A stretch of DNA of 64,000 nucleotides from a virus: positions 62,001-126,000 of IMG/VR virus record IMGVR_UViG_3300025436_000002. One strand, given 5' to 3'. The translations under genes were made by a program, and so were the position numbers. Under the pieces are notes generated by a model. That model did not search any database and had not been told where the DNA came from. It saw nothing but the letters and a program-made list of their open reading frames with translations. Of the stretch, positions 1-64,000 are shown piece after piece; within the stretch, counting starts at the first letter, position 1, and every line of letters starts with the position of its first letter.

Positions 1-600
1 AAAGATAGGTCGAAGATTAAACTATACTTAGAAACTATAAAACCCTATCTTAAGACAGGACTTTTAACGTACGTACATTACCATGAAACTATGGACATGT
101 TATCTAAGATATTTGATAAGTTGAATATAGATCATAGGAAGATAAATGGAACTGTTAGTACAAAGGAAAGACGTGAGATTAAAGAATGGTTTAACTCCGA
201 CCCTTCCAATAAAGTATTACTGATAAGTGCAGCAGGCTCGACCTCACTTAATTTGCAGAGCGTGAATAACTTATTTTTCTATAACGTACCTCAAGGAATT
301 GGAGCATTTTTACAAGCTAGGGGACGCATAGTCCGTTTGTTTAGCAAGCATCCTAATTTTAAGATACATTTTATAACAACTGAAATAGAACTAGGCGGGA
401 AGTTAGTAGGAACAGTAGATGCCTACAAATATGAACTGGTATCCTCCTATAAACAACTCACAAACACGATACTTGAGGCTGATGAAATCCCAGAAGGCGA
501 CCTCAAAAGTTTTAACAAAAATTTAATGGACAAAATTAGGAAGGCTAATCTTTGGGATGCTGGAACTAAGGGTAAGAAAGCTTTCAAAGGATTTGAGTAG
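1..600 (+). CDS. SNF2/DEAD-like helicase, C-terminal part (5' end outside window)
   Basis: The frame is open from base 1, so this is the end of a larger gene. The visible part is a superfamily 2 helicase C-terminal RecA-like domain. It has an NGTVSTKERREIKEWFNSD block typical of SNF2-like enzymes, a motif V-like AAGSTSLNLQSVNNLFFYN, and motif VI as QARGRIVRL with the arginine finger. Such proteins use ATP to move along or remodel duplex DNA. It heads the replication block, so a role in phage DNA replication or repair is likely. The N-terminal Walker A and B half is not in the window, so family assignment below SF2 is uncertain. Confidence 0.8.
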   Translation, partial: KDRSKIKLYLETIKPYLKTGLLTYVHYHETMDMLSKIFDKLNIDHRKINGTVSTKERREIKEWFNSDPSNKVLLISAAGSTSLNLQSVNNLFFYNVPQGIGAFLQARGRIVRLFSKHPNFKIHFITTEIELGGKLVGTVDAYKYELVSSYKQLTNTILEADEIPEGDLKSFNKNLMDKIRKANLWDAGTKGKKAFKGFE

Positions 601-616
601 AAATAACTTAAAGCAC

Positions 617-645
617 TTGACTTATTAAGATACGTATGTTATAAT
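617..645 (+). promoter_or_regulatory. Sigma-A-type promoter
   Basis: TTGACT (617-622), 17-bp spacer, TATAAT (640-645), with TG one base upstream of the -10. It lies just upstream of the gene at 669. It has no clear hairpin, unlike many later promoters. Confidence 0.8.
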
Positions 646-668
646 TCCTTACATAGGAGAAGGTAAAT

Positions 669-1277
669 ATGAATAATAACAGAAAGCTTAGAGAGACACC
701 CGAAAATTATAAGATTAAAAGTTGTAGGGGCATATTAAAGCCTTATGATAAATTTATGGGTAAGATAACCCTTGAAGAATTTAATAAGTTCAAAGAAGCC
801 ATCCCTAAGATAGATAATTTTATAATATACGGAAACGCCGATACACTTAATAAAGCAGGGATGCATATTATAAATCTTTGGTCAGGTTGTAGTAGAGAAC
901 CTTTGAAATATACATTCGAGCAATTAGCAGAAGGTCTATTTTCTAAGAAATACGAGATATCAAGTGGTTTTTCAAATCCTCTACATCCTCTATTACTTAT
1001 CTACGTGAACTTAAACACTTCTCATTTGGGAAATGATAAACACATGACTTCAGTATTCCATAATAGATATGCAAATGGAAACAAAACAATAGTCCTCTGT
1101 GAGTTAAGAAATGCCTTGCCTTTTGTAAGAACTATCCCTTTTATGAAAGCTATTGATCTTTTCGAGGATAGTCCAAATACCGTAAGAAACGAGGATATGT
1201 CTTTAGAAACAAAAGAAGTATCCTTAGAAACTAGAACAACCTCGACTCAAGGTGATGGGTTTGTGCATGATGCATGA
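669..1277 (+). CDS. Degenerate DnaC-like AAA+ protein, possible helicase loader
   Basis: This 202-aa protein starts at ATG after AGGAGAAGG. Two blocks recall DnaC-type loaders. IIYGNADTLNKAG occupies the place of a Walker A loop but lacks the G-K-T/S. A later LLLIYVNLN followed by HNRYANGNKTIVLCEL resembles the Walker B and sensor region (Ry..g..tiitsnl). The nucleotide-binding lysine and the Walker B aspartates are missing, so ATP hydrolysis is unlikely. It directly precedes the replicative helicase, which fits loading or holding that helicase. The assignment rests on motif shape and position only; the C-terminal 30 residues look disordered. Confidence 0.4.
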   Translation: MNNNRKLRETPENYKIKSCRGILKPYDKFMGKITLEEFNKFKEAIPKIDNFIIYGNADTLNKAGMHIINLWSGCSREPLKYTFEQLAEGLFSKKYEISSGFSNPLHPLLLIYVNLNTSHLGNDKHMTSVFHNRYANGNKTIVLCELRNALPFVRTIPFMKAIDLFEDSPNTVRNEDMSLETKEVSLETRTTSTQGDGFVHDA

Positions 1278-1311
1278 TGATTATTAGTTATTTATAAGGG
1301 TATATTAATAT

Positions 1312-2772
1312 ATGAGTAATTTAGATAATAGAATATTTAATGCAGAAGAGCTTACTAAACTAGCTACTTTAGTTCTATCTAGTTTAGATAAAGTACACTC
1401 TCTTGATTCTATAAAAGAAACTATCACTTTGTTAGATTCTTCGCCTATTACATGGATGAGGGTTATCTTTGAAGACGCTATTTCTTTTCATAAAGAAGAA
1501 GGCAGGTTTCCAGATGCAGTTTACTTAGAAGCCAAACATCCGAATAAATTTTATGATCCAGAAATGCCCTATAGCCCTGATATATTTATACAGCTTACGA
1601 ACCAGCTTAAGAAACATAAACAACTTAAACAAATAATGGAGGCTATTAATAATCAGGATTTAGACGCAGTTCAGGATATTGTATCAGGAAACATAAAATG
1701 TAGAAATAAAAACCCTATAACAATAGACAGCGTTATATCTGGATATGCAGCAGCTAAACTAGCTCCTAAGGGCTTAAAGTTTGGAATACCTGACTTGGAT
1801 AGGTATACTAAGGGGCTAGACTACGGAACCTTAAATGTAGTAGCAGCACCTGTCGGAAGATTTAAAACTACATTTGCCCTGTCTATAGCTTACCGTGCTG
1901 CCGTAAAAGAAGGCAAAAAGGTACTGTATATAACCTTAGAAGTAACTACAATGAGGATATTTTATAATTTGATTGCTAGACATGCTCATGAGATAGGTTA
2001 TGATATAAAAGCAAGCCATATAAAGAAAACAATACTAACCCCAAAACAGGAGATACAATTAGAAAAGGCAGTTAAGGATTGGAAATCTAATGCTAAGGGT
2101 CAGATAACTGTTGTAGGTAGTGAAGATTTAGAGGAATGCACTCCTGCATACCTAGAGGCATTTATCCAAAAAAAGAAAGAGGAGATGGGTGGAGAACTAG
2201 ATCTAGTGGTTATCGATTATATAAATCTCTTTAAGAACAGAATTCCTCCTTCATTAAAACTAGATCAATACTCCGCACTTAACCATTACATTCAGTTTTT
2301 TACAGATTTGAGTATTCGGATGAATTTTATCTTGTTAATGTTATGTCAGGTTAGCAGGGCGGGAACTGAATTGTTAGAGAAACAAGGTGAGCAGGATGGG
2401 GGTAAAAAGTTAGCAAGTACTACCTATTTTGCAGAGGCTAACGAGATAGAAAGGTCTGCATCTGTAGCTTTGATACTGTATGCATCAAAAGCTCAGAAAA
2501 ATGCAGGAAATGTTGACATATTTATAGTTAAAAATAGAGATGGAGACACTCCTGAGAATCCTATAAATACAATAGTACTACCTGAGTATTTCTCAGTAGG
2601 TGTAGCCAAAAGCCAATTCCCAGAGATGGGAAATCCAGAAGCAATGGCAGAACTAATAACTAATCCAGCATCTTCTAAAACAACGGAAGAAATTATGGAA
2701 GAAGAACAGGATGCTGAGAACGTAGATGAGGAATACGATATGGATTTCGGCAGTATGGATTTTGAAGACTAG
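1312..2772 (+). CDS. DnaB-like replicative DNA helicase
   Basis: A 486-aa RecA-fold hexameric helicase expected to unwind the phage replication fork. An all-alpha N-terminal region (about residues 1-160) is followed by the ATPase core. The Walker A is unusual, APVGRFKTT, with Phe where the family has Gly before the catalytic Lys. Walker B is LDLVVIDYINLF, and a LCQVSR block corresponds to DnaB motif H3. The C-terminal tail is strongly acidic, ending in repeated D/E. The stop codon overlaps the start of the primase-like gene by one base, so the two are probably translated together. Confidence 0.85.
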   Translation: MSNLDNRIFNAEELTKLATLVLSSLDKVHSLDSIKETITLLDSSPITWMRVIFEDAISFHKEEGRFPDAVYLEAKHPNKFYDPEMPYSPDIFIQLTNQLKKHKQLKQIMEAINNQDLDAVQDIVSGNIKCRNKNPITIDSVISGYAAAKLAPKGLKFGIPDLDRYTKGLDYGTLNVVAAPVGRFKTTFALSIAYRAAVKEGKKVLYITLEVTTMRIFYNLIARHAHEIGYDIKASHIKKTILTPKQEIQLEKAVKDWKSNAKGQITVVGSEDLEECTPAYLEAFIQKKKEEMGGELDLVVIDYINLFKNRIPPSLKLDQYSALNHYIQFFTDLSIRMNFILLMLCQVSRAGTELLEKQGEQDGGKKLASTTYFAEANEIERSASVALILYASKAQKNAGNVDIFIVKNRDGDTPENPINTIVLPEYFSVGVAKSQFPEMGNPEAMAELITNPASSKTTEEIMEEEQDAENVDEEYDMDFGSMDFED

Positions 2773-3254
2773 TGTGTAATAATGAAATAGGTAAATTAGA
2801 TAAAAGACAGCTTAAAACTTTAATAGAAAGGCTGGTACCCTTTGAAGAGTTAACAGATGTTCATACGGGAAGACCTATAGATATTAAATTAGGTACTTGT
2901 TTTTGCTTATTTCATGATAATAAAAATAGTCCCGCAGCTAAATGGTTCCATGATGAGGATGGAATAACTAGATTACAGTGTTGGAGTTGTAATAAACAAT
3001 TTACATCCTATGACTACATTACAAAAATACAAGGACAAGACCCTTTGAAAATCATAGGCATGCAATTCACCGAGAAAGAGTTAAAAGATATCCTAAAGAT
3101 ACTCAGAGATACTGGAAGTTTCGATAAACATATAGATGATTTTTCAAAAGAAATTCATAATAAGTGGGTAGATAGTGATGAAGACTTATCTACATTTTTA
3201 GATGATCTGTATTTTGGGTATACGGTCAAAGAGGTTAGAGAGGAGATTAAATAA
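2772..3254 (+). CDS. Stand-alone primase CHC2-type zinc-binding protein
   Basis: This 160-aa protein starts at GTG, overlapping the helicase stop. It carries a CHC2-like zinc-binding module: CFCLFHDNKNSP, then about 20 residues later LQCWSCNKQF, as in the template-recognising N-terminal domain of DnaG primases. No TOPRIM catalytic domain is present in this protein and I found none elsewhere in the window. The catalytic part may be a separate gene outside it, or this may be an accessory factor. It ends in a TAATG overlap with the DNA polymerase start. Confidence 0.6.
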   Translation: MCNNEIGKLDKRQLKTLIERLVPFEELTDVHTGRPIDIKLGTCFCLFHDNKNSPAAKWFHDEDGITRLQCWSCNKQFTSYDYITKIQGQDPLKIIGMQFTEKELKDILKILRDTGSFDKHIDDFSKEIHNKWVDSDEDLSTFLDDLYFGYTVKEVREEIK

Positions 3255-6200
3255 TGGCATTAGATAATAAACTAGGGTATACTCACTTCTTTAGTGGACA
3301 AGTGCCTTTAGATTGGAATTGGGAGAGTAAGGCTAAGTTTAACCTCGTAACTAACGTACTCGAGTTACATCAGATACTCTCAGAAAATAAAGGTAAGACA
3401 ATGGCTGTGGATACCGAAACGACTGGATTGGATCTAGGCATGGACAAGGTAGTTGGATTTTCATTCTCTTTTGATGAATGGAAAGGTTACTATGTTCCTA
3501 TAAGACATGAAGAGGTTAGTCGGATAGAAACTGAAGTGCCTAAGATAGATAAAGAGGGTAACAAGGTTTTATACAAGAAAACGGGACTTCCTCAGATGAA
3601 GAAGATAACTCTTGAAGAGTACACTCCTTACAATTGCAATCTTGATCCTAAGGTAGCCTTAGATTTAATATATGAAACCATGCTCAACGCCAAGCTTGTT
3701 TTAATGCACAATGCTATTTTTGACAGCATGATGATAAAAAAAGAAGATTACGACATGTCAAAGATTAACTTATTTGATACTATGGTTTTGACCTATAATT
3801 CAGATACTAACGCCTCAGGTCAATTTGGTCTGAAACCTGCTTCTGAACTCTTCCTAGGCAGAAGAGCCCAGAAGTTCAAAGAGGTATTAGGAAAGTCTAA
3901 AACTTTTCAATATATAAACCCAACAGATTGCTTTGAGTATGCATGTTCGGATGCAATAAATACTTACGGACTGTTTAAAAAATTGTATCCTATGCTTAGA
4001 GCAGAAGGATGTGAAAGCATTCTTAAAATGGACAATGCTTTAGTTAAGTCTTTTATAAATTACTATACCTCAGTTCCTATTTATATCGATAAGAAGATAA
4101 TGAGAGAATATGAGGAAGAGATTTTAAGAAGAAAAAAAGATCTTGAGATGTCTATCTACAAGGCGGTAGGATACCCTTTTAACATAGCTTCAAAATCTAA
4201 CGAACTAGTAAAAGCGTTAGAAAGTATGGGGATAGATACAGGAGTAAAAACTGATGGAGGTAAGATGAGTACCTCCAAGGATTCCCTACTTGCAATATCA
4301 GATAAACATCCCATAGCAAAAGAACTTATAGAGTTAAGCGGTCTTGAGAAAGCTTTAAACACTTATATACATAAACTAGCCAATGCCAACTCAGTGTCCG
4401 ATGAGAATCCAGATGTAGGGATGTGTAGGGTAAACTATAAACTCTTCGGCACAGCCTCAGGAAGGCTTGCATCTGGAGGCGGAGCTAAGTCTAAGGTATT
4501 GGAGGATGATTACTTTATCAATTTGAATATTCAAAATCTGACCAAACCCAAACCAGCCATGTATAATGCTGTAAAAATATCTGATGATTTTAGAGAAGGT
4601 ATTTTAGGTTATAGATTTGATCTATTAGGAAAACCAGGAAGTAATGAAGTCAAAGAATTCATTACTAATAATAAAGATGCTTATATTATAGAAGGATTCT
4701 CCCCAGAGATCAATGTACGAAAAGCTATAAGAGTTAAAGATGATACTGAACTTATTGCCTCATTAGATTACAATGGGGAAGAGTTAAAGATCGCAGGGAT
4801 ATTATCAGGAGAGCCTAATTTTATAGAACCTTTCAGATTAGGTTTAGATGTTCACACAGAAATGGCTAAGAAGTTATTTGGAGAAGCTAACTATAATAAA
4901 GAGAAGAGAAAAGCAGCAAAAGTTTGTTTGGGGGATAACTCATTTGTTTTAACAAATAGAGGCTTGGTTAGACCTTACTCATTATTAAGCACGGATAAAA
5001 TAATAGATAGGTTTGAGAGAGAACAGGATTTTATTTATGCAGAGGATTTTTCGGATACTATTGAAGTGTTATATGATTCAGGCATAGTTGAGGAGTACAA
5101 GACAGATCACCCTGTCTTAACATGGGATGGAGATAAGACATCTTGGAAAAAAGTGGGAGATTTAACAGGTTTAGATCAAGTGTTAACTAGAACAAATATA
5201 CATAAAGGCAGTAGAACATCAAAAATAGTGAATCTTAAAGAGTACTATAAAAGAAAATTTAAGAACATGAAGGATACTTTAATAGATATGGCTACTCCAG
5301 AATTTGCATACATAGCTGGACTCTATTTAGGGGACGGGAGCATAGACTATAGTAACAAAGAAGATCATTATGTGGGAGTTACTTTAGGATGCTCGGATAA
5401 AGTATTAACTAGAGTATTACCTTACCTAAGTAGCTTGGGACTTGGAAAATTAACTCCCTACAAAGTTGGTAAGAACAAAGTACTAAATATATTAAAACTT
5501 AATAATAGACCTCTAGCAGAAGTGTTTGAAATTAATTTTGGCAGGAAGGAATCTAAAAAGATACCTGATTGGATATACACCCACTGGGATTCTGGATGTC
5601 TTACTAACTTTATTTCAGGTCTACTAGATTCAGATGGAACCCGAAAAGGGAATAGATTATTCTTTGGGAATAAGAACATGAATATCATAAATAACTTTGC
5701 ACTAACATGTTCTTTATTAGGAATAAAAACTAGGTATATAAAAGAAACACCTAAGTACAAAGGAATTCCGTTCGATTTTCACACTCTTGTATTATATGAA
5801 ATAGGAGACGTTAACCTAAATTTATCAAATGATTACAAGAATGTAACTAAGTCCAAGTACACTAATATAAGTTGGAATTGTACAAGTAAACTTGCTGATA
5901 TTTTACATAGTAAAGTATTTTCTATTCCTAAAACATCAAAGACTATTAGAGATAACATCTATAACATTAAGAAAAAGGGATGCGGGCTTACAAGAAATGT
6001 ACTAACTGAATTAGAATCGCTAGGGATAATCCTTGACATTAGTGGAGATTACCAACCCTCAAAAGTTATATCCAAAAAGATGGGTAATGGTAGAATACAC
6101 GCAATTCAGACTACACACAGGGAGTACGTAAGTTCTTGTATAGTTAGTCATAATTGTAACTTTGGGATGTTATACGGGGGAAGCCCGAATGTATTAAGGG

Positions 6201-6748
6201 CTGTAGCTGCTTCACAGGGGTTAATACTTTCAGAGAAAGAGTCTAAGGAATTATTTAATAAGTGGTGGAGAGCTAACTCAATCTTAAAATCATGGATACA
6301 GACTAACTTAGACTTAATCAAAGAAAATAACTTCACCGTTAAGGATATGTTTGGCCGACCAAGGAGAGTAAAATCATATCTTTGCTCAGAGGAGAAGGGA
6401 GTGTATAATTTTGGTTGTCGTAGTATCCCGTCGCATCAAATTCAAGGTTCTGGGTCTTCAATAATCCGTAGACTAACTATAAATTTGGAGAAAAAAGTAT
6501 TTAGCAACCCAGTTTATAAAGATAGAGCAAGGTTTATATCAGAAGTTCACGATGAAATGAATGTAGCTTTTAAGAAAGAAAATATAATAGATGATGTTAG
6601 GATGTTAGAAGATGAGATGATATATAAACCTAAAGGATCTCCAATTCCCATAGATTGTAGTATAGAGTTGGGTAACAATTTAGGAGAACTGTTTGGATTT
6701 GTGTGGGAAACATCTGAGAGATTGAAATTAATACCTAAGAGAGCTTGA
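3254..6748 (+). CDS. Family A DNA polymerase with 3'-5' exonuclease, intein-containing precursor
   Basis: The precursor is 1164 aa. Removing the intein (residues 558-967) leaves a 754-aa replicative polymerase. The proofreading domain shows D53-x-E55 in AVDTETTGLDL, then HNAIFDSMM (Exo II) and YACSDAINTYG (Exo III). The polymerase domain shows motif A SLDYNGEELKIAG near residue 505, motif B split by the intein (RKAAKV / CNFGMLYGG), and motif C EVHDE near residue 1098. All expected catalytic acids are visible. No 5'-3' exonuclease domain is present, as in most phage family A replicases. Splicing is required for activity because the insertion lies in the O-helix. Confidence 0.95.
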   Translation: MALDNKLGYTHFFSGQVPLDWNWESKAKFNLVTNVLELHQILSENKGKTMAVDTETTGLDLGMDKVVGFSFSFDEWKGYYVPIRHEEVSRIETEVPKIDKEGNKVLYKKTGLPQMKKITLEEYTPYNCNLDPKVALDLIYETMLNAKLVLMHNAIFDSMMIKKEDYDMSKINLFDTMVLTYNSDTNASGQFGLKPASELFLGRRAQKFKEVLGKSKTFQYINPTDCFEYACSDAINTYGLFKKLYPMLRAEGCESILKMDNALVKSFINYYTSVPIYIDKKIMREYEEEILRRKKDLEMSIYKAVGYPFNIASKSNELVKALESMGIDTGVKTDGGKMSTSKDSLLAISDKHPIAKELIELSGLEKALNTYIHKLANANSVSDENPDVGMCRVNYKLFGTASGRLASGGGAKSKVLEDDYFINLNIQNLTKPKPAMYNAVKISDDFREGILGYRFDLLGKPGSNEVKEFITNNKDAYIIEGFSPEINVRKAIRVKDDTELIASLDYNGEELKIAGILSGEPNFIEPFRLGLDVHTEMAKKLFGEANYNKEKRKAAKVCLGDNSFVLTNRGLVRPYSLLSTDKIIDRFEREQDFIYAEDFSDTIEVLYDSGIVEEYKTDHPVLTWDGDKTSWKKVGDLTGLDQVLTRTNIHKGSRTSKIVNLKEYYKRKFKNMKDTLIDMATPEFAYIAGLYLGDGSIDYSNKEDHYVGVTLGCSDKVLTRVLPYLSSLGLGKLTPYKVGKNKVLNILKLNNRPLAEVFEINFGRKESKKIPDWIYTHWDSGCLTNFISGLLDSDGTRKGNRLFFGNKNMNIINNFALTCSLLGIKTRYIKETPKYKGIPFDFHTLVLYEIGDVNLNLSNDYKNVTKSKYTNISWNCTSKLADILHSKVFSIPKTSKTIRDNIYNIKKKGCGLTRNVLTELESLGIILDISGDYQPSKVISKKMGNGRIHAIQTTHREYVSSCIVSHNCNFGMLYGGSPNVLRAVAASQGLILSEKESKELFNKWWRANSILKSWIQTNLDLIKENNFTVKDMFGRPRRVKSYLCSEEKGVYNFGCRSIPSHQIQGSGSSIIRRLTINLEKKVFSNPVYKDRARFISEVHDEMNVAFKKENIIDDVRMLEDEMIYKPKGSPIPIDCSIELGNNLGELFGFVWETSERLKLIPKRA
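4925..6154 (+). other. Intein with LAGLIDADG homing endonuclease inside DNA polymerase motif B
   Basis: The intein is 410 aa. It starts at Cys (CLGDNSFVLTNRG, block A) and ends in His-Asn before the extein Cys (SCIVSHN/C, block G). Block B is present as YKTDHPVLTWDG, with the conserved T-x-x-H. Two dodecapeptide helices, AGLYLGDGSID and SGLLDSDGTRK, keep their acidic metal ligands, so the homing endonuclease is probably active. Block F precedes the C-terminus. Self-splicing would join KAAKV to CNFGMLYGG and restore motif B. Confidence 0.93.
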
Positions 6749-6763
6749 GTTTGTAACAAAATG

Positions 6764-6792
6764 TTGCAATGTGTAAAGATATATGTTATAAT
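6764..6792 (+). promoter_or_regulatory. Sigma-A-type promoter
   Basis: TTGCAA (6764-6769), 17-bp spacer, TATAAT (6787-6792) preceded by TGn. It separates the polymerase gene from the metallophosphoesterase gene. Confidence 0.75.
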
Positions 6793-6830
6793 AATAGCAA
6801 AGACTACTATTTATTAATAAAGGAGAGGGC

Positions 6831-8246
6831 ATGGGTAAGTCAGAGAATAAGAAACTAAAAATTAACGAAGAGATTAGCAACTTTCTACTTTGGAGAGAAA
6901 CGAATTGTCCAGAGTTAAACTTTAAAAAATGTTGGGATAAAATACGGAAGATGAGGGATCACTATTGTCAAGGATTGCATGCATTCGATGATAAATGTCC
7001 ATCTTGGGTCTTTGAATTTGGATACAGTTCTCTTTACAATGAGATGGTAGCTAGAGGGCTTACAGGTAAGGGTAAGAAATCAAAGGTAGTAGAACAGGAA
7101 TCTGAAATAGGTCAATACATGTCTGAGGGAAACTGCACACTTCATTCATGGGAAGAAGCAGATGCCGAGGTAATCCTTGCCAATACTATTCTCCAGAAGA
7201 GAGTACAGAAACTTCAGGATACCGAAAGAATAAAGAACAAAGGTTGGAGGGAAAATAATAGGTTAGACAATGCTCTGGGGGAAGCTAACAAAGAGTTGGT
7301 TAAATTATTAGAGACCGTTAACCTATCTGAGAAAACAGTTTTCCATAAGGTAGAGTCTAGTACTGAGAAGATGGGACTGATACAACTCTCAGATATTCAC
7401 TTCAATGAGCTTATAAACCTAAAGAATAACAAGTATGATTTTAATATAGCCTCTCAAAGACTATACTTACTAGCCGAGAAATCAATATCATATTTTAAAA
7501 TGCAGGGCATTACTCATGTTGTTGTAGCTAGTACGGGAGATCTACTTAACAAGGATGATATTCTCGATAAACTTTTAAGTAACGCAACTAACAGAATGAA
7601 TGCTTGCTTATTAGCTACAAGTATATTATCTCAATTCTTACTACATCTTAATGCACATTTCAAAAAAATAACCTTCTGTGGAGTTACTGGCAACGAAACA
7701 AGAATGAGTAAGGACATAGCTTGGTCAGACCAAGTAGTAAGTGACAACTATGACTTAATGCTATACAACATGTTACGAGCTAGGTTTATGGGTTCAGAGT
7801 CTGTAGTATTCCATGTAGATGATCCGTTAGAGCAAGTTATAGAAGTAGCAGGTAATAATGTATTACTAATGCATGGACATCAATTAGGTAGAGACTTAGC
7901 AAACGGTGTTAAGAAGGCGGTAGCTAAGTATTCATATGAGGGAATTCAAATAGACTACGTACTAAGTGGGCATTTACATGAAGCTTATATTTCAGATAAC
8001 TATTCTAGAAGCTCAGGCATGTGTGGTCAAAATTCTTACTCAGATAAGGGATTACAACTTTCAGGTAGGGCTAGTCAAAACATAGGTATATTCTATAAGA
8101 ATAAGAATAGAGACATTATCAAAGTTGACTTACAGCATGTGGAAGGAGTTGAGGGATATACAGTTACAAAAGAATTAGAATCTTATAATGCTAAGAGTCA
8201 TGATAAACTATGTAAGAATAAGACGATATTTAAAATAGTAATTTAG
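6831..8246 (+). CDS. Calcineurin-like metallophosphoesterase
   Basis: 471 aa with a GGAG site just upstream. The first 180 residues are helical and charged. The catalytic domain then shows LSDIHFNE (D-x-H), ASTGDLLN (GD), GVTGNETRM in the place of GN-H-E/D, LLMHGHQ and SGHLHEAY. These are the two-metal ligands of the SbcD/Mre11-type fold, although the GNH histidine is replaced by Glu. The protein is much longer than SbcD and differs from the SbcD-like gene at 20083. A nuclease or phosphodiesterase role in DNA metabolism is inferred from context; the substrate is unknown. Confidence 0.7.
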   Translation: MGKSENKKLKINEEISNFLLWRETNCPELNFKKCWDKIRKMRDHYCQGLHAFDDKCPSWVFEFGYSSLYNEMVARGLTGKGKKSKVVEQESEIGQYMSEGNCTLHSWEEADAEVILANTILQKRVQKLQDTERIKNKGWRENNRLDNALGEANKELVKLLETVNLSEKTVFHKVESSTEKMGLIQLSDIHFNELINLKNNKYDFNIASQRLYLLAEKSISYFKMQGITHVVVASTGDLLNKDDILDKLLSNATNRMNACLLATSILSQFLLHLNAHFKKITFCGVTGNETRMSKDIAWSDQVVSDNYDLMLYNMLRARFMGSESVVFHVDDPLEQVIEVAGNNVLLMHGHQLGRDLANGVKKAVAKYSYEGIQIDYVLSGHLHEAYISDNYSRSSGMCGQNSYSDKGLQLSGRASQNIGIFYKNKNRDIIKVDLQHVEGVEGYTVTKELESYNAKSHDKLCKNKTIFKIVI

Positions 8247-8265
8247 AGAAGGGGAAGATTAAGAC

Positions 8266-8505
8266 ATGGGTTTTCTAAACATTTTTAAAACATTAACGAC
8301 TAATATTAAAAAGGTTGTATCGAATTTTACATGTAATTCAGTAAGAATGGACCTCGAAAGAATACCTAAGGATACTAAACAGGCACTAGATAATCTAACA
8401 CCAGAAGCTACTGCATCCTTAATAGCCAGTAGGGACTCCTTGCTCACAGAGATCGAAAGAGTAGCAGACACTTCAGTTAAGAATACTTTGAATAAATTAG
8501 ATTAA
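8266..8505 (+). CDS. Small helical protein of unknown function
   Basis: 79 aa, start chosen at ATG after AAGGGGAAG. It is predicted mostly helical and has no recognised motif. It sits between the metallophosphoesterase and groES with short gaps, so it is probably co-transcribed with them. Confidence 0.6.
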   Translation: MGFLNIFKTLTTNIKKVVSNFTCNSVRMDLERIPKDTKQALDNLTPEATASLIASRDSLLTEIERVADTSVKNTLNKLD

Positions 8506-8520
8506 GAGGGGATTAAAAAC

Positions 8521-8838
8521 ATGTCAGAAGAATTTATACCTTTAGCAGACCGTATAATTTTAGAGATTCTTGATCAAGACTTGAAAGGTTTTGAAGAATC
8601 AGCAGGAGGTCTATTCATACCTAAGGAAGACAAGAAGGATATAACCATTAGAGCTAAAGTTTTAAGTGTTGGAGCAGGTGCCTTATTAGCTAACGGAACG
8701 AGGACAAAAACTGAAGTTAGTGTGGGAGATATAGTCATGTTAGACAATATGACAGGACTTACAACAAAGATGAATAGAAAAAAAATATTGATAGTAGCTG
8801 AGCGAAACATCATAGCCATCATAAGAGATGTAGAATAA
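8521..8838 (+). CDS. GroES-like co-chaperonin
   Basis: 105 aa, close to the usual GroES length. It shows the family order: PLADRIILEILD at the N-terminus, a mobile-loop region (EESAGGLFIP), a dome region with VLSVGAGALLANG, VSVGDIVMLD, and a C-terminal ILIVAERNIIAII strand. GroES caps the chaperonin GroEL. No groEL is seen in the window, so the phage protein probably works with host GroEL, as T4 gp31 does for capsid protein folding. The substrate here is not known. A terminator-promoter element follows. Confidence 0.93.
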   Translation: MSEEFIPLADRIILEILDQDLKGFEESAGGLFIPKEDKKDITIRAKVLSVGAGALLANGTRTKTEVSVGDIVMLDNMTGLTTKMNRKKILIVAERNIIAIIRDVE

Positions 8839-8861
8839 GTAACAATAACTTAATAAATTAG

Positions 8862-8900
8862 AAAGATAGACTTGTAATTGAGTCTATCTTTTGTTATACT
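8862..8900 (+). promoter_or_regulatory. Hairpin terminator fused to promoter
   Basis: An 11-bp perfect stem (8862-8872 with 8881-8891) with loop TGTAATTG is followed by T residues. The -35 TTGTAA (8872-8877) overlaps the loop. A 17-bp spacer leads to TATACT (8895-8900) with extended TG. It ends the groES unit and starts the next one. Confidence 0.75.
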
Positions 8901-8934
8901 AGTTATGTAAGATTAATTAAAAGGGGACTAGATT

Positions 8935-9150
8935 ATGGCATATGATAAAGGTTATGAAATATGTGAGCATTATACTAAGTTACCTAAAAAAGAGTTGATT
9001 AGCTTATGTGTAGAGATTGCAGAAGAGACTGAGCTATTCTGTGATAAAGGGGATTACATAGTAGGACTTAAAAAACTAACAGTTAAGAAACTAGCAGTAA
9101 CTCTAAGAAGCCTCGAGTTTAGAAAAGAATTTATGAATAAAGATAAGTAG
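8935..9150 (+). CDS. Small protein of unknown function
   Basis: 71 aa, ATG after AAAAGGGGAC. It is a charged, helical protein with no recognised motif. It has its own hairpin promoter upstream and another promoter just after its stop, so it looks like a single-gene unit. Confidence 0.6.
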   Translation: MAYDKGYEICEHYTKLPKKELISLCVEIAEETELFCDKGDYIVGLKKLTVKKLAVTLRSLEFRKEFMNKDK

Positions 9151-9154
9151 GCTA

Positions 9155-9182
9155 TTGACTTTATTTTCAGATATGCTATACT
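9155..9182 (+). promoter_or_regulatory. Sigma-A-type promoter
   Basis: TTGACT (9155-9160), 16-bp spacer, TATACT (9177-9182) with TGn upstream of the -10. It is the only promoter of this set with a 16-bp rather than 17-bp spacer. Confidence 0.7.
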
Positions 9183-9203
9183 TAAATAAAGAGGAGATTT
9201 AAT

Positions 9204-9443
9204 ATGAGCATGTGTAACTATTGCCATTCACCTAGAATAGATAAAGACTCTTTGAAGTATGAGGATAATTACTATTGCTCCTTGGAATGCTTCTATAACG
9301 CTAGGTCTAAATATAAATGTGAGTCTACTAGGGAGGAGTTAGTAGATAAAATATCAGACTTAGAAAGTCAGATAGAATCTTTAGAGGAAGAGAACTCTGA
9401 GTTAGGTAATAAGGTAGACGAGTATGAAGAATACAAGGGGTAA
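9204..9443 (+). CDS. Zinc-finger plus coiled-coil microprotein
   Basis: 79 aa, ATG after AGAGGAG. The N-terminus has CNYC ... YYCSLEC, a four-cysteine treble-clef-like zinc site. Residues 40-75 are an acidic coiled coil (DLESQIESLEEENSELG). It may bind nucleic acid or protein; no closer family is recognised. Confidence 0.6.
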   Translation: MSMCNYCHSPRIDKDSLKYEDNYYCSLECFYNARSKYKCESTREELVDKISDLESQIESLEEENSELGNKVDEYEEYKG

Positions 9444-9528
9444 GGTTAACAAAGCTAGTCTCCTTATAGATCAGTTAGATATTTCCCTAGATGACATCAC
9501 TGAGATACAAAAACTATTGGAGGATTAG
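9424..9528 (+). CDS. 34-aa basic-to-acidic microprotein
   Basis: ATG at 9424 inside the end of the previous gene, stop at 9526-9528. It begins MKNTRGKVNKAS and continues as an acidic helix. An AAGGTAG lies upstream, and its end supplies the GGAGG of the next gene. The tight packing supports it being real; function unknown. Confidence 0.4.
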   Translation: MKNTRGKVNKASLLIDQLDISLDDITEIQKLLED

Positions 9529-9531
9529 TAT

Positions 9532-10125
9532 ATGGGAAATTTGTATATAGGAATAGAAACGACAGGTCTAAATGTTCATGAAGATGATATAATAAGGATA
9601 GCCATGCTTGTTGAAGAAGGTGGCAGGGTAAAAGAGAACTTTAAAATAAATCTTATTAAGCCTAGATCAGGAAGACTTCCATCCTCTATATCAAAAGAAT
9701 CTCTAGCCATAAATGGTATTAAGTTAGATGATTTAAGAAATGGAACAGATCCAGAGAGAGTAGCCTACTCAGTAATATCATTCTTAAAAGAGAATAGTAA
9801 CAATGGAAAAAGTAGGCTTAGATTGGTAACTTATAATTTAAAGTTTACTCTAGCTTTCCTAGCTAATTTTATAAAAACAAACACAGAGTATTCATTTACT
9901 AACTATTTAAGTAGTAGACCTTTAAGTATTAAAGAGGTAATACCTTTTGTAGAAATAAGTACTAGACATTACTTTAAGGATGCAAAATTTAGAACGATAT
10001 GCGGGGACTACGGTATTCAATTCACAGACGGGGATACTGAATCCAAGATTGAAGCCATGAGGTTACTTACAGATGGTATAACTAAGTCTATTAAAAGAGG
10101 AGAGATTATTCAATGCTCCAGCTAA
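9532..10125 (+). CDS. DnaQ-like 3'-5' exonuclease fold with altered catalytic residues
   Basis: 197 aa, strong GGAGG upstream. The start reads LYIGIETTGLNV. DnaQ/RNase T proteins have D-x-E-T-T-G here, so the first Asp is Gly. The second motif appears as TYNLKFTLAFL, with Thr in place of the HN..FD aspartate, and the last H-x-A-x-x-D motif is not recognisable in DTESKIEAMRLL. The fold therefore seems kept while the DEDDh metal site is lost. It could be a structural or polymerase-associated subunit. It overlaps the methyltransferase start by 13 bp. Confidence 0.6.
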   Translation: MGNLYIGIETTGLNVHEDDIIRIAMLVEEGGRVKENFKINLIKPRSGRLPSSISKESLAINGIKLDDLRNGTDPERVAYSVISFLKENSNNGKSRLRLVTYNLKFTLAFLANFIKTNTEYSFTNYLSSRPLSIKEVIPFVEISTRHYFKDAKFRTICGDYGIQFTDGDTESKIEAMRLLTDGITKSIKRGEIIQCSS

Positions 10126-10868
10126 ATAGTGTATATCTCGGAGATTGCCTAGAAGTTATGAAGGTTATAGATAATAAGTCCGTAGATATGATTCTAGGAG
10201 ACCTCCCTTACGCTGTTACAAACTCCTGTAAGTGGGACATATTAATACCCTTTGAACCTTTGTGGGAACAATATGAGAGAGTGATAAAAGATAACGGTTG
10301 TATCGCCTTGACAGCTTCGAATAAATTTCAATATAAACTTGTAGGAAGCAACTTAGATTTATTTAAATATGAATGGATTTGGGAAAAAACTAAGGCTACT
10401 GGATTTTTTAATTGTAAGAAACGTCCACTAGCTGCACATGAGTTTGTAAATATCTTCTATAAGAAACAACCCACATACAATGCTCAAAAAACACAAGGAC
10501 ATAAACCTGTCAATAGTTATACAAAGTACTTAGATGTAGCTAATAAGTCAGAAGTGTATGGAAAAAGTAACGTAGAGTTCTCAGGCGGAGGGAGTACTGA
10601 AAGATATCCTAGAAGTGTACTTAAATTCAAGTCAGATACTCAGACAAGTTCCTTCCATCAGACACAGAAACCTTTAGCTCTCATGGAGTATATGATTAAG
10701 ACTTACACCAACGAAGGGGACTTAGTTTTGGATAATTGTGCGGGTAGTGGAACAACATGTATAGCAGCAATAAATACTAACAGAAATTATATAGGTATAG
10801 AAAAAGATGAAAGCTACTTTGGTATAGCTAATAAACGTATTAAAGAACATAAGGAGAAATCTAATTGA
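10113..10868 (+). CDS. DNA methyltransferase (amino-MTase, beta-type order)
   Basis: 251 aa. The catalytic motif IV is DLPY near the N-terminus and the AdoMet-binding motif I, VLDNCAGSGTT, lies near the C-terminus. This order is typical of beta-class N6-adenine or N4-cytosine methyltransferases. HQTQKPLALMEYMI is the usual block before motif I. No partner restriction enzyme is adjacent, so it is probably an orphan enzyme that protects phage DNA from host restriction. Target site unknown. Its stop overlaps the TTG start of the ligase. Confidence 0.88.
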   Translation: MLQLNSVYLGDCLEVMKVIDNKSVDMILGDLPYAVTNSCKWDILIPFEPLWEQYERVIKDNGCIALTASNKFQYKLVGSNLDLFKYEWIWEKTKATGFFNCKKRPLAAHEFVNIFYKKQPTYNAQKTQGHKPVNSYTKYLDVANKSEVYGKSNVEFSGGGSTERYPRSVLKFKSDTQTSSFHQTQKPLALMEYMIKTYTNEGDLVLDNCAGSGTTCIAAINTNRNYIGIEKDESYFGIANKRIKEHKEKSN

Positions 10869-12121
10869 AAAAAAGTGACTTACTAGATAAAATAGAAGAG
10901 TTAGAACTTACACACTTAATACCTGAGAGGGCTACCAATAAAGACTTAGAGATGGTCATGGGAACAGATTACTTCAATAAGCATCCCGAAGTACAGACAT
11001 GGGGCATGAAGAGAAGACTATTTGATTTACAGAATCCCCAACTCTGTTTTAACTTTAAAGAATTAAAACCTCAAGAGCAAGAAGATATGCTCAAGAGTCC
11101 AGACTGGCTTGCTGAAACTAAGATTGATGGAATGAGATGTATAATAACATACCACCCAGACTACGGATTTGAATTCTTCTCAAGGGATATATCTGAATTA
11201 ACTTTCTTACCGAATAACTATACTGATAAAATAGTCATGATAAAGGATAACATTGTTAAGTATCCTAAGAGCTATAAAGGAGTATTTAAGCAATCTTTTA
11301 TACTAGACGGGGAAGTGTTAGTATCTAATAAGATGTTAGATACTACAGCCCATGGAGGAGGCTTCTCAATAACAGAATTAAATGCTACAGTCTCAATTCT
11401 TGGTTCTCTTCCAGAAAGAGCAAGAGAGATTCAACTAGATGGCAACCCTCTAAAATTCTGTGTGTTTGATTGCCTAGAGATAGGAGATACTGATATATCT
11501 AAGAAACCATATAGAGAGAGAAGAAAGTACCTACTCAAACTTTTAAGCATGGTTAAGGGAGTTACTCCTTTTGAACTACCTGAGAGTACTATTGAAAATA
11601 AACAAGAGTTCTTTGATAGGCTAGTTTCAGAGGGAAACGAAGGAGTGGTTCTTAAGAATATGAATGAACCTTACCATGCTACAACGTCTAGGAATAGAAG
11701 AGTTCAAGTTAAAATGAAGAGAACCATGTCGGGAGCTTTGAATCAAGATATCGACGTATTCATCTCTGGAAGTATACTTCCTAAGAAGAACTCAGCTCTA
11801 CATGTCTTAAATTTAATAGGGGGTATTAAAGTATCCTTATTTATAAAAGAACTTGATGGGACTGAGACGGAGCATTGGATTGGTACAGTCTCAGGGATTA
11901 CAGATTCATTACGGAAAAAAATGACTATCGAAGATGAGTTCGGAAATCCTACATTAAATCCAGAATACTACGGCAAGGTCATGGTGGTTGAAGGACAAGA
12001 TATAAGCTCTGTAAATCTCCGCCTTAGCCATGCCAGAGCCTTATCTTGGGCATTTAGATCGGATAAGAATTCATCAGATTGCTTAATGACTCGAGAAGAT
12101 CTTATGAGTCAAGTACTCTAG
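10865..12121 (+). CDS. ATP-dependent DNA ligase
   Basis: 418 aa. The start is TTG within TTGA, preceded by AAGGAG. The nucleotidyltransferase motif I is AETKIDGMRC, where Lys is the AMP-accepting residue. Motif III appears as LDGEVLV, motif IV as EGVVLKN and motif V in VQVKMKR. A C-terminal OB-like region follows. It seals nicks in duplex DNA during phage replication and repair. Gene order with methyltransferase and resolvase genes supports this. Confidence 0.92.
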   Translation: MKKSDLLDKIEELELTHLIPERATNKDLEMVMGTDYFNKHPEVQTWGMKRRLFDLQNPQLCFNFKELKPQEQEDMLKSPDWLAETKIDGMRCIITYHPDYGFEFFSRDISELTFLPNNYTDKIVMIKDNIVKYPKSYKGVFKQSFILDGEVLVSNKMLDTTAHGGGFSITELNATVSILGSLPERAREIQLDGNPLKFCVFDCLEIGDTDISKKPYRERRKYLLKLLSMVKGVTPFELPESTIENKQEFFDRLVSEGNEGVVLKNMNEPYHATTSRNRRVQVKMKRTMSGALNQDIDVFISGSILPKKNSALHVLNLIGGIKVSLFIKELDGTETEHWIGTVSGITDSLRKKMTIEDEFGNPTLNPEYYGKVMVVEGQDISSVNLRLSHARALSWAFRSDKNSSDCLMTREDLMSQVL

Positions 12122-12161
12122 AATTCATAGTTACATTAAATCTTGAAAGGTAGTCATAGTT

Positions 12162-12866
12162 ATGATGTATCAAGGGAGCAAAAGAATGTTGGCTAAAGAA
12201 CTGATACCTATTATTCTAAAGGATCGAGTAGGGGGTCAATACTATGTAGAACCTTTTGTGGGAGGAGCTAATTTAATACAATTTGTAGATGGAAATTGTA
12301 TTGGAGGGGACTCTAATAAATACGTAATAGCCCATTTGAATAAGATAAAAGAAGATACTTCATGGGTATATGAATCAGCTAAAGACTTTAAACGTGAGAA
12401 TTACTATGAGATAAGAGATAACTTAGATAACTATGAACCTTATCTTATAGGGCATGTAGCTTATAATCTTTCTTTCGGAGGCAAGTGGTTTGGGGGATGG
12501 CAGTCCAATAAGAGAGGAGATGACTTGGTAGCAGCTGGGTATATACATGTTCTTAGACAATCCGAGAAAATAAAGCACATCCATTTTACATGTTGTGAAT
12601 ACTCTGAACTACCCCTCCCATGTAACTCCATAATATACTGTGACCCCCCATATAAGGGAACGGAGAAGTACAAGAATATTCAATTTGATTACGATTTATT
12701 CTACCAATGGTGTATCCAGAAGAGGTCAGAGGGGCATCAAATATTCATCTCAGAGTATGAGATGCCTAGTTATTTTAAGTGTATTTGGGAAAAGCAAGTC
12801 CGTATGGGAATGGATTGTAAAACAAACGGACTTAGAAGAGTTGAGAGACTCTTCACGCTAAAGTAA
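12162..12866 (+). CDS. Dam-like D12-class DNA adenine methyltransferase
   Basis: 234 aa. The N-terminus YQGSKRMLAKEL and the AdoMet site YVEPFVGGANL match the alpha-type Dam/D12 family. The catalytic motif is YCDPPYKGTEKY. It transfers a methyl group to adenine N6; the Dam target GATC is likely but not provable here. It is the second methyltransferase within 3 kb, and the two classes are different. Two ATGs are adjacent (12162, 12165); the start choice barely matters. Confidence 0.88.
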   Translation: MMYQGSKRMLAKELIPIILKDRVGGQYYVEPFVGGANLIQFVDGNCIGGDSNKYVIAHLNKIKEDTSWVYESAKDFKRENYYEIRDNLDNYEPYLIGHVAYNLSFGGKWFGGWQSNKRGDDLVAAGYIHVLRQSEKIKHIHFTCCEYSELPLPCNSIIYCDPPYKGTEKYKNIQFDYDLFYQWCIQKRSEGHQIFISEYEMPSYFKCIWEKQVRMGMDCKTNGLRRVERLFTLK

Positions 12867-12888
12867 TAAAACTTTACAAAACACCCAC

Positions 12889-12917
12889 TTGACTTCCATT
12901 AAATCATGTGTTATACT
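12889..12917 (+). promoter_or_regulatory. Sigma-A-type promoter
   Basis: TTGACT (12889-12894), 17-bp spacer, TATACT (12912-12917) with extended TG. It drives the run from 12957 through the recombination genes. Confidence 0.8.
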
Positions 12918-12956
12918 AGTTAGGAACGCTTTTATACGAAAATAGAGAGGGCAATA

Positions 12957-13334
12957 ATGGAGAATTTAACAGCGTCTTCAATGCTTCAGGTACAACTTAA
13001 GGATGCTTCTATGGCTTTTGAAAGTTCACTAAGATCAGAACTTACAGATTATAATACAACTATTAAGGACTACGAGCTGAGGATAAACAACAGCCTTGAT
13101 CTTCAGTATCAGGCAACATACTTAGTTAGTATAACAACTAGAATGTTACATCTTAATAAGGAAAACATAAAAGGATCTGATGCTTTGAAGTACCGAAAAG
13201 AGAACGACAACTTACAGACATGGTTGGAATATTATAGAGGTCATGTGTACACTTTCTCATCTCGGGCAAAAGTTTTGAGTGACTTACTAAAGTCAAAATT
13301 ATTATCAAATCCTGATGTCAAGTTTCAACAATAG
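12957..13334 (+). CDS. Helical protein of unknown function
   Basis: 125 aa, first gene after a strong promoter. It is predicted almost entirely helical with no known motif. Its place before the ssDNA-binding, resolvase and recombinase genes suggests a recombination or replication accessory role, which is inference only. Confidence 0.6.
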   Translation: MENLTASSMLQVQLKDASMAFESSLRSELTDYNTTIKDYELRINNSLDLQYQATYLVSITTRMLHLNKENIKGSDALKYRKENDNLQTWLEYYRGHVYTFSSRAKVLSDLLKSKLLSNPDVKFQQ

Positions 13335-13348
13335 AGAGGATTTAGAAT

Positions 13349-13663
13349 ATGAGACCAACTCCCGAATATTATCGTAGAATCCAAGAAGAGTTAGCAAGTT
13401 TAGGTATCTATCTGGATAGTAGGGATATATTTGCTTTAGTTAAGATAGTTCTGGGAAGTTTATTCGATACTGTAAAAAGTACTGAGAGTAAGGTATACAT
13501 AGGAGGTAATAAAGATATAGTTGTAAGTCCCTATATACGAGGAATTAAAGTAATATTTAATAAGGGGTATAGGAATACAAAGAAGATTATTCGCATGACT
13601 GATGCTACAAGTATAAGAGTATTTGATCATATGTTTTCAGAAGTGTTTGATAAGTTTAAGTAG
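13349..13663 (+). CDS. Small protein of unknown function
   Basis: 104 aa, ATG after AGAGAGGA. A helical N-terminal half is followed by a strand-rich, lysine- and arginine-rich half (KVYIGGNKDIVVSP, VIFNKGYRNTKK). The helices-then-beta-arm pattern faintly recalls HU-like DNA-binding proteins, but the signature is absent and this is only a suggestion. Confidence 0.55.
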   Translation: MRPTPEYYRRIQEELASLGIYLDSRDIFALVKIVLGSLFDTVKSTESKVYIGGNKDIVVSPYIRGIKVIFNKGYRNTKKIIRMTDATSIRVFDHMFSEVFDKFK

Positions 13664-13687
13664 TAATAGTGAAGAGGAGATTTTAAC

Positions 13688-14479
13688 ATGGCATTTGGAA
13701 AAGATTTTAAATTCGGAGAAAAGACTACAGGAAACGGTGTTCCTAAGTTTAAGCTAGTTGACGGAGAGAATAAGTTTATCACGATACTGGATATAAATGA
13801 CACTATAGTATCTAGAACTCACTACATTCAACCCTTAGGATATTTCAACTGTTGGCAAACCATAGATGACGATGGAATTGTAAAACAAGGAAGTTGTTGT
13901 AAAGCAATAGGAAGCCTACCCGACGGTAATCCTAAATGTGGTGAGAAGTTAATCCTTCCAGTAGCAATATATACCCCAACGGGTAAGAATACATGTGCTC
14001 CTCCAGTACAATTTGCAAGACTTGAACTGACCTCTAAAGCATATGATCAACTTGTGAGAGCCTTGGAAGAGGAAGAAGTTACCATAGAGGAAGCAGTTAC
14101 TAAAGTAATAAAGGTAACTGGAGTCGCTTCGGGTACTGGAAAATTTGCCCACGTCGCTATGGAGTTTAGGGTTAAGGGAACAAGTCTTATTAAATCAGAT
14201 CCATCTCTTAAGGTACAAGCTCAAGAGTTCTTAGCTAAATACAATGAGACAATTAAAGATTCTTTAGGTAAAACTATAACCGAGGCTAAATTATTTGAGT
14301 TGATAGATGATTTGAATATAGTTGAAGGAGAGATAACTGAGAATGAACCAAACACAGCTCCTAAAACACAAAACCTTCCCGATGAAAAAATGAATTTTCC
14401 AGTTATCGAAGAGGACGAGTTTGACTATGACGGTATAGATTTGAACTCAGTACTTGATGATGAATTTATGAATGATTAG
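13688..14479 (+). CDS. Probable single-stranded DNA-binding protein
   Basis: 263 aa. It has a beta-rich core with a cysteine cluster (GSCCKAIG ... PKCGEK) that may hold zinc, as in T4 gp32-like proteins. The strongly acidic C-terminal tail ends in LDDEFMND, typical of SSBs that recruit partners. It lies directly upstream of the resolvase and RecA genes. A classic OB-fold signature cannot be proven by eye, hence the moderate confidence. Confidence 0.55.
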   Translation: MAFGKDFKFGEKTTGNGVPKFKLVDGENKFITILDINDTIVSRTHYIQPLGYFNCWQTIDDDGIVKQGSCCKAIGSLPDGNPKCGEKLILPVAIYTPTGKNTCAPPVQFARLELTSKAYDQLVRALEEEEVTIEEAVTKVIKVTGVASGTGKFAHVAMEFRVKGTSLIKSDPSLKVQAQEFLAKYNETIKDSLGKTITEAKLFELIDDLNIVEGEITENEPNTAPKTQNLPDEKMNFPVIEEDEFDYDGIDLNSVLDDEFMND

Positions 14480-14493
14480 TTGAAGTGTTAAGA

Positions 14494-14517
14494 GTGGGAA
14501 GATTTTAATCTTCCCAC
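14494..14517 (+). terminator. Perfect hairpin after the ssDNA-binding protein gene
   Basis: An 11-bp perfect stem (14494-14504 with 14507-14517, GTGGGAAGATT and its complement) with a very tight loop and no T tract. It could slow or attenuate transcription, or protect the 3' end of the upstream message. Confidence 0.55.
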
Positions 14518-14543
14518 ACATTCCCCACCATTAAGGAGATTAG

Positions 14544-15059
14544 ATGGGTGTAATCAAAATGTACGGTGGAATTGATCCTGGATTTTCGGGGGCTATTGGA
14601 ATTATAGATGATAAGTGCAACTTAATAGATGTAATACCATGTCCACTCCTTATCATAAAGACAGGTAAGAAGAAGATTGTAAATCTTAAAAAAGTAGAAG
14701 AGACTAGAAAAAGAGTAGATGGAACTAAGTTAGCAGAGATACTAAGACCCTATACTAAAGTTAAATTTGTAATAGAACATTCGCAGAGTATGCCAGGTCA
14801 AGGTGGAGTATCCATATTCAATTATGGAGAGGGGTATGGAGTCTATCGAGGAGTGTTAGAAACATTAGGAATAGACTATATAGAAGTGAGTGCACCAGTC
14901 TGGAAAAGTAAAATGAAACTCAACAGTGATAAGTACCTTTCGATAGCTATGGCTCAAGAATTGATACCTAGCTGTAAGGATAAAGTTAAGTTAAGAAAAG
15001 ATGACGGGAAAGCAGAAGCATGCTTGCTAGCCCTGTACCTAAAAGAATTTGTAAAATAA
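14544..15059 (+). CDS. RuvC-like Holliday junction resolvase
   Basis: 171 aa, RNase H-like fold. It begins with MYGGIDPGFSGAIGII (first catalytic Asp), has FVIEHSQSMP (Glu), and ends with LRKDDGKAEACLLALYL (last Asp pair), the layout of phage RuvC-type resolvases. It would resolve branched DNA during recombination-dependent replication and packaging. AAGGAG precedes the start. Confidence 0.85.
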   Translation: MGVIKMYGGIDPGFSGAIGIIDDKCNLIDVIPCPLLIIKTGKKKIVNLKKVEETRKRVDGTKLAEILRPYTKVKFVIEHSQSMPGQGGVSIFNYGEGYGVYRGVLETLGIDYIEVSAPVWKSKMKLNSDKYLSIAMAQELIPSCKDKVKLRKDDGKAEACLLALYLKEFVK

Positions 15060-15073
15060 AGAGGAGACTAGGA

Positions 15074-16222
15074 ATGGCTAAAGCTAAAGCTAAAACTACA
15101 ACAAACAATTATAGAGCCGATATATCTATGAGTGATGAAGACTTTCTCAATGAGTATGTCTTTGGGGATGTCGATAAGAAACTTAAGGAAGTTGATATCC
15201 CTCCGATAGAGACAGGTCTAATTCCTTTAGATATAATACTTCATGGAGGAATTCGTCTCGGAGATATTATAATGTTCTACTCTGGAGAAGGAGTTGGTAA
15301 GTCTACAATATGTCTTCAGTTGTCAAGAAAAATGATAGAGAAACACAATAAGAAAGTATTGTATATAGATGTTGAATCTGGGGTAAGAAATCAAATAGAA
15401 GATTTTAAACTCAAGAAACATCTAGAGGATAGAAATTTTAACTACATTGATAGACTTAAATCTGTAGATGAGATTGAAAAACTATTTGATGGTATATTAG
15501 CTAAGAAGGAGTTGCCTTTTGATGTACTGATATTAGATTCTATATCTAACGTAATTCCCTCAACTCTATTAACTCGTTCTGTCGTAGACCCTATGATGGC
15601 AGGACAAGCTAAAGAGATAACATCATTACTTCAAAAGTATAGAGTACTCTTTAAAGAAAGAGGAATTATTTTCTTAATAATTAACCAAGAGAGAGCTAAC
15701 TTAAAAGCTCAAACAAAATATGATCCAGCTTTTAAAGTAGCAGGATGTAAGGCGATAGTTTACACACCCGATGTAACTATTAAGTTATCTAATGGGGAGC
15801 CTATCAAAGAGAATAGAAAGACAATAAATGGTATAGAGGAGATTGAGGTAGGTCGTTTCTTAAAAGCAGTTGCTATTAAGAATAGAAAAGGTAACGGCAA
15901 GATAACTGTACAATTCCCTATAAGATTCGGAGCAGGTATTTCAAATGTAATGTTCTTAGCTAAGATGTTGAAAGATAAAGGGTATGTTAAAACAGCAGGG
16001 GCGTATACTAAAACTTCATTACTTCCTAACCCTAAAGGAGGGGAGTGGAGTCTAAAAGGTAAGGCAGGTCTTGAGGAGTGGGTAGATCAAAACTATGACG
16101 CTATAAATGCTATACTAAAATCAGAGGGGGCATTTGAGTTAATGATATCAAAAGATGTATTAGATGTTACAGATGAAGAAGTGACTGTAGAAAATGATGA
16201 CGATTTCGTAGTTAACTTTTAG
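15074..16222 (+). CDS. RecA/UvsX-like recombinase
   Basis: 382 aa. The ATG at 15074 is chosen because AGAGGAGACTAGGA precedes it; an open frame extends upstream but lacks a site. The core shows Walker A SGEGVGKST, YIDVESG, Walker B LILDSIS, and IFLIINQERANLK, which fits the RecA L2 and switch region. The C-terminus is acidic. It catalyses homologous strand exchange on ssDNA coated by an SSB, probably the protein at 13688. Confidence 0.9.
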   Translation: MAKAKAKTTTNNYRADISMSDEDFLNEYVFGDVDKKLKEVDIPPIETGLIPLDIILHGGIRLGDIIMFYSGEGVGKSTICLQLSRKMIEKHNKKVLYIDVESGVRNQIEDFKLKKHLEDRNFNYIDRLKSVDEIEKLFDGILAKKELPFDVLILDSISNVIPSTLLTRSVVDPMMAGQAKEITSLLQKYRVLFKERGIIFLIINQERANLKAQTKYDPAFKVAGCKAIVYTPDVTIKLSNGEPIKENRKTINGIEEIEVGRFLKAVAIKNRKGNGKITVQFPIRFGAGISNVMFLAKMLKDKGYVKTAGAYTKTSLLPNPKGGEWSLKGKAGLEEWVDQNYDAINAILKSEGAFELMISKDVLDVTDEEVTVENDDDFVVNF

Positions 16223-16258
16223 GAGTAGATAGTCGATAAAAAGAAGGAGAATATGAAT

Positions 16259-16510
16259 ATGACTTTGACTAAAGAAATGGTAAAGATTGAGAAGAAAGAA
16301 GGAACTACGGAAACTTATCTAATAGTTCTAGAAGGAGAGGAGCAACCTCGTGATGTGATAGCAGAGGTTCATAGTACTATGGATACATTAATGTTCACAT
16401 ACTTCATAGAGAAAGCCTTGACTGAGGATATCTTCGGAACAGATGAGTTCAAGAATTATATCATTGAGTCTAGTGCCAAGTTTCCATTTTTAACGATACC
16501 GACAGAATAG
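16259..16510 (+). CDS. Small protein of unknown function
   Basis: 83 aa. Two ATGs lie at 16253 and 16259; the second has better spacing (9 nt) from AAGGAG. An N-terminal beta hairpin precedes a helical half. It sits just after recA; no motif is recognised. Confidence 0.6.
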   Translation: MTLTKEMVKIEKKEGTTETYLIVLEGEEQPRDVIAEVHSTMDTLMFTYFIEKALTEDIFGTDEFKNYIIESSAKFPFLTIPTE

Positions 16511-16527
16511 GGGAAGGGGAAAATATA

Positions 16528-16818
16528 ATGAGACTGCATTTTGTATTATCCCTAATGTATGTAGTAGAAAGTATTCGTAGAAGATCTACAGAGATACAAG
16601 AGGCACTAACAATAGTAAGGGATGATCTAGTTTTGGGTATTGATCGAGGCAGTCATGTGGATACAAAAGAGAGGATGATACATATTTTCAAAAATCCTTC
16701 ATCAGTTCAAAGAATGCCGATAGATAAAAAAGAGATAGACGGAGCAGTAGCTTTGGTTGGTGAAGATTTAGAATCAAAATTTAAAGAGTACGAAGAATAC
16801 ATAGAATTCAAAGAGTGA
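16528..16818 (+). CDS. Small protein of unknown function
   Basis: 96 aa, ATG after GGGGAAGGGG. It is helical and charged with an acidic C-terminus, in the same run as recA. No family is recognised. Confidence 0.6.
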   Translation: MRLHFVLSLMYVVESIRRRSTEIQEALTIVRDDLVLGIDRGSHVDTKERMIHIFKNPSSVQRMPIDKKEIDGAVALVGEDLESKFKEYEEYIEFKE

Positions 16819-16828
16819 GGAAGGTGCA

Positions 16829-16969
16829 ATGAAATTAGGTAGAATAAAATTAATATTATTAAAGAGATCATTGAAGGTGGTTAAAGTACTCATAACTAAT
16901 TTAAAGCATATAAGAAACTTACTAAAGAAACTCATTGACAAATTAGAAGGTACGGAATTTCCAGATTAG
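16829..16969 (+). CDS. 46-aa basic helical microprotein
   Basis: ATG after GGAAGGTG, ending at TAG just before a terminator. It is leucine-, isoleucine- and lysine-rich (LILLKRSLKVVKVLITNL), an amphipathic cationic helix that could associate with membrane or nucleic acid. It is too short for family assignment. Confidence 0.5.
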   Translation: MKLGRIKLILLKRSLKVVKVLITNLKHIRNLLKKLIDKLEGTEFPD

Positions 16970-16993
16970 AATCTAAAGTTAAAATAAATAGAT

Positions 16994-17040
16994 AAAGTCT
17001 AGCTAAGGGGCTAGACTTTTTATTAGGAATGTGCTACAAT
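16994..17040 (+). promoter_or_regulatory. Intrinsic terminator fused to promoter
   Basis: A 10-bp perfect stem (16994-17003 with 17010-17019), loop TAAGGG, followed by a T run. The -35 TAGACT (17012-17017) is inside the 3' arm. A 17-bp spacer leads to TACAAT (17035-17040) with TGn. Confidence 0.75.
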
Positions 17041-17060
17041 GATTCTGAAGGAGAACTAGT

Positions 17061-18170
17061 TTGAAGATAAAAATATCAAATTTCCAAAGTATAAAAAGTG
17101 CCCGACTTTATTTTCCTCAAGGAGTCACCACCATAGTAGGACCTTCGAATTCGGGCAAGACCTCAATCATCAGGGCGTTGACGTGTGTACTTACAAATAG
17201 CTCCGACGCTAAATCGTTTATTAAGCATGGGGAGGATAAGACAGAAGTTACATTGAATGACGATAAACTTAATGTTACTTGGTCTAGGACGACTAAGGGG
17301 TCATTCTACGAGATAAAAGGAGAGTTACATCAGAAGGTAGGTAAGACAGACCTATTCGATCTCGTAGAGGATACAGGATTTCTTAGAGATGATGAAGGTA
17401 ACATAATAAACATACAAGACGAGTGGTCTATACTGTTCCCTTTTGATAGAAACCCAGCTCAGATGTATAAACTGTTTGAAAGTACTTTCTCTATAAATAA
17501 TTCATCAGAAGTATTAAAGTATATAAAGGATGATGAAACTTCTCGTAGAAGATTAATAACTGGACATAGTACGGAGTTAAAAAAGAACACTGATAAGTTA
17601 TCTAAGGTGACTCAATTCATAGAAGAGAATCCACTCCAATCATTACATAAGAAGAAGGAAGAACTAACTCAGATAGCTATCAAGTACACAAGTATGAATA
17701 ACGATATGAATATAGTAACAGAAGGTATTAAAACTTTAAATAAGTTGAAGACGCTAGAAAGAAAACAGTTTGATTTATCAGGCATGTCTAAGCTAGTTTC
17801 GTTAGATAAGGATATAAAATATATAGACGGCTACGAAAAGGTAGCAAACTTTAACGAAGAGATAGTTAGGTTTGATTTATCTGGAATCGATAAGCTAGGA
17901 GATATTGATAAGGACATCAAATACATAGAGTCAAATAGTAAGCTTATAGATTTAGATATACCTATTCAGAGATTTGATTTCTCAAAGATAAGTAACTTGA
18001 ATGAATTAAACCATGACCTAGAAGACTTAGCAAAGTTAATAGGCAGTCATCAGAAGTTAAAAGAGAATATAAGGATAGCTACGGATAAGAAGATTGAATT
18101 AGAAAAGAAACTGTCAAGTATTAAGGTATGTCCGTTATGTAGTCAAAGTATAAGTAAGGGGGTAGCATGA
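17061..18170 (+). CDS. SbcC/Rad50-like ATPase, N-terminal half ending at the zinc hook
   Basis: 369 aa, TTG start after GAAGGAG. The N-terminus is IKISNFQSIKSARLYFPQG with Walker A IVGPSNSGKTS, as in SbcC, Rad50 and RecF. A coiled-coil stretch follows and the protein ends shortly after VCPLCSQSI, a CxxC zinc-hook motif. There is no Walker B in this chain. The complementary half is encoded at 18994, so the ATPase would form from two polypeptides. With the SbcD-like phosphoesterase at 20083 it likely makes a DNA-end processing complex like T4 gp46/gp47. Confidence 0.85.
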   Translation: MKIKISNFQSIKSARLYFPQGVTTIVGPSNSGKTSIIRALTCVLTNSSDAKSFIKHGEDKTEVTLNDDKLNVTWSRTTKGSFYEIKGELHQKVGKTDLFDLVEDTGFLRDDEGNIINIQDEWSILFPFDRNPAQMYKLFESTFSINNSSEVLKYIKDDETSRRRLITGHSTELKKNTDKLSKVTQFIEENPLQSLHKKKEELTQIAIKYTSMNNDMNIVTEGIKTLNKLKTLERKQFDLSGMSKLVSLDKDIKYIDGYEKVANFNEEIVRFDLSGIDKLGDIDKDIKYIESNSKLIDLDIPIQRFDFSKISNLNELNHDLEDLAKLIGSHQKLKENIRIATDKKIELEKKLSSIKVCPLCSQSISKGVA

Positions 18171-18436
18171 ACATAGATGTAAAAGAGTTCGAAGCATTGA
18201 AGAAGGAATTAGAATCCACATATAATGATATAACAAGTATGGAAGCCACAGCTAAGGTAGTAGCTTCTAATGTTAAAGAGAAACTTATGAAGCATGGAGT
18301 TAAGACTCCGCAGGAGTTAAAGAAGTTAAGGGATGATTTAAGTGAGCATGTGTCCGAGGAGTTTAGAAAAGCTAAGGAATATCTTAAAGAAGTTCAGCCT
18401 AAGATAGCAGAAGTTAAGAATGATTTGATTTCATAA
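18167..18436 (+). CDS. Coiled-coil protein between the split SbcC halves
   Basis: 89 aa, ATGA overlap with the previous gene. The whole length is charged heptad-like coil. It may supply part of the missing SbcC arm, or bridge the two halves; this is inferred from position. Confidence 0.55.
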   Translation: MNIDVKEFEALKKELESTYNDITSMEATAKVVASNVKEKLMKHGVKTPQELKKLRDDLSEHVSEEFRKAKEYLKEVQPKIAEVKNDLIS

Positions 18437-18451
18437 GGAGGTGTGTTGATA

Positions 18452-18997
18452 ATGGTAATTAAAGGATGTTCCTACTGTAATCATAACCATGTTATTGGGT
18501 ATGGCTATCAGTACTGTTGCTGTAGAACATGTGTGTGTTATAGCAACTTTGACAGTGATGGTTATAAGTTTAGTTATGTACGATCCGATAGTCAACTTAA
18601 AGATAATCATGAGCTTACAAAACCAAGAACATTTAACATATCATCAGAGCATGTTGAAGTAGTGAAACAGGAACTCTCTAAAAAAGAAGTCTTGGAAAAA
18701 AGACTTAATGACCTATCTGAGATGATAGAGAGCGTACGACTACCTGAGGGATTTTCAGGAGTCAATCCATACATTGAGTACTTTGAAAGTGAAATTAACT
18801 CCCTAAAAAATAAGATATTAGACTACTCTCAACCTAGTTTATATGGCGATGATTTCTACATAGATGATGAAGAAGAGATTAAGAGGAGCGAGATCCAAAA
18901 AGTAGATCCTAGTAGAATAGTAGCTACAAGTATAATATTAAAAGACATGGGATTTTGGGGGAGTGCTTTAGCACGTTTGAAAGGATTCTATCGATGA
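18452..18997 (+). CDS. Cysteine-rich plus coiled-coil protein in the split SbcC operon
   Basis: 181 aa. The ATG at 18452 lies 10 nt after AAGGAGG and is preferred over GTG or TTG codons just upstream. Residues 4-30 are cysteine-rich (CSYCNHNH ... YCCCRTCVC), suggesting one or two zinc sites; a coiled coil follows near residues 70-115. It could provide a partner hook for the N-terminal SbcC half. No family is recognised. Confidence 0.55.
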   Translation: MVIKGCSYCNHNHVIGYGYQYCCCRTCVCYSNFDSDGYKFSYVRSDSQLKDNHELTKPRTFNISSEHVEVVKQELSKKEVLEKRLNDLSEMIESVRLPEGFSGVNPYIEYFESEINSLKNKILDYSQPSLYGDDFYIDDEEEIKRSEIQKVDPSRIVATSIILKDMGFWGSALARLKGFYR

Positions 18998-19638
18998 ACA
19001 ACCAAGAAGTGATAGACACTTTATCATATACTATTAAGATGTATGAGGATTTCGAGAACTACTCTAAGAAGTTTCAATTTACTATTGAAACATTGGAGAC
19101 TACGATTAAAGTAGAGGAAGCTGAGTTAAAGATAGTGCAGGACTCAGCAGTGTACTATAAGAAATCCCAAGATATACTCTATGAAAAAAGTATAGGAGCT
19201 TTAAAAGAATTAATAAACTCTGCTCTAAGATTTGTATTTTATGATAAGAACTATGAGATAGACATAGACTTAGAAGACAAGCGGGGGACTAAGAATTTAT
19301 CTTTTAGCGTTATAGATTTAGATAATGGAGGCTTTAAGGTTAGTTTAAGGAATGGATGTGGCAACGGAGTTCGTTCCGTAGTCTCAGTAGTCCTCAACTT
19401 ATTTGTCCTTATAAACGCTGGGAGCACTAAACTAATACTCGATGAGAAGTATTCTAATTTAAGCGTCGATTACCTTCAAAACCTATTTACATTCATAGAC
19501 AAAATTTGTATTAGTAACCAGTTTAAGATTGTACTTATAACACATGATGAAAGGTTTTTAGAGTTCGCTAACAGATCGTATCGTGTGGTTGATGGGAAGG
19601 TTGAGTTAGTTATGGGAGAGGAGGTATCTATTGAATAA
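18994..19638 (+). CDS. SbcC/Rad50-like ATPase, C-terminal half
   Basis: 214 aa. The ATG at 18994 overlaps the previous stop as ATGA and follows AAAGGA. It begins as coiled coil, then shows a signature-like NGCGNGVRSVVSVVLNLF, Walker B LILDEKYSNLS and the terminal VLITHDERFLEFA switch. These are the C-terminal ATPase elements missing from the gene at 17061. Confidence 0.8.
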   Translation: MNNQEVIDTLSYTIKMYEDFENYSKKFQFTIETLETTIKVEEAELKIVQDSAVYYKKSQDILYEKSIGALKELINSALRFVFYDKNYEIDIDLEDKRGTKNLSFSVIDLDNGGFKVSLRNGCGNGVRSVVSVVLNLFVLINAGSTKLILDEKYSNLSVDYLQNLFTFIDKICISNQFKIVLITHDERFLEFANRSYRVVDGKVELVMGEEVSIE

Positions 19639-19870
19639 CGTAAGGGAAAAGATGATATTGATTAAGACAATACTAGTGTCATCTACGTATGAACCTTCTA
19701 TAAGCTACTTGATAGAAGTGGTAGATACTATACTATTTGATTTAGAGGATATAGACGGCATAAGACTTTTCTGCATTGACGTAAGCTCCCTGCTACTAGA
19801 TAACCATATTCCAAAAGAACTTAGAAGAGATTTAGGTTTAATATTAGAAATTCTAGGAGACATAGAATAA
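19631..19870 (+). CDS. Small helical protein of unknown function
   Basis: 79 aa, TTG start with GGAGAGGAGG upstream, overlapping the SbcC C-half by 8 bp. It is acidic and helical and is placed within the SbcCD operon. No motif recognised. Confidence 0.55.
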   Translation: MNNVREKMILIKTILVSSTYEPSISYLIEVVDTILFDLEDIDGIRLFCIDVSSLLLDNHIPKELRRDLGLILEILGDIE

Positions 19871-20071
19871 ATGGATGAGTTTGATAAAACAGTAGAGACT
19901 ATTAGGGAGGAGTTACGTTCCTCAAGCTCGATAACATTCTTCTGCAATGAATGCAAAATTAGATTTACTTTTGATTGGGATGAGGATCCTACAACTTCAT
20001 CAGGAGGTTGTATGGGCTGCGGGAGCTCTAATTGGGTAGTAAGAGATTGTTATGGAGACGTTGCATACTAG
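19871..20071 (+). CDS. Zinc-ribbon microprotein
   Basis: 66 aa, start directly after the previous stop. CNEC ... GCMGCGSSNW forms a four-cysteine zinc ribbon with an acidic linker. Function unknown; it is in the operon for DNA-end processing. Confidence 0.6.
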   Translation: MDEFDKTVETIREELRSSSSITFFCNECKIRFTFDWDEDPTTSSGGCMGCGSSNWVVRDCYGDVAY

Positions 20072-20082
20072 AAAGGAATACT

Positions 20083-20970
20083 ATGACTTTTGAATCGATA
20101 GTGGTAGTCGGAGATTTACATTTAAGAACAGACCCGCCCCGTTCCAGAATAGATAATTACTTTGACACCTGTATGCATAAGATAGATATGTTAATGGAAA
20201 GACATAAATATGTTATCATACTTGGCGACTTCTTTGATAAGTCGGGCATGCCTGTTGAAGGATTGAATGAGACGATAGATAGGTTATCAAGATACTCTGG
20301 GAGACTATATTCAATCCTAGGAAACCATGATGCACACTATAGAACATTAAATCTTAATAAGACATCGTTAGGACTACTCAACAAGATAGGGATAGTTCAA
20401 CTAAAACTAGATACTTTCTCAATAGAAGGTCTATCTTTCGATGTAGCTTCAGTAGTTCCTAAGCTGGAACTGCCCGAGAAGAAATCTGAAATACTATTAG
20501 GACACTTCTTCCTAGAGAATACTAGAACTCCTCAAGAGAGTTTGGATAGAAAGGAACTACTTGACTATAAATATGTTGTGCTAGGTCATGAACACTGTCC
20601 TCATGAACCCATCCAAGCAGGGGATACTACGATCTTTAGGAACGGGTCTCTCACTAGAAAAGATGCGGACGAAGATAACCTACAAAGAAACTCTATAGTT
20701 TACTTAGAGTTTAGTTACAATGGGGACGTTTCATTAAGAGACCTTAAAATAGCTGACCCCAATCTTGTATTTACTCCTGAGTCCTTTAGCAAGCCTAAGT
20801 CAAAAATAATATGTGATTTTAGTAACTTAGAATTATTAATGCAGAATATACAAGAAGGCAAGTCTAAGAGTAACATGTCTACTAGAGAAGTATTGATAAC
20901 CATGAAAGCCAGTGAATCATGCATTTGTTATTTAGCAAAAATCCATGAAGAACTTGGATTCTACTATTGA
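20083..20970 (+). CDS. SbcD/Mre11-like nuclease subunit
   Basis: 295 aa. ATG at 20083 after AAAGGAA; an upstream open frame lacks a site. The motifs are VGDLHLRTD (D-x-H), ILGDFFDKS (GD), ILGNHDAHY (GNHD), LLGHFF and VLGHEHCPH (GHxH), the complete two-metal site of SbcD. It would cleave DNA ends together with the split SbcC. All catalytic residues are present, in contrast to the gene at 6831. Confidence 0.88.
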   Translation: MTFESIVVVGDLHLRTDPPRSRIDNYFDTCMHKIDMLMERHKYVIILGDFFDKSGMPVEGLNETIDRLSRYSGRLYSILGNHDAHYRTLNLNKTSLGLLNKIGIVQLKLDTFSIEGLSFDVASVVPKLELPEKKSEILLGHFFLENTRTPQESLDRKELLDYKYVVLGHEHCPHEPIQAGDTTIFRNGSLTRKDADEDNLQRNSIVYLEFSYNGDVSLRDLKIADPNLVFTPESFSKPKSKIICDFSNLELLMQNIQEGKSKSNMSTREVLITMKASESCICYLAKIHEELGFYY

Positions 20971-20995
20971 CATATTAAATAGAATATGTTATACT
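20967..20995 (+). promoter_or_regulatory. Sigma-A-type promoter
   Basis: TTGACA (20967-20972) overlaps the sbcD-like stop. A 17-bp spacer leads to TATACT (20990-20995) with TGn. Confidence 0.8.
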
Positions 20996-21030
20996 TATCA
21001 GAAGATGTTAGTATTTAAAGGAGAACTCCT

Positions 21031-21321
21031 GTGGAAAAGAAGACTATAGACTTAAAAAATAAAGCTAAGAGGATTCTAAAAAGTATTAAGACTAAAGGAA
21101 TCTCATACTGCATCACTAAGGAAGTCAACCTCCTAAATGATTGTCATTACGAAGAACATATTTTCTATGTTAAAGCTAAAGATTATTTCCTAGTTCAGAG
21201 GATTGATTGGGAAAAGTTTCCGTTAGGTGGAGTCAAGGGAAGTAACCAGTTTAGTAAAGAAACCGAAGAAGACTTATTAGACTTAATAGAGATGAAGTTA
21301 GAAGATGAATTAGTTAAATAG
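21031..21321 (+). CDS. Protein of unknown function
   Basis: 96 aa, GTG start after AAAGGAG. It is lysine-rich with a predicted alpha/beta mix. First gene of a new unit; no family recognised. Confidence 0.6.
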   Translation: MEKKTIDLKNKAKRILKSIKTKGISYCITKEVNLLNDCHYEEHIFYVKAKDYFLVQRIDWEKFPLGGVKGSNQFSKETEEDLLDLIEMKLEDELVK

Positions 21322-21330
21322 GAGTCTTAC

Positions 21331-21702
21331 ATGTCAAACAAAGAGAGAAGGATGGATAAACTAAATCCTAAGAAGGTAGTAAAGAATAAGCCTAAAAATG
21401 AAGAGAAGGTTACAAACCACATAGTTAATTATGGAATTCAACAACATGAAGAATACGAGCTCTTCTTAGAGCTAGAGAAACGATATAAGAAAAAAGTAAC
21501 TAAGTTTGATTGGAATAGATTTAAGTTAGACGTTAAAACTTTCTTTCTAATGTGTCTCCCCTTAGGTTTATATATTTGGGTATTAAAGAATAAGACAACT
21601 ACAAGATTGACTAACTATGCGGGGATATTGGGTACAGCACCTGTGGCTTATCCAGTACATAATGGCGTAATTCTTGTTGACCTCAACAGAATGTCTGTGT
21701 AA
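21331..21702 (+). CDS. Protein with one hydrophobic segment, unknown function
   Basis: 123 aa, ATG after TAGGAG. The N-terminal 65 residues are highly charged. A hydrophobic stretch (FFLMCLPLGLYIWVL, near residues 70-85) could be a membrane segment or a buried helix. No motif identifies a function. Confidence 0.55.
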   Translation: MSNKERRMDKLNPKKVVKNKPKNEEKVTNHIVNYGIQQHEEYELFLELEKRYKKKVTKFDWNRFKLDVKTFFLMCLPLGLYIWVLKNKTTTRLTNYAGILGTAPVAYPVHNGVILVDLNRMSV

Positions 21703-21730
21703 TAGCCTAGTAGACTAAGGAGTCTAAGAT

Positions 21731-21976
21731 ATGAGATTAGAATTTGAAGAATTTTTTAACAAAGATATCCTAGTATTCTCCGATAAAGATAGATGTAGAT
21801 ATTGTCTGCATAGTGATAAGTGTCCATTAATCCACGCACTGGATAATTATTACATAGTTAGTACTGATGGAAAAGATATACCTACTCGAGACTTTTGTGA
21901 ACTGTACGAGCCTAATGACCTAGTAATGAAGTTGGAGAAGGATTTAACTAAAGGAAAGAAAACAAGAGAGAGATAG
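21731..21976 (+). CDS. Cysteine-rich (zinc-binding) small protein
   Basis: 81 aa, ATG after AAGGAG. CRYCLHSDKCPL plus a later FCELY suggests a zinc site. Its stop is immediately followed by the ATG of the CobO-like gene, so they are likely co-translated. Confidence 0.55.
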   Translation: MRLEFEEFFNKDILVFSDKDRCRYCLHSDKCPLIHALDNYYIVSTDGKDIPTRDFCELYEPNDLVMKLEKDLTKGKKTRER

Positions 21977-22654
21977 ATGTTAAAAAAAGTAGGACTAGTA
22001 CAAACATATACTGGAAGCGGAAAAGGAAAGTCTACATCAGCATTTGGTCTTACGTTTAGAGCAGTGGGGCATGGATGGAACATACTTGTAATCCAGTTCA
22101 TGAAAGGTGAGGACTCAGATGATAAGATGTATGGAGAACTACAAGCGTGTACCCAGTTCAAAAGAAATATAACTGTGTTACAATCTCATGAGGGGATTCC
22201 GTATAAGATTGTATTAGAAAATAATAAGTCTGGAGAAGACAGACTCCTACTTGAAAAAACTTGGGATGCTATGGAAATGGAACTAGCTAACGGTAAGGAA
22301 GTCAATGTATTTACAGGAGAGACTGAACCTTACAACATGTTAGTACTCGATGAGATATTAGGATCTTTGAACTTAGGATTGATAAGACAGAGGGTATTCT
22401 TTGACTTCATAAAGAGGATTCGTACAGAGAGACCAGACCTTGAGATAGTGATGACAGGACGTATCTGGAGTGATACTCTTTACGATAAAGTAAAAGACAT
22501 ATCCGATTTAATGTCAGATTTGAGATGTGTTAAACACTACTTTGAAAAGACATGTCCTAAGTGTAAGAGAAGCTTCGAGTTCAGGTCAAACTTCTGTCCT
22601 AACTGCGGGGGAACACTCTCCACAATTTCCTCGAGAAAGGGTGTGGAAAATTGA
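21977..22654 (+). CDS. CobO/BtuR-like P-loop protein with C-terminal zinc ribbon
   Basis: 225 aa. The core matches corrinoid adenosyltransferases: VGLVQTYTGSGKGKSTSAFG (P-loop), FRAVGHGWNILVIQFMKG, and MLVLDEILGSLNLGLI. That family transfers adenosine from ATP to cobalamin. An extra C-terminal zinc ribbon (CPKCKRSFEF ... CPNCGG) is not part of the usual enzyme. It may be a real adenosyltransferase or a P-loop ATPase recruited to another job; the ribbon hints at nucleic acid or protein binding. Confidence 0.8.
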   Translation: MLKKVGLVQTYTGSGKGKSTSAFGLTFRAVGHGWNILVIQFMKGEDSDDKMYGELQACTQFKRNITVLQSHEGIPYKIVLENNKSGEDRLLLEKTWDAMEMELANGKEVNVFTGETEPYNMLVLDEILGSLNLGLIRQRVFFDFIKRIRTERPDLEIVMTGRIWSDTLYDKVKDISDLMSDLRCVKHYFEKTCPKCKRSFEFRSNFCPNCGGTLSTISSRKGVEN

Positions 22655-22743
22655 CTAATCTTTTATATTTTAAGTAGCGAGATTTTGAGAACATACAATT
22701 ATTATTTGAGTAGTGGGATAGAACTAGTGGGAGGATATTCAAT

Positions 22744-23349
22744 ATGACAGTAGTAGTGGCATACGTAGATGAATCTAACAAGAAGATAATCATGGGTGCA
22801 GATACTTGCATAGTTTACGGTTCTATGGAATTTGAAAAAGTCTCGGATAAAATAAAAGTATTCAAGGTTACAACTTCTTCATCAGAAGGTAAGAAGAAAA
22901 GAAAACTCAAAGCCGTTAAAGAGGTTGCAGAAAAAGTAACAACTGAAGAGATGGTTTTAGGTTTCGCAGGAACGTGGGCAGTTATCCAACAGATTATGTA
23001 TAACTTAGAAGTACCTGAGTATGTAGGTCAAGATTTAGTAGGATACATGGTTAGGGATGTAGCCCCTGCTATTAAAGACTTAGCAGACTTAGGAGAGACT
23101 GAACCTCTAAGTGTTATGGTAGGGTTTAAAGGTAGACTTTTTGAAATAGATGAACAGTTTAGTGTAACTGAGAACTTTAAAAATTACTCTGCAATAGGTA
23201 GTGGAGCTAATCATGCTAAAGCATCTCTCTACGCTCAAAGAGATTCTAGCCTATCCCCAACTGAAAAAGTAACAGAGGCTCTCGAATGTGCAGCCAACTT
23301 TATAATAAATGTTAAAGCTCCTTTCACATACCATACGATATATTCATAA
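22744..23349 (+). CDS. HslV/proteasome-like Ntn-hydrolase, copy 1
   Basis: 201 aa, begins Met-Thr, so removal of Met exposes a catalytic Thr1 as in HslV. GADTCIVYG supplies the acidic residue equivalent to Asp17 and SDKIKVF the Lys33 equivalent. LGFAGTWAV, VMVGFKGRLFEID and AIGSGANHAKASL follow the HslV order. A charged KKKRK insertion is extra. No HslU-type unfoldase is visible. A self-compartmentalised threonine peptidase is the natural reading. A paralogue is at 39798. Confidence 0.85.
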   Translation: MTVVVAYVDESNKKIIMGADTCIVYGSMEFEKVSDKIKVFKVTTSSSEGKKKRKLKAVKEVAEKVTTEEMVLGFAGTWAVIQQIMYNLEVPEYVGQDLVGYMVRDVAPAIKDLADLGETEPLSVMVGFKGRLFEIDEQFSVTENFKNYSAIGSGANHAKASLYAQRDSSLSPTEKVTEALECAANFIINVKAPFTYHTIYS

Positions 23350-23396
23350 TACTCTCAGCCACTACAAATATAATTAAACTAGGAGGTATAAGTACC

Positions 23397-23700
23397 ATGT
23401 ACCAAAATTTAGGCGGAACCCTTAATTCAGTTTTTAGTTTAGGTAGAGATACCAACTCTGCTTCTTTTCGTGTTAAGGATGGTGTGCTTGAATGGAGTGA
23501 TTACACTACTGACGGCTACCTTCCCATGTCGAATATAGATGATACAACTACTGATTTGATAACTACATGGTCTAGTACTAAGGTAGAGAGTAGCTACGGT
23601 TATATTTAATATCCAGCAGAAGTTGAGTGCTAATAAGTTATCTATCGCAAGTGCAACTACTTTAGAAGAATTAGCTTTAATAGATATTGAGTTTAATTAA
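23397..23700 (+). pseudogene. Broken tail-fibre-like gene
   Basis: Its 70 codons (NLGGTLNSVFSLGRDTNS) resemble the N-terminus of the next gene, then a stop occurs at 23607-23609. In another frame the sequence continues as FNIQQKLSANKLSIA, which matches the C-terminal FNIKLSAAQSKAI of the neighbouring lectin-like protein, and ends at 23700. So the middle was deleted and the frame lost. AGGAGG precedes the start. Confidence 0.6.
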
Positions 23701-23719
23701 AAAATACTAAGGGGATGAT

Positions 23720-24709
23720 GTGTTCAATAATAATAGTGGTACTACTAAGAATGAATTTAGTATAGGTACAGAGGTTAATAAAATATCTTTTAGGACTAAC
23801 AATGGGATCCCTGAATATAAAGGGTACAGTGATGTGGATTATATTTCATTTTCGAGTAAGTTACCGTTAGCAGGCGGTACCATGACAGGTGCTTTAACTA
23901 ACAATAATGTTAATAATATGTTCTCAAGATCAAAACAATTAGATGTACTAAATCAAATATCTACAGCTGTAGGAGGGTCATCTTATATTAAAAGAGCATT
24001 ATTTTTTGATGAAACTGGAGCAACTACAACTTTAAAAGATAGATCAGCTAATTTAGCTAATGCTACTTTATCTGCAAATGCCTCAACATTAAGTCCAAGT
24101 ATTTCAGGTGATTGTAGGTTCTTAAACATGGGAGCAACAAATACATTTGATTTTGCAGATGCTAATGATCTAAGTTTTGGTAATGGTACAACAGATAGTC
24201 CATTTAGTATAGTATCATTAATTAATCCAAATTCTGTAAGTGGTAATTTAGCAATACTTTGTAAAGAGGATGCTACTTCAGGTAGTATCCAAAGAGGGTA
24301 TCAATTTTATTTTTCAGGTGGAAGTCTTGCACTTCTATTAACATCTCAAAACATTACTGCTAACTATCTCATGAGATACCATAATGCTACTTTATCAGCA
24401 GATATTGGTACGAATCATGTATATAGTGCATTATATGGTGGTACTTCTGTTATTACAGATATGGAAATACATAGAGATGGTGTAAGAATTGATGATAGTT
24501 CTGCTACGTCTGGAACGTATGTAGCAATGTCAAATACAACTTCTAAATTAGGAAATTATGTATTAAATAGCTCAGGTGTAAAAGTAAGTCAAGGGAACTA
24601 TAAAGGCGGGGCGATATTTTTATTTAATATTAAACTATCAGCAGCACAATCAAAAGCAATCTCAAATATTTTATTATGTTATACAGGTCAGGATAACGCA
24701 TTTTTATAA
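23720..24709 (+). CDS. Tail-fibre-like protein with LamG/concanavalin-like domain
   Basis: 329 aa, GTG start after AAGGGGATGAT. Residues 1-50 share a motif with the broken gene upstream. SSKLPLAGGTMTGAL is the repeat commonly seen in phage tail fibres. Residues about 95-325 form a jelly-roll lectin-like domain (FDETGATTTLKDRSAN, YQFYFSGGS, MEIHRDGVRIDDS). It probably binds a host surface glycan. Codon use and composition are simpler than in neighbours, typical of recently exchanged fibre tips. Confidence 0.7.
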   Translation: MFNNNSGTTKNEFSIGTEVNKISFRTNNGIPEYKGYSDVDYISFSSKLPLAGGTMTGALTNNNVNNMFSRSKQLDVLNQISTAVGGSSYIKRALFFDETGATTTLKDRSANLANATLSANASTLSPSISGDCRFLNMGATNTFDFADANDLSFGNGTTDSPFSIVSLINPNSVSGNLAILCKEDATSGSIQRGYQFYFSGGSLALLLTSQNITANYLMRYHNATLSADIGTNHVYSALYGGTSVITDMEIHRDGVRIDDSSATSGTYVAMSNTTSKLGNYVLNSSGVKVSQGNYKGGAIFLFNIKLSAAQSKAISNILLCYTGQDNAFL

Positions 24710-24719
24710 GGAGAAAAAT

Positions 24720-24989
24720 ATGTCTTTAAAATTAGATTATACAACCCAATCAGGAATATCCCTAACACAAGCATACCTAAAAATAAATAGTATAAGATGG
24801 GAAGATAATACAGAACTTGAAGTTAGATTTGATTTCGGCATATTCATGGACAAAGAACATATGACACCCGTTGAGTCAAATTCTTATAGTTTTATTTATG
24901 ATTTAGTATCTACTGACAATGTTTTAACTCAATGTTATAGCTATCTAAAGACATTAGAAAGATTTACAAACATATCAGATTGTATTTAG
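24720..24989 (+). CDS. Small tail-associated protein of unknown function
   Basis: 89 aa, AAGGAG upstream, last gene of the fibre cluster. A beta-rich pattern (LKINSIRWEDNTELEVRF, FDFGIFMDKEHM) occurs in small phage tail proteins near fibre genes; exact role unknown. Confidence 0.5.
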   Translation: MSLKLDYTTQSGISLTQAYLKINSIRWEDNTELEVRFDFGIFMDKEHMTPVESNSYSFIYDLVSTDNVLTQCYSYLKTLERFTNISDCI

Positions 24990-25014
24990 TTTTGTAAAGA
25001 TAAGACTTCAACAC

Positions 25015-25043
25015 TTGACTTATTAATTAGAGTATGCTATAAT
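25015..25043 (+). promoter_or_regulatory. Promoter of the tRNA cluster
   Basis: TTGACT (25015-25020), 17-bp spacer, TATAAT (25038-25043) with TGn. One of the best consensus matches in the window, 38 bp before the first tRNA-like gene. Confidence 0.85.
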
Positions 25044-25080
25044 AGAAATATACACGTAGCAATGTGTATCCTTTCTCTAT

Positions 25081-25153
25081 TCACTGGTAGCTCAACAAGA
25101 AGAGTAACCCTCAATGGTGAGGGAAGATGTGAGTTCAAATCTTGCCCAGTGTC
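25081..25153 (+). tRNA. tRNA-like gene, anticodon unassignable
   Basis: Acceptor TCACTGG pairs with CCAGTGT except for a first T-T mismatch. The D stem is GCTC/GAGT but its loop lacks the GG pair. T arm GTGAG-TTCAAAT-CTTGC is good. The anticodon stem CCCTC/GAGGG encloses only six bases, AATGGT, so no standard anticodon can be read. Confidence 0.55.
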
Positions 25154-25158
25154 TTCTT

Positions 25159-25231
25159 GCCCCTTTAGCTCAGTTGGTAGAGCAACCGCCTTGTAAGCGG
25201 TATGTCGTCAGTTCGAATCTGACAGGGGGCT
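25159..25231 (+). tRNA. tRNA-Thr (TGT)
   Basis: Complete cloverleaf: acceptor GCCCCTT/AGGGGGC, D arm GCTC-AGTTGGTA-GAGC, anticodon loop CTTGTAA, T arm GTCAG-TTCGAAT-CTGAC. CCA is not encoded. Confidence 0.93.
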
Positions 25232-25249
25232 TTTTAAAACAAGCAGTTA

Positions 25250-25263
25250 GTTTATATTATAAG
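25250..25263 (+). promoter_or_regulatory. GTTTATATTATAAG motif (candidate late promoter)
   Basis: One of five near-identical copies. The others precede the genes at 43418, 52015, 53835 and the fibre remnant at 61434. Here it lies between tRNA genes. Confidence 0.4.
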
Positions 25264-25277
25264 AACGGAGGAGAGGT

Positions 25278-25350
25278 ATATAGATAGTTTAACAGGATAG
25301 AATGTTCTCCATTAGCGGGAACGGTGTGGATTCGACTTCCACTCTATATA
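25278..25350 (+). tRNA. tRNA-like gene with non-canonical anticodon loop
   Basis: Acceptor ATATAGA/TCTATAT and T arm GTGGA-TTCGACT-TCCAC are perfect. The anticodon stem TTCTC/GGGAA encloses CATTAGC, so position 33 is A instead of the universal U. Counting by position gives anticodon TTA, which would match the UAA stop codon. Function doubtful. Confidence 0.55.
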
Positions 25351-25367
25351 TCTTTCTTCTAATACAA

Positions 25368-25438
25368 TGCGAGATAGAGTAACGGTAACTTATGAGGTTC
25401 ATACCCTTATGCTGGCAGTTCGATTCTGCCTCTCGCAA
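25368..25438 (+). tRNA. tRNA-Met (CAT)
   Basis: Acceptor TGCGAGA/TCTCGCA, anticodon loop TTCATAC, T arm GGCAG-TTCGATT-CTGCC. CAT could also be an Ile tRNA if C34 is lysidine-modified; the sequence alone cannot tell. Confidence 0.9.
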
Positions 25439-25465
25439 ATACTAACATAAAATGGGGACATTATT

Positions 25466-25536
25466 GTGGCTATGGTGTAATGGTAGCACCTCAGTTTGTG
25501 GTACTGATAGTACGAGTTCAAATCTCGTTAGCCACC
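25466..25536 (+). tRNA. tRNA-His (GTG)
   Basis: Acceptor GTGGCTA/TAGCCAC, anticodon stem TCAGT/ACTGA with loop TTGTGGT, T arm ACGAG-TTCAAAT-CTCGT. CCA follows the discriminator C. The base before position 1 is T, not the G-1 normally encoded for bacterial tRNA-His. Confidence 0.88.
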
Positions 25537-25551
25537 CCATTTAACTAACCT

Positions 25552-25623
25552 AGGGAAGTAGCCAAGTGGTTAAGGCGGAGGACTGCAAATTCTCCATCGT
25601 GAGTTCGAGTCTCACCTTCCCTT
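25552..25623 (+). tRNA. tRNA-Cys (GCA)
   Basis: Acceptor AGGGAAG/CTTCCCT, D arm GCC-AAGTGGTTAA-GGC, anticodon loop CTGCAAA, T arm GTGAG-TTCGAGT-CTCAC. All standard. Confidence 0.92.
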
Positions 25624-25633
25624 AATACTTTAT

Positions 25634-25704
25634 GCGTCAGAAGTGTTACGGGAGCACAAGAGCCTCCAAAGCTTTTGGACAGAGTTCAATTCTCTGCTGG
25701 CGTG
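25634..25704 (+). tRNA. tRNA-Trp (CCA)
   Basis: Acceptor GCGTCAG/CTGGCGT with a G-T first pair, anticodon loop CTCCAAA, T arm CAGAG-TTCAATT-CTCTG, discriminator G. Confidence 0.9.
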
Positions 25705-25714
25705 GTTATTACAT

Positions 25715-25795
25715 ATGTGATTGATGGAATGGTAGACATGCTAGTTTTAGATGCTAGTGGGGAAACCCGTAAGAGTTCAAGTCTCTTATCACATA
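25715..25795 (+). tRNA. tRNA-Leu (TAG)
   Basis: Type II tRNA with a long variable arm (GGG-GAAA-CCC). Acceptor ATGTGAT/ATCACAT, anticodon stem CTAGT/GCTAG with loop TTTAGAT, T arm AAGAG-TTCAAGT-CTCTT. Confidence 0.9.
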
Positions 25796-25805
25796 TTATT
25801 TTCAT

Positions 25806-25877
25806 AGAGGTGTAGCCAAGCGGTAAGGCAACAGGTTTTGAACCTGTGTAACGGAGGTTCGATCCCTCCCACCTCTA
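25806..25877 (+). tRNA. tRNA-Gln (TTG)
   Basis: Acceptor AGAGGTG/CACCTCT, anticodon loop TTTTGAA on stem ACAGG/CCTGT, T arm GGAGG-TTCGATC-CCTCC. All standard. Confidence 0.92.
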
Positions 25878-25916
25878 ATTTTTACCAGTATGTATATAAC
25901 TCAATGTACGTACTTC

Positions 25917-26011
25917 GCCCCATTAGTTTAATCAGAACAACTGTTTGATCAACAGAAGGTGGAGACAAGAGTACTCGTGTTGTACTTGGTAGTGAGATTC
26001 TCCATGGGGTG
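25917..26011 (+). tRNA. Aberrant tRNA-like sequence
   Basis: 95 nt. Acceptor GCCCCAT/ATGGGGT is clear. A CTGT/ACAG stem holds TTGATCA. The T-stem candidates GGAGA and TCTCC are separated by 33 nt that contain an extra hairpin (AGTAC/GTACT) and no TTC loop. It looks like a tRNA disrupted by insertion or a decayed gene; no amino acid can be assigned. Confidence 0.4.
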
Positions 26012-26025
26012 GCGTTTAATAAAGT

Positions 26026-26093
26026 ATGCTTGTAGTTCAACGGTAGAACGGTCTTGTCTGAGGCTGTTGAGAGTTCAAGTCTCTCCAAGCATA
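26026..26093 (+). tRNA. tRNA-like gene with shortened anticodon arm
   Basis: Only 68 nt. Acceptor ATGCTTG/CAAGCAT, D arm GTTC-AACGGTA-GAAC and T arm GAGAG-TTCAAGT-CTCTC are perfect. The anticodon stem GGTCT/AGGCT encloses six bases (TGTCTG) and the variable region is three bases, so no anticodon fits the standard 7-nt loop. Confidence 0.6.
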
Positions 26094-26120
26094 CTTTACT
26101 ATCTAAGAGGGGAGGGTAAC

Positions 26121-26288
26121 ATGTGGGAATCTTTTATTAGAATAATAATTATTACAATGATACTTATGACGTTATCCATAGCTGTATTAAAAATTAGTAT
26201 TCTTTATTGGAATGTATCATATGAAACTCCTACAGCAGGCTCATTAATTCAAGTTACTAAAGGGGAAGGTAAAACATGGCAAGAGTAA
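26121..26288 (+). CDS. 55-aa membrane protein
   Basis: ATG at 26121 after GGGGAGGG, directly behind the tRNA cluster. Residues 6-29 form one hydrophobic segment (IIIITMILMTLSIAVLKI). It overlaps the next gene by 13 bp. Confidence 0.6.
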   Translation: MWESFIRIIIITMILMTLSIAVLKISILYWNVSYETPTAGSLIQVTKGEGKTWQE

Positions 26289-26560
26289 CAGGTAAGTATT
26301 ATAGAATTGAACATTCAGTTTATTTTGGGGATGGGAGTACTGAAACTGTTGACATAGTAGACTCATATTCCATAAGAGATTTCTTAATAGATACATATCT
26401 GAAGAGACCTACATTCGAACCAGACTATTATGAAGACGTTACACTTGAGAGTTTAATATTCATGGTAGAGTCTATAGACAAATTTGAAGGCATGGAAGTG
26501 GATATTAATGTAAGAGAGCATACTATAATAACAGAAGGGGAATTGTTAGATGATAATTAA
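26276..26560 (+). CDS. Acidic protein of unknown function
   Basis: 94 aa, AAGGGGAAGG upstream within the previous gene. An alternating beta/alpha pattern and many Asp/Glu residues. No family recognised. Confidence 0.55.
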   Translation: MARVTGKYYRIEHSVYFGDGSTETVDIVDSYSIRDFLIDTYLKRPTFEPDYYEDVTLESLIFMVESIDKFEGMEVDINVREHTIITEGELLDDN

Positions 26561-26711
26561 ACCTGAGATACTTTGGTTCTGTACTTTATTCTATCCTATG
26601 ATAGGAGCTTTAATGATGGTAGTATGTTATATATTTCAACCAGATTCTAAAAAAGAAGACAAGGTTGTAGAGAATGAGGAGTATGTATACCCAAGAGATA
26701 GGATATATTAA
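26550..26711 (+). CDS. 53-aa membrane protein
   Basis: ATG at 26550 overlapping the previous gene by 11 bp, with GGGG upstream. One membrane segment (LWFCTLFYPMIGALMMVVCY) and a charged cytoplasmic-type tail. Confidence 0.5.
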   Translation: MIIKPEILWFCTLFYPMIGALMMVVCYIFQPDSKKEDKVVENEEYVYPRDRIY

Positions 26712-26773
26712 ATATATACTGCTCTGATTCAAAAAACATTGGGGATAAGAAAGTTGCTAAAGGATATATAATC

Positions 26774-26872
26774 ATGTTAAACATATCACAAGAATTATTA
26801 TTATCCATGTATGGAGTCTTATACTTAATAATATTTGGACTCTACAATTCCCTTAAAAGTTTATTTAAGTAG
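26774..26872 (+). CDS. 32-aa hydrophobic microprotein
   Basis: AAAGGA upstream of ATG. A single hydrophobic helix (MYGVLYLIIFGLYNSL). Third small membrane gene in a row; role unknown. Confidence 0.4.
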   Translation: MLNISQELLLSMYGVLYLIIFGLYNSLKSLFK

Positions 26873-26880
26873 GAGATATT

Positions 26881-27327
26881 TTGGTATTAGAGTGGAACAA
26901 CTACTTTTTAGAGATGGCTAAGACTGCTTCATTGAGATCTAATTGTATTAGGGCTCAAGTAGGGGCTATTATAGTTAACGAGGGTAAGTTCATAGTTGCA
27001 ACAGGATATAACGGAACTCCTTCGGGAGTAACAAGCTGTGTAGATAAGAAGTATTGTTATCGCATAGAGAATAGTATTCCATCGGGAACTAGATATGAGG
27101 ATTGCCAAAGTTTACATGCAGAAATGAATGCTATAATACAAGCGGGAATTCCTAAATGTAAAGGTTCAACCATGTACATATACGGACATAGTTTTGTATG
27201 CGTACTCTGTAAGAGATTTATAGTTCAGTCTGGAATAACTGGAGTCTATTTGAGAAAGGATGAACTATCTGAAATAAGATACATCCCTATTTCAACTATA
27301 AAAAAAGAACTAGAGGATTCCTTATGA
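26881..27327 (+). CDS. dCMP/cytidine deaminase-like protein
   Basis: 148 aa, TTG start after AGGAG. The zinc-dependent deaminase signature is LHAEMNAI (His ligand and catalytic Glu) with FVCVLCKR holding the two cysteines; Val replaces the usual Pro before the first. CIRAQVGAIIVNEGK and ATGYNGTP are family blocks. It would convert dCMP to dUMP and feed dTTP synthesis for phage replication. Confidence 0.85.
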   Translation: MVLEWNNYFLEMAKTASLRSNCIRAQVGAIIVNEGKFIVATGYNGTPSGVTSCVDKKYCYRIENSIPSGTRYEDCQSLHAEMNAIIQAGIPKCKGSTMYIYGHSFVCVLCKRFIVQSGITGVYLRKDELSEIRYIPISTIKKELEDSL

Positions 27328-27398
27328 CAGATATTCAGACAATGATTTTAATTCTTTGTACTATGTTCATGTGGATAACTTTTTACCCAGAATATTAG
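27324..27398 (+). CDS. 24-aa hydrophobic peptide
   Basis: ATGA overlap with the deaminase stop; a single hydrophobic stretch (TMILILCTMFMWITF). Plausible but too short to be sure. Confidence 0.3.
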   Translation: MTDIQTMILILCTMFMWITFYPEY

Positions 27399-27408
27399 GA
27401 GAATCGCT

Positions 27409-27648
27409 ATGAAAAATATACTAGTCACATTCTGTGAGAATGATTTTATATATTCTGTATATCTACAAGATGGGACAGGTATCCCACTTACAGACTACTG
27501 CCATAGGATACTATCACATATAGCCAGCCAAGGAGTTGAAACTATATTTAATACTCTAACTGAATTACTACAAAGATATCCTGATGCTGAGATAATAGAT
27601 CCAATAGAAGTTTCTAAAATTCTAATGACCGAAGAATTATTAAAATAG
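27409..27648 (+). CDS. ELLK-tail family protein, first copy of the array
   Basis: 79 aa, TAGGAG upstream. It introduces the family that fills the next 36 kb. The head is an N-terminal strand (ILVTF), a second strand pair (FIYSVYLQDG) and a middle helix. The tail is EVSKILMTEELLK, an amphipathic helix. It is followed by a terminator, not another gene, and its Glu codons are GAA, so no ribosome site is formed, yet the ELLK residues persist. Function unknown. Confidence 0.85.
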   Translation: MKNILVTFCENDFIYSVYLQDGTGIPLTDYCHRILSHIASQGVETIFNTLTELLQRYPDAEIIDPIEVSKILMTEELLK

Positions 27649-27711
27649 ATTGTAAAGTTTCATTTCAATAACCTTACTGAGAGTCTTGACGACTCTCTTT
27701 TTTTATGCTAT
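27632..27711 (+). repeat. 80-bp perfect repeat, copy 1
   Basis: Identical to 58307-58386. It spans the last codons of an ELLK-tail gene, the intergenic stretch, the terminator hairpin and part of the -10 box. Confidence 0.9.
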
Positions 27712-27714
27712 TCT
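27679..27714 (+). promoter_or_regulatory. Intrinsic terminator whose loop is the -35 box
   Basis: Stem GAGAGTC/GACTCTC, loop exactly TTGAC, then seven T residues. TTGACG (27686-27691), 17-bp spacer, TATTCT (27709-27714) with TGn. Confidence 0.85.
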
Positions 27715-27746
27715 ATTCGTGTAAGGTTAGATAAAAGGAAATGTTT

Positions 27747-28340
27747 ATGGAAACTAAACGAGTAAGGCTAACAGGAAGACTTCAAAGACAGGGTAGAATA
27801 AAACATCCAGACTTTAAAAAGTATGGCGTAAGAGAAATCCTAGATAATTTGACTGAAGCATGTAGTAAAGATAAAATAAACTTCGATGGAACTTTAGTAG
27901 GCTTGTCTAAATCCAAGTACAGAGTATTTGAAAAGAGTCATGTATGTGCTAAGTGTGGATTAGAAGCTCAGTACTTTATACTGGAGAAGCATGGTATGTG
28001 GATGGGTAAAGGGAATGTATATAACATATCAAATGAATATAGATTTCATCTTATGGCTGTAAGAGGAGATGGAAGTGAAGTAGAATTCACACAAGATCAC
28101 ATACTTCCTAAAACTTTAGGTGGAATTAATAATCTTATTAATTACCAAACTATGTGTATGGATTGTAATTCTAGGAAGGGTCATAAGGTTGAAGAGAGAG
28201 ATCTTAAAGTAATGAGTAATATCCTAAAGGAACTTGAAATTAAACACATACCTCATGAGGTTAGAACACCTTTTCACATTAAACTAATAAAGATAGTTAA
28301 CAAGGAAAGACGGGAGAGTTTATGTCAGTTTATGAAATAA
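27747..28340 (+). CDS. HNH endonuclease
   Basis: 197 aa from ATG 27747, seven bases after AAAGGA; an earlier ATG (27741) is too close to the site. CAKCGLEA and MCMDCNSRKGH supply four zinc cysteines around FTQDHILPKTLGGINNLINYQ, the HNH core. Such free-standing nucleases in phages usually act in homing. It lies at the start of the ELLK-tail array. Confidence 0.85.
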   Translation: METKRVRLTGRLQRQGRIKHPDFKKYGVREILDNLTEACSKDKINFDGTLVGLSKSKYRVFEKSHVCAKCGLEAQYFILEKHGMWMGKGNVYNISNEYRFHLMAVRGDGSEVEFTQDHILPKTLGGINNLINYQTMCMDCNSRKGHKVEERDLKVMSNILKELEIKHIPHEVRTPFHIKLIKIVNKERRESLCQFMK

Positions 28341-28600
28341 CAAAGTCAGCTTCTAGGGAAGGAAACGAGATAGTCTTCAGAACTCTTGATAGGCAGAAAG
28401 CTATAGACAAGATTAAAGAATTGGCGGGAGATACTAACCCTGATAAGTGGGAAGGTCAAGTGTGGAACAACGGAAACTCTATGGTAAGAAAATGGATTAA
28501 CAATAAGATAGATGAACCTCTAAACTGGGGCTATGCTTACTCAGCCATGTACGGTGGCAACATCCCTAGCTATTATCTTAAACAACACAAGTTAGATTAA
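28322..28600 (+). CDS. Protein of unknown function
   Basis: 92 aa, overlapping the HNH gene by 19 bp with GGGAGAG upstream. An N-terminal alpha/beta half is followed by a W-, N- and Y-rich half. No family recognised; a terminator-promoter follows. Confidence 0.55.
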   Translation: MSVYEITKSASREGNEIVFRTLDRQKAIDKIKELAGDTNPDKWEGQVWNNGNSMVRKWINNKIDEPLNWGYAYSAMYGGNIPSYYLKQHKLD

Positions 28601-28628
28601 TGTAACAAAGTATTAACCTTACATCATT

Positions 28629-28664
28629 GAGAGCCTTGACGGCTCTCTTTTTTTATGCTATTAT
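28629..28664 (+). promoter_or_regulatory. Intrinsic terminator whose loop is the -35 box
   Basis: Stem GAGAGCC/GGCTCTC, loop TTGAC, T7. -35 TTGACG (28636-28641), 17-bp spacer, -10 TATTAT (28659-28664). Compared with 27679 the stem differs by a compensated base pair, so the hairpin is conserved as structure. Confidence 0.85.
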
Positions 28665-28699
28665 GTATAAGTGAAGTTATTTAATTAAAGGAGACTGTC

Positions 28700-28975
28700 A
28701 TGTCACAGCAAGCACCTACTGAGAATGTAACTAACCCAAGATACCAAGCTTTCCTAGACTATCATTACGGAAATCATATGTTACATCACTACTCTCAGTT
28801 TATTAACAATATGGTTATTAATTTCCAAAAAGAACACCCTGAGAAAAATATAGGAAAACATGTTGTAGATCACGATGCTTTCACTAGCTATATAATTGAA
28901 AGTGTAGCCAAAGCAAATTCTCTACAGGAGATGGGATATGGGGATCATGCTCAATTTATCTGGGGAGACATGTAA
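28700..28975 (+). CDS. Histidine-rich small protein of unknown function
   Basis: 91 aa, AAAGGAG upstream. Helical with many His and Tyr residues (DYHYGNHMLHHYSQF). It is not an ELLK-tail member but its stop overlaps one (TAATG). Confidence 0.55.
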   Translation: MSQQAPTENVTNPRYQAFLDYHYGNHMLHHYSQFINNMVINFQKEHPEKNIGKHVVDHDAFTSYIIESVAKANSLQEMGYGDHAQFIWGDM

Positions 28976-29244
28976 TGAATGAACTATTCGGAGATGATGT
29001 TCAAGGACTCTTCGTAGCTCACAGTCTGGAGGATTCCCTTGACTTCAAATTCTTCATATACGAGGGATTAAACTATCAAACTAGAATTAAATATAGAAAC
29101 TATGATTGGTCGAGAACGAGGATATGGGCAAACTCAACTCCAGAACAAGCATTGGAAACATTTAAGAATGATCCAAAGTATGTAGTATATGAAGATATAG
29201 CTGGATTTAAGAAGTATCTGATGACAAGAGAACTTATTAAGTAG
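28975..29244 (+). CDS. ELLK-tail family protein
   Basis: 89 aa. Head GLFVAHSLEDSLDFKFFIYEG shows the family strand pair; tail FKKYLMTRELIK has Ile in place of the second Leu. Stop is TAG and the next gene starts 11 bp later. Confidence 0.8.
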   Translation: MNELFGDDVQGLFVAHSLEDSLDFKFFIYEGLNYQTRIKYRNYDWSRTRIWANSTPEQALETFKNDPKYVVYEDIAGFKKYLMTRELIK

Positions 29245-29254
29245 GAGAACTATA

Positions 29255-29959
29255 ATGAATGATAATATCATAGAGTTGTTTAGAGACATCAAAGGTTATG
29301 AAGGAAGATACTTGGTCTCGAATCTAGGTAATGTCAAAAGTCTAAACTATGCACGTACTGGGAGAGAGCAACTACTAAAGTTAAGGTTAGATGGTAAGGG
29401 TTATCCCTTTGTGACGTTACCTACAAAAAATCAACAGAGAGTGCACAGGCTTGTTGCTATCGCATTCATCCCTAATGATGAGGATAAACCTTACATAAAT
29501 CACATAGATGGTAATACATCCAATAACTCTATTGAGAATATTGAATGGTGTACTCCCGAAGAGAACATGAGACATAGATCTGATACTCTAGGATATAAAC
29601 ATTCTCAGGAAACGAGGGATAAGATAGGGTTAAAAGCTAAAGGTAGGACTATACATATAAATACCAAGAGATCTAGGCATAGACCAGTTAGGTGTATTGA
29701 GACAGGCATTGTCTATAGCTCACAAGTTGAAGCGGAATCTAAAACTGGCGTACTCGACAAATATATTTCAAATTGTTGTGCGGGTAGAGTAAAGACAGCA
29801 GGACATTTACATTGGGAGTTTGTTTTAGAATGTAGGGAATTTCAGAGTATTGTAGAATCTAGTTCAGTGTGTCAAGAGAAGATTGATGGGGTATTTAAAG
29901 AGAGTGGTAAAGGTACTGGTATCAGTGTATTAGTAACTAAGTTTGTTAAGGGATTATAA
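29255..29959 (+). CDS. HNH homing endonuclease (NUMOD4-type)
   Basis: 234 aa, AGGAG upstream. NUMOD4 block (FRDIKGYEGRYLVSNLGNVK), HNH core (INHIDGNTSNNSIENIEWCT) and C-terminal NUMOD1-like DNA-binding segments (RPVRCIETGIVYSS, NCCAGRVKTAGHLHWEF). It is a mobile intron-less homing gene inserted among ELLK-tail genes. Confidence 0.88.
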   Translation: MNDNIIELFRDIKGYEGRYLVSNLGNVKSLNYARTGREQLLKLRLDGKGYPFVTLPTKNQQRVHRLVAIAFIPNDEDKPYINHIDGNTSNNSIENIEWCTPEENMRHRSDTLGYKHSQETRDKIGLKAKGRTIHINTKRSRHRPVRCIETGIVYSSQVEAESKTGVLDKYISNCCAGRVKTAGHLHWEFVLECREFQSIVESSSVCQEKIDGVFKESGKGTGISVLVTKFVKGL

Positions 29960-29961
29960 AT

Positions 29962-30282
29962 GTGACAAAGATTACGCTTGAGAATACTAATACACTACGT
30001 ATGAGAACTATTCCAGACGGGTTATCTCTCTTTAATCCTAGGGACGGACAACCTGAAATAGCTTATATGTTCTATGTGCTAGGTAGTAAACTTTGTGTAA
30101 TATCTTCAACTCACTATAATAACTTTAGAGATCCTACCTGTTGGATTGTTAGTTCTAGTAAAGAAAAATTAGAAACCCTAGGGAAGCTTACTGAAGCGTA
30201 TGCAACTTATAGGAACTTTTCTTTTACAACAGATACTAAAGAGATCAAAAGGCATATGATGATGAGGGAATTACTACAATGA
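29962..30282 (+). CDS. ELLK-tail family protein
   Basis: 106 aa, GTG start two bases after the HNH gene. Head motif YMFYVLGSKLCVIS; tail EIKRHMMMRELLQ ends in Gln. It begins like its neighbour (M-T/S-K-I/V-T-L), so the two are probably a tandem duplicate. ATGA overlap at its end. Confidence 0.8.
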   Translation: MTKITLENTNTLRMRTIPDGLSLFNPRDGQPEIAYMFYVLGSKLCVISSTHYNNFRDPTCWIVSSSKEKLETLGKLTEAYATYRNFSFTTDTKEIKRHMMMRELLQ

Positions 30283-30599
30283 GTAAAGTAACTCTAGGGG
30301 AGGTAATGATACTTGAAGGGATGTCTCCGATAGCTATATCTATATTCAGATATGGATATGATCGAATGATAGAGGAAATATCTTACAGGTTCTATATTAT
30401 GCAAGATAAACTTTTCTATATAGCTGATAAAGAAAACAGCCAGTTATTAGAAAAACCTCTGTGGGGAAGAGACACTAGATTTTCGGGAGATCTTTTAGAT
30501 AAGTTAGCTGAGGAATACTCAGGTGTGGGTAACTATTACCTCATAAGAGGGTATAAGGAAGTTAATAAATACATGATGGCAAGGGAGCTATTAAAATGA
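30279..30599 (+). CDS. ELLK-tail family protein
   Basis: 106 aa. Head SYRFYIMQDKLFYIADKE, tail EVNKYMMARELLK. AGGGAG inside the last codons serves the next gene through an ATGA overlap. Confidence 0.82.
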   Translation: MSKVTLGEVMILEGMSPIAISIFRYGYDRMIEEISYRFYIMQDKLFYIADKENSQLLEKPLWGRDTRFSGDLLDKLAEEYSGVGNYYLIRGYKEVNKYMMARELLK

Positions 30600-30844
30600 A
30601 TACTAAGTACTTTGCAGAGTATTATGATTTCTATAGGAGATACACTAAGAAGTTCTTTTTAAACAAAGACACTAATACTATTTTGTATGATATGGAAAGA
30701 GGAATGCATTCATCCCTCATAAATCTTTTTTATTTTGGAGGATTCAAGTGTCTATTGGAGGAGTTTGGAGGCAACCCTGATTTCTATATATACGATAATA
30801 AGCTATTCGATAAGTATTTAATGATAGAAGAATTAGAAAAATAA
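30596..30844 (+). CDS. ELLK-tail family protein
   Basis: 82 aa. It starts in the ATGA of its neighbour. Tail LFDKYLMIEELEK departs from ELLK at the third position. It ends with TAA and is followed by a G9 run that probably acts as the ribosome site for the next gene. Confidence 0.78.
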   Translation: MNTKYFAEYYDFYRRYTKKFFLNKDTNTILYDMERGMHSSLINLFYFGGFKCLLEEFGGNPDFYIYDNKLFDKYLMIEELEK

Positions 30845-30861
30845 GGGGGGGGGAAAATAAA

Positions 30862-31047
30862 GTGGCTAAACCTATAACTACAACCTCAGAAAAGATTCAA
30901 GCCTATAGACTCAAGTATGGATGTGGAATCATGGATGCAAAGGAAGCAGTACTCTCACAAGAAAGAGAAGATAGGATACTCAGCTTAGAAGCTAGAATAG
31001 AAAAACTCGAGAGATTAGTTAGGAAGTTAGTTAGGGATAGTAAATGA
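30862..31047 (+). CDS. UBA/TS-N-like domain microprotein
   Basis: 61 aa, GTG start. Residues 10-30 (IQAYRLKYGCGIMDAKEAV) match the N-terminal UBA-like domain of elongation factor Ts (lRe.TGaGmmDcKkAL), the part that binds EF-Tu. The rest is a short coiled coil ending in basic residues. It may contact host EF-Tu; inference from one motif. Confidence 0.55.
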   Translation: MAKPITTTSEKIQAYRLKYGCGIMDAKEAVLSQEREDRILSLEARIEKLERLVRKLVRDSK

Positions 31048-31283
31048 AAAAGATAGCTATATACCAAGAACCTAACGGAATATTCTCAAGAGTATATTGG
31101 ATGACGGATACTCTATCAATTTTAATGGAGTACTCTTCTGTTACGAGCTCACTCCCTATTACAGAGTACTTAGGAGATATTTGTGATCTATTACGCCAAT
31201 ATGTACAGACGAGACAAGATTTTAAAATACTGGATCAAAAACTATTTGATAAATATCTTATGGTGGAAGAGTTACTAAAGTAA
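31044..31283 (+). CDS. ELLK-tail family protein
   Basis: 79 aa, ATGA overlap with the TS-N-like gene. Head IAIYQEPNGIFSRVYWMTD, tail LFDKYLMVEELLK. Ends TAA ahead of a hairpin promoter. Confidence 0.8.
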   Translation: MKKIAIYQEPNGIFSRVYWMTDTLSILMEYSSVTSSLPITEYLGDICDLLRQYVQTRQDFKILDQKLFDKYLMVEELLK

Positions 31284-31306
31284 CAATAATTTAATAATAG
31301 AGAAAG

Positions 31307-31341
31307 AGAGTATTGACAATGAGTTAATACTCTGCTACTAT
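31307..31341 (+). promoter_or_regulatory. Hairpin with embedded promoter
   Basis: Stem AGAGTATT/AATACTCT (31307-31314 with 31326-31333). -35 TTGACA (31313-31318) at the loop, 17-bp spacer, TACTAT (31336-31341). Confidence 0.7.
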
Positions 31342-31375
31342 ATTTAGATACTGTTAACTAAAAGGAGATAAAGCT

Positions 31376-31723
31376 ATGAGTAAACCAGAAGAAATAACTA
31401 AGGCTATCTTTAATCAAATAGGTGGGAGAACTTTAATGCTTATGCTCGGAATTACTGTAGCTAACTGTATGCAAATAGATAATAAAGTACAGGGTAATGG
31501 TTTGATGATAGGTAAGATTAAATCTGCTAAAGTTAATACTATCGACATTATCTTAAACGGAAAAGATTTATATGACGTAACTTTTTATATGAAGAAGATA
31601 ACAAAAGGATATGATGTAAAGATAACTAAAAGAATAGAGTTCAAGGATATATATTGTGACGGATTGATGGACTTGATAGGAGCTCAGACAGGTCTTTACT
31701 TAACATTAAATGCAAGAGGATAA
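31376..31723 (+). CDS. Protein of unknown function
   Basis: 115 aa, AAGGAG upstream. A helical N-terminus (GGRTLMLMLGITVANCM) precedes a beta-rich part. It lacks the ELLK tail, although it shares the transcription unit with many members. No function proposed. Confidence 0.6.
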   Translation: MSKPEEITKAIFNQIGGRTLMLMLGITVANCMQIDNKVQGNGLMIGKIKSAKVNTIDIILNGKDLYDVTFYMKKITKGYDVKITKRIEFKDIYCDGLMDLIGAQTGLYLTLNARG

Positions 31724-31726
31724 CAG

Positions 31727-31987
31727 ATGAGGAGACCTTCAATATTAACTCTAGTAGCTATAGCTAAGTCTGTTAATAATGAATCAAACTTAGCCTACTA
31801 CCGTGATGAACTGGGTGAGATATATTGGAGTTCTATATTTTCAAAGACCTTAGGAATGCAGGACATATGCTTAGATCGTAATTGGTCTATAAAAAAGTTA
31901 GCATGGATGGTAGCCAACCCTAAATACTTCATAACAGACTCTAAGGAACTGGACAAGTATTTAATGACTAGGGAGCTACTGAAATGA
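31727..31987 (+). CDS. ELLK-tail family protein
   Basis: 86 aa, first of eight uninterrupted overlapping copies. Head ILTLVAIAKS and LAYYRDELGEIYWSS; tail ELDKYLMTRELLK. Confidence 0.85.
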   Translation: MRRPSILTLVAIAKSVNNESNLAYYRDELGEIYWSSIFSKTLGMQDICLDRNWSIKKLAWMVANPKYFITDSKELDKYLMTRELLK

Positions 31988-32337
31988 AGATTTACAAAGC
32001 TTCTGATGATAGTAGTATATTCTATATTAATCTAAATAAACCTAAGAATAGTAAAGACCTACGAGATTTTAAACTTACGTACACGGCTTTAAGTTTTAAG
32101 ACTATTCTAAATATTAACTTCTCCATAAGGGATACTATAGTAGTACTCTATGATACTGAAATACTTTCATTTTTTATTACAAATATTATGAGGAAACGTC
32201 AAAGTATTAACAGTAATCTAATTCTTTCGAGTATTGAATGTTACTATCAACTAAATTTGGAAGACTACGCTAAAAAGCTTCCTATAAAAGATAAAGACTT
32301 TAAGAAAGCTTTAATGATAAAGGAGTTGTTGAGATGA
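31984..32337 (+). CDS. ELLK-tail family protein, divergent head
   Basis: 117 aa. The head (SIFYINLNKPKNSKD) differs from most, and a hydrophobic middle region (ILSFFITNIM) is present. Tail DFKKALMIKELLR. Its last codons AAGGAGTTGTTGAGATGA form the next start. Confidence 0.78.
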   Translation: MKIYKASDDSSIFYINLNKPKNSKDLRDFKLTYTALSFKTILNINFSIRDTIVVLYDTEILSFFITNIMRKRQSINSNLILSSIECYYQLNLEDYAKKLPIKDKDFKKALMIKELLR

Positions 32338-32639
32338 ATACATGGGTTCGGACACCAGTTATCCCTTGTGAAATAGTAGCTATCCAACGTCTAGAAGAAC
32401 TTAGTGGACGGTGGTTATGTGCTTATTGGATTAGAAGAATTCCTATAGAAGGTGTAGTCTTTCATGATCCTAAAGCTATCCAAGCACATTCTTATATAAA
32501 CTATGACTGGAACAATATCTGTGAAGATATGAGAAGTTCTTTAGAAGAACTAATTAAGATAAACCCAGTTGCTATCGAATTGATAATAGATAGAAAAGAG
32601 ATCAATAAGATATTAATGATCATGGAGTTACGGAGATGA
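32334..32639 (+). CDS. ELLK-tail family protein, CEIVAI subgroup
   Basis: 101 aa. IPCEIVAIQRLEEL and AYWIRRIPIEGVV mark a local subgroup with the genes at 32636 and 33291. Tail EINKILMIMELRR is atypical at the end (LRR). Confidence 0.8.
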   Translation: MNTWVRTPVIPCEIVAIQRLEELSGRWLCAYWIRRIPIEGVVFHDPKAIQAHSYINYDWNNICEDMRSSLEELIKINPVAIELIIDRKEINKILMIMELRR

Positions 32640-33004
32640 AACCTATACTAACAACAACAATGAATATAGATTTAAGTAAGCACGGCTCTCCTTGTGAACT
32701 AGTAGCTATTGAAGAACTAGCATACCCCCGCTTCTGTGGAGGGATGGGGGAGATAGAGATTACAACTCTCTACTGGATGAGAAAGATAGCTCCAGAAGGA
32801 ATTATAGATAATGATTTTAATAGAGAGTACTATTCAAAACTGATATGTTACTCTTCATTAGATTATATGTGGAACATAGCTGAAAGACAGTATGAACGCA
32901 AATCACTTAAAGAATTACTAGATTCAACCTCATCCCTTAATAATCTAATAACAGATCCTAAAGAAATTAATAAGATATTAATGACAAAGGAGTTACTAAA
33001 GTAA
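32636..33004 (+). CDS. ELLK-tail family protein, CEIVAI subgroup
   Basis: 122 aa. SPCELVAIEELAYP and LYWMRKIAPEGII are shared with 33291. Tail EINKILMTKELLK. Ends TAATG, one-base overlap with the next gene. Confidence 0.85.
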   Translation: MKPILTTTMNIDLSKHGSPCELVAIEELAYPRFCGGMGEIEITTLYWMRKIAPEGIIDNDFNREYYSKLICYSSLDYMWNIAERQYERKSLKELLDSTSSLNNLITDPKEINKILMTKELLK

Positions 33005-33294
33005 TGGAAGACAATTTAAAATTAGTAGCTATAGTTAAATATAGGCAGGGAGGTGCTCTAGTCTATGCTTTCTATGAGAGGCTGGGTTCTATGTGGGGAA
33101 GTCGTAAGACAGTATTAAAGACTATACCTTATTATGACTTTAAAATACATCGTAGTAGTATAGGAATATTCTACAATGGGTACACTAATATAAAATGTAT
33201 AGTAAGAGACTATGAAGATGATTACAGTAAAGAAGTTATAACAGACGAGAAAGAGATCAATAGGTACTTGATGACTAGGGAGTTATTAAAATGA
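33004..33294 (+). CDS. ELLK-tail family protein
   Basis: 96 aa. Head LVAIVKYRQGGALVYAFYE; tail EINRYLMTRELLK preceded by VITDEK. It sits between two closely related subgroup members, so duplication was not simply adjacent. Confidence 0.85.
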   Translation: MEDNLKLVAIVKYRQGGALVYAFYERLGSMWGSRKTVLKTIPYYDFKIHRSSIGIFYNGYTNIKCIVRDYEDDYSKEVITDEKEINRYLMTRELLK

Positions 33295-33668
33295 AATATC
33301 TCGGAATTAAATACGCAACTATCAACATAGAGACTAGCCATCCAGAAATTGAACTGGTAGCTATCGAGGTATTACCTTATAGTCTACTAGCATGGAGCGG
33401 TAGTTTTGGTGATGAGGATGTTAGCCTTCTGTATTGGATGAGACGGGTACTTCCATCTGGAGTTATAATGAACGAGATCAATCTGAAATACTATCGAGAA
33501 GTAATATGCTACTACACTCCATCAGAACATGTATGGGATAGTGGACGATGTCGTGCTGAATGTACTTCACTCCAGATACTCCTAGATTGTATTCCAGAGA
33601 GTCATAAACTTATTACAGATCCTAAAGAAATAAATAAGATACTAATGACACAGGAGTTATTAAAATAA
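33291..33668 (+). CDS. ELLK-tail family protein, CEIVAI subgroup
   Basis: 125 aa. EIELVAIEVLPYS, LLYWMRRVLPSGVI and LITDPKEINKILMTQELLK align with the gene at 32636 over nearly the full length, proving whole-gene homology rather than a shared tail only. Confidence 0.86.
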   Translation: MKYLGIKYATINIETSHPEIELVAIEVLPYSLLAWSGSFGDEDVSLLYWMRRVLPSGVIMNEINLKYYREVICYYTPSEHVWDSGRCRAECTSLQILLDCIPESHKLITDPKEINKILMTQELLK

Positions 33669-33928
33669 TGAGAAAATTCATACTCTTAATTATAGATGAT
33701 AACATGACTTTTATCAAACTAACAAAGGAAACAAGTAGGAGAGAAGGAAACTACGGAACATACTATGTTACTACAGACGGGTACGGTACTGGAACAAGAC
33801 TTCCTTCATTCTTTAACCATAAAGACAAAGGAGATATGAGAAGACTACTCTCAGGAAATACTAACAGGAGATTAGCTACCCCCGAGGAGACAGTAAAGTA
33901 TTTAATGCTTGAGGAGTTATTGAAATGA
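33668..33928 (+). CDS. ELLK-tail family protein
   Basis: 86 aa. Starts with a TAATG overlap. Head FILLIIDDNMTFIKL; glycine-rich middle (TTDGYGTGTRLPSFF). Tail ETVKYLMLEELLK. Confidence 0.82.
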   Translation: MRKFILLIIDDNMTFIKLTKETSRREGNYGTYYVTTDGYGTGTRLPSFFNHKDKGDMRRLLSGNTNRRLATPEETVKYLMLEELLK

Positions 33929-34239
33929 GAACAAGAGTAGCTGAAAGAGTAGCCTTGGTTATATGCCCAGGAGAGTCTAGGTTTATAGAAGGTGTTTACA
34001 TGGACGAAGAGGGAATCCTTTTTGGATTATACTGTAGGACTTGTAAAGAGTTATACTATTATCAAGACGTAAATCCTTATGATAATATTGATAGAATACA
34101 TTACAGATCTGCGGAAGAACTTAGAGATAGACTATCCTCAGATAGTAGCAGGTTTTGTAATTATAATAGTAGCTTCAAAGTAATAACAGATGAGAAAGAG
34201 ATCAATAAGTATCTTATGGTGAGGGAGTTATTAAAATGA
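33925..34239 (+). CDS. ELLK-tail family protein
   Basis: 104 aa. Head ERVALVICPGESRFIEGVYM and a CRTCKE pair; tail VITDEKEINKYLMVRELLK, one of the best consensus matches. ATGA overlap into a non-family gene. Confidence 0.85.
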   Translation: MRTRVAERVALVICPGESRFIEGVYMDEEGILFGLYCRTCKELYYYQDVNPYDNIDRIHYRSAEELRDRLSSDSSRFCNYNSSFKVITDEKEINKYLMVRELLK

Positions 34240-34418
34240 GAGAACAGATAAACTTGACTTTGGATGATTTATGTGCTATACTGGATTGGGTAGAAGAAAA
34301 CTTATTTGATTGTGACATGAGAGTTGAAGATGAAAATGATAAGGGAGTAGGCAAAGCATATAAAAGAATACGTAAGGAGATAAAAATACATGAACAAAGA
34401 AGAATACCAGAGGATTAA
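34236..34418 (+). CDS. 60-aa acidic protein of unknown function
   Basis: Uses the ribosome site formed by the previous ELLK tail. Helical (LTLDDLCAILDWVEENLF); no tail motif. Overlaps the next gene by 29 bp. Confidence 0.5.
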   Translation: MREQINLTLDDLCAILDWVEENLFDCDMRVEDENDKGVGKAYKRIRKEIKIHEQRRIPED

Positions 34419-34575
34419 AAGTGAATCTACTAAATCCATGGATAGTCGTCTAGGAGTAGATAGGGGCAAGTATATTAAAGATGATTCAGAATTTGATGAT
34501 TCAGAAATTATAGCATTCATTGTAGCATCTATACTTGTAATTGTCTTTAGCATGTTGTTCAGGGGGATTATCTAG
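34390..34575 (+). CDS. 61-aa single-pass membrane protein
   Basis: AAGGAG upstream. A charged N-terminal half precedes a C-terminal membrane segment (IIAFIVASILVIVFSMLF). It is tail-anchored in shape. Confidence 0.55.
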   Translation: MNKEEYQRIKSESTKSMDSRLGVDRGKYIKDDSEFDDSEIIAFIVASILVIVFSMLFRGII

Positions 34576-34746
34576 ATGAATGAGAAACAATGTAAGGAAT
34601 GTTTAGGTACTGGGAATATAAAGCATACGTATTCAAGAGGATTGTTAATAGGTAACTACTTGGGAACATGTGACTATTGTGGAGGTACTGGAAGCAGACT
34701 AGTTAAAAGTAAAACTAAACTGGATAGAAACAATAACAAACAATAA
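34576..34746 (+). CDS. 56-aa DnaJ-type zinc-finger protein
   Basis: Starts right after the previous stop. CKECLGTG and CDYCGGTG are two CxxCxGxG repeats as in the zinc domain of DnaJ, which binds unfolded protein. The J domain is absent, so it is a free zinc module with a basic tail. Confidence 0.6.
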   Translation: MNEKQCKECLGTGNIKHTYSRGLLIGNYLGTCDYCGGTGSRLVKSKTKLDRNNNKQ

Positions 34747-34791
34747 CTAAAATGATACTGTGATTCAAAGGCAGTCTAGGGATTAGCTACA

Positions 34792-35085
34792 ATGTATTAC
34801 TATAAAAAAGTACAGATATCTTGCCTCTCTCTTGATATAGGTATTGGGAAATATGGAGATGATTTGAAAGACTTATTACTAAAGTGGCTACTTAGAGGCT
34901 ATATCCTTAAAATATACAGAAAAGGTGAAGAGATCTTCGACGGCACAGAAAGCCTAGGTCATTTAGAGCATGACGTAAAGCATTACCAACTGAGCCAACT
35001 TCGAGGAGATACCATGGAGTTATTAGATTTAGATGGGAATCCTACAGGTCTACATGGATCTATAAGAGAAAGAAGGTATTGGTAG
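34792..35085 (+). CDS. Protein of unknown function
   Basis: 97 aa. No strong ribosome site is visible upstream (AGGCAGTCTAGGGAT). Helical, with a motif DDLKDLLLKWLLRGYILKI. No family. Confidence 0.45.
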   Translation: MYYYKKVQISCLSLDIGIGKYGDDLKDLLLKWLLRGYILKIYRKGEEIFDGTESLGHLEHDVKHYQLSQLRGDTMELLDLDGNPTGLHGSIRERRYW

Positions 35086-35086
35086 C

Positions 35087-35413
35087 ATGAAAGAAGGTAC
35101 TGGTAAAATGTTTAACGATGCTAAAGTAATGAAACAAGAGTATATAGCAATATCCATGAGCTCCGAGATGGATAGGCATACTTATACTTACTTTATATCT
35201 TCGGGTGTCCTCTTCTTTCAAGCTATAAAAGAAGAGGGTAGGCTAGGGAAGATCCGTAAACACTACCTAAGTAATAAGTACCCCTCTAGGGAAGACTGTC
35301 TTAAAGAACTAATTAAATTTAGTAAGGATGCATTAAATGGATATGAATTAGTAGCTGTAAGTTCACAACAAGAGATTGATAGATATATGATGACAAGGGA
35401 GCTATTAAAATGA
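35087..35413 (+). CDS. ELLK-tail family protein
   Basis: 108 aa. An N-terminal extension of about 14 residues precedes the typical MKQEYIAISM head, so it may be a join of two starts. Tail EIDRYMMTRELLK. ATGA overlap follows. Confidence 0.8.
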   Translation: MKEGTGKMFNDAKVMKQEYIAISMSSEMDRHTYTYFISSGVLFFQAIKEEGRLGKIRKHYLSNKYPSREDCLKELIKFSKDALNGYELVAVSSQQEIDRYMMTRELLK

Positions 35414-35682
35414 ACGTAGTTAAAAATTTAGTAGCTGTGGCAATTCCTCCGTTACAGAGACTTGATACAAAGTTTTTCCACCTTGATGAGTATGGGATGT
35501 ATGTAGAGGAGTGTGTTTATCTTGGAGAAGATTACCTTGACCGTTCTACCCTACATACTCTTAGGGAAGTAGATCATGATCTTAGAAGGAGATTAGCTAT
35601 CTTTGAATGTACAAGTTTTAGTATCGTACAGGAGGAGAAAGAACTTAGGAAGTATTCTATGATTATGGAGTTGATGAGATGA
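35410..35682 (+). CDS. ELLK-tail family protein
   Basis: 90 aa. Head NLVAVAIPPLQRLDTKFFHL; tail ELRKYSMIMELMR is a divergent form. The following ATG opens only an 11-codon frame, so the array is interrupted here. Confidence 0.78.
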   Translation: MNVVKNLVAVAIPPLQRLDTKFFHLDEYGMYVEECVYLGEDYLDRSTLHTLREVDHDLRRRLAIFECTSFSIVQEEKELRKYSMIMELMR

Positions 35683-35695
35683 ATTACAACTTTCT

Positions 35696-35746
35696 CGTCC
35701 CTAGGGCATTCTAATCCATTTGTTACTGGTTTTAGTTAAAAATAAA
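35696..35746 (+). repeat. Intergenic repeat with CCCTAGGG core, copy 1
   Basis: About 50 bp similar to 39734-39784 (CGTCCCTAGGGC followed by a TTGTTACTGG block and TTAGTTAAAAATAAA). Both copies lie between an ELLK-tail gene and an unrelated gene. Confidence 0.7.
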
Positions 35747-35761
35747 TAGGATGTTGTTAAA

Positions 35762-36073
35762 ATGAAAGAAGAGCAGTGGAAAGTTTTTCGTCAAGATAAT
35801 GAATACTGTATCTCAAGTCATGGTAGATTTATAAGAAGAGATACTGGAGTCTGTTTAAATATAGTAAAAAACTACACTCGTAAGGGCAATTTAACTAGCT
35901 CCAGTGTAGGCATCAGGACTAATGGCAAACGATATTCCTATACTATTCCCATACTAGTTCTTAGTTATTTTAAAGAACCCTCTCCTTATAAAGGATGTAT
36001 TACTTTCCATATTAATGGAGATCCTATGGATAATACAATAGATAATCTAATATGGAAGGGGGTGTTGAAATGA
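35762..36073 (+). CDS. NUMOD4/HNH-like protein
   Basis: 103 aa. QWKVFRQDNEYCISSHGRF is a NUMOD4-like start and FHINGDPMDNTIDNLIW resembles the HNH core, with Asn where Asp is usual after His-Ile. Much shorter than the gene at 29255, so nuclease activity is doubtful. Its end, GGTGTTGAAATGA, mimics the array junction. Confidence 0.65.
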   Translation: MKEEQWKVFRQDNEYCISSHGRFIRRDTGVCLNIVKNYTRKGNLTSSSVGIRTNGKRYSYTIPILVLSYFKEPSPYKGCITFHINGDPMDNTIDNLIWKGVLK

Positions 36074-36387
36074 ATAAAGATTTTACATTGGAGATATTAG
36101 TAATATTAGACACCTTGCCCTCCGTTGCGTTTTATAGTTCGCAAGGTAAGTATTATATAAGTACCTGCCCATGGCAATTCACTGAGGAGATATTATTTAA
36201 AGATAGGTTTAAACATGTATTAGTTAAGACTTCACATAGCCGTGAAGAAGCTATCAAGAGATTTGAAGATTATACAGATAGGGAAGTACTGACTGATAGG
36301 GAAGCTATACGGAGGGCAATGGGGGAATATCATCAAAAAATAAAGGACTTGCACCCTAGGATAGCTACTGGTAAAATGTTAAAGTAA
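36070..36387 (+). CDS. ELLK-tail-like protein with altered tail
   Basis: 105 aa from the ATG inside the previous stop (ATGA). Head FTLEILVILDTLP and strand AFYSSQGKYYIST are family-like. VLTDREAIRRAMGEYHQ starts like the tail but is extended and ends GKMLK. Confidence 0.6.
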   Translation: MNKDFTLEILVILDTLPSVAFYSSQGKYYISTCPWQFTEEILFKDRFKHVLVKTSHSREEAIKRFEDYTDREVLTDREAIRRAMGEYHQKIKDLHPRIATGKMLK

Positions 36388-36402
36388 TGTAACGAACTTA
36401 GA

Positions 36403-36440
36403 AAGGTAGGCTTGTAACTGAGTCTACCTTATGCTATACT
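36403..36440 (+). promoter_or_regulatory. Hairpin with embedded promoter
   Basis: 10-bp stem (36403-36412 with 36421-36430, one G-T pair), -35 TTGTAA (36412-36417), 17-bp spacer, TATACT (36435-36440) with TGn. Leader GTAAGGTTGATTAAAGGAG follows. Confidence 0.75.
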
Positions 36441-36473
36441 AACTATGTAAGGTTGATTAAAGGAGACTGTATT

Positions 36474-37004
36474 ATGATTATTAAAGAAGCTAAAACTTTA
36501 GAAGATATAATTAAGGTCTACACCCAAGCTGAAAAGAAATATGGAGTAGTTGATGGTATAAGAAATTATAGGGTAGAAACACATGAAGACAGGGATATAT
36601 CCGTAGCCGTAATATACCTTACTGATTATAAAGGTAACGAGTATGAGGTTATAAGAAATAGATGTCCTAGGGGACAGAACTTTAAAGCTTTCATTGAAGG
36701 AAAATTATATTCTATAGTATTTGCATGGAATATAGGGAATACTGTGGGTGTTAGATTATCAAGTCATGATCTAATATCTAAACCACAGTTACTTTTTAGG
36801 ATTACACACGCAAAGAGCAAAGGTAAAACGGTAGCTCCTAAAGTCTCTTTTACTATAATTAAAGTGCTAAGGGTACAATGCTCTTGTGGTAAAGAATACA
36901 CTGAGCATGAGAACGAAGAAAATAGCTGGTATAACTTAGCGGGAGTTATAAAGGGAGAAGCTTCCCTAGTTTGCGAGAGTTGTGGACTAACCCTTAAAGT
37001 TTAG
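36474..37004 (+). CDS. Zinc-ribbon protein of unknown function
   Basis: 176 aa, start at ATG 36474 after AAAGGAG. The first 120 residues are alpha/beta. The C-terminus has CSCGKEYTEH ... VCESCGL, a zinc ribbon. It could bind nucleic acid. No tail motif. Confidence 0.6.
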   Translation: MIIKEAKTLEDIIKVYTQAEKKYGVVDGIRNYRVETHEDRDISVAVIYLTDYKGNEYEVIRNRCPRGQNFKAFIEGKLYSIVFAWNIGNTVGVRLSSHDLISKPQLLFRITHAKSKGKTVAPKVSFTIIKVLRVQCSCGKEYTEHENEENSWYNLAGVIKGEASLVCESCGLTLKV

Positions 37005-37030
37005 GTAGGTTAATTAAAGGAGTTAATGAA

Positions 37031-37303
37031 ATGATTAATAAGATCAGGGAGTTAATAACTAAAGCCAGAAATGATAAAAAGAGTTTAGAGAGAGCATACC
37101 TAGAGTATATGAGGGATGCTTACGTTGATATTTATTTGAGTAGTGCCTTGGATAGTATCGATAAAGATAATAACAGAGATTGGGACAGTGGCTTCTCGGA
37201 TGAGGAAGCCCTTCTATGGGCTGAGGATAGGGGGCTTGATTTCGAAGACTACATGGGAAGAGTTGAGGAGAACGACGGTGAACCTGTGGAGTATTTTGGT
37301 TAA
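37031..37303 (+). CDS. Acidic helical protein of unknown function
   Basis: 90 aa, AAAGGAG upstream. Basic N-terminus, strongly acidic remainder (SGFSDEEALLWAEDRGLDFED). No family recognised. Confidence 0.55.
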   Translation: MINKIRELITKARNDKKSLERAYLEYMRDAYVDIYLSSALDSIDKDNNRDWDSGFSDEEALLWAEDRGLDFEDYMGRVEENDGEPVEYFG

Positions 37304-37333
37304 TTAAGGAGTTATTGAAATAATCGGTATACT

Positions 37334-37421
37334 AAGAAGAAGTACGACTGTAAAGATTATAGGTGGCAGGCATGAGTAAAAAAATATGTAGCGTTAACCC
37401 TAGACAAGGGCAAAATAAAGT
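37334..37421 (+). repeat. Duplicated segment, copy 1
   Basis: Closely matches 40571-40658. It covers the last codons of a 57-aa gene (KKKYDCKDYRWQA) and the start of an ELLK-tail gene. Only the 3' end of the upstream gene is present here. Confidence 0.7.
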
Positions 37422-37606
37422 ACAAATACTTTATGGTAGGCAATGAATTACACATAGAGTTTTATAATGGAACTACTAACTACGCATCTGAGCAGAGTCT
37501 TGAGGAGAATTTTAAGTATGATAAAAGTACTTTAACTGACCCTTTTTTAGTGGAAGGAGTTCAAGAAGCTAATAAGTTCTTAATGGCGGGGGAGTTATTG
37601 AAATGA
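37372..37606 (+). pseudogene. ELLK-tail gene with frameshift in an A7 run
   Basis: ATG AGT AAA AAA then loses frame. With six instead of seven A residues it would read MSKKYVALTLDKGKIKYK through to AGELLK and TGA at 37604. An internal ATG could still give a shorter product. It is the full-length relative of the 27-aa gene at 40609. Confidence 0.7.
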
Positions 37607-37917
37607 ATAGGAAATATGTAGCATTGTCAACCTTCATAGACAGTAGGGATATAATAGAATATGTTCTGTATAGTACTCATGTCTTTAAAGGAGATGGTAA
37701 GACTTATCTCGAATGTATCACAGAAAGCATGATTGAACATAAAGATTGTCCTTATTATGCTAAAGATGTATGGGATTCCAATCTTCATACAGAAGGTATT
37801 AATATTAGAAAGTCTTTGAGTCAACACCTTAGCTATGACAGATCTCAAGGGTATAAAACAACTAGGGATGTAAAGGTTATAAACAATTTCTTAATGATGA
37901 AGGAGTTATTAAAATAA
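37603..37917 (+). CDS. ELLK-tail family protein
   Basis: 104 aa. MNRKYVALSTFIDSRD is a textbook family head; tail VINNFLMMKELLK. Ends TAA with a short gap to the next gene. Confidence 0.84.
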   Translation: MNRKYVALSTFIDSRDIIEYVLYSTHVFKGDGKTYLECITESMIEHKDCPYYAKDVWDSNLHTEGINIRKSLSQHLSYDRSQGYKTTRDVKVINNFLMMKELLK

Positions 37918-37933
37918 CATAAGGAGAAGAATA

Positions 37934-38194
37934 ATGACAAACCGAGAAGATGCAAAATTCATATTCGTTAGTATTATAGCAGAAGACTGTGTATATATTA
38001 GTGACGAAGCATTAGAAGACGGGCAAGATGAGGTTAAAAAGAGTCCGTCATTTAGTTGGTTTCCAACGGAGGACGAACGAAAACAACACTTAAATCATAT
38101 AAGCCTATACCATAGGAACATACATGAACTTCCAATACTGGATAGATTTGGAAAGACCCTCGACTTTAAAACAGTTGGAGAATACTTAGCATAA
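37934..38194 (+). CDS. Probable ELLK-tail relative lacking the last tail residues
   Basis: 86 aa. Head AKFIFVSIIAEDCVYIS looks family-like and the protein ends TVGEYLA, at the point where others continue YLM..ELLK. It may be a truncated member. A hairpin promoter follows. Confidence 0.55.
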   Translation: MTNREDAKFIFVSIIAEDCVYISDEALEDGQDEVKKSPSFSWFPTEDERKQHLNHISLYHRNIHELPILDRFGKTLDFKTVGEYLA

Positions 38195-38210
38195 CATAAT
38201 GTAACGAACC

Positions 38211-38252
38211 ATGCCCGAAGAGATTGACCTATCTTCGGGCATGTGCTATTAT
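38211..38252 (+). promoter_or_regulatory. Hairpin with embedded promoter
   Basis: 11-bp perfect stem ATGCCCGAAGA/TCTTCGGGCAT, loop holds TTGACC (38224-38229), 17-bp spacer, TATTAT (38247-38252) with TGn. Confidence 0.78.
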
Positions 38253-38284
38253 AATATGGTAAGATTGATTGAAAGGAGTGTTAC

Positions 38285-38430
38285 ATGATTAGACCCAAGT
38301 TAACTTATATAACATCTGTCCTCAATCTTACTACCATGTTTCAACTTTACGTATGGATAAGTGTAGAACAGTATCAACCAAGACTAGTATTATCAGTAAA
38401 TATTTAATGACTTTGGAGTTATTAAAATGA
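38285..38430 (+). pseudogene. Broken ELLK-tail gene
   Basis: An ATG after AAAGGAG opens 40 codons (MIRPKLTYITSVLNL) and stops at 38405-38407. In another frame the region ends KYLMTLELLK with TGA at 38428-38430. The head and tail are out of frame and the middle is shortened. Confidence 0.65.
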
Positions 38431-38711
38431 AACCAAAACTATATCCTACACAAAAGATAGAAAATGATGAAGGTATAGAATACATAGCTCTCTCGTACTC
38501 AGGTTCAAGAATATTATACGGGTACTCCTATAATAAGGATGGAAAGCTTGTAGCTCATGATATTAGTAGTAACGGAGTTCACACCTTTATGCCCAGCGGA
38601 AAACTAGATACCGAGCTACAACGAGATAGAATCTTATTTACAAATGTTAAAACTACTAAGTCTAAGAAGAAGATAAAAAAGTTACTAATGATTCGGGAGC
38701 TACTAAGATGA
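38427..38711 (+). CDS. ELLK-tail family protein
   Basis: 94 aa. Translation starts in the ATGA supplied by the broken copy upstream, whose tail DNA keeps the ribosome site. Head YIALSYSGSRILYGYSYNKDG; tail KIKKLLMIRELLR. Confidence 0.82.
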   Translation: MKPKLYPTQKIENDEGIEYIALSYSGSRILYGYSYNKDGKLVAHDISSNGVHTFMPSGKLDTELQRDRILFTNVKTTKSKKKIKKLLMIRELLR

Positions 38712-38965
38712 TAATAATAAAAGATGAGGAGATAATATTAGCTGTAATAAAGCCCATGGACAAGACAGAAGAGCCTTATATATTCTTATACTTCTGGGAT
38801 GGTGGCAGACTTTGTTATTGGGATAACAAAGGGAGGTGGAATCGAAGTTGCCACTCTGAGCTTGATGAGTTGTATGAAGACCTTTCATCATTGAAGATCT
38901 ATGAAATAACAACGGATGAATCTGTAATAAAGAAATATATCATGGCTATGGAGTTACTAAAATGA
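38708..38965 (+). CDS. ELLK-tail family protein, EEII subgroup
   Basis: 85 aa. MIIIKDEEIILAVIKP and FLYFWDGGRLCYWD closely match the gene at 40790, marking a duplicated pair. Tail VIKKYIMAMELLK. Confidence 0.84.
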   Translation: MIIIKDEEIILAVIKPMDKTEEPYIFLYFWDGGRLCYWDNKGRWNRSCHSELDELYEDLSSLKIYEITTDESVIKKYIMAMELLK

Positions 38966-39252
38966 ATCCTAATGATCCTATACTAGATTTTAGTCATATA
39001 GAGCTTACTTTGATCTGCTGGGTAGCTATAAAGAATCAAAGTATGGAGCCTCTATATTTCTATGTGGATAAGGACACGGATTTATACTTCTATAACCCAT
39101 GGTATTACACTAAGTTAAGTTTAAATATTTCCCTAGACTTAGCTTATCCGCATGAGTTAAAAGATTATCTGGATGATGGTAACTATATATGGAAATCCGA
39201 TCAGTTAGGGATTGCCAAAAAGTATAGTGTACTACAGGAGTTAATGAAATGA
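38962..39252 (+). CDS. ELLK-tail family protein
   Basis: 96 aa. Head LICWVAIKNQSMEPLYFYVD; tail IAKKYSVLQELMK has Ser-Val where Leu-Met is usual. Confidence 0.78.
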   Translation: MNPNDPILDFSHIELTLICWVAIKNQSMEPLYFYVDKDTDLYFYNPWYYTKLSLNISLDLAYPHELKDYLDDGNYIWKSDQLGIAKKYSVLQELMK

Positions 39253-39483
39253 CTAGAGAATACATAGCTCTATCCACAAGAGAAGAAGACGGAAAGTATT
39301 GGTTATACTGGATGAAAGGATCTAAATTAATGTTCTCGGATAGGTGTGACGGTGGAGCACAGTTCAGCCAACTACTAGATTTAAAACAGAATCTTAATAG
39401 TGATAAGGTTAGTGCTATATACTTCGACTAAAGATCCAAAAAAGATAGCAAAGTTTTTAATGATAAGAGAGTTATTAAAATGA
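39249..39483 (+). pseudogene. ELLK-tail gene with frameshift before the tail
   Basis: MTREYIALSTREEDGKYW starts normally but meets TAA at 39429-39431. One frame over, TSTKDPKKIAKFLMIREL continues to TGA at 39481-39483. Comparison with 42811 (STTKDPKEIAK) places the indel near 39415. The reading frame may be restorable by one change. Confidence 0.7.
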
Positions 39484-39725
39484 ATAAGGAATACGTAGTC
39501 ATAACTTTGAAAAAGAATGGGGATGTAAAATATAGATATTATTATATATCTGGAGAATTGTATTATGATTCCTATGGTAACTATGGTAACTATAACGTTC
39601 TCGGATCTCTTGCTCCGATAAATGATCTTGCAGCAAATCTCGATGATGATACATGCTGGGGTCATGAGACCTTGGTGGGTAATGAGGCTATAAAGTATCT
39701 AATGGTACAAGAGTTAAAAAAATAA
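39480..39725 (+). CDS. ELLK-tail family protein
   Basis: 81 aa. Head EYVVITLKKNGDVKYRYYYI, tyrosine-rich; tail EAIKYLMVQELKK ends LKK. Followed by the CCCTAGGG repeat and an HslV-like gene. Confidence 0.82.
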   Translation: MNKEYVVITLKKNGDVKYRYYYISGELYYDSYGNYGNYNVLGSLAPINDLAANLDDDTCWGHETLVGNEAIKYLMVQELKK

Positions 39726-39733
39726 TCATTTCC

Positions 39734-39784
39734 CGTCCCTAGGGCGTTTGGATCTATTTGTTACTGGTATTAGTTAAAAATAAA
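39734..39784 (+). repeat. Intergenic repeat with CCCTAGGG core, copy 2
   Basis: Partner of 35696-35746, upstream of the HslV-like gene. It could be a promoter region, a recombination scar or an operator. Confidence 0.7.
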
Positions 39785-39797
39785 AGGAGATTAGAGT

Positions 39798-40346
39798 ATG
39801 ACATGTATCGTGGGAATCAAAACAACTGACAATGTTTACATAGGCGGAGATACATTTGGATCAAATGGACATACTGGAGAAAGCTACCTAAGACCTAAGG
39901 TATTTAAAAAAGGTAACATGATTATAGGAGTCTGTGGTAGTTATAGATTAATGCAAATACTGGAGTTCTGTTTAGAGCTACCTAAGAAATACGAAGGCAT
40001 CAGCACAGAGAAGTATTTATATATAGATTTCATTAATGCTGTAAGAACTACTTTAAAAGCAAACGGACTCCTTGCTGTTGATAAGGGTGTTGAATCCATG
40101 GATGGAGGAATATTCTTGATGGGATATGAAGGAGAGTTATACAAAGTACAGCAAGATTTATCAATACTCATGCCTGCTTCTGGATACGCTTCTGTAGGCT
40201 CTGGATGTGACCATGCTAAGGCTAGTCTATTCTCTACGGAGGGACTACTATTGGATCCTAAAGAGAGGATAGTTAAAGCAATAGAATGTGCCAACAACTT
40301 TGTAGTAAGTGTTAACGGTGAGAATAATATAATAAGTTTAATTTAA
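39798..40346 (+). CDS. HslV/proteasome-like Ntn-hydrolase, copy 2
   Basis: 182 aa, AAAGGAG upstream. After Met removal Thr1, Asp17 (YIGGDTFGS) and Lys33 (RPKVFKK) fall exactly at HslV numbering. IGVCGSYRLMQIL, GYEGELYKVQ and SVGSGCDHAKASL parallel copy 1 at 22744, but the lysine-rich insertion is missing. It lies inside the ELLK-tail array. Likely a threonine peptidase; oligomer and substrates unknown. Confidence 0.85.
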   Translation: MTCIVGIKTTDNVYIGGDTFGSNGHTGESYLRPKVFKKGNMIIGVCGSYRLMQILEFCLELPKKYEGISTEKYLYIDFINAVRTTLKANGLLAVDKGVESMDGGIFLMGYEGELYKVQQDLSILMPASGYASVGSGCDHAKASLFSTEGLLLDPKERIVKAIECANNFVVSVNGENNIISLI

Positions 40347-40366
40347 AGTAATGTAACAAAGATATT

Positions 40367-40404
40367 AAGACAGACTTGAAATATAGTCTGTCTTATGTTA
40401 TTCT
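40367..40404 (+). promoter_or_regulatory. Hairpin with embedded promoter
   Basis: 10-bp perfect stem AAGACAGACT/AGTCTGTCTT, -35 TTGAAA (40376-40381), 17-bp spacer, TATTCT (40399-40404) with TGn. Confidence 0.75.
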
Positions 40405-40438
40405 AAGTAAGTAAGGTTAATTACTAAGGAGTTACATC

Positions 40439-40612
40439 ATGAGTTTTGAAATAAGTATTGAACCTAGGTGTGGAGTCTATGGAGTCGCTCATGTATTTGA
40501 TAAGACTCGTAACTTAGAGAGAGCTATCGAAAGTTGTGTCCTTAACAATAGAAATGAACTTACAACTATAAAGAAGAAGTACAACTGTAAAGATCATAAG
40601 TGGCAGGCATGA
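40439..40612 (+). CDS. 57-aa protein of unknown function
   Basis: AAGGAG upstream. It ends TIKKKYNCKDHKWQA and its stop overlaps the mini ELLK gene (ATGA). The 3' end was copied to 37334. Confidence 0.55.
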   Translation: MSFEISIEPRCGVYGVAHVFDKTRNLERAIESCVLNNRNELTTIKKKYNCKDHKWQA

Positions 40613-40658
40613 ATAAAGAGTATATAGCACTAACCTTAGACAAGGGCAAAGTAAGGTA
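40571..40658 (+). repeat. Duplicated segment, copy 2
   Basis: Partner of 37334-37421. After this point the two loci differ by the internal deletion in the mini gene. Confidence 0.7.
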
Positions 40659-40692
40659 CAAATTCTTAATGTCTCAGGAGTTATTAAAATGA
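40609..40692 (+). CDS. 27-aa deletion derivative of an ELLK-tail gene
   Basis: MNKEYIALTLDKGKVRYK is joined directly to FLMSQELLK. Compared with the locus at 37372 about 150 bp of middle sequence is gone but the frame and tail are kept. It may be a relic that survives for its ribosome site, or a working short form. Confidence 0.6.
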   Translation: MNKEYIALTLDKGKVRYKFLMSQELLK

Positions 40693-40793
40693 TATCATAC
40701 GTTAATCCTTATACACCTATTGATGAAGATACTGAATACAAAGGTATATCCTATTCTGGAACAAAGATACCTAAGAGTAGGTATTCTGTATGA
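40689..40793 (+). CDS. 34-aa protein of unknown function
   Basis: Starts in the ATGA of the mini gene and ends in the ATGA of the next. ISYVNPYTPIDEDTEYKG; no motif. Coupling on both sides supports translation. Confidence 0.45.
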   Translation: MISYVNPYTPIDEDTEYKGISYSGTKIPKSRYSV

Positions 40794-41020
40794 TTATAAA
40801 AGGGGAAGAGATAATAGCTGCACTCATCAACCCTGAGAGTACAACATGGGCATTCTTATACTTCTGGTCTCATGATAAGTTGTGTTATTGGGATAGTACT
40901 ATGTCATTTAATACTAGCCGATTCAGGACTCTCGAGGGGTTATCTATGGATAACCCTCACTATACATCAGACATGCAAAAGATTAGTAAGTTTTTAATGA
41001 CAAAGGAGTTATTAAAGTGA
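40790..41020 (+). CDS. ELLK-tail family protein, EEII subgroup
   Basis: 76 aa. MIIKGEEIIAALINPES and AFLYFWSHDKLCYWD pair it with 38708. Tail KISKFLMTKELLK. The next gene uses GTG in GTGA. Confidence 0.84.
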   Translation: MIIKGEEIIAALINPESTTWAFLYFWSHDKLCYWDSTMSFNTSRFRTLEGLSMDNPHYTSDMQKISKFLMTKELLK

Positions 41021-41319
41021 ATAAAACATATGTAGCCATCTTAGATAAATCATATTATGATTGTATTTATGTATTCTATTTCTATTCTAAGAAAGAAGTA
41101 TTAGTACCTTCAGGCGTTCTTATGTATGATTCATATAATAGACATACTAATAGATGTATTGATGGGAATATTTGGAGAGGGTTAGTATTAAAGTTAACTA
41201 GAGAAGCGTGGCTAAGGCAACTAAAACATGACTACAATGCTGACGACAGTACTCTTACTGATATTGACACACAGAATGATGTAGATAAATTTCTTATGGT
41301 AATAGAGTTACTAAAGTAA
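41017..41319 (+). CDS. ELLK-tail family protein
   Basis: 100 aa, GTG start. Head TYVAILDKSYYDCIYVFYFY; tail DVDKFLMVIELLK. Ends TAA before a weak promoter. Confidence 0.82.
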   Translation: MNKTYVAILDKSYYDCIYVFYFYSKKEVLVPSGVLMYDSYNRHTNRCIDGNIWRGLVLKLTREAWLRQLKHDYNADDSTLTDIDTQNDVDKFLMVIELLK

Positions 41320-41343
41320 TGTAACAAACATGCCTGCAAAGGA

Positions 41344-41372
41344 TTGAACTCTCTTCTGACATGTGCTAGTAT
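41344..41372 (+). promoter_or_regulatory. Promoter with decayed hairpin
   Basis: TTGAAC (41344-41349), 17-bp spacer, TAGTAT (41367-41372) with TGn. The flanks resemble those of 38211 but the stem is largely mismatched. Confidence 0.55.
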
Positions 41373-41406
41373 AATTATATAAGATTGAATGTAAGGAGAT
41401 ATTGAA

Positions 41407-42050
41407 ATGGTAGAGAAGAAATTACTAACAAGTTAGGTGTGGAATTAAATTTCATATCTTATTTTTTCGTAGGGGATTGTTCCTTGTGGGGAGTGGCCTA
41501 CATATACTTCGATGGCAAAGACATACGAGCCTATAGCCCGAAAAGGGGTACTGCCATGTATGGATCAGACTGTATACTCAGTGCCTATCCTGAGGAATGG
41601 GATTATAGAGAAATAAAGTACATAACATCTTATGGCGTTTCTAAAAAAGAAGTGGAAGATTTTATATCCAATTCTTCCGAAGACCTCGACGAAACTAAAG
41701 AATTCCTAGTAAAGCATGGGATAGTATGTTCGGATACAATAAGAGCTGATCTAGCTAGTCGAATAGGTATAGGTAGAAAATATGTACCTCTCACCATTGA
41801 TGAACTTGTAGATAAGTTATACAGTATCTTAGAGTCAAAGAATGTAGAATTATCTCGAGAAACTGAACTATCCCAAGTATATAATAAAACTGATAAGAGT
41901 CGTCTGGTAGACAGTACTATTGGGAATATACTGTACGAGGATGATTATAACGGATTTAAGAAACTTAGTAACGACTTAGGATGGTTACTAGATTCAGACT
42001 ATGGAAATACATCAGTATGTCTATATACTGATACAAATCTAAACGTATAG
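41407..42050 (+). pseudogene. Gene with frameshifted start, unknown function
   Basis: ATG at 41407 has a good AAGGAG but reads only nine codons. The 203-codon frame that follows (GTG at 41439) continues upstream as EITNKLG, and joins the ATG if a GA dinucleotide near 41413 is removed. The product would be about 214 aa (ISYFFVGDCSLWGVAYIYF, RADLASRIGIGRKYVPLT). A weak GTG start might still be used. No family. Confidence 0.55.
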
Positions 42051-42051
42051 G

Positions 42052-42090
42052 AAGATAAGGGTTGACCTATCTTTGGGCGTGTGTTAGTAT
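42052..42090 (+). promoter_or_regulatory. Hairpin with embedded promoter
   Basis: Short stem AAGATA/TATCTT, loop with TTGACC (42062-42067), 17-bp spacer, TAGTAT (42085-42090). Confidence 0.6.
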
Positions 42091-42122
42091 AATTATAGAT
42101 TAGATATAAGAAAGAGGTTGCA

Positions 42123-42560
42123 ATGTTTAAAAATTTTAAGAAGCTGTTGAACTGTCAGAGGGAGATACCTAAATCCGAAGTAATACCAATAATGAGTTCT
42201 GAGGAAGAAAAAACTCAGGAGATTTGTGAAGAGCTTGTGAAATTAATGTACCGTATTCTAGAAAGTAACTTCCTTACAGATGAAATGAATAGAGAATACT
42301 TAGCCTTGTGGACTCCCATCACCCCAGATTCGAAATTTTCTAATTCTGAAGAGTACTACATCTTCTACCACTACCGTAAAAATTTAGGATACGATAGGTA
42401 TTCCAAAGGAGTTAAAGTGTCTACTGATAATAAATGGAAGACAGTTAAGGGGAATTGTTTAGATTATTTAAGGGATTACCTTGGGGAGGATAATATTACT
42501 CCCATAGAATCTCTTAAGGATGTCGATAAGTACCTAATGACGTGGGAGTTATTAAGGTGA
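42123..42560 (+). CDS. ELLK-tail family protein with N-terminal extension
   Basis: 145 aa, longest typical member. Residues 1-57 are an extra helical segment with KSEVIPIMSSEEEKTQEI. The standard MNREYLALWTP head begins after it. Tail DVDKYLMTWELLR. It looks like a fusion of an unrelated small gene to a family gene. Confidence 0.8.
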   Translation: MFKNFKKLLNCQREIPKSEVIPIMSSEEEKTQEICEELVKLMYRILESNFLTDEMNREYLALWTPITPDSKFSNSEEYYIFYHYRKNLGYDRYSKGVKVSTDNKWKTVKGNCLDYLRDYLGEDNITPIESLKDVDKYLMTWELLR

Positions 42561-42814
42561 ATGAATGTGTTGCTGTATCCTATAATGAAGATTGTGTTAT
42601 AAAATACTACTACCTACAACTATGTGGTAGAATGGAACTTGTCTATGATGTTATTCAGAGGGATTCATCCTCACCTAAAAGCCATGTTACCTCAAGAAGA
42701 TGTCATACTACTTTAACTGAGGAACTTGATAGAGATAAATTTTGCGAGTATACTATAGTAACGGACAAGAAGGGGATACTCTTGAAACTTATGGAATTGG
42801 AGTTAATGAGATGA
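42557..42814 (+). CDS. ELLK-tail family protein
   Basis: 85 aa, GTG start in GTGA. Head CVAVSYNEDCVIKYYYLQL; tail ILLKLMELELMR is degenerate but keeps spacing. Confidence 0.76.
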   Translation: MNECVAVSYNEDCVIKYYYLQLCGRMELVYDVIQRDSSSPKSHVTSRRCHTTLTEELDRDKFCEYTIVTDKKGILLKLMELELMR

Positions 42815-43080
42815 GTAGATACAAAACTATTGAGGTGTCTGACATAGTAGCCTTATCTTACAAAGCTACTTCAATGTTTATCTATGGATATTCTAAAGAG
42901 AGTAGTAGACTTCTTGTTCAGCATAGATCCTACGAAGATGGTGGAAGATCTTTAGCTATAGTGGAAATCAGTTTATCATTAGCCCACAACTTAACTCTGG
43001 ATATATCACAGGGTTACTCGACTACTAAAGACCCAAAGGAGATCGCTAAGATATTAATGACGTGGGAGTTACTAAAATGA
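42811..43080 (+). CDS. ELLK-tail family protein
   Basis: 89 aa from the ATG in the previous stop. Head DIVALSYKATSMFIYGYS; tail STTKDPKEIAKILMTWELLK. TGGGAG in the tail is the next ribosome site. Confidence 0.84.
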   Translation: MSRYKTIEVSDIVALSYKATSMFIYGYSKESSRLLVQHRSYEDGGRSLAIVEISLSLAHNLTLDISQGYSTTKDPKEIAKILMTWELLK

Positions 43081-43364
43081 ATAGAAAGTACATATGCCTA
43101 TATAAACAATCTCATGGATATTATGTTCTATACCGATATCCAGATTCTGAAACAGTCTATTTTGATTGTTATGATAATGACTTTAAAATTGAAGTTAAGA
43201 AGATACCCAGCAGTGCTAGGATAACTCTAGGTACTCATGGAGAAGAATATGTCCAACTCAATAGATCAAACTTAGAATCTTATGATGATCCAGATTTATT
43301 AATTCCTATTAGAAGTAAATCAGATTTGGATAAGTATTTTATGGTAGAGGAGTTGCTAAGGTAA
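43077..43364 (+). CDS. ELLK-tail family protein
   Basis: 95 aa. Head KYICLYKQSHGYYVLYRYPD; tail DLDKYFMVEELLR. Ends TAA ahead of a late-type motif. Confidence 0.82.
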   Translation: MNRKYICLYKQSHGYYVLYRYPDSETVYFDCYDNDFKIEVKKIPSSARITLGTHGEEYVQLNRSNLESYDDPDLLIPIRSKSDLDKYFMVEELLR

Positions 43365-43375
43365 CGGAGATTAAA

Positions 43376-43388
43376 TTTATATTATAAG
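43376..43388 (+). promoter_or_regulatory. TTTATATTATAAG motif (candidate late promoter)
   Basis: Same 13 bases as before the fibre gene at 52015; 30 bp upstream of the gene at 43418. Confidence 0.4.
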
Positions 43389-43417
43389 CACATAGAGGAT
43401 TACGTAGGAAGGTAGCA

Positions 43418-43774
43418 ATGATAAAAAATATAAGACAGCTAGTGGAAGATGCTACAAACAAGCTAGATGCCAAGAGAGTGGCTAAGATGAGTTCATCTGA
43501 GAGAGAAAATTATTTCCATGATGAGGATAGAGTATATGATGACCTACCTCAGATGCTTGATGATGTTTTTGTAAATGATAAATTTGGATTTGTTCGAGTA
43601 TTCGACAATGGAGTTATGCGGGCATGTGGAGTCTTTGATCTTACCACTTCTGCAATCCAAGTAACGCCTAAATTAGTTTTAAATAAACTCCTCATTAAAT
43701 ATCCTAAGGCTACATTTGTGTACACGGATTATCCTTCCAATAATTTTAGGACACTTGATCTGATAGAAGTATAA
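43418..43774 (+). CDS. Protein of unknown function
   Basis: 118 aa. GGAAGG upstream. Helical N-terminus (NIRQLVEDATNKLDAKRVAK), alpha/beta C-terminus. No ELLK tail; a hairpin promoter follows. Confidence 0.6.
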   Translation: MIKNIRQLVEDATNKLDAKRVAKMSSSERENYFHDEDRVYDDLPQMLDDVFVNDKFGFVRVFDNGVMRACGVFDLTTSAIQVTPKLVLNKLLIKYPKATFVYTDYPSNNFRTLDLIEV

Positions 43775-43794
43775 CAATAACTTAATAAATATTA

Positions 43795-43832
43795 AAAGCA
43801 GACTTGTAATATAGTCTGCTTTGTGCTATACT
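43795..43832 (+). promoter_or_regulatory. Hairpin with embedded promoter
   Basis: 10-bp perfect stem AAAGCAGACT/AGTCTGCTTT, -35 TTGTAA (43804-43809), 17-bp spacer, TATACT (43827-43832) with TGn. Confidence 0.75.
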
Positions 43833-43864
43833 ATAATTAATATTATATTTAAAGGGTGAGATAA

Positions 43865-44176
43865 ATGTTACTACTCGAGACAGGTATGATGAAATACAAT
43901 ATGACAGAAGTAGTCGCTATTCTAGCAGTAGAAGGAGATACCTCTTATATTGAATACTTCTGGACAGGATCTATTTTGAGTAGCAGGGTAAATATACCTC
44001 CCAGATATATAGGGATACCTACTAGATCTACCAATACTACATACACATGCGAGGTTAATACTTTAGAAGAGTTAGAGCATCGGGAGATGGTAACATCAAA
44101 GAACAAATATAAAGTATTTATCAAAGGAGTTCACTCAGTCAATAAGTATCTTATGATGAAGGAATTACTCAAATGA
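43865..44176 (+). CDS. ELLK-tail family protein
   Basis: 103 aa, AAAGGGTGAG upstream. Head EVVAILAVEGDTSYIEYFW; tail SVNKYLMMKELLK. ATGA overlap with the next copy. Confidence 0.82.
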   Translation: MLLLETGMMKYNMTEVVAILAVEGDTSYIEYFWTGSILSSRVNIPPRYIGIPTRSTNTTYTCEVNTLEELEHREMVTSKNKYKVFIKGVHSVNKYLMMKELLK

Positions 44177-44481
44177 ATAAAAGTGTCTCAAAGATTTATA
44201 CACATTGTTACGGTGATGACAAACTAATAGCCATAGCTGAATTTACAACGAGGTCAATTGGCAGTAATATTCTTTATAGGTATTGGTACATGAGTAGTAA
44301 CTTACTTAGTAATAATACTCTTAACACTTCATACCTTGAGAGAAGCGAGTATGGTCATTTATTGGATATTCAATCAGACTTTGAACAAGTTAGAAGCGAA
44401 GTAGCTAGATACTCAGGGAGGTTGATAACTGATCAGAAAGCTCTAGATAAACATATGATGATGAGAGAGTTATTAAAATGA
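44173..44481 (+). CDS. ELLK-tail family protein
   Basis: 102 aa. Head KLIAIAEFTTRSIGSNILYR; tail LITDQKALDKHMMMRELLK. Overlaps a membrane-protein gene by ATGA. Confidence 0.82.
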   Translation: MNKSVSKIYTHCYGDDKLIAIAEFTTRSIGSNILYRYWYMSSNLLSNNTLNTSYLERSEYGHLLDIQSDFEQVRSEVARYSGRLITDQKALDKHMMMRELLK

Positions 44482-44819
44482 AAATAAAAGAGTTATTACT
44501 AGATTTTATAATACTACTTAATGTATTAGTACTGCCTACCCTGCTTCCAGAGATGTGTTGGATGAAAGTATGCTTTGAAGAATTCAATTATAGTCATCCC
44601 TTAATATCATGGCTAACCATGATAATTCCAGTTGTCGTATATTTCAAGGTTGCCTCATTCCTACTCCCTAAATTTATACTGTACGTATTTCCGAAAAGAT
44701 TTTTAGACTCTAATTTAGAAGCTAGATATGGAACTCTGACAGATGAACAAGCTACAGTATTTATAGTTTTACTTATAGGTATTGGACTCATATTTGCTTT
44801 AATTAATTTATATATTTAA
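44478..44819 (+). CDS. Membrane protein, three hydrophobic segments
   Basis: 113 aa, uses the ELLK junction as its start. Segments near residues 6-24, 41-62 and 92-112 (LLDFIILLNVLVLPTLL, WLTMIIPVVVYFKVASFLL, FIVLLIGIGLIFALI). No family; possibly inserted into the array. Confidence 0.6.
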   Translation: MKIKELLLDFIILLNVLVLPTLLPEMCWMKVCFEEFNYSHPLISWLTMIIPVVVYFKVASFLLPKFILYVFPKRFLDSNLEARYGTLTDEQATVFIVLLIGIGLIFALINLYI

Positions 44820-44831
44820 GGAGTTACTAAT

Positions 44832-45071
44832 ATGAAATGTAAAATTATCGCAATAGTTTTGATTAAGGAAAGTCGTAGAGTTACTAGACTATATTTTATG
44901 GATGAAAATTCCACACTATGCTATGTACATCCATGGCTACCAACTCGATTTATAAGTGCATGTAGGGATTTAAAATCATTATCTAAGATCTTTCATAGTC
45001 CAGACACGGAGTTAATTATAGATAAAAATAAAATTAACAAGTATATTATGGCACAGGGGTTATTGAAATGA
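44832..45071 (+). CDS. ELLK-tail family protein
   Basis: 79 aa, AAGGAG upstream. Head KIIAIVLIKESRRVTRLYFM; tail KINKYIMAQGLLK has Gly for Glu, and the DNA still reads CAGGGG as a ribosome site. Confidence 0.82.
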   Translation: MKCKIIAIVLIKESRRVTRLYFMDENSTLCYVHPWLPTRFISACRDLKSLSKIFHSPDTELIIDKNKINKYIMAQGLLK

Positions 45072-45301
45072 TGGAATATGTAGCCCTAGTTCTTATAAAT
45101 AATGTACTAGAATTAGGGTATTTTTATCAGGAAGATAGGCTTTGTTATAGTTACTTTAATGGTTGCGGTTTCTATTATATCAGTCGTCACATCACATTAG
45201 AGACGTGTCTAAAAAATAGTTCTAAATTTTTAGGGTACTCAGTAGTAACGGATATAAAATGCATGAATAAACATCTTATGGCACAGGAGTTATTGAAATG
45301 A
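45068..45301 (+). CDS. ELLK-tail family protein
   Basis: 77 aa. MMEYVALVLINNVLELGYFY is shared in its first residues with the next gene (MMEYVALEI), so the pair is recent. Tail CMNKHLMAQELLK. Confidence 0.84.
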   Translation: MMEYVALVLINNVLELGYFYQEDRLCYSYFNGCGFYYISRHITLETCLKNSSKFLGYSVVTDIKCMNKHLMAQELLK

Positions 45302-45552
45302 TGGAATATGTAGCTCTTGAGATAACTAAATATGCATGGATTAAAAATTTGATAAGTTACTATGCATTAGACGTGAGTGGAGTATTGCATTTTAAACCTG
45401 ATGACTGGAATCTCTACAGACCGAGTAATCTAACTTTAGAAGAGTTATTAGAACTACATAAACCCGAGGGTATCAGATCAGAGTATTCTTACCTAATAAC
45501 TGATAAAAAAGAGATAGCTAAATACTTAATGACGAGAGAGTTATTGAAATGA
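45298..45552 (+). CDS. ELLK-tail family protein
   Basis: 84 aa. MMEYVALEITKYAW head; tail LITDKKEIAKYLMTRELLK, near consensus. Confidence 0.86.
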   Translation: MMEYVALEITKYAWIKNLISYYALDVSGVLHFKPDDWNLYRPSNLTLEELLELHKPEGIRSEYSYLITDKKEIAKYLMTRELLK

Positions 45553-45971
45553 TGATTAGTTTTATAATAGGTTCCCTATGGCTTATATTTATATGGAAGA
45601 TTTGGACTCTGTTCCGAGATCAACCTGTTGAAGAGTCCGTTAGATTCCCTAAGGAAATTTGGAATTGGCAAGGGGGCTTTAGATCAGATTGTGGAGATAC
45701 TCCTTTCTGTATTGGATACCTAGATAAAGGTATTCTAGCTAATGGGGAGTGGAGTACTGCTGTGTTCTTTAAACTATGGTTCGAAGAAGGGACTAAAACG
45801 TATTGGGGCTCTTTCTTGCACATGGGACATCACATGATAGTTAGATCATTAACTGATGACTATAACGAAATACTCTTGGATGCTCGGAGTAAAGTGGGTT
45901 CTGATTTAAAGTTTGTTGAAGGTACCCGAGAAGTAGGTAGATTCTTAATGACACAGGAGTTACTTAGATGA
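45549..45971 (+). CDS. ELLK-tail family protein with membrane anchor
   Basis: 140 aa. Residues 3-21 (ISFIIGSLWLIFIWKIWTL) form a membrane segment not seen in other members. The following region (GDTPFCIGYLDKGI, HMGHHMIVRS) is also atypical, but the tail is standard: EVGRFLMTQELLR. This suggests that tails can be joined to foreign heads. Confidence 0.78.
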   Translation: MMISFIIGSLWLIFIWKIWTLFRDQPVEESVRFPKEIWNWQGGFRSDCGDTPFCIGYLDKGILANGEWSTAVFFKLWFEEGTKTYWGSFLHMGHHMIVRSLTDDYNEILLDARSKVGSDLKFVEGTREVGRFLMTQELLR

Positions 45972-46213
45972 ATAGAGAATATATAGCTCTAAGCTATTCA
46001 GAAGATTCTAATCCATTCTTGATTAAATATTACTGGGATGGGGATACTCTTATGTTTGAATTAGGAAGAGATGACTCTATAAAAGAAATCTGGAAATCTA
46101 GGAGTAATAAACTAGATATTGAATTGTCTAGGGATACTGTGTCAGGTTATAAAACTATATGGAATCCTACAGAAGTGGCTAAGTACTTAATGACTCTGGA
46201 GTTACTAAAATGA
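45968..46213 (+). CDS. ELLK-tail family protein
   Basis: 81 aa, one of the cleanest examples: MNREYIALSYSEDSN head, KYYWDGDTLMFE hairpin, EVAKYLMTLELLK tail. Confidence 0.86.
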   Translation: MNREYIALSYSEDSNPFLIKYYWDGDTLMFELGRDDSIKEIWKSRSNKLDIELSRDTVSGYKTIWNPTEVAKYLMTLELLK

Positions 46214-46512
46214 ATAAAAGATATGTAGCCCTTCGGGATACTGGTGCATCTCTTCACGAATATATTCGTGATGGAGTAGTCATTAGGACTTTCTATTACC
46301 AAGTCTCTCAAAAGCATATACTTCTTACTGATATCTACTACGGGGGAATACTTAAAACTGATGGGGAGATATTTACTGAATTGACAAAGGCACCTAAAAG
46401 TTGGTATGTATACCTTACAGATAAATACTATTGGGATGTTGAGACTATTATAAAAGTGTCCAGTAGCTTAGAAATTAATAAGTATCTAATGGTTAAGGAA
46501 TTATTACGATAA
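46210..46512 (+). CDS. ELLK-tail family protein
   Basis: 100 aa. Head KRYVALRDTGASLHEYIRDG; tail EINKYLMVKELLR. It is the last of its run and ends AAG GAA TTA TTA CGA TAA, so the ribosome site is weakened while the residues remain. Confidence 0.85.
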   Translation: MNKRYVALRDTGASLHEYIRDGVVIRTFYYQVSQKHILLTDIYYGGILKTDGEIFTELTKAPKSWYVYLTDKYYWDVETIIKVSSSLEINKYLMVKELLR

Positions 46513-46518
46513 TTTAAC

Positions 46519-46554
46519 GCATCTATTGACTTTATATTTATAAGATGCTATTAT
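46519..46554 (+). promoter_or_regulatory. Hairpin with embedded promoter
   Basis: Stem GCATCT/AGATGC (46519-46524 with 46543-46548), loop with TTGACT (46526-46531), 17-bp spacer, TATTAT (46549-46554). Confidence 0.68.
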
Positions 46555-46587
46555 TAATATGTAAGGTTAATTAAAGGAGATACAACT

Positions 46588-47064
46588 ATGTTAAGATTTA
46601 GATTAGACGGGGATATACTTATAACTACTGAATCTTCTGGAGGATTCTTTTATAGTGAACCTCGTAATTTTTATTGTGATATTAAAGAGTGGGTACGTTT
46701 TGAAGTCAACAGTAAAGATGGTAAACGATTTGCTATCCAAAAAGTTCGTGAGGATGATAAACCTAGATACTTAGCCAATGTTGAGAGAGCACATATTCAA
46801 GCTCGTGAGGATGCTGAGAGTGCAAGAATAGCTGAGATACGTACTAAAGAATTTGAAGCTCACGAAAGACTCTATAAGAATGTTAACAGGGAGCTTGAGA
46901 GTTATAAAGACAGTGTAGAACACTTAGACAATTATGGTGATCTAATTAATAAGAAGAACATAGAAGTTAATTGTAAATATGAAGTATACGGTTATAAATA
47001 TGTTGATGGAAGACCTTTTCATAATACCGAAAGAGGCATGAGTAACATAGCTAAATATTTTTAA
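46588..47064 (+). CDS. Protein of unknown function, paralogue of 60577
   Basis: 158 aa, AAAGGAG upstream. A beta-rich N-terminus (LRFRLDGDILITTESSGGF), a helical middle, and a C-terminal VNCKYEVYGYKYVDGRPFHN that matches ELDCKYEIYGYRFVLGKPFH in 60577. Duplicated gene family of two in this window; role unknown. Confidence 0.65.
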   Translation: MLRFRLDGDILITTESSGGFFYSEPRNFYCDIKEWVRFEVNSKDGKRFAIQKVREDDKPRYLANVERAHIQAREDAESARIAEIRTKEFEAHERLYKNVNRELESYKDSVEHLDNYGDLINKKNIEVNCKYEVYGYKYVDGRPFHNTERGMSNIAKYF

Positions 47065-47076
47065 GGAGACGAAAAC

Positions 47077-47310
47077 ATGAACGCTTATAGTAAATATTGT
47101 ACTAACTGTTCTTATAAGAAAACTACGCCAGGTTTCGGAGACCCTCATGAATGTGCTACATGTCAAGTGAACATGCAGTACCCTAAAACAATTTTATGTG
47201 ATGAGTGTGGGAAAGCCATAACAAAGAATAATAAGAAGAATCTAACTGAATCCACCTGTGATGCTTGTATACCTGAGAAGTATCTAAAATTTTTAAAAAA
47301 AGTAGATTAA
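47077..47310 (+). CDS. Zinc-binding protein, eight cysteines
   Basis: 77 aa. CTNCSY ... CATCQ and CDECGK ... CDACIP form two four-cysteine zinc sites. Basic C-terminus. Probably structural or nucleic-acid binding; AAGGAG upstream. Confidence 0.62.
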   Translation: MNAYSKYCTNCSYKKTTPGFGDPHECATCQVNMQYPKTILCDECGKAITKNNKKNLTESTCDACIPEKYLKFLKKVD

Positions 47311-47333
47311 TAAAATTATAAGGAGACAAAACA

Positions 47334-47546
47334 ATGGAAAGAATTCCTCAATCAGAAGTTGATAAGTTCCAGAGAGCTGGGAAGAAGTACCAAGTTGTAG
47401 TAAAGACTGAAAATGGTGTAGAGTCCCCAATAGAGAAACCATATCCAGATATGGATGGAGCTAGAGCATGTATAACCTTCATAGAGGATTACGCCAGAGA
47501 AAATAATCCTGATCGTGTATTATCATTTTATATTAAGGAGGTATAA
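47334..47546 (+). CDS. Small protein of unknown function
   Basis: 70 aa, AAGGAG upstream. Alpha/beta pattern (KYQVVVKTENGVESPIEKPY, RACITFIEDYARENN). Ends with AAGGAGG that serves the next gene. Confidence 0.58.
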   Translation: MERIPQSEVDKFQRAGKKYQVVVKTENGVESPIEKPYPDMDGARACITFIEDYARENNPDRVLSFYIKEV

Positions 47547-47550
47547 TTAT

Positions 47551-47739
47551 ATGAATACATTAGTACACATATCCCTAATAGCATTAGCTATGATTTCTAT
47601 GACAGGACTTGGGGGTCTCATAAGCTTTCAATTAGGATACAATTATAGAAAACTCGGAATTCCTTTAACTTTCTTACTTTTTGGGGTAGATTTGTTTCTA
47701 CTTCTCACATCTTTACATTACATTGAAAGTTTAATTTAA
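47551..47739 (+). CDS. 62-aa membrane protein
   Basis: ATG 47551 with AAGGAGG 5' of it. Two hydrophobic helices (LVHISLIALAMISMTGLGG and IPLTFLLFGVDLFLLLTSL). No family. Confidence 0.6.
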   Translation: MNTLVHISLIALAMISMTGLGGLISFQLGYNYRKLGIPLTFLLFGVDLFLLLTSLHYIESLI

Positions 47740-47750
47740 AGGAGACTTAT

Positions 47751-49094
47751 ATGAGTACAGATATTAAACCCTTAAACAGTGTTACTTATTTTACAAAAGA
47801 GTCTGAGGATAGAGCTTTGAAGACTCATTACGGAGTTTCCCTTATGGGTTACATCCTAAAACTATTAGGAAGAAATGCAAAGTATGTAAAGGCTAGGGCA
47901 TCTGAATTAGAACTTGATACTGGAATAAAATATGAACTAGAAATAGAAGATTATGCTAAGATAAAAAGCGTAAAACCTATGGGAACTTCCCTAGCTCCAT
48001 ACAAAGCATGCTTACCTGAACTTAGAACATCGTTACTATACGACGCTATCTGGAAGGTCCAGAATGACAGTATTCGAGATAAACTTCTTGAAGATATAAG
48101 GGAAGACCTTTACGGAGAATCTAAGTATGTAGGAGAAACTATTCCAGTTAAAGTTAATAAGGAGACAGAAGTGAACTATCAAGAAAAAGAAGACATACTT
48201 AATAAGTACCTAAGGGAAGTTATAAATAATCAAGATTCTGAGGTTTCTACACTAAAAGTTAAGGAGAATATTTACCTAAGTAGTAAGCCGACCCTTGAGC
48301 ATATCCAAGCTAAAATAATCTCTCAACTAAGTCTAGGGGGAGTACTGGCAGGAGTACTTCAAAGAAGTGTATGCGACAGAGCAGGATGCTCTAAAACAAG
48401 ATACTACATGGCGTTAAATGGCTTAGGCTCTCTGATAGTTAAGAAACTGAGCAAGTCTGGGAGTGTTAATGTAGTACTTATGAGAATGCCTTCCGTAGAA
48501 ACTTCGGGTAATGAGGAGAAAACAATGATTAAAGATATGGTAGAGGAACGTATTGAACGAGAGATACTAGAACAACTTAAACAAGGTGAGATGCTTTCTA
48601 GTACTTTAAGAGAGAAGGTAACTAAGAAATTAGATGTATCAGATCCTAGATTTTATGCATCTTTGAAAAATCTAGGCTTACTTGTCAGTGTGAGGCAAGA
48701 GGGGTCTAAAAAGTATAGATGTCTGTCCAGTGGTATTGAAGAGAAGGCTACGGAGCAACCTGTTATCTTTAAAATTGAAGAAGTTGTGAAACCTACGATC
48801 ATTAAGAGTTCTACAGTAAATCCTAACGAATATGGAGTAGAAGTCAGTATCATAGGATCAGACGTAGTCATTCAAAAATCTCCTACTGGGAGGGAACTTA
48901 CATCAGTAGAGGTAGCTCCTTCTCAAGCCCAAGTTACCACATATAAAGTAAAACAAGGAGACTTCCAAGCGTTTGCTCATGATAACTTAGAAGTGGCAAA
49001 AGGGTATGGAATGTGTTTAAGAGACCGAGGTTGGTCAGCAGTTCAGATATTCAAGGAAGTAGTTATCAAGACATCAGAAGTAGTAGAATTTTAG
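47751..49094 (+). CDS. Protein with two winged-helix-like repeats, possible regulator
   Basis: 447 aa, AAAGGAG upstream. Residues about 183-246 and 267-328 look like repeats of one winged helix-turn-helix: IISQLSLGGVLAGVL ... RYYMALNGLGSLIVKKL and ILEQLKQGEMLSSTL ... RFYASLKNLGLLVSVRQ. The N-terminal 150 residues are helical and the C-terminus is mixed. It is the largest non-structural gene in the array region and a candidate DNA-binding regulator. Homology should be tested by profile search. Confidence 0.55.
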   Translation: MSTDIKPLNSVTYFTKESEDRALKTHYGVSLMGYILKLLGRNAKYVKARASELELDTGIKYELEIEDYAKIKSVKPMGTSLAPYKACLPELRTSLLYDAIWKVQNDSIRDKLLEDIREDLYGESKYVGETIPVKVNKETEVNYQEKEDILNKYLREVINNQDSEVSTLKVKENIYLSSKPTLEHIQAKIISQLSLGGVLAGVLQRSVCDRAGCSKTRYYMALNGLGSLIVKKLSKSGSVNVVLMRMPSVETSGNEEKTMIKDMVEERIEREILEQLKQGEMLSSTLREKVTKKLDVSDPRFYASLKNLGLLVSVRQEGSKKYRCLSSGIEEKATEQPVIFKIEEVVKPTIIKSSTVNPNEYGVEVSIIGSDVVIQKSPTGRELTSVEVAPSQAQVTTYKVKQGDFQAFAHDNLEVAKGYGMCLRDRGWSAVQIFKEVVIKTSEVVEF

Positions 49095-49108
49095 AAAGGA
49101 CAGTAAGC

Positions 49109-49331
49109 ATGAACGACAAAATATTAGAAATGATAAAAATATTATCAGGGTATGTAACTCCCCCCATATGACTGTGTTGCAACGTCTTTTATACACCTAG
49201 AAGTAGACGGAGTTAGTGTACTCTTATCCGAAATGGATGTGACGTATTCTAAGGGGATACATATAACATTAAAGGGGCTGACTCCTAAGATTAGTAAGAA
49301 GAGTACAACTGTATTTATTGACAATGATTAA
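49109..49331 (+). pseudogene. Small gene with frameshift in a C6 run
   Basis: ATG after AAAGGACAG reads MNDKILEMIKILSGYVTPPI and stops at TGA. With one C fewer, the frame continues as YDCVATSFIHLEVDGVSV to TAA at 49331, giving about 73 aa. Function unknown. Confidence 0.6.
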
Positions 49332-49350
49332 AGACTTGTAACAATGCCTT

Positions 49351-49389
49351 AACACATGACTTGACTTAGCTTGAGTCATGTGTTACCAT
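49351..49389 (+). promoter_or_regulatory. Hairpin with embedded promoter
   Basis: 11-bp perfect stem AACACATGACT/AGTCATGTGTT, -35 TTGACT (49361-49366), 17-bp spacer, TACCAT (49384-49389). The leader GTAAGGTTAATTTATAAGGAG follows. Confidence 0.72.
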
Positions 49390-49424
49390 ATACATGTAAG
49401 GTTAATTTATAAGGAGCTGTTGGC

Positions 49425-49592
49425 ATGTGTAGATACAATTACAAAAGTGAGTTAACCACTGTAAAGTACTCTGGAGCTAAGAGTAGATCATATGGTGGGG
49501 AGAGAATCTTAATAAAAACTGAGTCATCTGAGAAAATAAACACGACTGGTATTAAGCTACCTTCGTTGAGTAAGCCTAAAGGAGTTTTATAA
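49425..49592 (+). CDS. 55-aa protein of unknown function
   Basis: AAGGAG upstream, first gene after the promoter. Basic and Ser/Gly-rich (KYSGAKSRSYGGERILI). One-base overlap with the next start. Confidence 0.5.
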   Translation: MCRYNYKSELTTVKYSGAKSRSYGGERILIKTESSEKINTTGIKLPSLSKPKGVL

Positions 49593-49744
49593 TGTTTGAT
49601 ACAGAACTGGCTTGTCATTATTTAATGACTATGGGAATGGCAAGAGAGTGCCTAATGAATCTATCTGACCCAGACAATGTAACATTTATAAATGATAAAT
49701 TCTTTAATATTTATGTAGGGATGTTGGGGAGTGACTGTATTTGA
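49592..49744 (+). CDS. 50-aa protein of unknown function
   Basis: TAATG start, AAGGAG upstream. CHYLMTMGMARECLMNL helix and a hydrophobic C-terminus. The TTGA overlap couples it to an ELLK-tail gene. Confidence 0.48.
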   Translation: MFDTELACHYLMTMGMARECLMNLSDPDNVTFINDKFFNIYVGMLGSDCI

Positions 49745-50010
49745 AGGATAAAGAATACTTATTTAAACAATACTTTCCTGCCCCCAAGTATACTACTTAC
49801 TATTTTGTATTAGGGGGTAAGCTTATGGCGGAGAGAAGATATGCTAGTAGACGAAGCCCTGAGACCTACGAGTGTGGTCTTAAGTTAAGCCAGTTATATT
49901 TTTGTGAGGGAGATACTAATTTATATTTTTGTGTGGGAGATATTAATTCCGAGATATTAAATGAATCTTTATTAAATAGATACCTAATGCTAGAGGAGTT
50001 GAGTAAGTGA
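49741..50010 (+). CDS. ELLK-tail family protein
   Basis: 89 aa, TTG start. It contains an internal duplication of eight residues (LYFCEGDTN / LYFCVGDIN). Tail LLNRYLMLEELSK. GTGA overlap follows. Confidence 0.8.
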   Translation: MKDKEYLFKQYFPAPKYTTYYFVLGGKLMAERRYASRRSPETYECGLKLSQLYFCEGDTNLYFCVGDINSEILNESLLNRYLMLEELSK

Positions 50011-50291
50011 ATCTTAAGTGTAATAACTTTTTAAAATATTTCGGAACTATCAAAAATTCAAGAATAGGTGACATTACTATACTCGGTTATGCGAGGAATC
50101 TTGGATGTCTCCATGGAAGTTTTTCCGAAATGTATCTGAGGAGATATGGGGATACTCTCCTTGATAGTAAGGAAGCACTTCCTGTATCTTTTAATGATGT
50201 AGAGGTACGTTCTTTCATGGGGGTCAGTTGTAATGATTTCGATATTCAAGAGGTTATGAAGTATTCAATTATGTTGGAGCTATTGAGATGA
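50007..50291 (+). CDS. ELLK-tail family protein
   Basis: 94 aa, GTG start. Head divergent (IGDITILGYARNLGCLHGSF); tail EVMKYSIMLELLR with the KYS-I-M variation also seen at 35410 and 55646. Confidence 0.76.
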   Translation: MNLKCNNFLKYFGTIKNSRIGDITILGYARNLGCLHGSFSEMYLRRYGDTLLDSKEALPVSFNDVEVRSFMGVSCNDFDIQEVMKYSIMLELLR

Positions 50292-50434
50292 TTAAGAAGC
50301 ACCTATCCATGCAGACTGGGCAAGCTCCTAAGGATTCAAAGTTTACTTGGATAATTTATATAGCTCAACCTTTCATTCATGGAGAATATTTAATGGATGT
50401 TTACGAAGAAAAGGTACTCAGGTATCTTAATTAA
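50288..50434 (+). CDS. 48-aa ELLK-tail relative truncated into the next gene
   Basis: ATGA start. FTWIIYIAQPFIHGEYLM looks like a head and start of a tail, but then it reads on as DVYEEKVLRYLN in a frame overlapping the next gene by 38 bp. Probably a partly deleted member. Confidence 0.5.
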   Translation: MIKKHLSMQTGQAPKDSKFTWIIYIAQPFIHGEYLMDVYEEKVLRYLN

Positions 50435-50618
50435 CAAACTTGATGATTCCGACTTTGTGTACTGTATTTTCCATGGGGAGAGATTGTGCTACTATATAGG
50501 TAGCCATCTCTATAAGTCGGAAAGTACTCTTAAGAAGATGTTGAGTATTGGGGATTATAAGATACTAGAGGGTATGGAATTAGATAAGTACTTAATGACG
50601 GAGGAACTGTTGAAATGA
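50397..50618 (+). CDS. ELLK-tail family protein, RYSGILIN subgroup
   Basis: 73 aa. RYSGILINKLDDSDFVYCIF and GDYKILEGMELDKYLMTEEL align with the gene at 50900 along the full length; a local duplicate. Confidence 0.84.
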   Translation: MFTKKRYSGILINKLDDSDFVYCIFHGERLCYYIGSHLYKSESTLKKMLSIGDYKILEGMELDKYLMTEELLK

Positions 50619-50851
50619 GTTCTATAAAATATTTAGGCCTAGTGACCCATTTCCCTACAAATACTACTCTACTGTACTACAAACAAGACAGAATTAACTT
50701 AGTTAGAACTACTCAAGGAGAGCCATGGCCATCTGGCTACACTGAAACAGAGTTAGCTAGGGACATGGCGAAATATAATAAAGACTTTCTGTATGTTACG
50801 GACAGATTGGAGATATTAAAAACAATCATGACATGGGAGTTATTGAAATGA
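50615..50851 (+). CDS. ELLK-tail family protein
   Basis: 78 aa. Head IKYLGLVTHFPTNTTLLYYK; tail EILKTIMTWELLK. It lies between two copies of the RYSGILIN subgroup. Confidence 0.82.
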   Translation: MSSIKYLGLVTHFPTNTTLLYYKQDRINLVRTTQGEPWPSGYTETELARDMAKYNKDFLYVTDRLEILKTIMTWELLK

Positions 50852-50903
50852 AGAAAAGAGGATACTTAATAAATATCTAATGTGCGGAGAGTTATTAAAA
50901 TGA
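50848..50903 (+). pseudogene. Remnant: start codon plus ELLK tail DNA
   Basis: The ATG reads MKKRGYLINI and stops. Out of frame the DNA still encodes ILNKYLMCGELLK and TGA, so only the tail and junction of a lost member remain. The junction still provides the start of the next gene. Confidence 0.6.
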
Positions 50904-51121
50904 GTAGACTCACGAAAGGATATTCAGGACTCCTTATTAATAGGTTCGATGAGACTGATTATATCTACTGTATCCATGGCAATAGCCTTTGGTATTACAG
51001 AGATGGAAGTTTAATAAAATCATGTCTTAGTGTAACTGATAAAATGAATAGGGGCGGGTACAAAATATTAAAAGGAAAAGAACTTAATAAGTACCTAATG
51101 ATATCGGAGTTATTAAAATGA
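50900..51121 (+). CDS. ELLK-tail family protein, RYSGILIN subgroup
   Basis: 73 aa from the ATGA. GYSGLLINRFDETDYIYCIH and GGYKILKGKELNKYLMISEL mirror 50397. AGAGAG from the remnant is its ribosome site. Confidence 0.84.
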   Translation: MSRLTKGYSGLLINRFDETDYIYCIHGNSLWYYRDGSLIKSCLSVTDKMNRGGYKILKGKELNKYLMISELLK

Positions 51122-51414
51122 CGTATAAAGAATACAGTATCCCTATACACTATTTTAGGGAGGATAGCCCCAAGGATTATTTAAACAAAGTTATTCTAAT
51201 TATAGATAACGGAACGTATACTGTTAGATACTATTATTTGGACCATGTTCTAAAATATTATACTATGTATAAATGCGGTTCTAAATCATGGGGCAGAGTT
51301 GCTATAATACAAAACTTAGATGATATTAGATCTACTAGCCTCTCTCTAGGACATAAGGTACTCGAAGGTTTAGAGCTTGGTAAGTTTCTTATGATGGAGG
51401 AGTTACTAAAATGA
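51118..51414 (+). CDS. ELLK-tail family protein
   Basis: 98 aa. Head NKVILIIDNGTYTVRYYYLD; tail VLEGLELGKFLMMEELLK, where LEG replaces the usual TD. Confidence 0.83.
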   Translation: MTYKEYSIPIHYFREDSPKDYLNKVILIIDNGTYTVRYYYLDHVLKYYTMYKCGSKSWGRVAIIQNLDDIRSTSLSLGHKVLEGLELGKFLMMEELLK

Positions 51415-51713
51415 AATTAAGGGTAACTAAGGAAGGAGTGTCTCTGGATTCTCTTACAACTGTACTAGCTATTATTATATCTAACTACAACGGTAATATA
51501 GTATATAACTTCTATTATAAGATAACAAATTTTAATACTATACGTTTAAGTCCTGATCTGGCATTCGATGTCCAGTACGTTCTCAGATCCGATTTTAAGA
51601 GTGTAGAGGATATTGTAGCTAAATTTAAGACCTCTCCTGTAAAGATTGTTACGGGAGCCGACTTAGTCGGAGAGATTAATAAATATTTAATGATACATGA
51701 GTTGATGAAATGA
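51411..51713 (+). CDS. ELLK-tail family protein
   Basis: 100 aa. Head TTVLAIIISNYNGNIVYNFY; tail EINKYLMIHELMK. Confidence 0.82.
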   Translation: MKLRVTKEGVSLDSLTTVLAIIISNYNGNIVYNFYYKITNFNTIRLSPDLAFDVQYVLRSDFKSVEDIVAKFKTSPVKIVTGADLVGEINKYLMIHELMK

Positions 51714-51958
51714 GTAGAGAATACGTAGCTATATCTATTAAGAATTACTCCGACAGGGATAGGTGCACTATAAAATATTACTGGGAGAGTTATAGCCTCT
51801 GCTACATAATCTCTGATGAATTTGGAACTGTTGAGGAGTATGCCGATACAAGTATATTAATGGAGGAATTAAATAAGGATAAGGAGTCTGGGTTTGAAGT
51901 TATATCTGGTAGGCTTGAGGTTGCAAAATACCTAATGATGCAGGAATTATTGAATTAA
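51710..51958 (+). CDS. ELLK-tail family protein
   Basis: 82 aa. MSREYVAISIKNYSD and TIKYYWESYSLCYI; tail EVAKYLMMQELLN ends in Asn and is the last copy before the fibre genes. Confidence 0.83.
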   Translation: MSREYVAISIKNYSDRDRCTIKYYWESYSLCYIISDEFGTVEEYADTSILMEELNKDKESGFEVISGRLEVAKYLMMQELLN

Positions 51959-51967
51959 CACTGGTTA

Positions 51968-51981
51968 GTTTATATTATAAG
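51968..51981 (+). promoter_or_regulatory. GTTTATATTATAAG motif (candidate late promoter)
   Basis: 34 bp upstream of the fibre gene start region; no -35 box is obvious. Confidence 0.45.
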
Positions 51982-52014
51982 AAGTATTCGTATAAAATTA
52001 TAGGAGGGATGGAC

Positions 52015-53748
52015 ATGACATTAAAAATTGAAAATTTAGGGGATATTATTGAAGTTGTATCAGGACTTGGAAACTTTAAGATAGGTGCTCTACTTACGGT
52101 AGATGCTCCTTCAGGATATAGTGAAGATATTATACTCAATGCTATATCAACACATCCAAACTTAGTACTTATCGGAGGCACTATTCTAAATACATACACA
52201 TATGATATTAATAAGAATAACATAGTAGACCTAGTAGATGGTATGGATGGATTATCCGCAACCCTAGATGACTTATCTACAACTGTTGACGGCTTATCTA
52301 CAACTACGGATGGATTATCTACAACTGTTGATGGATTATCTACAACTGTTGACGGCTTATCTACAACTGTTGACGGCTTATCTACAACTGTTGACGGCTT
52401 AGTTAGTTTCAGTATACCTGGAACTGATAGGTATTATATTGATGGTAATCTAGGAGATGACTCCACCCCAGATGGAAGTTTATCAAAGCCTTATAAAACC
52501 ATTCAAGCATGTTTAGACATGATAGGGCAACCCGTTAACCACATTGATGCTATGAGAACTATCCATATATACGTATCAGGTAAAACTTCAGCTGTGGAAT
52601 CAATATCTGGGGGTCAAACTTTTAGTGGATGTTACTCTGAAAATTTAACAGTTCCGTCGAGAAGGATTACCATATTTGGCTATGGTGTTAAACTAGGTGA
52701 TAATGGAGCTGGCTCTGGCGGTGGAAATATATTAAAAGAGTATTCAACAGGTAGGAGATTTGGTGCAACATCCTCAGAGTTGAGACCGTGTCTTACTTTA
52801 GTCGGATTGGCAGAGGTTAGGGATAATCATCAAAGATTACGTAACGGTTTCCACGTCGGTGGAACTTGTAGAACATCGATTTTAACAAGGAGTTTTGACT
52901 CGATACAAGGTGATGGTAGCAATAAAATAACAGTACATGTAGCAGCAGGTCAATATGCATACCCAATAACTGTATCAAATTATCCAACTACCCCCTACAT
53001 AAGAATATCAGTCCAAAATTCATTGTACTATAGTGGTACTTATGATATAACTGAAAAAATAGATGACACAACTTTTGTTGCCACTAAAGTAAGTGGGACA
53101 AACTTACACACCGAAATTGAAACATCTGGTAGATTTTTTGAGTCAGATAGTGCTGGTGCTTCTGGTTTATCTCATGATTCTTGTTTTTTAAATACTTATA
53201 TGCAAGGTGCTTACACCTGTGATGATGGGACTGTTAACGGTGCAGCTCCAACAGCAGGGACGGAAGTTCTTTATAGTGAAGGTAGTAGATTTTATACAGG
53301 GGTTGAAGGTAGGAGTATTTTATTACAAAGATGGATTAACACTACTTTAGCTGGAGCAAGTATCATTAACTCGTCAGAAGGTATGAACAATTGTTCAATT
53401 AGCGGAACTTTAACCTTATCCACATTTACATATGCAACTGATGACATGGGCTTCATAGCAAATAGATTTAATAGTGCAGTTCCGATAACGGTAAGTAGTG
53501 CGGGTCAAACCGTAAGAATGGATGCAATAACTTACAAATCTTTCAGAGATGCTGGCTGTACATGGGTAACAAATACCCCTACAATAGATTTACTTGGTAG
53601 ATCATGGGATTCGGGAGTTTGGGCTTCTAGACCGACTACATGTTTACAAACTGGTCAAATGTATCTGGATACTGGATTGAAAAAACCTTATTGGTATAAC
53701 TCTGGGGATTCCAGTTGGTACGATGCTACGGGAGTAGTCCACATATAA
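52015..53748 (+). CDS. Tail-fibre/tailspike-like protein with beta-helix
   Basis: 577 aa; ATG 52015 is favoured over 52009 because AGGAGGG ends at 52008. Residues 1-75 (LKIENLGDIIEVVSG) share a domain with the gene at 53835, probably for virion attachment. A coiled-coil stalk of repeats VDGLSTT follows (residues 86-128). YIDGNLGDDSTPDGSLSKPY opens a right-handed beta-helix typical of glycan-degrading or binding spikes. The C-terminus ends in a small tip domain. Confidence 0.8.
   Translation: MTLKIENLGDIIEVVSGLGNFKIGALLTVDAPSGYSEDIILNAISTHPNLVLIGGTILNTYTYDINKNNIVDLVDGMDGLSATLDDLSTTVDGLSTTTDGLSTTVDGLSTTVDGLSTTVDGLSTTVDGLVSFSIPGTDRYYIDGNLGDDSTPDGSLSKPYKTIQACLDMIGQPVNHIDAMRTIHIYVSGKTSAVESISGGQTFSGCYSENLTVPSRRITIFGYGVKLGDNGAGSGGGNILKEYSTGRRFGATSSELRPCLTLVGLAEVRDNHQRLRNGFHVGGTCRTSILTRSFDSIQGDGSNKITVHVAAGQYAYPITVSNYPTTPYIRISVQNSLYYSGTYDITEKIDDTTFVATKVSGTNLHTEIETSGRFFESDSAGASGLSHDSCFLNTYMQGAYTCDDGTVNGAAPTAGTEVLYSEGSRFYTGVEGRSILLQRWINTTLAGASIINSSEGMNNCSISGTLTLSTFTYATDDMGFIANRFNSAVPITVSSAGQTVRMDAITYKSFRDAGCTWVTNTPTIDLLGRSWDSGVWASRPTTCLQTGQMYLDTGLKKPYWYNSGDSSWYDATGVVHI
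52273..52398 (+). repeat. Six tandem 21-bp repeats
   Basis: Units of TTATCTACAACTGTTGACGG plus one base, encoding LSTTVDG. Some units are identical, so copy number can change and lengthen or shorten the fibre stalk. Confidence 0.88.
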
Positions 53749-53776
53749 CTGTTAACTAGTACACGTTACAAACGTC

Positions 53777-53790
53777 GTTTATATTATAAC
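53777..53790 (+). promoter_or_regulatory. GTTTATATTATAAC motif (candidate late promoter)
   Basis: 45 bp before the TTG start of the second attachment-domain gene. Confidence 0.45.
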
Positions 53791-53834
53791 TAGGTATTCA
53801 GTGTAGAATACCACAATTTAGAAAGAGGTTAACC

Positions 53835-54422
53835 TTGGTATTACAAATCAAAAACACGAGTCTTTCAGAAGTTATTGTATCAGGTCTTAGTATTTCCATT
53901 GATGCAAGTGCTACAGTATCCGCTCCATTCTATGCACCTTATGTTAGAAAAACAGTTCAAGATGCCATAGTCGGCTATCCAACATTGTCTATGGTTGCAC
54001 TAGCAGCAGGTTCTCCGACTCAAATTAAAAACCATGACTTAGTACATGCGGTGACTGTTGTTGAACTTAACAATCTTGTTATAACTGCGGATACTACTGT
54101 TGTTGTTCCTTTGAGTGAGGTTGAACTTACTGAGTCTCAAATTGTAGCTGCTATCAGACCTTTCCCAGAGTTGGAACTATTAGGTAGCACTATGTTGACA
54201 GTTGAAATTCCAACACAAGCTTTTGACATCACTAACCCTGTTATCCTTGGCGACATGTTTGAGGATGTCAATACAATCTTAGAAACTATCGAAGCTAACG
54301 ATGCTGCTGCCACGGTAGCAATAGCAGATTGCCTAGTTAAAAATGGTTTCAATGATACATTCGTTACCGCTGGTGGAAAAACAGTTACAGTTGTTGATGG
54401 TCAAATAATCAGTATAATCTAA
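53835..54422 (+). CDS. Fibre-associated protein with two attachment-like domains
   Basis: 195 aa, TTG start after AAAGAGG. Its first 60 residues (LQIKNTSLSEVIVSGLSI) resemble the N-terminus of the spike at 52015, and residues 70-125 repeat the unit (VELNNLVITADTTVVVPL). It may be a short fibre or adaptor. C-terminal part beta-rich. Confidence 0.62.
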   Translation: MVLQIKNTSLSEVIVSGLSISIDASATVSAPFYAPYVRKTVQDAIVGYPTLSMVALAAGSPTQIKNHDLVHAVTVVELNNLVITADTTVVVPLSEVELTESQIVAAIRPFPELELLGSTMLTVEIPTQAFDITNPVILGDMFEDVNTILETIEANDAAATVAIADCLVKNGFNDTFVTAGGKTVTVVDGQIISII

Positions 54423-54450
54423 TCCGTAACAATAACTTAATAAACATTAT

Positions 54451-54488
54451 AAAGGGGACTTGTAAAAGAGTCCTCTTTATGTTATACT
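54451..54488 (+). promoter_or_regulatory. Hairpin with embedded promoter
   Basis: 10-bp stem AAAGGGGACT/AGTCCTCTTT with one G-T pair, -35 TTGTAA (54460-54465), 17-bp spacer, TATACT (54483-54488). It could end the late fibre unit. Confidence 0.75.
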
Positions 54489-54523
54489 AAATTTGTAAAG
54501 TTATTTAAAAGAAGGGCTAAAAT

Positions 54524-54865
54524 ATGTTAGTAAAAGTAAAAGCACGTTTAAAAAAGAATCCTAAGTATAGAGTTGACGAACCTATATCATACTACGGATA
54601 TCCTCAGTACATCCAGATACTGTCCGATAGTGTTATAGATTCTGAGGAAACTACCAATATATTCAAAGCTGTTGATGACTTTATAAGTAGGGATGTGGCA
54701 CACGACCGAATATTGAACTACCTCAATCAAGAGGGGACTGATAACATATCTCGTTCAGTACTCTTAACTCTTGAAGTGTTTTACGTATATACTTCGGGTA
54801 CTCAGTATTACAAACCTCATGGAAGTATTGACGTAGTTAATATAAAAGATATTAAGTTAATTTAA
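54524..54865 (+). CDS. Protein of unknown function
   Basis: 113 aa. Ribosome site AGAAGGG. Basic N-terminus, tyrosine-rich. No family recognised. Confidence 0.58.
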   Translation: MLVKVKARLKKNPKYRVDEPISYYGYPQYIQILSDSVIDSEETTNIFKAVDDFISRDVAHDRILNYLNQEGTDNISRSVLLTLEVFYVYTSGTQYYKPHGSIDVVNIKDIKLI

Positions 54866-54879
54866 GAAAGGTTTCTGAG

Positions 54880-55056
54880 ATGGATTATGATTTAAAGAAA
54901 GCTAACGAACGGATAGTTGAACTCGAGAGTTTTATACGGGATTTAAAAAGGGCTATGTCTAATAGTTATTCAACATCTTATACAACTTGTAGTAAGTGTA
55001 GCAAACCTACCGAGAGGAGATATATTTGCTGTAACTACGGTTATGGGGGAGAATAG
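54880..55056 (+). CDS. 58-aa coiled-coil plus cysteine motif protein
   Basis: GAAAGG upstream. Helix KKANERIVELESFIRDLKRA then CSKCSKPTERRYICC, a small zinc knuckle. The stop is followed at once by the GTG of an ELLK-tail gene. Confidence 0.52.
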   Translation: MDYDLKKANERIVELESFIRDLKRAMSNSYSTSYTTCSKCSKPTERRYICCNYGYGGE

Positions 55057-55305
55057 GTGTACATAATAGGTAAGGCTACAGTACTGAAGATAGCGATATG
55101 TAAAGATACAAAGGTAGCTTACATGATTAGAGGGTGGGGATGTCTATGTCAGTCTAATATAGATTATGATTGTGTAGAAACTACTACTGGGAGTGTAAGG
55201 CGTATTACTGAAAAAACTGCCTTCAATATAGACCTTGACAACTACGATGTTCTTGAAGGGACTGGTATGAATAAATATTTAATGGCATTGGAGTTAAGTA
55301 AGTGA
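55057..55305 (+). CDS. ELLK-tail family protein
   Basis: 82 aa, GTG start. Head VLKIAICKDTKVAYMIRG; tail VLEGTGMNKYLMALELSK. Confidence 0.8.
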   Translation: MYIIGKATVLKIAICKDTKVAYMIRGWGCLCQSNIDYDCVETTTGSVRRITEKTAFNIDLDNYDVLEGTGMNKYLMALELSK

Positions 55306-55490
55306 GAATAGAAATTGGAAATAGGGTTAGACTTCTCTATCAATCTGGGTATTATGAAGTCCTAGGATACACAGTTGAAGGTTGTATTAGATGTAAGAAA
55401 ATAGCTAACGACGAGGGTCTTTGGGTAGCTCCAGAAATTGAGATAGTTAATCCTAGTCATCTAGGTAATGTGTTAGACATGTTAGGGTAG
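55302..55490 (+). CDS. 62-aa protein of unknown function
   Basis: GTG start in GTGA. Beta-rich (IGNRVRLLYQSGYYEVLGYT) like a small SH3-type barrel; no tail. Possibly an array guest gene. Confidence 0.5.
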   Translation: MRIEIGNRVRLLYQSGYYEVLGYTVEGCIRCKKIANDEGLWVAPEIEIVNPSHLGNVLDMLG

Positions 55491-55507
55491 GGGGAGGTGA
55501 AAGTCTC

Positions 55508-55649
55508 ATGAGTTATGTAGAAGATGTCTTAGAGTTAGTAAGATTTACGGAGTTAGTTAACGATAATTCCATGGGGGGGTGGGTTGGATATTGAAATACT
55601 CTTGAAGGAATATAGGAAATATCTTATGATGAAGGAACTATTAAAATGA
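55508..55649 (+). pseudogene. Short ELLK-tail gene with frameshift in a G7 run
   Basis: MSYVEDVLELVRFTELV reads to a G7 run and stops at TGA. One frame over, LDIEILLKEYRKYLMMKE continues to TGA at 55647. One base change in the G tract restores a member of about 45 aa. Confidence 0.65.
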
Positions 55650-55882
55650 AGATGGTAGCTGTAATGACAGATGTTCAGAATCCTGAGATAATTTGTTATT
55701 ATTTTGAAAAAGAAGGATACAAGTATCTATTACTTGAGGATAATGGGGAAAACTGGGTGCAGTACACGGGGCATACTCTAGAAACATTACTAGACACGGG
55801 AAGGTTGTCTAATAATTTTAATGTCACAACTGATTCCTTAGAAATTAACAAACATTCCATGCTGAGAGAGCTGTCGAAGTAG
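55646..55882 (+). CDS. ELLK-tail family protein
   Basis: 78 aa. Head KMVAVMTDVQNPEIICYYFE; tail EINKHSMLRELSK. ATG lies in the ATGA of the broken copy. Confidence 0.8.
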   Translation: MKMVAVMTDVQNPEIICYYFEKEGYKYLLLEDNGENWVQYTGHTLETLLDTGRLSNNFNVTTDSLEINKHSMLRELSK

Positions 55883-55908
55883 AATTAAAAGAATACGGGA
55901 GGTAACCT

Positions 55909-56046
55909 TTGAACCAGTCCATGTTGTTTAAAATAAATATTATTTACATATCTCTGTACCTACTGATAGGTCCGTCCATGTTCACTATGCTAATTAGTTT
56001 GTACATTAGCATGTTGTTTATAGTATGCTATAAGGATTCAAAATAG
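55909..56046 (+). CDS. 45-aa membrane protein
   Basis: TTG start after GGGAGG. Almost wholly hydrophobic (IIYISLYLLIGPSMFTMLI). The next gene starts directly after its stop. Confidence 0.5.
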   Translation: MNQSMLFKINIIYISLYLLIGPSMFTMLISLYISMLFIVCYKDSK

Positions 56047-56433
56047 ATGAAAAAAATTATAATATCTTTAGCATTGATGCTACTGACATGCATGCCCGTG
56101 TTAGCTCAGGATTGGCAAGAGGCAGGGTTCCAACAGTATACTAAGATAATAAAATATCATTTTCCGATAGTCGAATACTGGATGATGTCCTTCCCATTCG
56201 AACCTGAATTTATAGGGGATGTGCAGGTAGGCTCAAGGCTCATGTACACTAAGACAAATTGTGACGAAAGGAGTTTAGCAGTACTTAGATATATTATATA
56301 TGACTTAGATAGAAATATCATAGCTAACTATGAGGTATCCTCAGAGGAGAAACTAAATCCAAGTTATCAAGATCTTGTTGAAGGTTCTATCGGAGAGCAG
56401 GCATGGAAATCTGTTTGTGATGGAGAAGACTAG
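56047..56433 (+). CDS. Secreted or surface-exposed small protein
   Basis: 128 aa. A clear Sec signal peptide, MKKIIISLALMLLTCMPVLA, with likely cleavage after Ala; Cys in the region does not form a convincing lipobox. The mature part is acidic with two cysteines (KTNCDERS, KSVCDGED) that could form a disulfide. It may act at the host surface, for example in superinfection exclusion; that is a guess. Confidence 0.62.
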   Translation: MKKIIISLALMLLTCMPVLAQDWQEAGFQQYTKIIKYHFPIVEYWMMSFPFEPEFIGDVQVGSRLMYTKTNCDERSLAVLRYIIYDLDRNIIANYEVSSEEKLNPSYQDLVEGSIGEQAWKSVCDGED

Positions 56434-56526
56434 TTGTAAAGTTTTATTTAGAATACTTGTAGTTAAGGTGTACAATTTTTAGTTAATATGATATGATGTT
56501 TGAGTAGATTATAAGGAGACAAGAAT

Positions 56527-57054
56527 ATGTTAAAGATTACCACAGTAGGTGAAGCACTTAAAGCAGTAGAGCATTGTTGTTTTGCTTTAGAATTTGTAGA
56601 GGACTCGTTGCAAACGTATGAGATGTGTTTATCCGCAGTCGATAGTGATGGATATAATATACAATGAGTAAAGGAAGAATTTAAAACGCATGAAATGTAC
56701 GTAACGGCTTTAAAGTCTCAAGGAGGAGCTATAGAATGTATAGATGATAAATTTATAACTGAGGAATTTTGTATCTTAGCGGTTCAGTATTGTGATCATG
56801 CTCTAAATCTTATAAGTAAGAAGAACCAAACTGAGAAAGTTTATATGGCAGCAGTTACGGAATATGGAGATTCCCTCGAATATGTAAAAAAGCAAACCTT
56901 AGAAATCTGTATTGAGGCAGTAAAACAAGATGAAGATGCTTTTGAGTATGTTGAAGCTAAATTCAAAAAGCCAGTGTCCAAGTTCCTAGAAACTTATGTT
57001 AGAAATAATAAACCTATTACTTATAGGCAATGTAAAGATATTTACATCTACTAG
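56527..57054 (+). pseudogene. DUF4116-like repeat protein split by an in-frame TGA
   Basis: The first 46 codons (ALKAVEHCCFALEFVEDSLQ) and, in the same frame, codons after TGA at 56665 form one repeat protein: AVxxxxxALEYVxxxxxxxE. The downstream half can start at ATG 56695 (119 aa). A single nonsense change is likely (TGG to TGA would fit). Either half or a read-through product may be made. Confidence 0.6.
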
Positions 57055-57087
57055 TAACAGTGTGCAGAATATAAGGAGACAACTAAT

Positions 57088-57357
57088 ATGAATGTTTTTG
57101 ATTTAATAGGCGGAGTCCCCCAAGATCCAAAACCTCCAGTTACCCACTTATCCATGTATACTGAAGAAACTGAGTCTATATTAACTTCAAGTACTGAAAC
57201 GTGGTATAAGCTTAAAGCAGGTAGCATGACGCTGTTCGAATCTCAGGATTTGAAAGAGGCCGAGGAATACGCTGAGTTCAATAAGAACGTACTCTTTATA
57301 GATAACGTAAAGCTGTATAAGAAAGTAACTACTAAGGAACTAATAAAAGAATACTAA
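57088..57357 (+). CDS. Protein of unknown function with ELLK-like end
   Basis: 89 aa, AAGGAG upstream. The C-terminus KLYKKVTTKELIKEY resembles an ELLK tail with two extra residues, but the head does not match. It could be a distant relative. Confidence 0.5.
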   Translation: MNVFDLIGGVPQDPKPPVTHLSMYTEETESILTSSTETWYKLKAGSMTLFESQDLKEAEEYAEFNKNVLFIDNVKLYKKVTTKELIKEY

Positions 57358-57468
57358 ATACTAGGAAGATTCAGTGTATTTTATATTAAGAATATTAGGA
57401 ATAGCTATTATTAATAAAGATGATAATCTTGAGATAGGTACTAAGACTAAGAAAGGTTTTTGGTAAGC

Positions 57469-57822
57469 ATGGCTAAAAAACTAGAAATAAGTATAGGGGA
57501 TATAATTACTATTGCTAGAGCTACTGGATATTTTAGATACGTAGCTAGTTTACCTAGAATAGGTTATCACGATGTAAAAGTATTTGTCAAAGAACTTGGA
57601 TCTGGAGGGAAAATTGACTCTTCTGATTATAAAGTGGAGAGGATCGGCTTTGTGGGGATAGCTAAAGTATCCAAAGAGTCTCTTGATGAGATGTATAATA
57701 AAGAATTAAAGAGTATTGAAGGACGTAAGATTAGACTCGAAGCTAAGAAAAAAATATTATCAAAATTGACTAAACCCTCTGAGATAGCTAAATTCTTAAT
57801 GACAAGGGAACTATTGAAATGA
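57469..57822 (+). CDS. ELLK-tail family protein, lysine-rich
   Basis: 117 aa; ATG 57469 with a weak upstream site. The middle is a basic helix (KSIEGRKIRLEAKKKILSKL). Tail EIAKFLMTRELLK. Head (DIITIARATGYFRYVASL) diverges from the norm. Confidence 0.78.
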   Translation: MAKKLEISIGDIITIARATGYFRYVASLPRIGYHDVKVFVKELGSGGKIDSSDYKVERIGFVGIAKVSKESLDEMYNKELKSIEGRKIRLEAKKKILSKLTKPSEIAKFLMTRELLK

Positions 57823-58085
57823 AACACGAAGATTATCTTACGGATGATAAAGGACTTATATACTTAGACTCTCTCAAAGCTGAGGGTCTAACCTTTAAAT
57901 ATGTTCCTAAATGGACATCTAAATATAATAGTTATGTGGTATATGACTATGAACCTTTCTGTGCTGATGGATTCTATGTTTCAGTCGATCTTGAAGGGGA
58001 TGAATCCATGGTTAATTATGTAGTATATCTGTGTGATAAAAGAAAAGAAGGTATCGAGAATATCAAGAGGTGCTTTAATGAGTAA
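57819..58085 (+). CDS. Protein of unknown function
   Basis: 88 aa, ATGA start on an ELLK junction. Aromatic-rich (KYVPKWTSKYNSYVVYDYEP). No tail. Confidence 0.52.
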   Translation: MKHEDYLTDDKGLIYLDSLKAEGLTFKYVPKWTSKYNSYVVYDYEPFCADGFYVSVDLEGDESMVNYVVYLCDKRKEGIENIKRCFNE

Positions 58086-58323
58086 AGAGTACGTAATTAT
58101 CGCCAAATTTTTTGATGACGGGCCAACACTGGAGTATTTTAGATATCCAGATAATTCTAATGATATTTACTATATGTTTTCAAATTGTACTAATCTAGAA
58201 AGTAGACATCCTTATAGTGTTGATCGTATAGTATGTGATCTTAGTCAAAGGAATACTGTAATGTTGTTAACAAATAAAAAAGATATAGATAAATACCTAA
58301 TGACCAAAGAATTATTAAAATAG
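58078..58323 (+). CDS. ELLK-tail family protein
   Basis: 81 aa, ATG 58078 (upstream starts in frame are less likely). Head KEYVIIAKFFDDGPTLEYFR; tail DIDKYLMTKELLK coded with GAA, next to a terminator. Its last bases belong to the 80-bp repeat. Confidence 0.82.
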   Translation: MSKEYVIIAKFFDDGPTLEYFRYPDNSNDIYYMFSNCTNLESRHPYSVDRIVCDLSQRNTVMLLTNKKDIDKYLMTKELLK

Positions 58324-58386
58324 ATTGTAAAGTTTCATTTCAATAACCTTACTGAGAGTCTTGACGACTCTCTTTTTTTATGCTAT
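58307..58386 (+). repeat. 80-bp perfect repeat, copy 2
   Basis: Partner of 27632-27711. The two host genes differ in their heads, so the repeat joins different genes to the same tail and regulatory cassette. Confidence 0.9.
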
Positions 58387-58389
58387 CAT
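58354..58389 (+). promoter_or_regulatory. Intrinsic terminator whose loop is the -35 box
   Basis: Same hairpin as 27679 with T7 tract; TTGACG (58361-58366), 17-bp spacer, TATCAT (58384-58389). Confidence 0.83.
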
Positions 58390-58419
58390 GTTCTTGTAAG
58401 GTTAAATAAGGAGTTAGTC

Positions 58420-58722
58420 ATGAAAGAATATACGGTAGAATTTATAGTCCTAGTAGGGGAAGGTGCAGGTCATGAACACAAGACTATAAGTATTAAAATA
58501 AATGCTGAGGATACGGAGTCTGCATTAGTGATAGCTAAAAGCATGCTATCCATAGAAATTCAATTCAAAGGGGAGTGTGGGTATTTAGCTCCCAATGCTG
58601 AAAAGCTCCATAAATATGAAATAGATTATGACGATTCAAACCCATGTAATGATTGTGAGTTATCTTCTTGTGTAGGCTGTGCTCATTCTGAAACTAATGA
58701 TGATTGGGAAGACTATGACTAA
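58420..58722 (+). CDS. Zinc-binding protein of unknown function
   Basis: 100 aa, AAGGAG upstream. Beta-rich N-terminus (KEYTVEFIVLVGEGAGHEHK); C-terminal CNDCELSSCVGC cluster. No tail. Confidence 0.58.
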   Translation: MKEYTVEFIVLVGEGAGHEHKTISIKINAEDTESALVIAKSMLSIEIQFKGECGYLAPNAEKLHKYEIDYDDSNPCNDCELSSCVGCAHSETNDDWEDYD

Positions 58723-58756
58723 GAACTTTGATACATGTGTAAAAGGAGTTAACTGA

Positions 58757-59011
58757 GTGAGGGAATACATACTTTTTGAAAGGTATTGGAACTACGAACA
58801 TAAATACTACTACGTCGAAGATGAAGTTACCTATTGGGTATATTCTGGAGGAGGTCCTCCTGCTATTTCAGCATGGCAAGGCGAGGCGGATGTTAAAAGG
58901 TTAGTCCGTATTACTAAACTTGATAGTCTTGAAAAGGTACAACCTTATATATTAACTATTGGACATCGTGAAGTGGCTAAGTTATTAATGGAGATAGAAT
59001 TGCTAAAATGA
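58757..59011 (+). CDS. ELLK-tail family protein
   Basis: 84 aa, GTG start, AAAGGAG upstream. Head EYILFERYWNYEHKYYYVED; tail EVAKLLMEIELLK. Confidence 0.82.
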   Translation: MREYILFERYWNYEHKYYYVEDEVTYWVYSGGGPPAISAWQGEADVKRLVRITKLDSLEKVQPYILTIGHREVAKLLMEIELLK

Positions 59012-59241
59012 AAAAAGTCTTAGCTCTTATACTTGATATGGAGTCTAATGAGATAATTTGTAGGATAGCTTGTGATACCTATGGAAATACGTTCACTTCG
59101 TTAGGCGGTGTTAATTGGAGATATGCTCAAAAACCTATGTCCTACTACATAAGTTCTGTTAACTTAGGAGAGGGTTATTACGCTGTAACATCTCCAGAGG
59201 GTGTTGATGAGTTACTTATGGTTGAGGAGCTATTAAAATGA
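59008..59241 (+). CDS. ELLK-tail family protein
   Basis: 77 aa. Head KVLALILDMESNEIICRIAC; tail GVDELLMVEELLK. Confidence 0.82.
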   Translation: MKKVLALILDMESNEIICRIACDTYGNTFTSLGGVNWRYAQKPMSYYISSVNLGEGYYAVTSPEGVDELLMVEELLK

Positions 59242-59507
59242 AAAGAAGGTTTATTTATTTAGGGCATTCCAATACCTACTACCCAGGTGGATCAGGTAAT
59301 ACATGTTACAATAGATATTATTACTTTAGAGACGAAGAGTATACAGTATATCTCTCGGATATTTGTTATCCTACTAAACATAGTCTATCCCGAATATCAT
59401 CAGATCGTCTGAAATGTAGGCTACACGGGGCAGGAGGACATGTCATGTGTAAACGGAGTAAAAAGAGTATATCTAAATTTTTAATGACTAAGGAGTTATC
59501 TAAATGA
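59238..59507 (+). CDS. ELLK-tail family protein
   Basis: 89 aa. Basic (KRRFIYLGHSNTYYPG); tail SISKFLMTKELSK. AAGGAG in the tail is a full consensus site for the next gene. Confidence 0.82.
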   Translation: MKRRFIYLGHSNTYYPGGSGNTCYNRYYYFRDEEYTVYLSDICYPTKHSLSRISSDRLKCRLHGAGGHVMCKRSKKSISKFLMTKELSK

Positions 59508-59800
59508 CTAAAAAGTATATAGGACTTATTCTAGGGAGGTACAGTAGGTGCGGAGATTTTAATTTCTATTCACCTTCCATGAAGATATACTATGTTGAAA
59601 ATAGAATTTGTTATCAAAGTGTTGTATTTGACGAGATTCCCGTCATGCCAAACCTTTATAATAAAACATTTACTATGGATACAAGTTATGCTAGAGTAGC
59701 ATTTGACTTAATTATAGCTAAAAGACATAGTTGTCTAACAGTCATTACAAACCATGCTGAGATTATAAAATATTTAATGACGGAGGAACTATTAAAGTGA
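59504..59800 (+). CDS. ELLK-tail family protein
   Basis: 98 aa. Head KKYIGLILGRYSRCGDFNFY; tail VITNHAEIIKYLMTEELLK; GTGA overlap with the tag-only ORF. Confidence 0.83.
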   Translation: MTKKYIGLILGRYSRCGDFNFYSPSMKIYYVENRICYQSVVFDEIPVMPNLYNKTFTMDTSYARVAFDLIIAKRHSCLTVITNHAEIIKYLMTEELLK

Positions 59801-59841
59801 AGATTAATAAATTCTTAATGTTAAAGGAGTTATCTAAATGA
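59797..59841 (+). CDS. 14-aa tag-only ORF of the ELLK-tail family
   Basis: GTG then KINKFLMLKELSK and TGA. It is the conserved tail with no head, coupled on both sides. Upstream GGAGG and its own AAGGAG support translation. It may be a relic or a working competitor peptide. Confidence 0.5.
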   Translation: MKINKFLMLKELSK

Positions 59842-60026
59842 GGGATATAAATAGAATACCTAGAATACTTAAAAAATTAGAGGAGGTTTGGACAGCTTCT
59901 CCAGATTTGAGATTATTTCAACTACTGACATGGGTTGTTCGAGACTACAGAGGTGACTTATTCTACCTTGAAGACGACGTTGTAGAGGACAACCTTAATG
60001 AAGAGAAGATACGGAGGCAAGTATGA
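59838..60026 (+). CDS. Small helical protein, possibly DUF1040-like
   Basis: 62 aa. RIPRILKKLEEVWTASPDLR and LFQLLTWVVRD recall a small conserved family (RI..il.kl...W...PDLRL.QLl) found in bacteria and phages. Starts on the tag-only junction and ends with ATGA. Confidence 0.58.
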   Translation: MRDINRIPRILKKLEEVWTASPDLRLFQLLTWVVRDYRGDLFYLEDDVVEDNLNEEKIRRQV

Positions 60027-60289
60027 GTTTATCTAAAGAATTCTTCATACAACTTAAAATTAACTTCGACGAAGTCTTTGGAGGTACTAGTCTCCTAGAC
60101 ATGGAACATATGATACATAGTGCGGGTACTATGGGTTTTGACAGGGCTCTTCTAAAGACTTGTAAAGAATTCAATGTGATGTCAACTTACCAAGAGTTTG
60201 AAGGTATGGATTGGTATGAGTATGATGTATCATGTTCTCTTCTAGTCGATGAAGTGGCTAATGCTTTGGAGAGAATACATGAAAGCTAA
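60023..60289 (+). CDS. Protein of unknown function
   Basis: 88 aa, GGAGG upstream. Helical, acidic. Overlaps the following ELLK-tail gene by 11 bp. Confidence 0.52.
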   Translation: MSLSKEFFIQLKINFDEVFGGTSLLDMEHMIHSAGTMGFDRALLKTCKEFNVMSTYQEFEGMDWYEYDVSCSLLVDEVANALERIHES

Positions 60290-60566
60290 AAGAGGAAATA
60301 GTGTTTATTTTAATGTTCAAGATATTAACTTTATTCTTATGGAGGAGGGACGTATACTATATGAGTATGTATGGAAAAACAATAATCTCTATGTTAGACA
60401 TAGGGATATGGAAGTTCACCTCATAGGTAACAAGTTGGGTTCTTCTTTAAGAGAGGTGGTAGCTTACTTTAAAGGAAAACATGCGGAGATATATCCGAAT
60501 CTCTTATTTTCAGATGATAAGATTCATATAGATAAATTGTTGGTGATAGAAGAGTTATTAAAATAG
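60279..60566 (+). CDS. ELLK-tail family protein
   Basis: 95 aa, ATG 60279, with TTGGAGAG upstream. Head INFILMEEGRILYEYVWKNN; tail HIDKLLVIEELLK has Val for Met. Ends TAG. Confidence 0.78.
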   Translation: MKAKRGNSVYFNVQDINFILMEEGRILYEYVWKNNNLYVRHRDMEVHLIGNKLGSSLREVVAYFKGKHAEIYPNLLFSDDKIHIDKLLVIEELLK

Positions 60567-60576
60567 AGGAGGTCGT

Positions 60577-61065
60577 TTGGGTAAACTAAGTTATAGGTTA
60601 GAAGGAACCGTGTTAGTAACTACAGAAACTTTCGGATTCTCGACCAGAAGTGAATATTGTGATCTGGCTACATGGGAGACGTTTGAGATTGATAAGATGG
60701 GAGCTAGATTTTTGGTAACATCTTTAAAGTTTGAAGACAGGGGAGGTTACTTAGATAAGGTAGTCCAAGCTAGGGATCAGCTTGCCAAAGAACTCATGTA
60801 CGGAGAAGTTGTTTGGAAGAGTGCTAAAGAACAAGAAGCTCACCACTCTAAATGTGATAGAAGAAACAAGGAGCTTGAATACTTTAAAGAGGACTTAGCC
60901 CATGATGCGGGAGTCCCTTCTGAGGAAGAAAAAATTGATGCCGTTAACCGAAAGGCTGTAGAATTAGATTGTAAATATGAAATTTATGGGTATAGGTTTG
61001 TACTCGGAAAACCTTTTCACAACACTAAAAAAGGTAGAGACAACATAAATAGATTATTTAATTAG
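60577..61065 (+). CDS. Protein of unknown function, paralogue of 46588
   Basis: 162 aa, TTG start after GAGGAGG. LSYRLEGTVLVTTETFGF and ELDCKYEIYGYRFVLGKPFH correspond to 46588; the middle helical part differs. Both copies lie just downstream of ELLK-tail genes. Confidence 0.65.
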   Translation: MGKLSYRLEGTVLVTTETFGFSTRSEYCDLATWETFEIDKMGARFLVTSLKFEDRGGYLDKVVQARDQLAKELMYGEVVWKSAKEQEAHHSKCDRRNKELEYFKEDLAHDAGVPSEEEKIDAVNRKAVELDCKYEIYGYRFVLGKPFHNTKKGRDNINRLFN

Positions 61066-61077
61066 GAGGTACGGTAT

Positions 61078-61242
61078 ATGGTCACACTACTGCTTATTAT
61101 AGCATTTAGCTCTCTAACTTTTAAAGGTCTAACCTTATCTATTTTATTTACATGGTTAAACCTACATCCATTTGTTACCTTATTTCTTATAGGAGAAATC
61201 ACTAGGGATGTGATTAAACTCGGGAGTAATAAGATTGGATAA
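61078..61242 (+). CDS. 54-aa membrane protein
   Basis: TAGGAGG upstream. Two hydrophobic stretches (LLLIIAFSSLTFKGLTLSIL and HPFVTLFLIG). No family. A 22-codon TTG frame at its end was judged too weak. Confidence 0.52.
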   Translation: MVTLLLIIAFSSLTFKGLTLSILFTWLNLHPFVTLFLIGEITRDVIKLGSNKIG

Positions 61243-61374
61243 GATCAACCTAAGGGTACTATTGGATGAGTGGGCTATGGAGCTTAAAGGAGACAGGGAT
61301 TAATAAAGCTCCAAGAGCTCGAGCAAAGATAGTAAGATACATACGAGTTGAGGAAAGTAACTCGCAATAATAAA

Positions 61375-61387
61375 GTTTATATTATAT
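61375..61387 (+). promoter_or_regulatory. GTTTATATTATAT motif (candidate late promoter)
   Basis: Upstream of the fibre remnant at 61434, as for the intact fibre genes. Confidence 0.4.
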
Positions 61388-61433
61388 ACAGATTGCCTCT
61401 CATGGGGGGGTAACATTGTACGGAGAATATATA

Positions 61434-61921
61434 ATGTCAGATTAAAATTTAGTTCCAGTAATGACAAGTAGTACGGCTCCTAGTGGAGTAGCTAGTGCAA
61501 GTAGCGTGTATAGTTCTTCTTTTGCTGCATGGTATTCCTTTGATAACAATGTTAATACTTATTGGAGAAGTCTTTCTACCGTAAATAATAAATGGCTTCA
61601 ATATCAATTGACTAGCCAGAAGACGTTAACGGGTTATGCCATAACTGGGTACAATTCCTCCCACAATCCAGCATCATGGACTTTAAAAGGAAGTAATGAT
61701 GGTATAGGCTGGATAACATTGGATACTCAAACAGGTCAGAATACAGATAGAGGAGAGAGTATAGTATTTCTGGGATTAACAACTATACGTACGTCAAACT
61801 TGATAATTTAGTAGCTACTAATGGAGATATAGTATGGATACGTGAATTTGAAATTCTAGGTACTGACTATATAGCCCCTCCCTCAATAATACCTCGAGTG
61901 GTAAACTATTGGTCAATTTAA
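61434..61921 (+). pseudogene. Broken fibre gene with F5/8 type C (discoidin) domain
   Basis: ATG TCA GAT is followed by TAA, then the frame continues NLVPVMTSSTAPSGVASAS. WYSFDNNVNTYWRS, WLQYQLTSQKTLTGYAI and SWTLKGSNDGIGW are a carbohydrate-binding F5/8 type C domain. A second lesion near 61775 shifts the frame; the end of the domain (YTYVKLDNLVATNGDIVW) is read one frame over to 61921. Confidence 0.7.
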
Positions 61922-61941
61922 CATCCTAAGGAACCAAGATT

Positions 61942-61979
61942 AAAAGAGAGTTGTAAGACTCTCTTTTTGTATTTAAAAT
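61942..61979 (+). terminator. Intrinsic terminator, possibly with promoter
   Basis: 10-bp stem AAAAGAGAGT/ACTCTCTTTT, loop TGTAAG, T run. TTGTAA (61951-61956), a 17-bp spacer and TAAAAT (61974-61979) again fit the fused promoter layout. Confidence 0.78.
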
Positions 61980-62030
61980 GGAATTACTCATCCTACTGTA
62001 AAGAAAACTTAACATTTTAAAGTCTAAGGC

Positions 62031-62059
62031 TTGACAAATTAAAGAGGATAGTTTATACT
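62031..62059 (+). promoter_or_regulatory. Sigma-A-type promoter
   Basis: TTGACA (62031-62036), 17-bp spacer, TATACT (62054-62059). A seven-codon ORF at 62104 and a strong hairpin follow before the next gene, suggesting a leader transcript. Confidence 0.75.
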
Positions 62060-62173
62060 AAATACATAAAGACAAGTATTTTATAACGAATGTAGGTTGT
62101 ATCATGAAAGGAAGGAAACGTATGTAGCTTAGGCTATACTAAATAGCATCTAGTGGACTATATTATATTTAAG

Positions 62174-62208
62174 AATGGTGCTACTCCTTCGTGGGTGGTG
62201 CCATTTTT
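62174..62208 (+). terminator. GC-rich hairpin terminator in the leader
   Basis: 13-bp stem with G-T pairs (62174-62186 with 62193-62205), loop CTTCGT, followed by TTTTTGTT. Placed between promoter 62031 and the gene at 62228, it could attenuate that gene or end a small RNA of about 140 nt. The rest of 61980-62227 shows no credible gene. Confidence 0.7.
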
Positions 62209-62227
62209 GTTAACTTAGGGGTTGCAC

Positions 62228-62527
62228 ATGGAAAAAGATTATTTAGTTTTAATACTTATAGGGAATAACTATTTTTGTTACTATTATGACAAATCTAACT
62301 TTGAAGATAAGATATATCAAGACAGCAATTTTACTAGAATTTCTAATAGAAGTCAAGATTTCTTCATGAGGACTGATGATAGGATTTTAGCTCTGTCGGT
62401 TATATTCACCCACCATCAATTAGATATGATAGGTAAACGAGACTTCCCTAAAAAAGAAAAAGTTACCATTGTAACAGACCGTAATGAATTCGATAAGTAT
62501 TTAATGATATTTGAGTTACTTAAATAA
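62228..62527 (+). CDS. ELLK-tail family protein
   Basis: 99 aa, ATG 62228; AGGGG site. Head DYLVLILIGNNYFCYYYDKS; tail VTDRNEFDKYLMIFELLK. Lies after the leader hairpin. Confidence 0.82.
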   Translation: MEKDYLVLILIGNNYFCYYYDKSNFEDKIYQDSNFTRISNRSQDFFMRTDDRILALSVIFTHHQLDMIGKRDFPKKEKVTIVTDRNEFDKYLMIFELLK

Positions 62528-62542
62528 AACTTAACATTACTC

Positions 62543-62571
62543 TTGACAAACCACTCAGGTTCTGGTATTCT
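62543..62571 (+). promoter_or_regulatory. Sigma-A-type promoter
   Basis: TTGACA (62543-62548), 17-bp spacer, TATTCT (62566-62571). No hairpin. Confidence 0.72.
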
Positions 62572-62591
62572 TATTAAATAATGAGGTATCT

Positions 62592-62837
62592 ATGAAAGAA
62601 TATATAGCTGAATATTCAACAAATAGGCATATAAGAAGATACTATGTTCGAGAAGGGGAGTTATTCTACAATTTATATAGTCCTTTCTCAGACGGTAGCG
62701 AAGAGAAAAAAGACGTATACAATAACAGTGTTCATGCTCTATCCATTGGGATGTATTTTGTAAACGCATCTAAACTAGTAATACTAAATCAAGGTCTTGT
62801 TGATAAGTATCTTATGCTGGAGGAACTAATGCGGTGA
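62592..62837 (+). CDS. ELLK-tail family protein
   Basis: 81 aa, only 20 bp after the -10, so the leader is very short (TAATGAGGTATCT). Head KEYIAEYSTNRHIRRYYVRE; tail LVDKYLMLEELMR. Confidence 0.82.
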   Translation: MKEYIAEYSTNRHIRRYYVREGELFYNLYSPFSDGSEEKKDVYNNSVHALSIGMYFVNASKLVILNQGLVDKYLMLEELMR

Positions 62838-63160
62838 GAGAGTACCCTGAAAAGAAAGAGACTGGCTTTGTCGAACAACACGTTTTTATGTGTCTCCATA
62901 ACCCAAATAGACTCCCTGAATATTATCATAAACCAGTAGAGTCCAAGTTTTATATATCTGAAGGACAGAGTTATTACTATTTATTTCAAAATCAATCTTT
63001 GAAGTTTTATACCTCCAATTCAGGCCTCTTAATAAAAGTTCACCACGGCAACCCCCAGAAATCCTTAAACCATTTTAAATATAATAGACTAAACTACGAT
63101 ATAATTACTAATAAAAAAGAAATAAGAAAACACTTAATGATGAAGGAGTTATTGAAATGA
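62834..63160 (+). CDS. ELLK-tail family protein, last copy in the window
   Basis: 108 aa, GTG start in GTGA. Head divergent (EQHVFMCLHNPNRLPEYYHK); tail IITNKKEIRKHLMMKELLK. Couples to a DNA-binding gene through ATGA. Confidence 0.82.
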   Translation: MREYPEKKETGFVEQHVFMCLHNPNRLPEYYHKPVESKFYISEGQSYYYLFQNQSLKFYTSNSGLLIKVHHGNPQKSLNHFKYNRLNYDIITNKKEIRKHLMMKELLK

Positions 63161-63879
63161 AAAGATGGACTAAAGAAGAAACAGGATTGCTTAAACAAAA
63201 CATGGATGCTACACTGTTAAATTTAAAACAACTACTACCTGACAGAACCGAAGACATGATTATTGAGAAAATTAAAGTGCTCTATCGTCAAGTTGCCTTT
63301 GATAGATGGAACGAAGACGAGTTAAACATCATTAGAGCCAATCCTAATAGATCAGTATTTGAACTACTCAAGCTATTGCCTAATAGAACTTTTAGTGCTA
63401 TTGTGTCAAAGAGGGCTGAGATACGTGGAACTATGGGAGTATCCCGAGATAACAGAGTTGCATGGAGTACTGAAGATATATCTCAATTAAAATATCTCAA
63501 ATCAGAAGGTTACACGAATTACGAGATAGCCTTAACTTTAGGTAGACCTTTAAATTCAGTCATTGGAAGATTATCTACTGAGAGTCTGATGACTCGAAAA
63601 TCAAGGGGACATGCTTGGACACCTAAAGAACTTGAACTTGTACGGGAGAAGGTGGCTGGGAAAGTATCTATCGAAGCTATAGGTAGAGAGTTAAATTTAC
63701 CAACTAATAAAGTCTTCCAGAAAGCAATACACCTAGGATTTAGATCAGCTGAGATAGTAACAGCTAGTAGTCATACTCGTAAAGAGGCTTCAGTCCTTAG
63801 AGAACAGATAAAAGAACTAACCCGTAGAATAAAGATACAGGATAAGACTATAATTAAATTATCTAAAAAACAGGTTTAG
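63157..63879 (+). CDS. Myb/SANT-like repeat DNA-binding protein
   Basis: 240 aa. Four tryptophan-led helix-turn-helix repeats: RWTKEETGLLKQ, RWNEDELNIIRA, AWSTEDISQLKYL and AWTPKELELVRE, each followed by a second helix with RT/RP and a recognition helix. A basic coiled coil ends the protein. Likely a multi-repeat DNA-binding protein or regulator, co-translated with an ELLK-tail gene. Confidence 0.7.
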   Translation: MKRWTKEETGLLKQNMDATLLNLKQLLPDRTEDMIIEKIKVLYRQVAFDRWNEDELNIIRANPNRSVFELLKLLPNRTFSAIVSKRAEIRGTMGVSRDNRVAWSTEDISQLKYLKSEGYTNYEIALTLGRPLNSVIGRLSTESLMTRKSRGHAWTPKELELVREKVAGKVSIEAIGRELNLPTNKVFQKAIHLGFRSAEIVTASSHTRKEASVLREQIKELTRRIKIQDKTIIKLSKKQV

Positions 63880-63882
63880 GTA

Positions 63883-63911
63883 TTGACATTTAAGATAACA
63901 TCCTTTATACC
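63883..63911 (+). promoter_or_regulatory. Sigma-A-type promoter
   Basis: TTGACA (63883-63888), 17-bp spacer, TATACC (63906-63911). Confidence 0.7.
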
Positions 63912-63945
63912 GTGAGTATGTAGTAGACGATTAAGGAGATAAACC

Positions 63946-64000
63946 ATGAAATGTGAATTTTGTCATATACCTTTAGCTAACGAACCAACCCTTCAAGAGT
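63946..64000 (+). CDS. Start of a cysteine-containing protein (3' end outside window)
   Basis: ATG after TTAAGGAG. The visible part is MKCEFCHIPLANEPTLQE; CxxC suggests a zinc site. Too short to classify. Confidence 0.55.
   Translation, partial: MKCEFCHIPLANEPTLQE

Follow-up and report, generated by a model that had tools for sequence, protein, structure and literature searches.

The 27-residue open reading frame (ORF) at 40609-40692 is genuinely what remains of a larger phage gene after the in-frame loss of its middle part. It derives from a tail-bearing protein family without being a working member of it, and it is probably a decayed copy within a large array of paralogues in one accessory region of a tailed phage. 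The window, the whole 64,000-nucleotide stretch that was analysed, corresponds to positions 62001-126000 of a 170,200-bp phage record (G000), and the array spans about 44 kb of this record. The reading that best explains the relic, and that we consider likely, is birth-and-death decay of the array, with deletion at microhomology that resembles the tail. Taken alone, the relic is a case of ordinary gene decay. Its setting is out of the ordinary, and of the two, the array of at least 64 diverged paralogues deserves more interest.

The 27-residue ORF and its duplicated head

The ORF, on the + strand, encodes MNKEYIALTLDKGKVRYKFLMSQELLK, followed by a stop codon. The original prediction, that it joins a duplicated head straight to FLMSQELLK, was borne out by the reading of the ORF and by the alignment. 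The flanking DNA is indeed duplicated: aligned base by base, 40571-40671 (copy B) and 37334-37435 (copy A) are 85.3% identical over 102 columns (E = 1.5e-26 to 1.8e-25). Within the 44.5-kb array only one direct match is stronger, so chance does not explain it. The homology of the heads ends after about 101 bp, at ...TACAAAT(A/T)CTT(T/A)ATG, where the derivative turns into tail. This tail, YKFLMSQELLK, fits the family pattern K[YFLIH]LMxxEL(L)K, and a family profile built without both copies matches the 27-residue ORF with an E-value of 5e-5. From ATG to stop, the region of the twin at 37372 measures 235 bp and the derivative 84 bp, and the difference of 151 bp corresponds to 150 bp plus one extra A in the twin. 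The features are listed in Table 1.

Table 1 Positions of the main features in the window.
Feature	Position	Strand	Remarks
Array of tail-bearing paralogues, part in the window	27409-64000	+	Runs on to G000:C1 133,043
Duplicated segment, copy A	37334-37435	+	Last 13 codons of the truncated upstream gene and head of the twin
Twin, ATG frame	37372-37446	+	MSKKICSVNPRQGQNKVQILYGRQ, then stop; out of frame with the family protein
A7 run	37378-37384	+	One A beyond the frame of the derivative, the frameshift of the twin; same bases in record G006
Twin, +1 frame	37382-37606	+	KYVALTLDKGK...ANKFLMAGELLK, then stop; family-like body and tail
Tail-like site in the twin body	37420-37436	+	GTACAAATACTTTATGG; inferred left breakpoint; 11/17 to 37570-37586
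Tail of the twin, NKFLMAGELLK	37570-37606	+	Candidate right breakpoint
Tail ahead of 38427	38398-38430	+	Rival tail source; 28/33, against 27/33 for the twin
Broken member	39249-39483	+	Frameshift between head and tail
Upstream gene, 57 residues	40439-40612	+	ATGA overlap with the 27-residue ORF; last 13 codons survive at 37334-37375
Duplicated segment, copy B	40571-40671	+	End of the upstream gene and head of the 27-residue ORF
27-residue ORF, deletion derivative	40609-40692	+	Head (strand β1, start of β2) joined to the C-terminal tail
Tail of the 27-residue ORF	40660-40692	+	Includes AGGAG 40676-40680, which is the next ORF's Shine-Dalgarno site
Second truncated member, head only, 34 residues	40689-40793	+	Weakly like 38427-38711
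Intact family member	40790-41020	+	Paralogue of 38708-38965 (tblastn E 5e-14)
Intact family member	41017-41319	+	40977-41049 matches 39440-39514 (77%)
Second modelled member	45968-46213	+	pLDDT 92.7
Tail remnant	50853-50903	+	Relic
Representative intact member	51710-51958	+	pLDDT 93.0, pTM 0.81; tail is the last strand and helix
Tail-only ORF, 14 codons, GTG start	59797-59841	+	4-nt overlaps on both sides; more extreme derivative

The twin locus

The locus at 37372 had been expected to read YVALTLDKGK and to represent the full-length, intact state before the loss; neither expectation held. The ORF that starts at ATG 37372 is out of frame with the family protein, while YVALTLDKGK sits in the +1 frame, which is open from there to ...NKFLMAGELLK and its stop codon at 37606. 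Besides the frameshift at the A7 run, the gene ahead of the twin has been cut down to KKKYDCKDYRWQA; its 57-residue counterpart is whole at 40439-40612. The +1 frame could be entered by a restart at ATG 37433. Tested against a family profile from which both copies were excluded, it gives an E-value of 1e-12, and of 2e-6 without the tail. The body of the twin thus fits the family and full length is the ancestral state, which supports the proposed full-length ancestor that lost an in-frame middle. Since the twin is frameshifted and copy B lacks its body, the two copies have decayed differently, and neither is a clean state before or after the event.

The twin is also present in a second record, G006, which differs from G000 over 40 kb by six substitutions and one G run (99.98% identity). 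It is so close that it represents the same strain and not an independent relative. It carries the A7 bases of the twin and ends at window position 38800, before the derivative. A twin that is not broken, with the A7 run acting as a slippage or programmed-frameshift site so that part of the transcripts yields the full protein, is quite unlikely. The +1 frame is conserved after A7, its body still fits the family and the run is identical in two assembled records. However, a run of seven A is short for productive slippage, the member at 39249 is broken without such a run, and two records of one strain may share an assembly error. That an assembly or sequencing error made the short ORF or the frameshift is very improbable. 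The locus of the derivative is covered by one record only, and G006 and G000 do differ in a G run (G9 against G6). Nevertheless, an assembly collapse of the twin would not give an in-frame loss that falls on a tail-like site and is flanked by sequence diverged to 85% identity, and the A7 run is seen in two assemblies. The differences between the two records include those at 30845-30853, 30936-30949 and 33316-33329, the G run among them. Of the six substitutions over 40 kb, five are grouped into two clusters in the array region, which may reflect gene conversion.

The tail-bearing paralogue array

The motif K[YF]LMxxELLK, or a near variant of it, forms the C-terminus of at least 64 ORFs, which all lie on the + strand of G000 between 89.4 and 133.0 kb. 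One further family ORF, from 50615, falls outside the pattern and ends in ...KTIMTWELLK. The members have an N-terminal strand pattern (MNKEYVALS...), a variable β-rich body and a constant C-terminal helix. The relatedness of the bodies is recognisable, and their divergence is very high. In the tail peptide, the M and the L are invariant (64 of 64) and the E nearly so (63 of 64), and the DNA varies at synonymous positions. The start codon of the next gene is overlapped by 49 of the 64 tail ORFs, whose tails are here termed coupled.

The probable major capsid protein of the record is 36% identical to those of Rhizobium phages, and others are more distant. A blastn search of 50,697 phage records gave no match. 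A degenerate tail pattern was found only in G006 among viral contigs and in none of the genome contigs, and a search with the duplicated-head pattern returned only G006. Neither a protein search of viral contigs with a single member nor tblastn against phages produced a useful hit. In PHROGs, Pfam and PDB sequences nothing matched the family significantly, and no phage array of this kind was found described in open-licence papers. Between copies A and B lies a proteasome/HslV-like Ntn-hydrolase gene (39798-40346) with annotated relatives, of at most 41% identity, in Vibrio and other phages. The records of relatives of this neighbour (G001-G005), which was used as an anchor, are without such tails.

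Two further sets of repeats can be noted. Promoter-like repeat units stand at the starts of gene groups (36379-36465, 38192-38278, 40343-40431, 41312-41398 and 42057-42097), and several of them have the -35 element within an inverted repeat and the -10 element directly after it. Furthermore, 27622-27734 and 58297-58409 match at 94.7% over 113 bp, which comprise a tail end and the same downstream intergenic stretch.

Predicted fold of the family

AlphaFold2 models made from alignments of 23 and 38 family members gave the same small domain, with the order β-β-β-β-α-β-α. The tail forms the last strand and helix of this confidently predicted fold. The complete domain needs about 80 residues, of which the 27 residues of the derivative retain the first strand, the beginning of the second and the greater part of the last helix. 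According to the models, the derivative should not fold like its sister proteins. Fold matches of the family models are all weak. The recurrent one is a phage protein with a WGR domain (PF05406), from Agrobacterium phage Atu_ph07, which ranks first for one model (E 0.011, TM 0.56) and fifth for the other (E 0.10). Membership of the WGR family was rejected, as its profile matches no array member even at an E-value of 10; a sub-threshold match lies elsewhere in G000, at 29645-29770 (14.6 bits against a cut-off of 22).

The tail DNA as a Shine-Dalgarno site

The motif GGAG, which is the core of the Shine-Dalgarno sequence, occurs in 32 of 49 coupled tails and in 2 of 15 uncoupled ones (p=0.0007). 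The codon of the tail glutamate shows the same bias, with GAG and GAA at 38:10 in coupled tails, 7:8 in uncoupled tails and 120:181 in bodies. In coupled tails, the protein helix and the ribosome-binding site thus share the same bases. Conservation of the tail solely as a ribosome-binding site was ruled out: in the 15 uncoupled tails GGAG is mostly missing and yet the peptide is kept, which shows conservation at the protein level as well.

The derivative belongs to a chain of five ORFs that are connected by 4-nt overlaps (40439-40612, 40609-40692, 40689-40793, 40790-41020 and 41017-41319); those on either side of it are ATGA, at 40609-40612 and 40689-40692. By analogy with E. coli and Haloferax, in which termination-reinitiation at overlaps was demonstrated, frequently with an intragenic Shine-Dalgarno motif (PMC6728339), we infer translational coupling at the overlaps of the array. 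The 27-residue ORF, if it is retained at all, probably serves as a link in such coupling, and this role may be a mere by-product of the in-frame deletion. It is unlikely that the ORF instead serves a purpose of its own, as a leader peptide or coupling element that was selected to be short. Such an element would account for the 4-nt overlaps on either side and the good Shine-Dalgarno motif in the tail, and the tail-only ORF at 59797-59841 has the same property. On the other hand, the neighbouring genes at 40689-40793, 37372 and 39249 are simply broken, only a few of the more than 64 members are short, and the head retains family residues that a leader does not need.

How the body was probably lost

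Under the preferred reading, decay by deletion, the event in copy B would have joined an in-gene, tail-like sequence (YKYFM) to a real tail (KFLM), either the gene's own or one from a later gene. The deletion in copy B is deduced from a comparison of paralogues rather than of orthologues covering 40609. The peptide would no longer form a folded domain. An in-frame loss would preserve the start overlap, the AGGAG of the tail and the next start, and ribosomes could still pass down the five-ORF chain through the 27-residue ORF by means of the start/stop overlaps and the Shine-Dalgarno motif in the tail.

The short similarity around TTTATG/TTAATG, which had been suggested to mark the breakpoint, is real. 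No other 17-mer in the whole body of the twin matches the tail site of the twin as well as 37420-37436, with 11 of 17 bases identical and in phase. At a given site such a match has a chance of about 0.003, but a site as good as this is found somewhere in 36% of shuffled twin bodies, so that the microhomology argument depends on where the site lies, at the junction.

The original prediction of an in-frame loss of about 150 bp stands as to the frame but not as to the size, since a longer, tail-to-tail deletion of about 1 kb, to which the downstream gene order points, would also give the join. The derivative's tail had also been considered as a means to identify the twin as donor, and this was rejected: at least 64 paralogues share the tail and several match better. 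Over 39 nt, the tails at 59841, 59507 and 37917 are identical to that of the derivative at 30 positions, those at 70329, 46213 and 38430 at 29, and that of the twin at 28. Because the tails are so alike across paralogues, the two sizes are indistinguishable.

The longer deletion, a variant of the preferred explanation, is a real possibility that we hold to be somewhat less than even. It would have occurred in a copy of the A region, reaching from the tail-like site in the homologue of the twin as far as the tail before the homologue of 38427, and it would remove the body together with two or three whole genes and fuse two transcription units. A 150-bp deletion accounts for the join alone; one deletion of about 1 kb would account for the absence of the genes as well. 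The order downstream of copy B agrees with it: 40689 resembles 38427, a gene about 1 kb downstream of the twin, and 40790 resembles 38708, which skips 37603, 37934 and 38285. The tail of 40790 with the next head is best matched by 39440-39514, which is another skip, and the tail ahead of 38427 is closer to that of the derivative than the twin's own (Table 1). However, the match of 40689 to 38427 is weak (best tblastn match 38466-38513, E 0.024), the tails are too alike to assign, and the breakpoint-proximal TTCTTAATG fits the tail of the twin slightly better. Moreover, 40790 and 38708 (42% aa) are far more diverged than the heads (85% DNA), so that B did not necessarily arise from A by a single duplication.

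Other relics and the fate of the array

The 27-residue ORF is not the only relic in the array. The broken member at 39249-39483, the head-only ORF at 40689-40793, the tail remnant at 50853-50903 and the tail-only ORF at 59797-59841 show that decay is common here, and we take the 27-residue ORF as one step in a birth-and-death process. A perfect 20-nt inverted match (TAAGGTTAGTGCTATATACT) connects 39404-39423, in the frameshift region of 39249-39483, to 40619-40638, in the head of the 27-residue ORF. It is the only inverted match of at least 18 nt at a distance above 200 bp in the 44.5-kb array, and no 20-nt inverted match was found in 20 simulations; a templated mutation is possible. The invariant ATG of the tail also gives rise to 7-codon ORFs, MxxELLK or MxxELSK (38407-38430, 50880-50903, 55626-55649 and 59818-59841), which end on the Shine-Dalgarno motif and the next start and are a possible restart point in frameshifted members.

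A doubtful but conceivable alternative is that of a recombining cassette array with more than 60 diversified small proteins, in which the tail, the stop-start overlap and the ribosome-binding site form one reusable DNA junction. If this were true, bodies could be gained, swapped or deleted at the junction, leaving the last helix and the expression of the next gene intact, and the 27- and 14-residue ORFs would be end products, the emptied cassettes. At two places 24 kb apart, 45938-45985 and G000:C1 132296-132343 (70296-70343 on the scale of the window), genes that otherwise differ share a junction of tail, stop-start and next head with 96% identity over 48 nt. A second near-identical pair is found at 45043-45087 and 45273-45317 (93%). 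Such near-identical junctions between different genes suggest exchange at junctions. The array is a compact test system for whether a reusable coding and regulatory junction makes arrays tolerant of deletion and body exchange, and it raises the question of what use a phage has for 60 versions of one small protein.

Comparison with known systems

The loss in copy B resembles the deletions between short direct repeats that leave an in-frame pseudogene, with an imperfect repeat at both breakpoints and with head and tail kept. It differs from the usual cases in that the repeat is the family's own tail motif, which is present in dozens of copies, making the donors interchangeable. The array also resembles unidirectional overlapping gene pairs that are translationally coupled by termination-reinitiation (PMC6728339, PMC10666635), in its ATGA, GTGA and TAATG overlaps and in having a Shine-Dalgarno motif inside the upstream gene, at its end. 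Unlike in those pairs, the motif of the array is written into the conserved C-terminal helix of at least 64 paralogues. One stretch of DNA would thereby complete a fold and serve the next gene, through a putative coupling.
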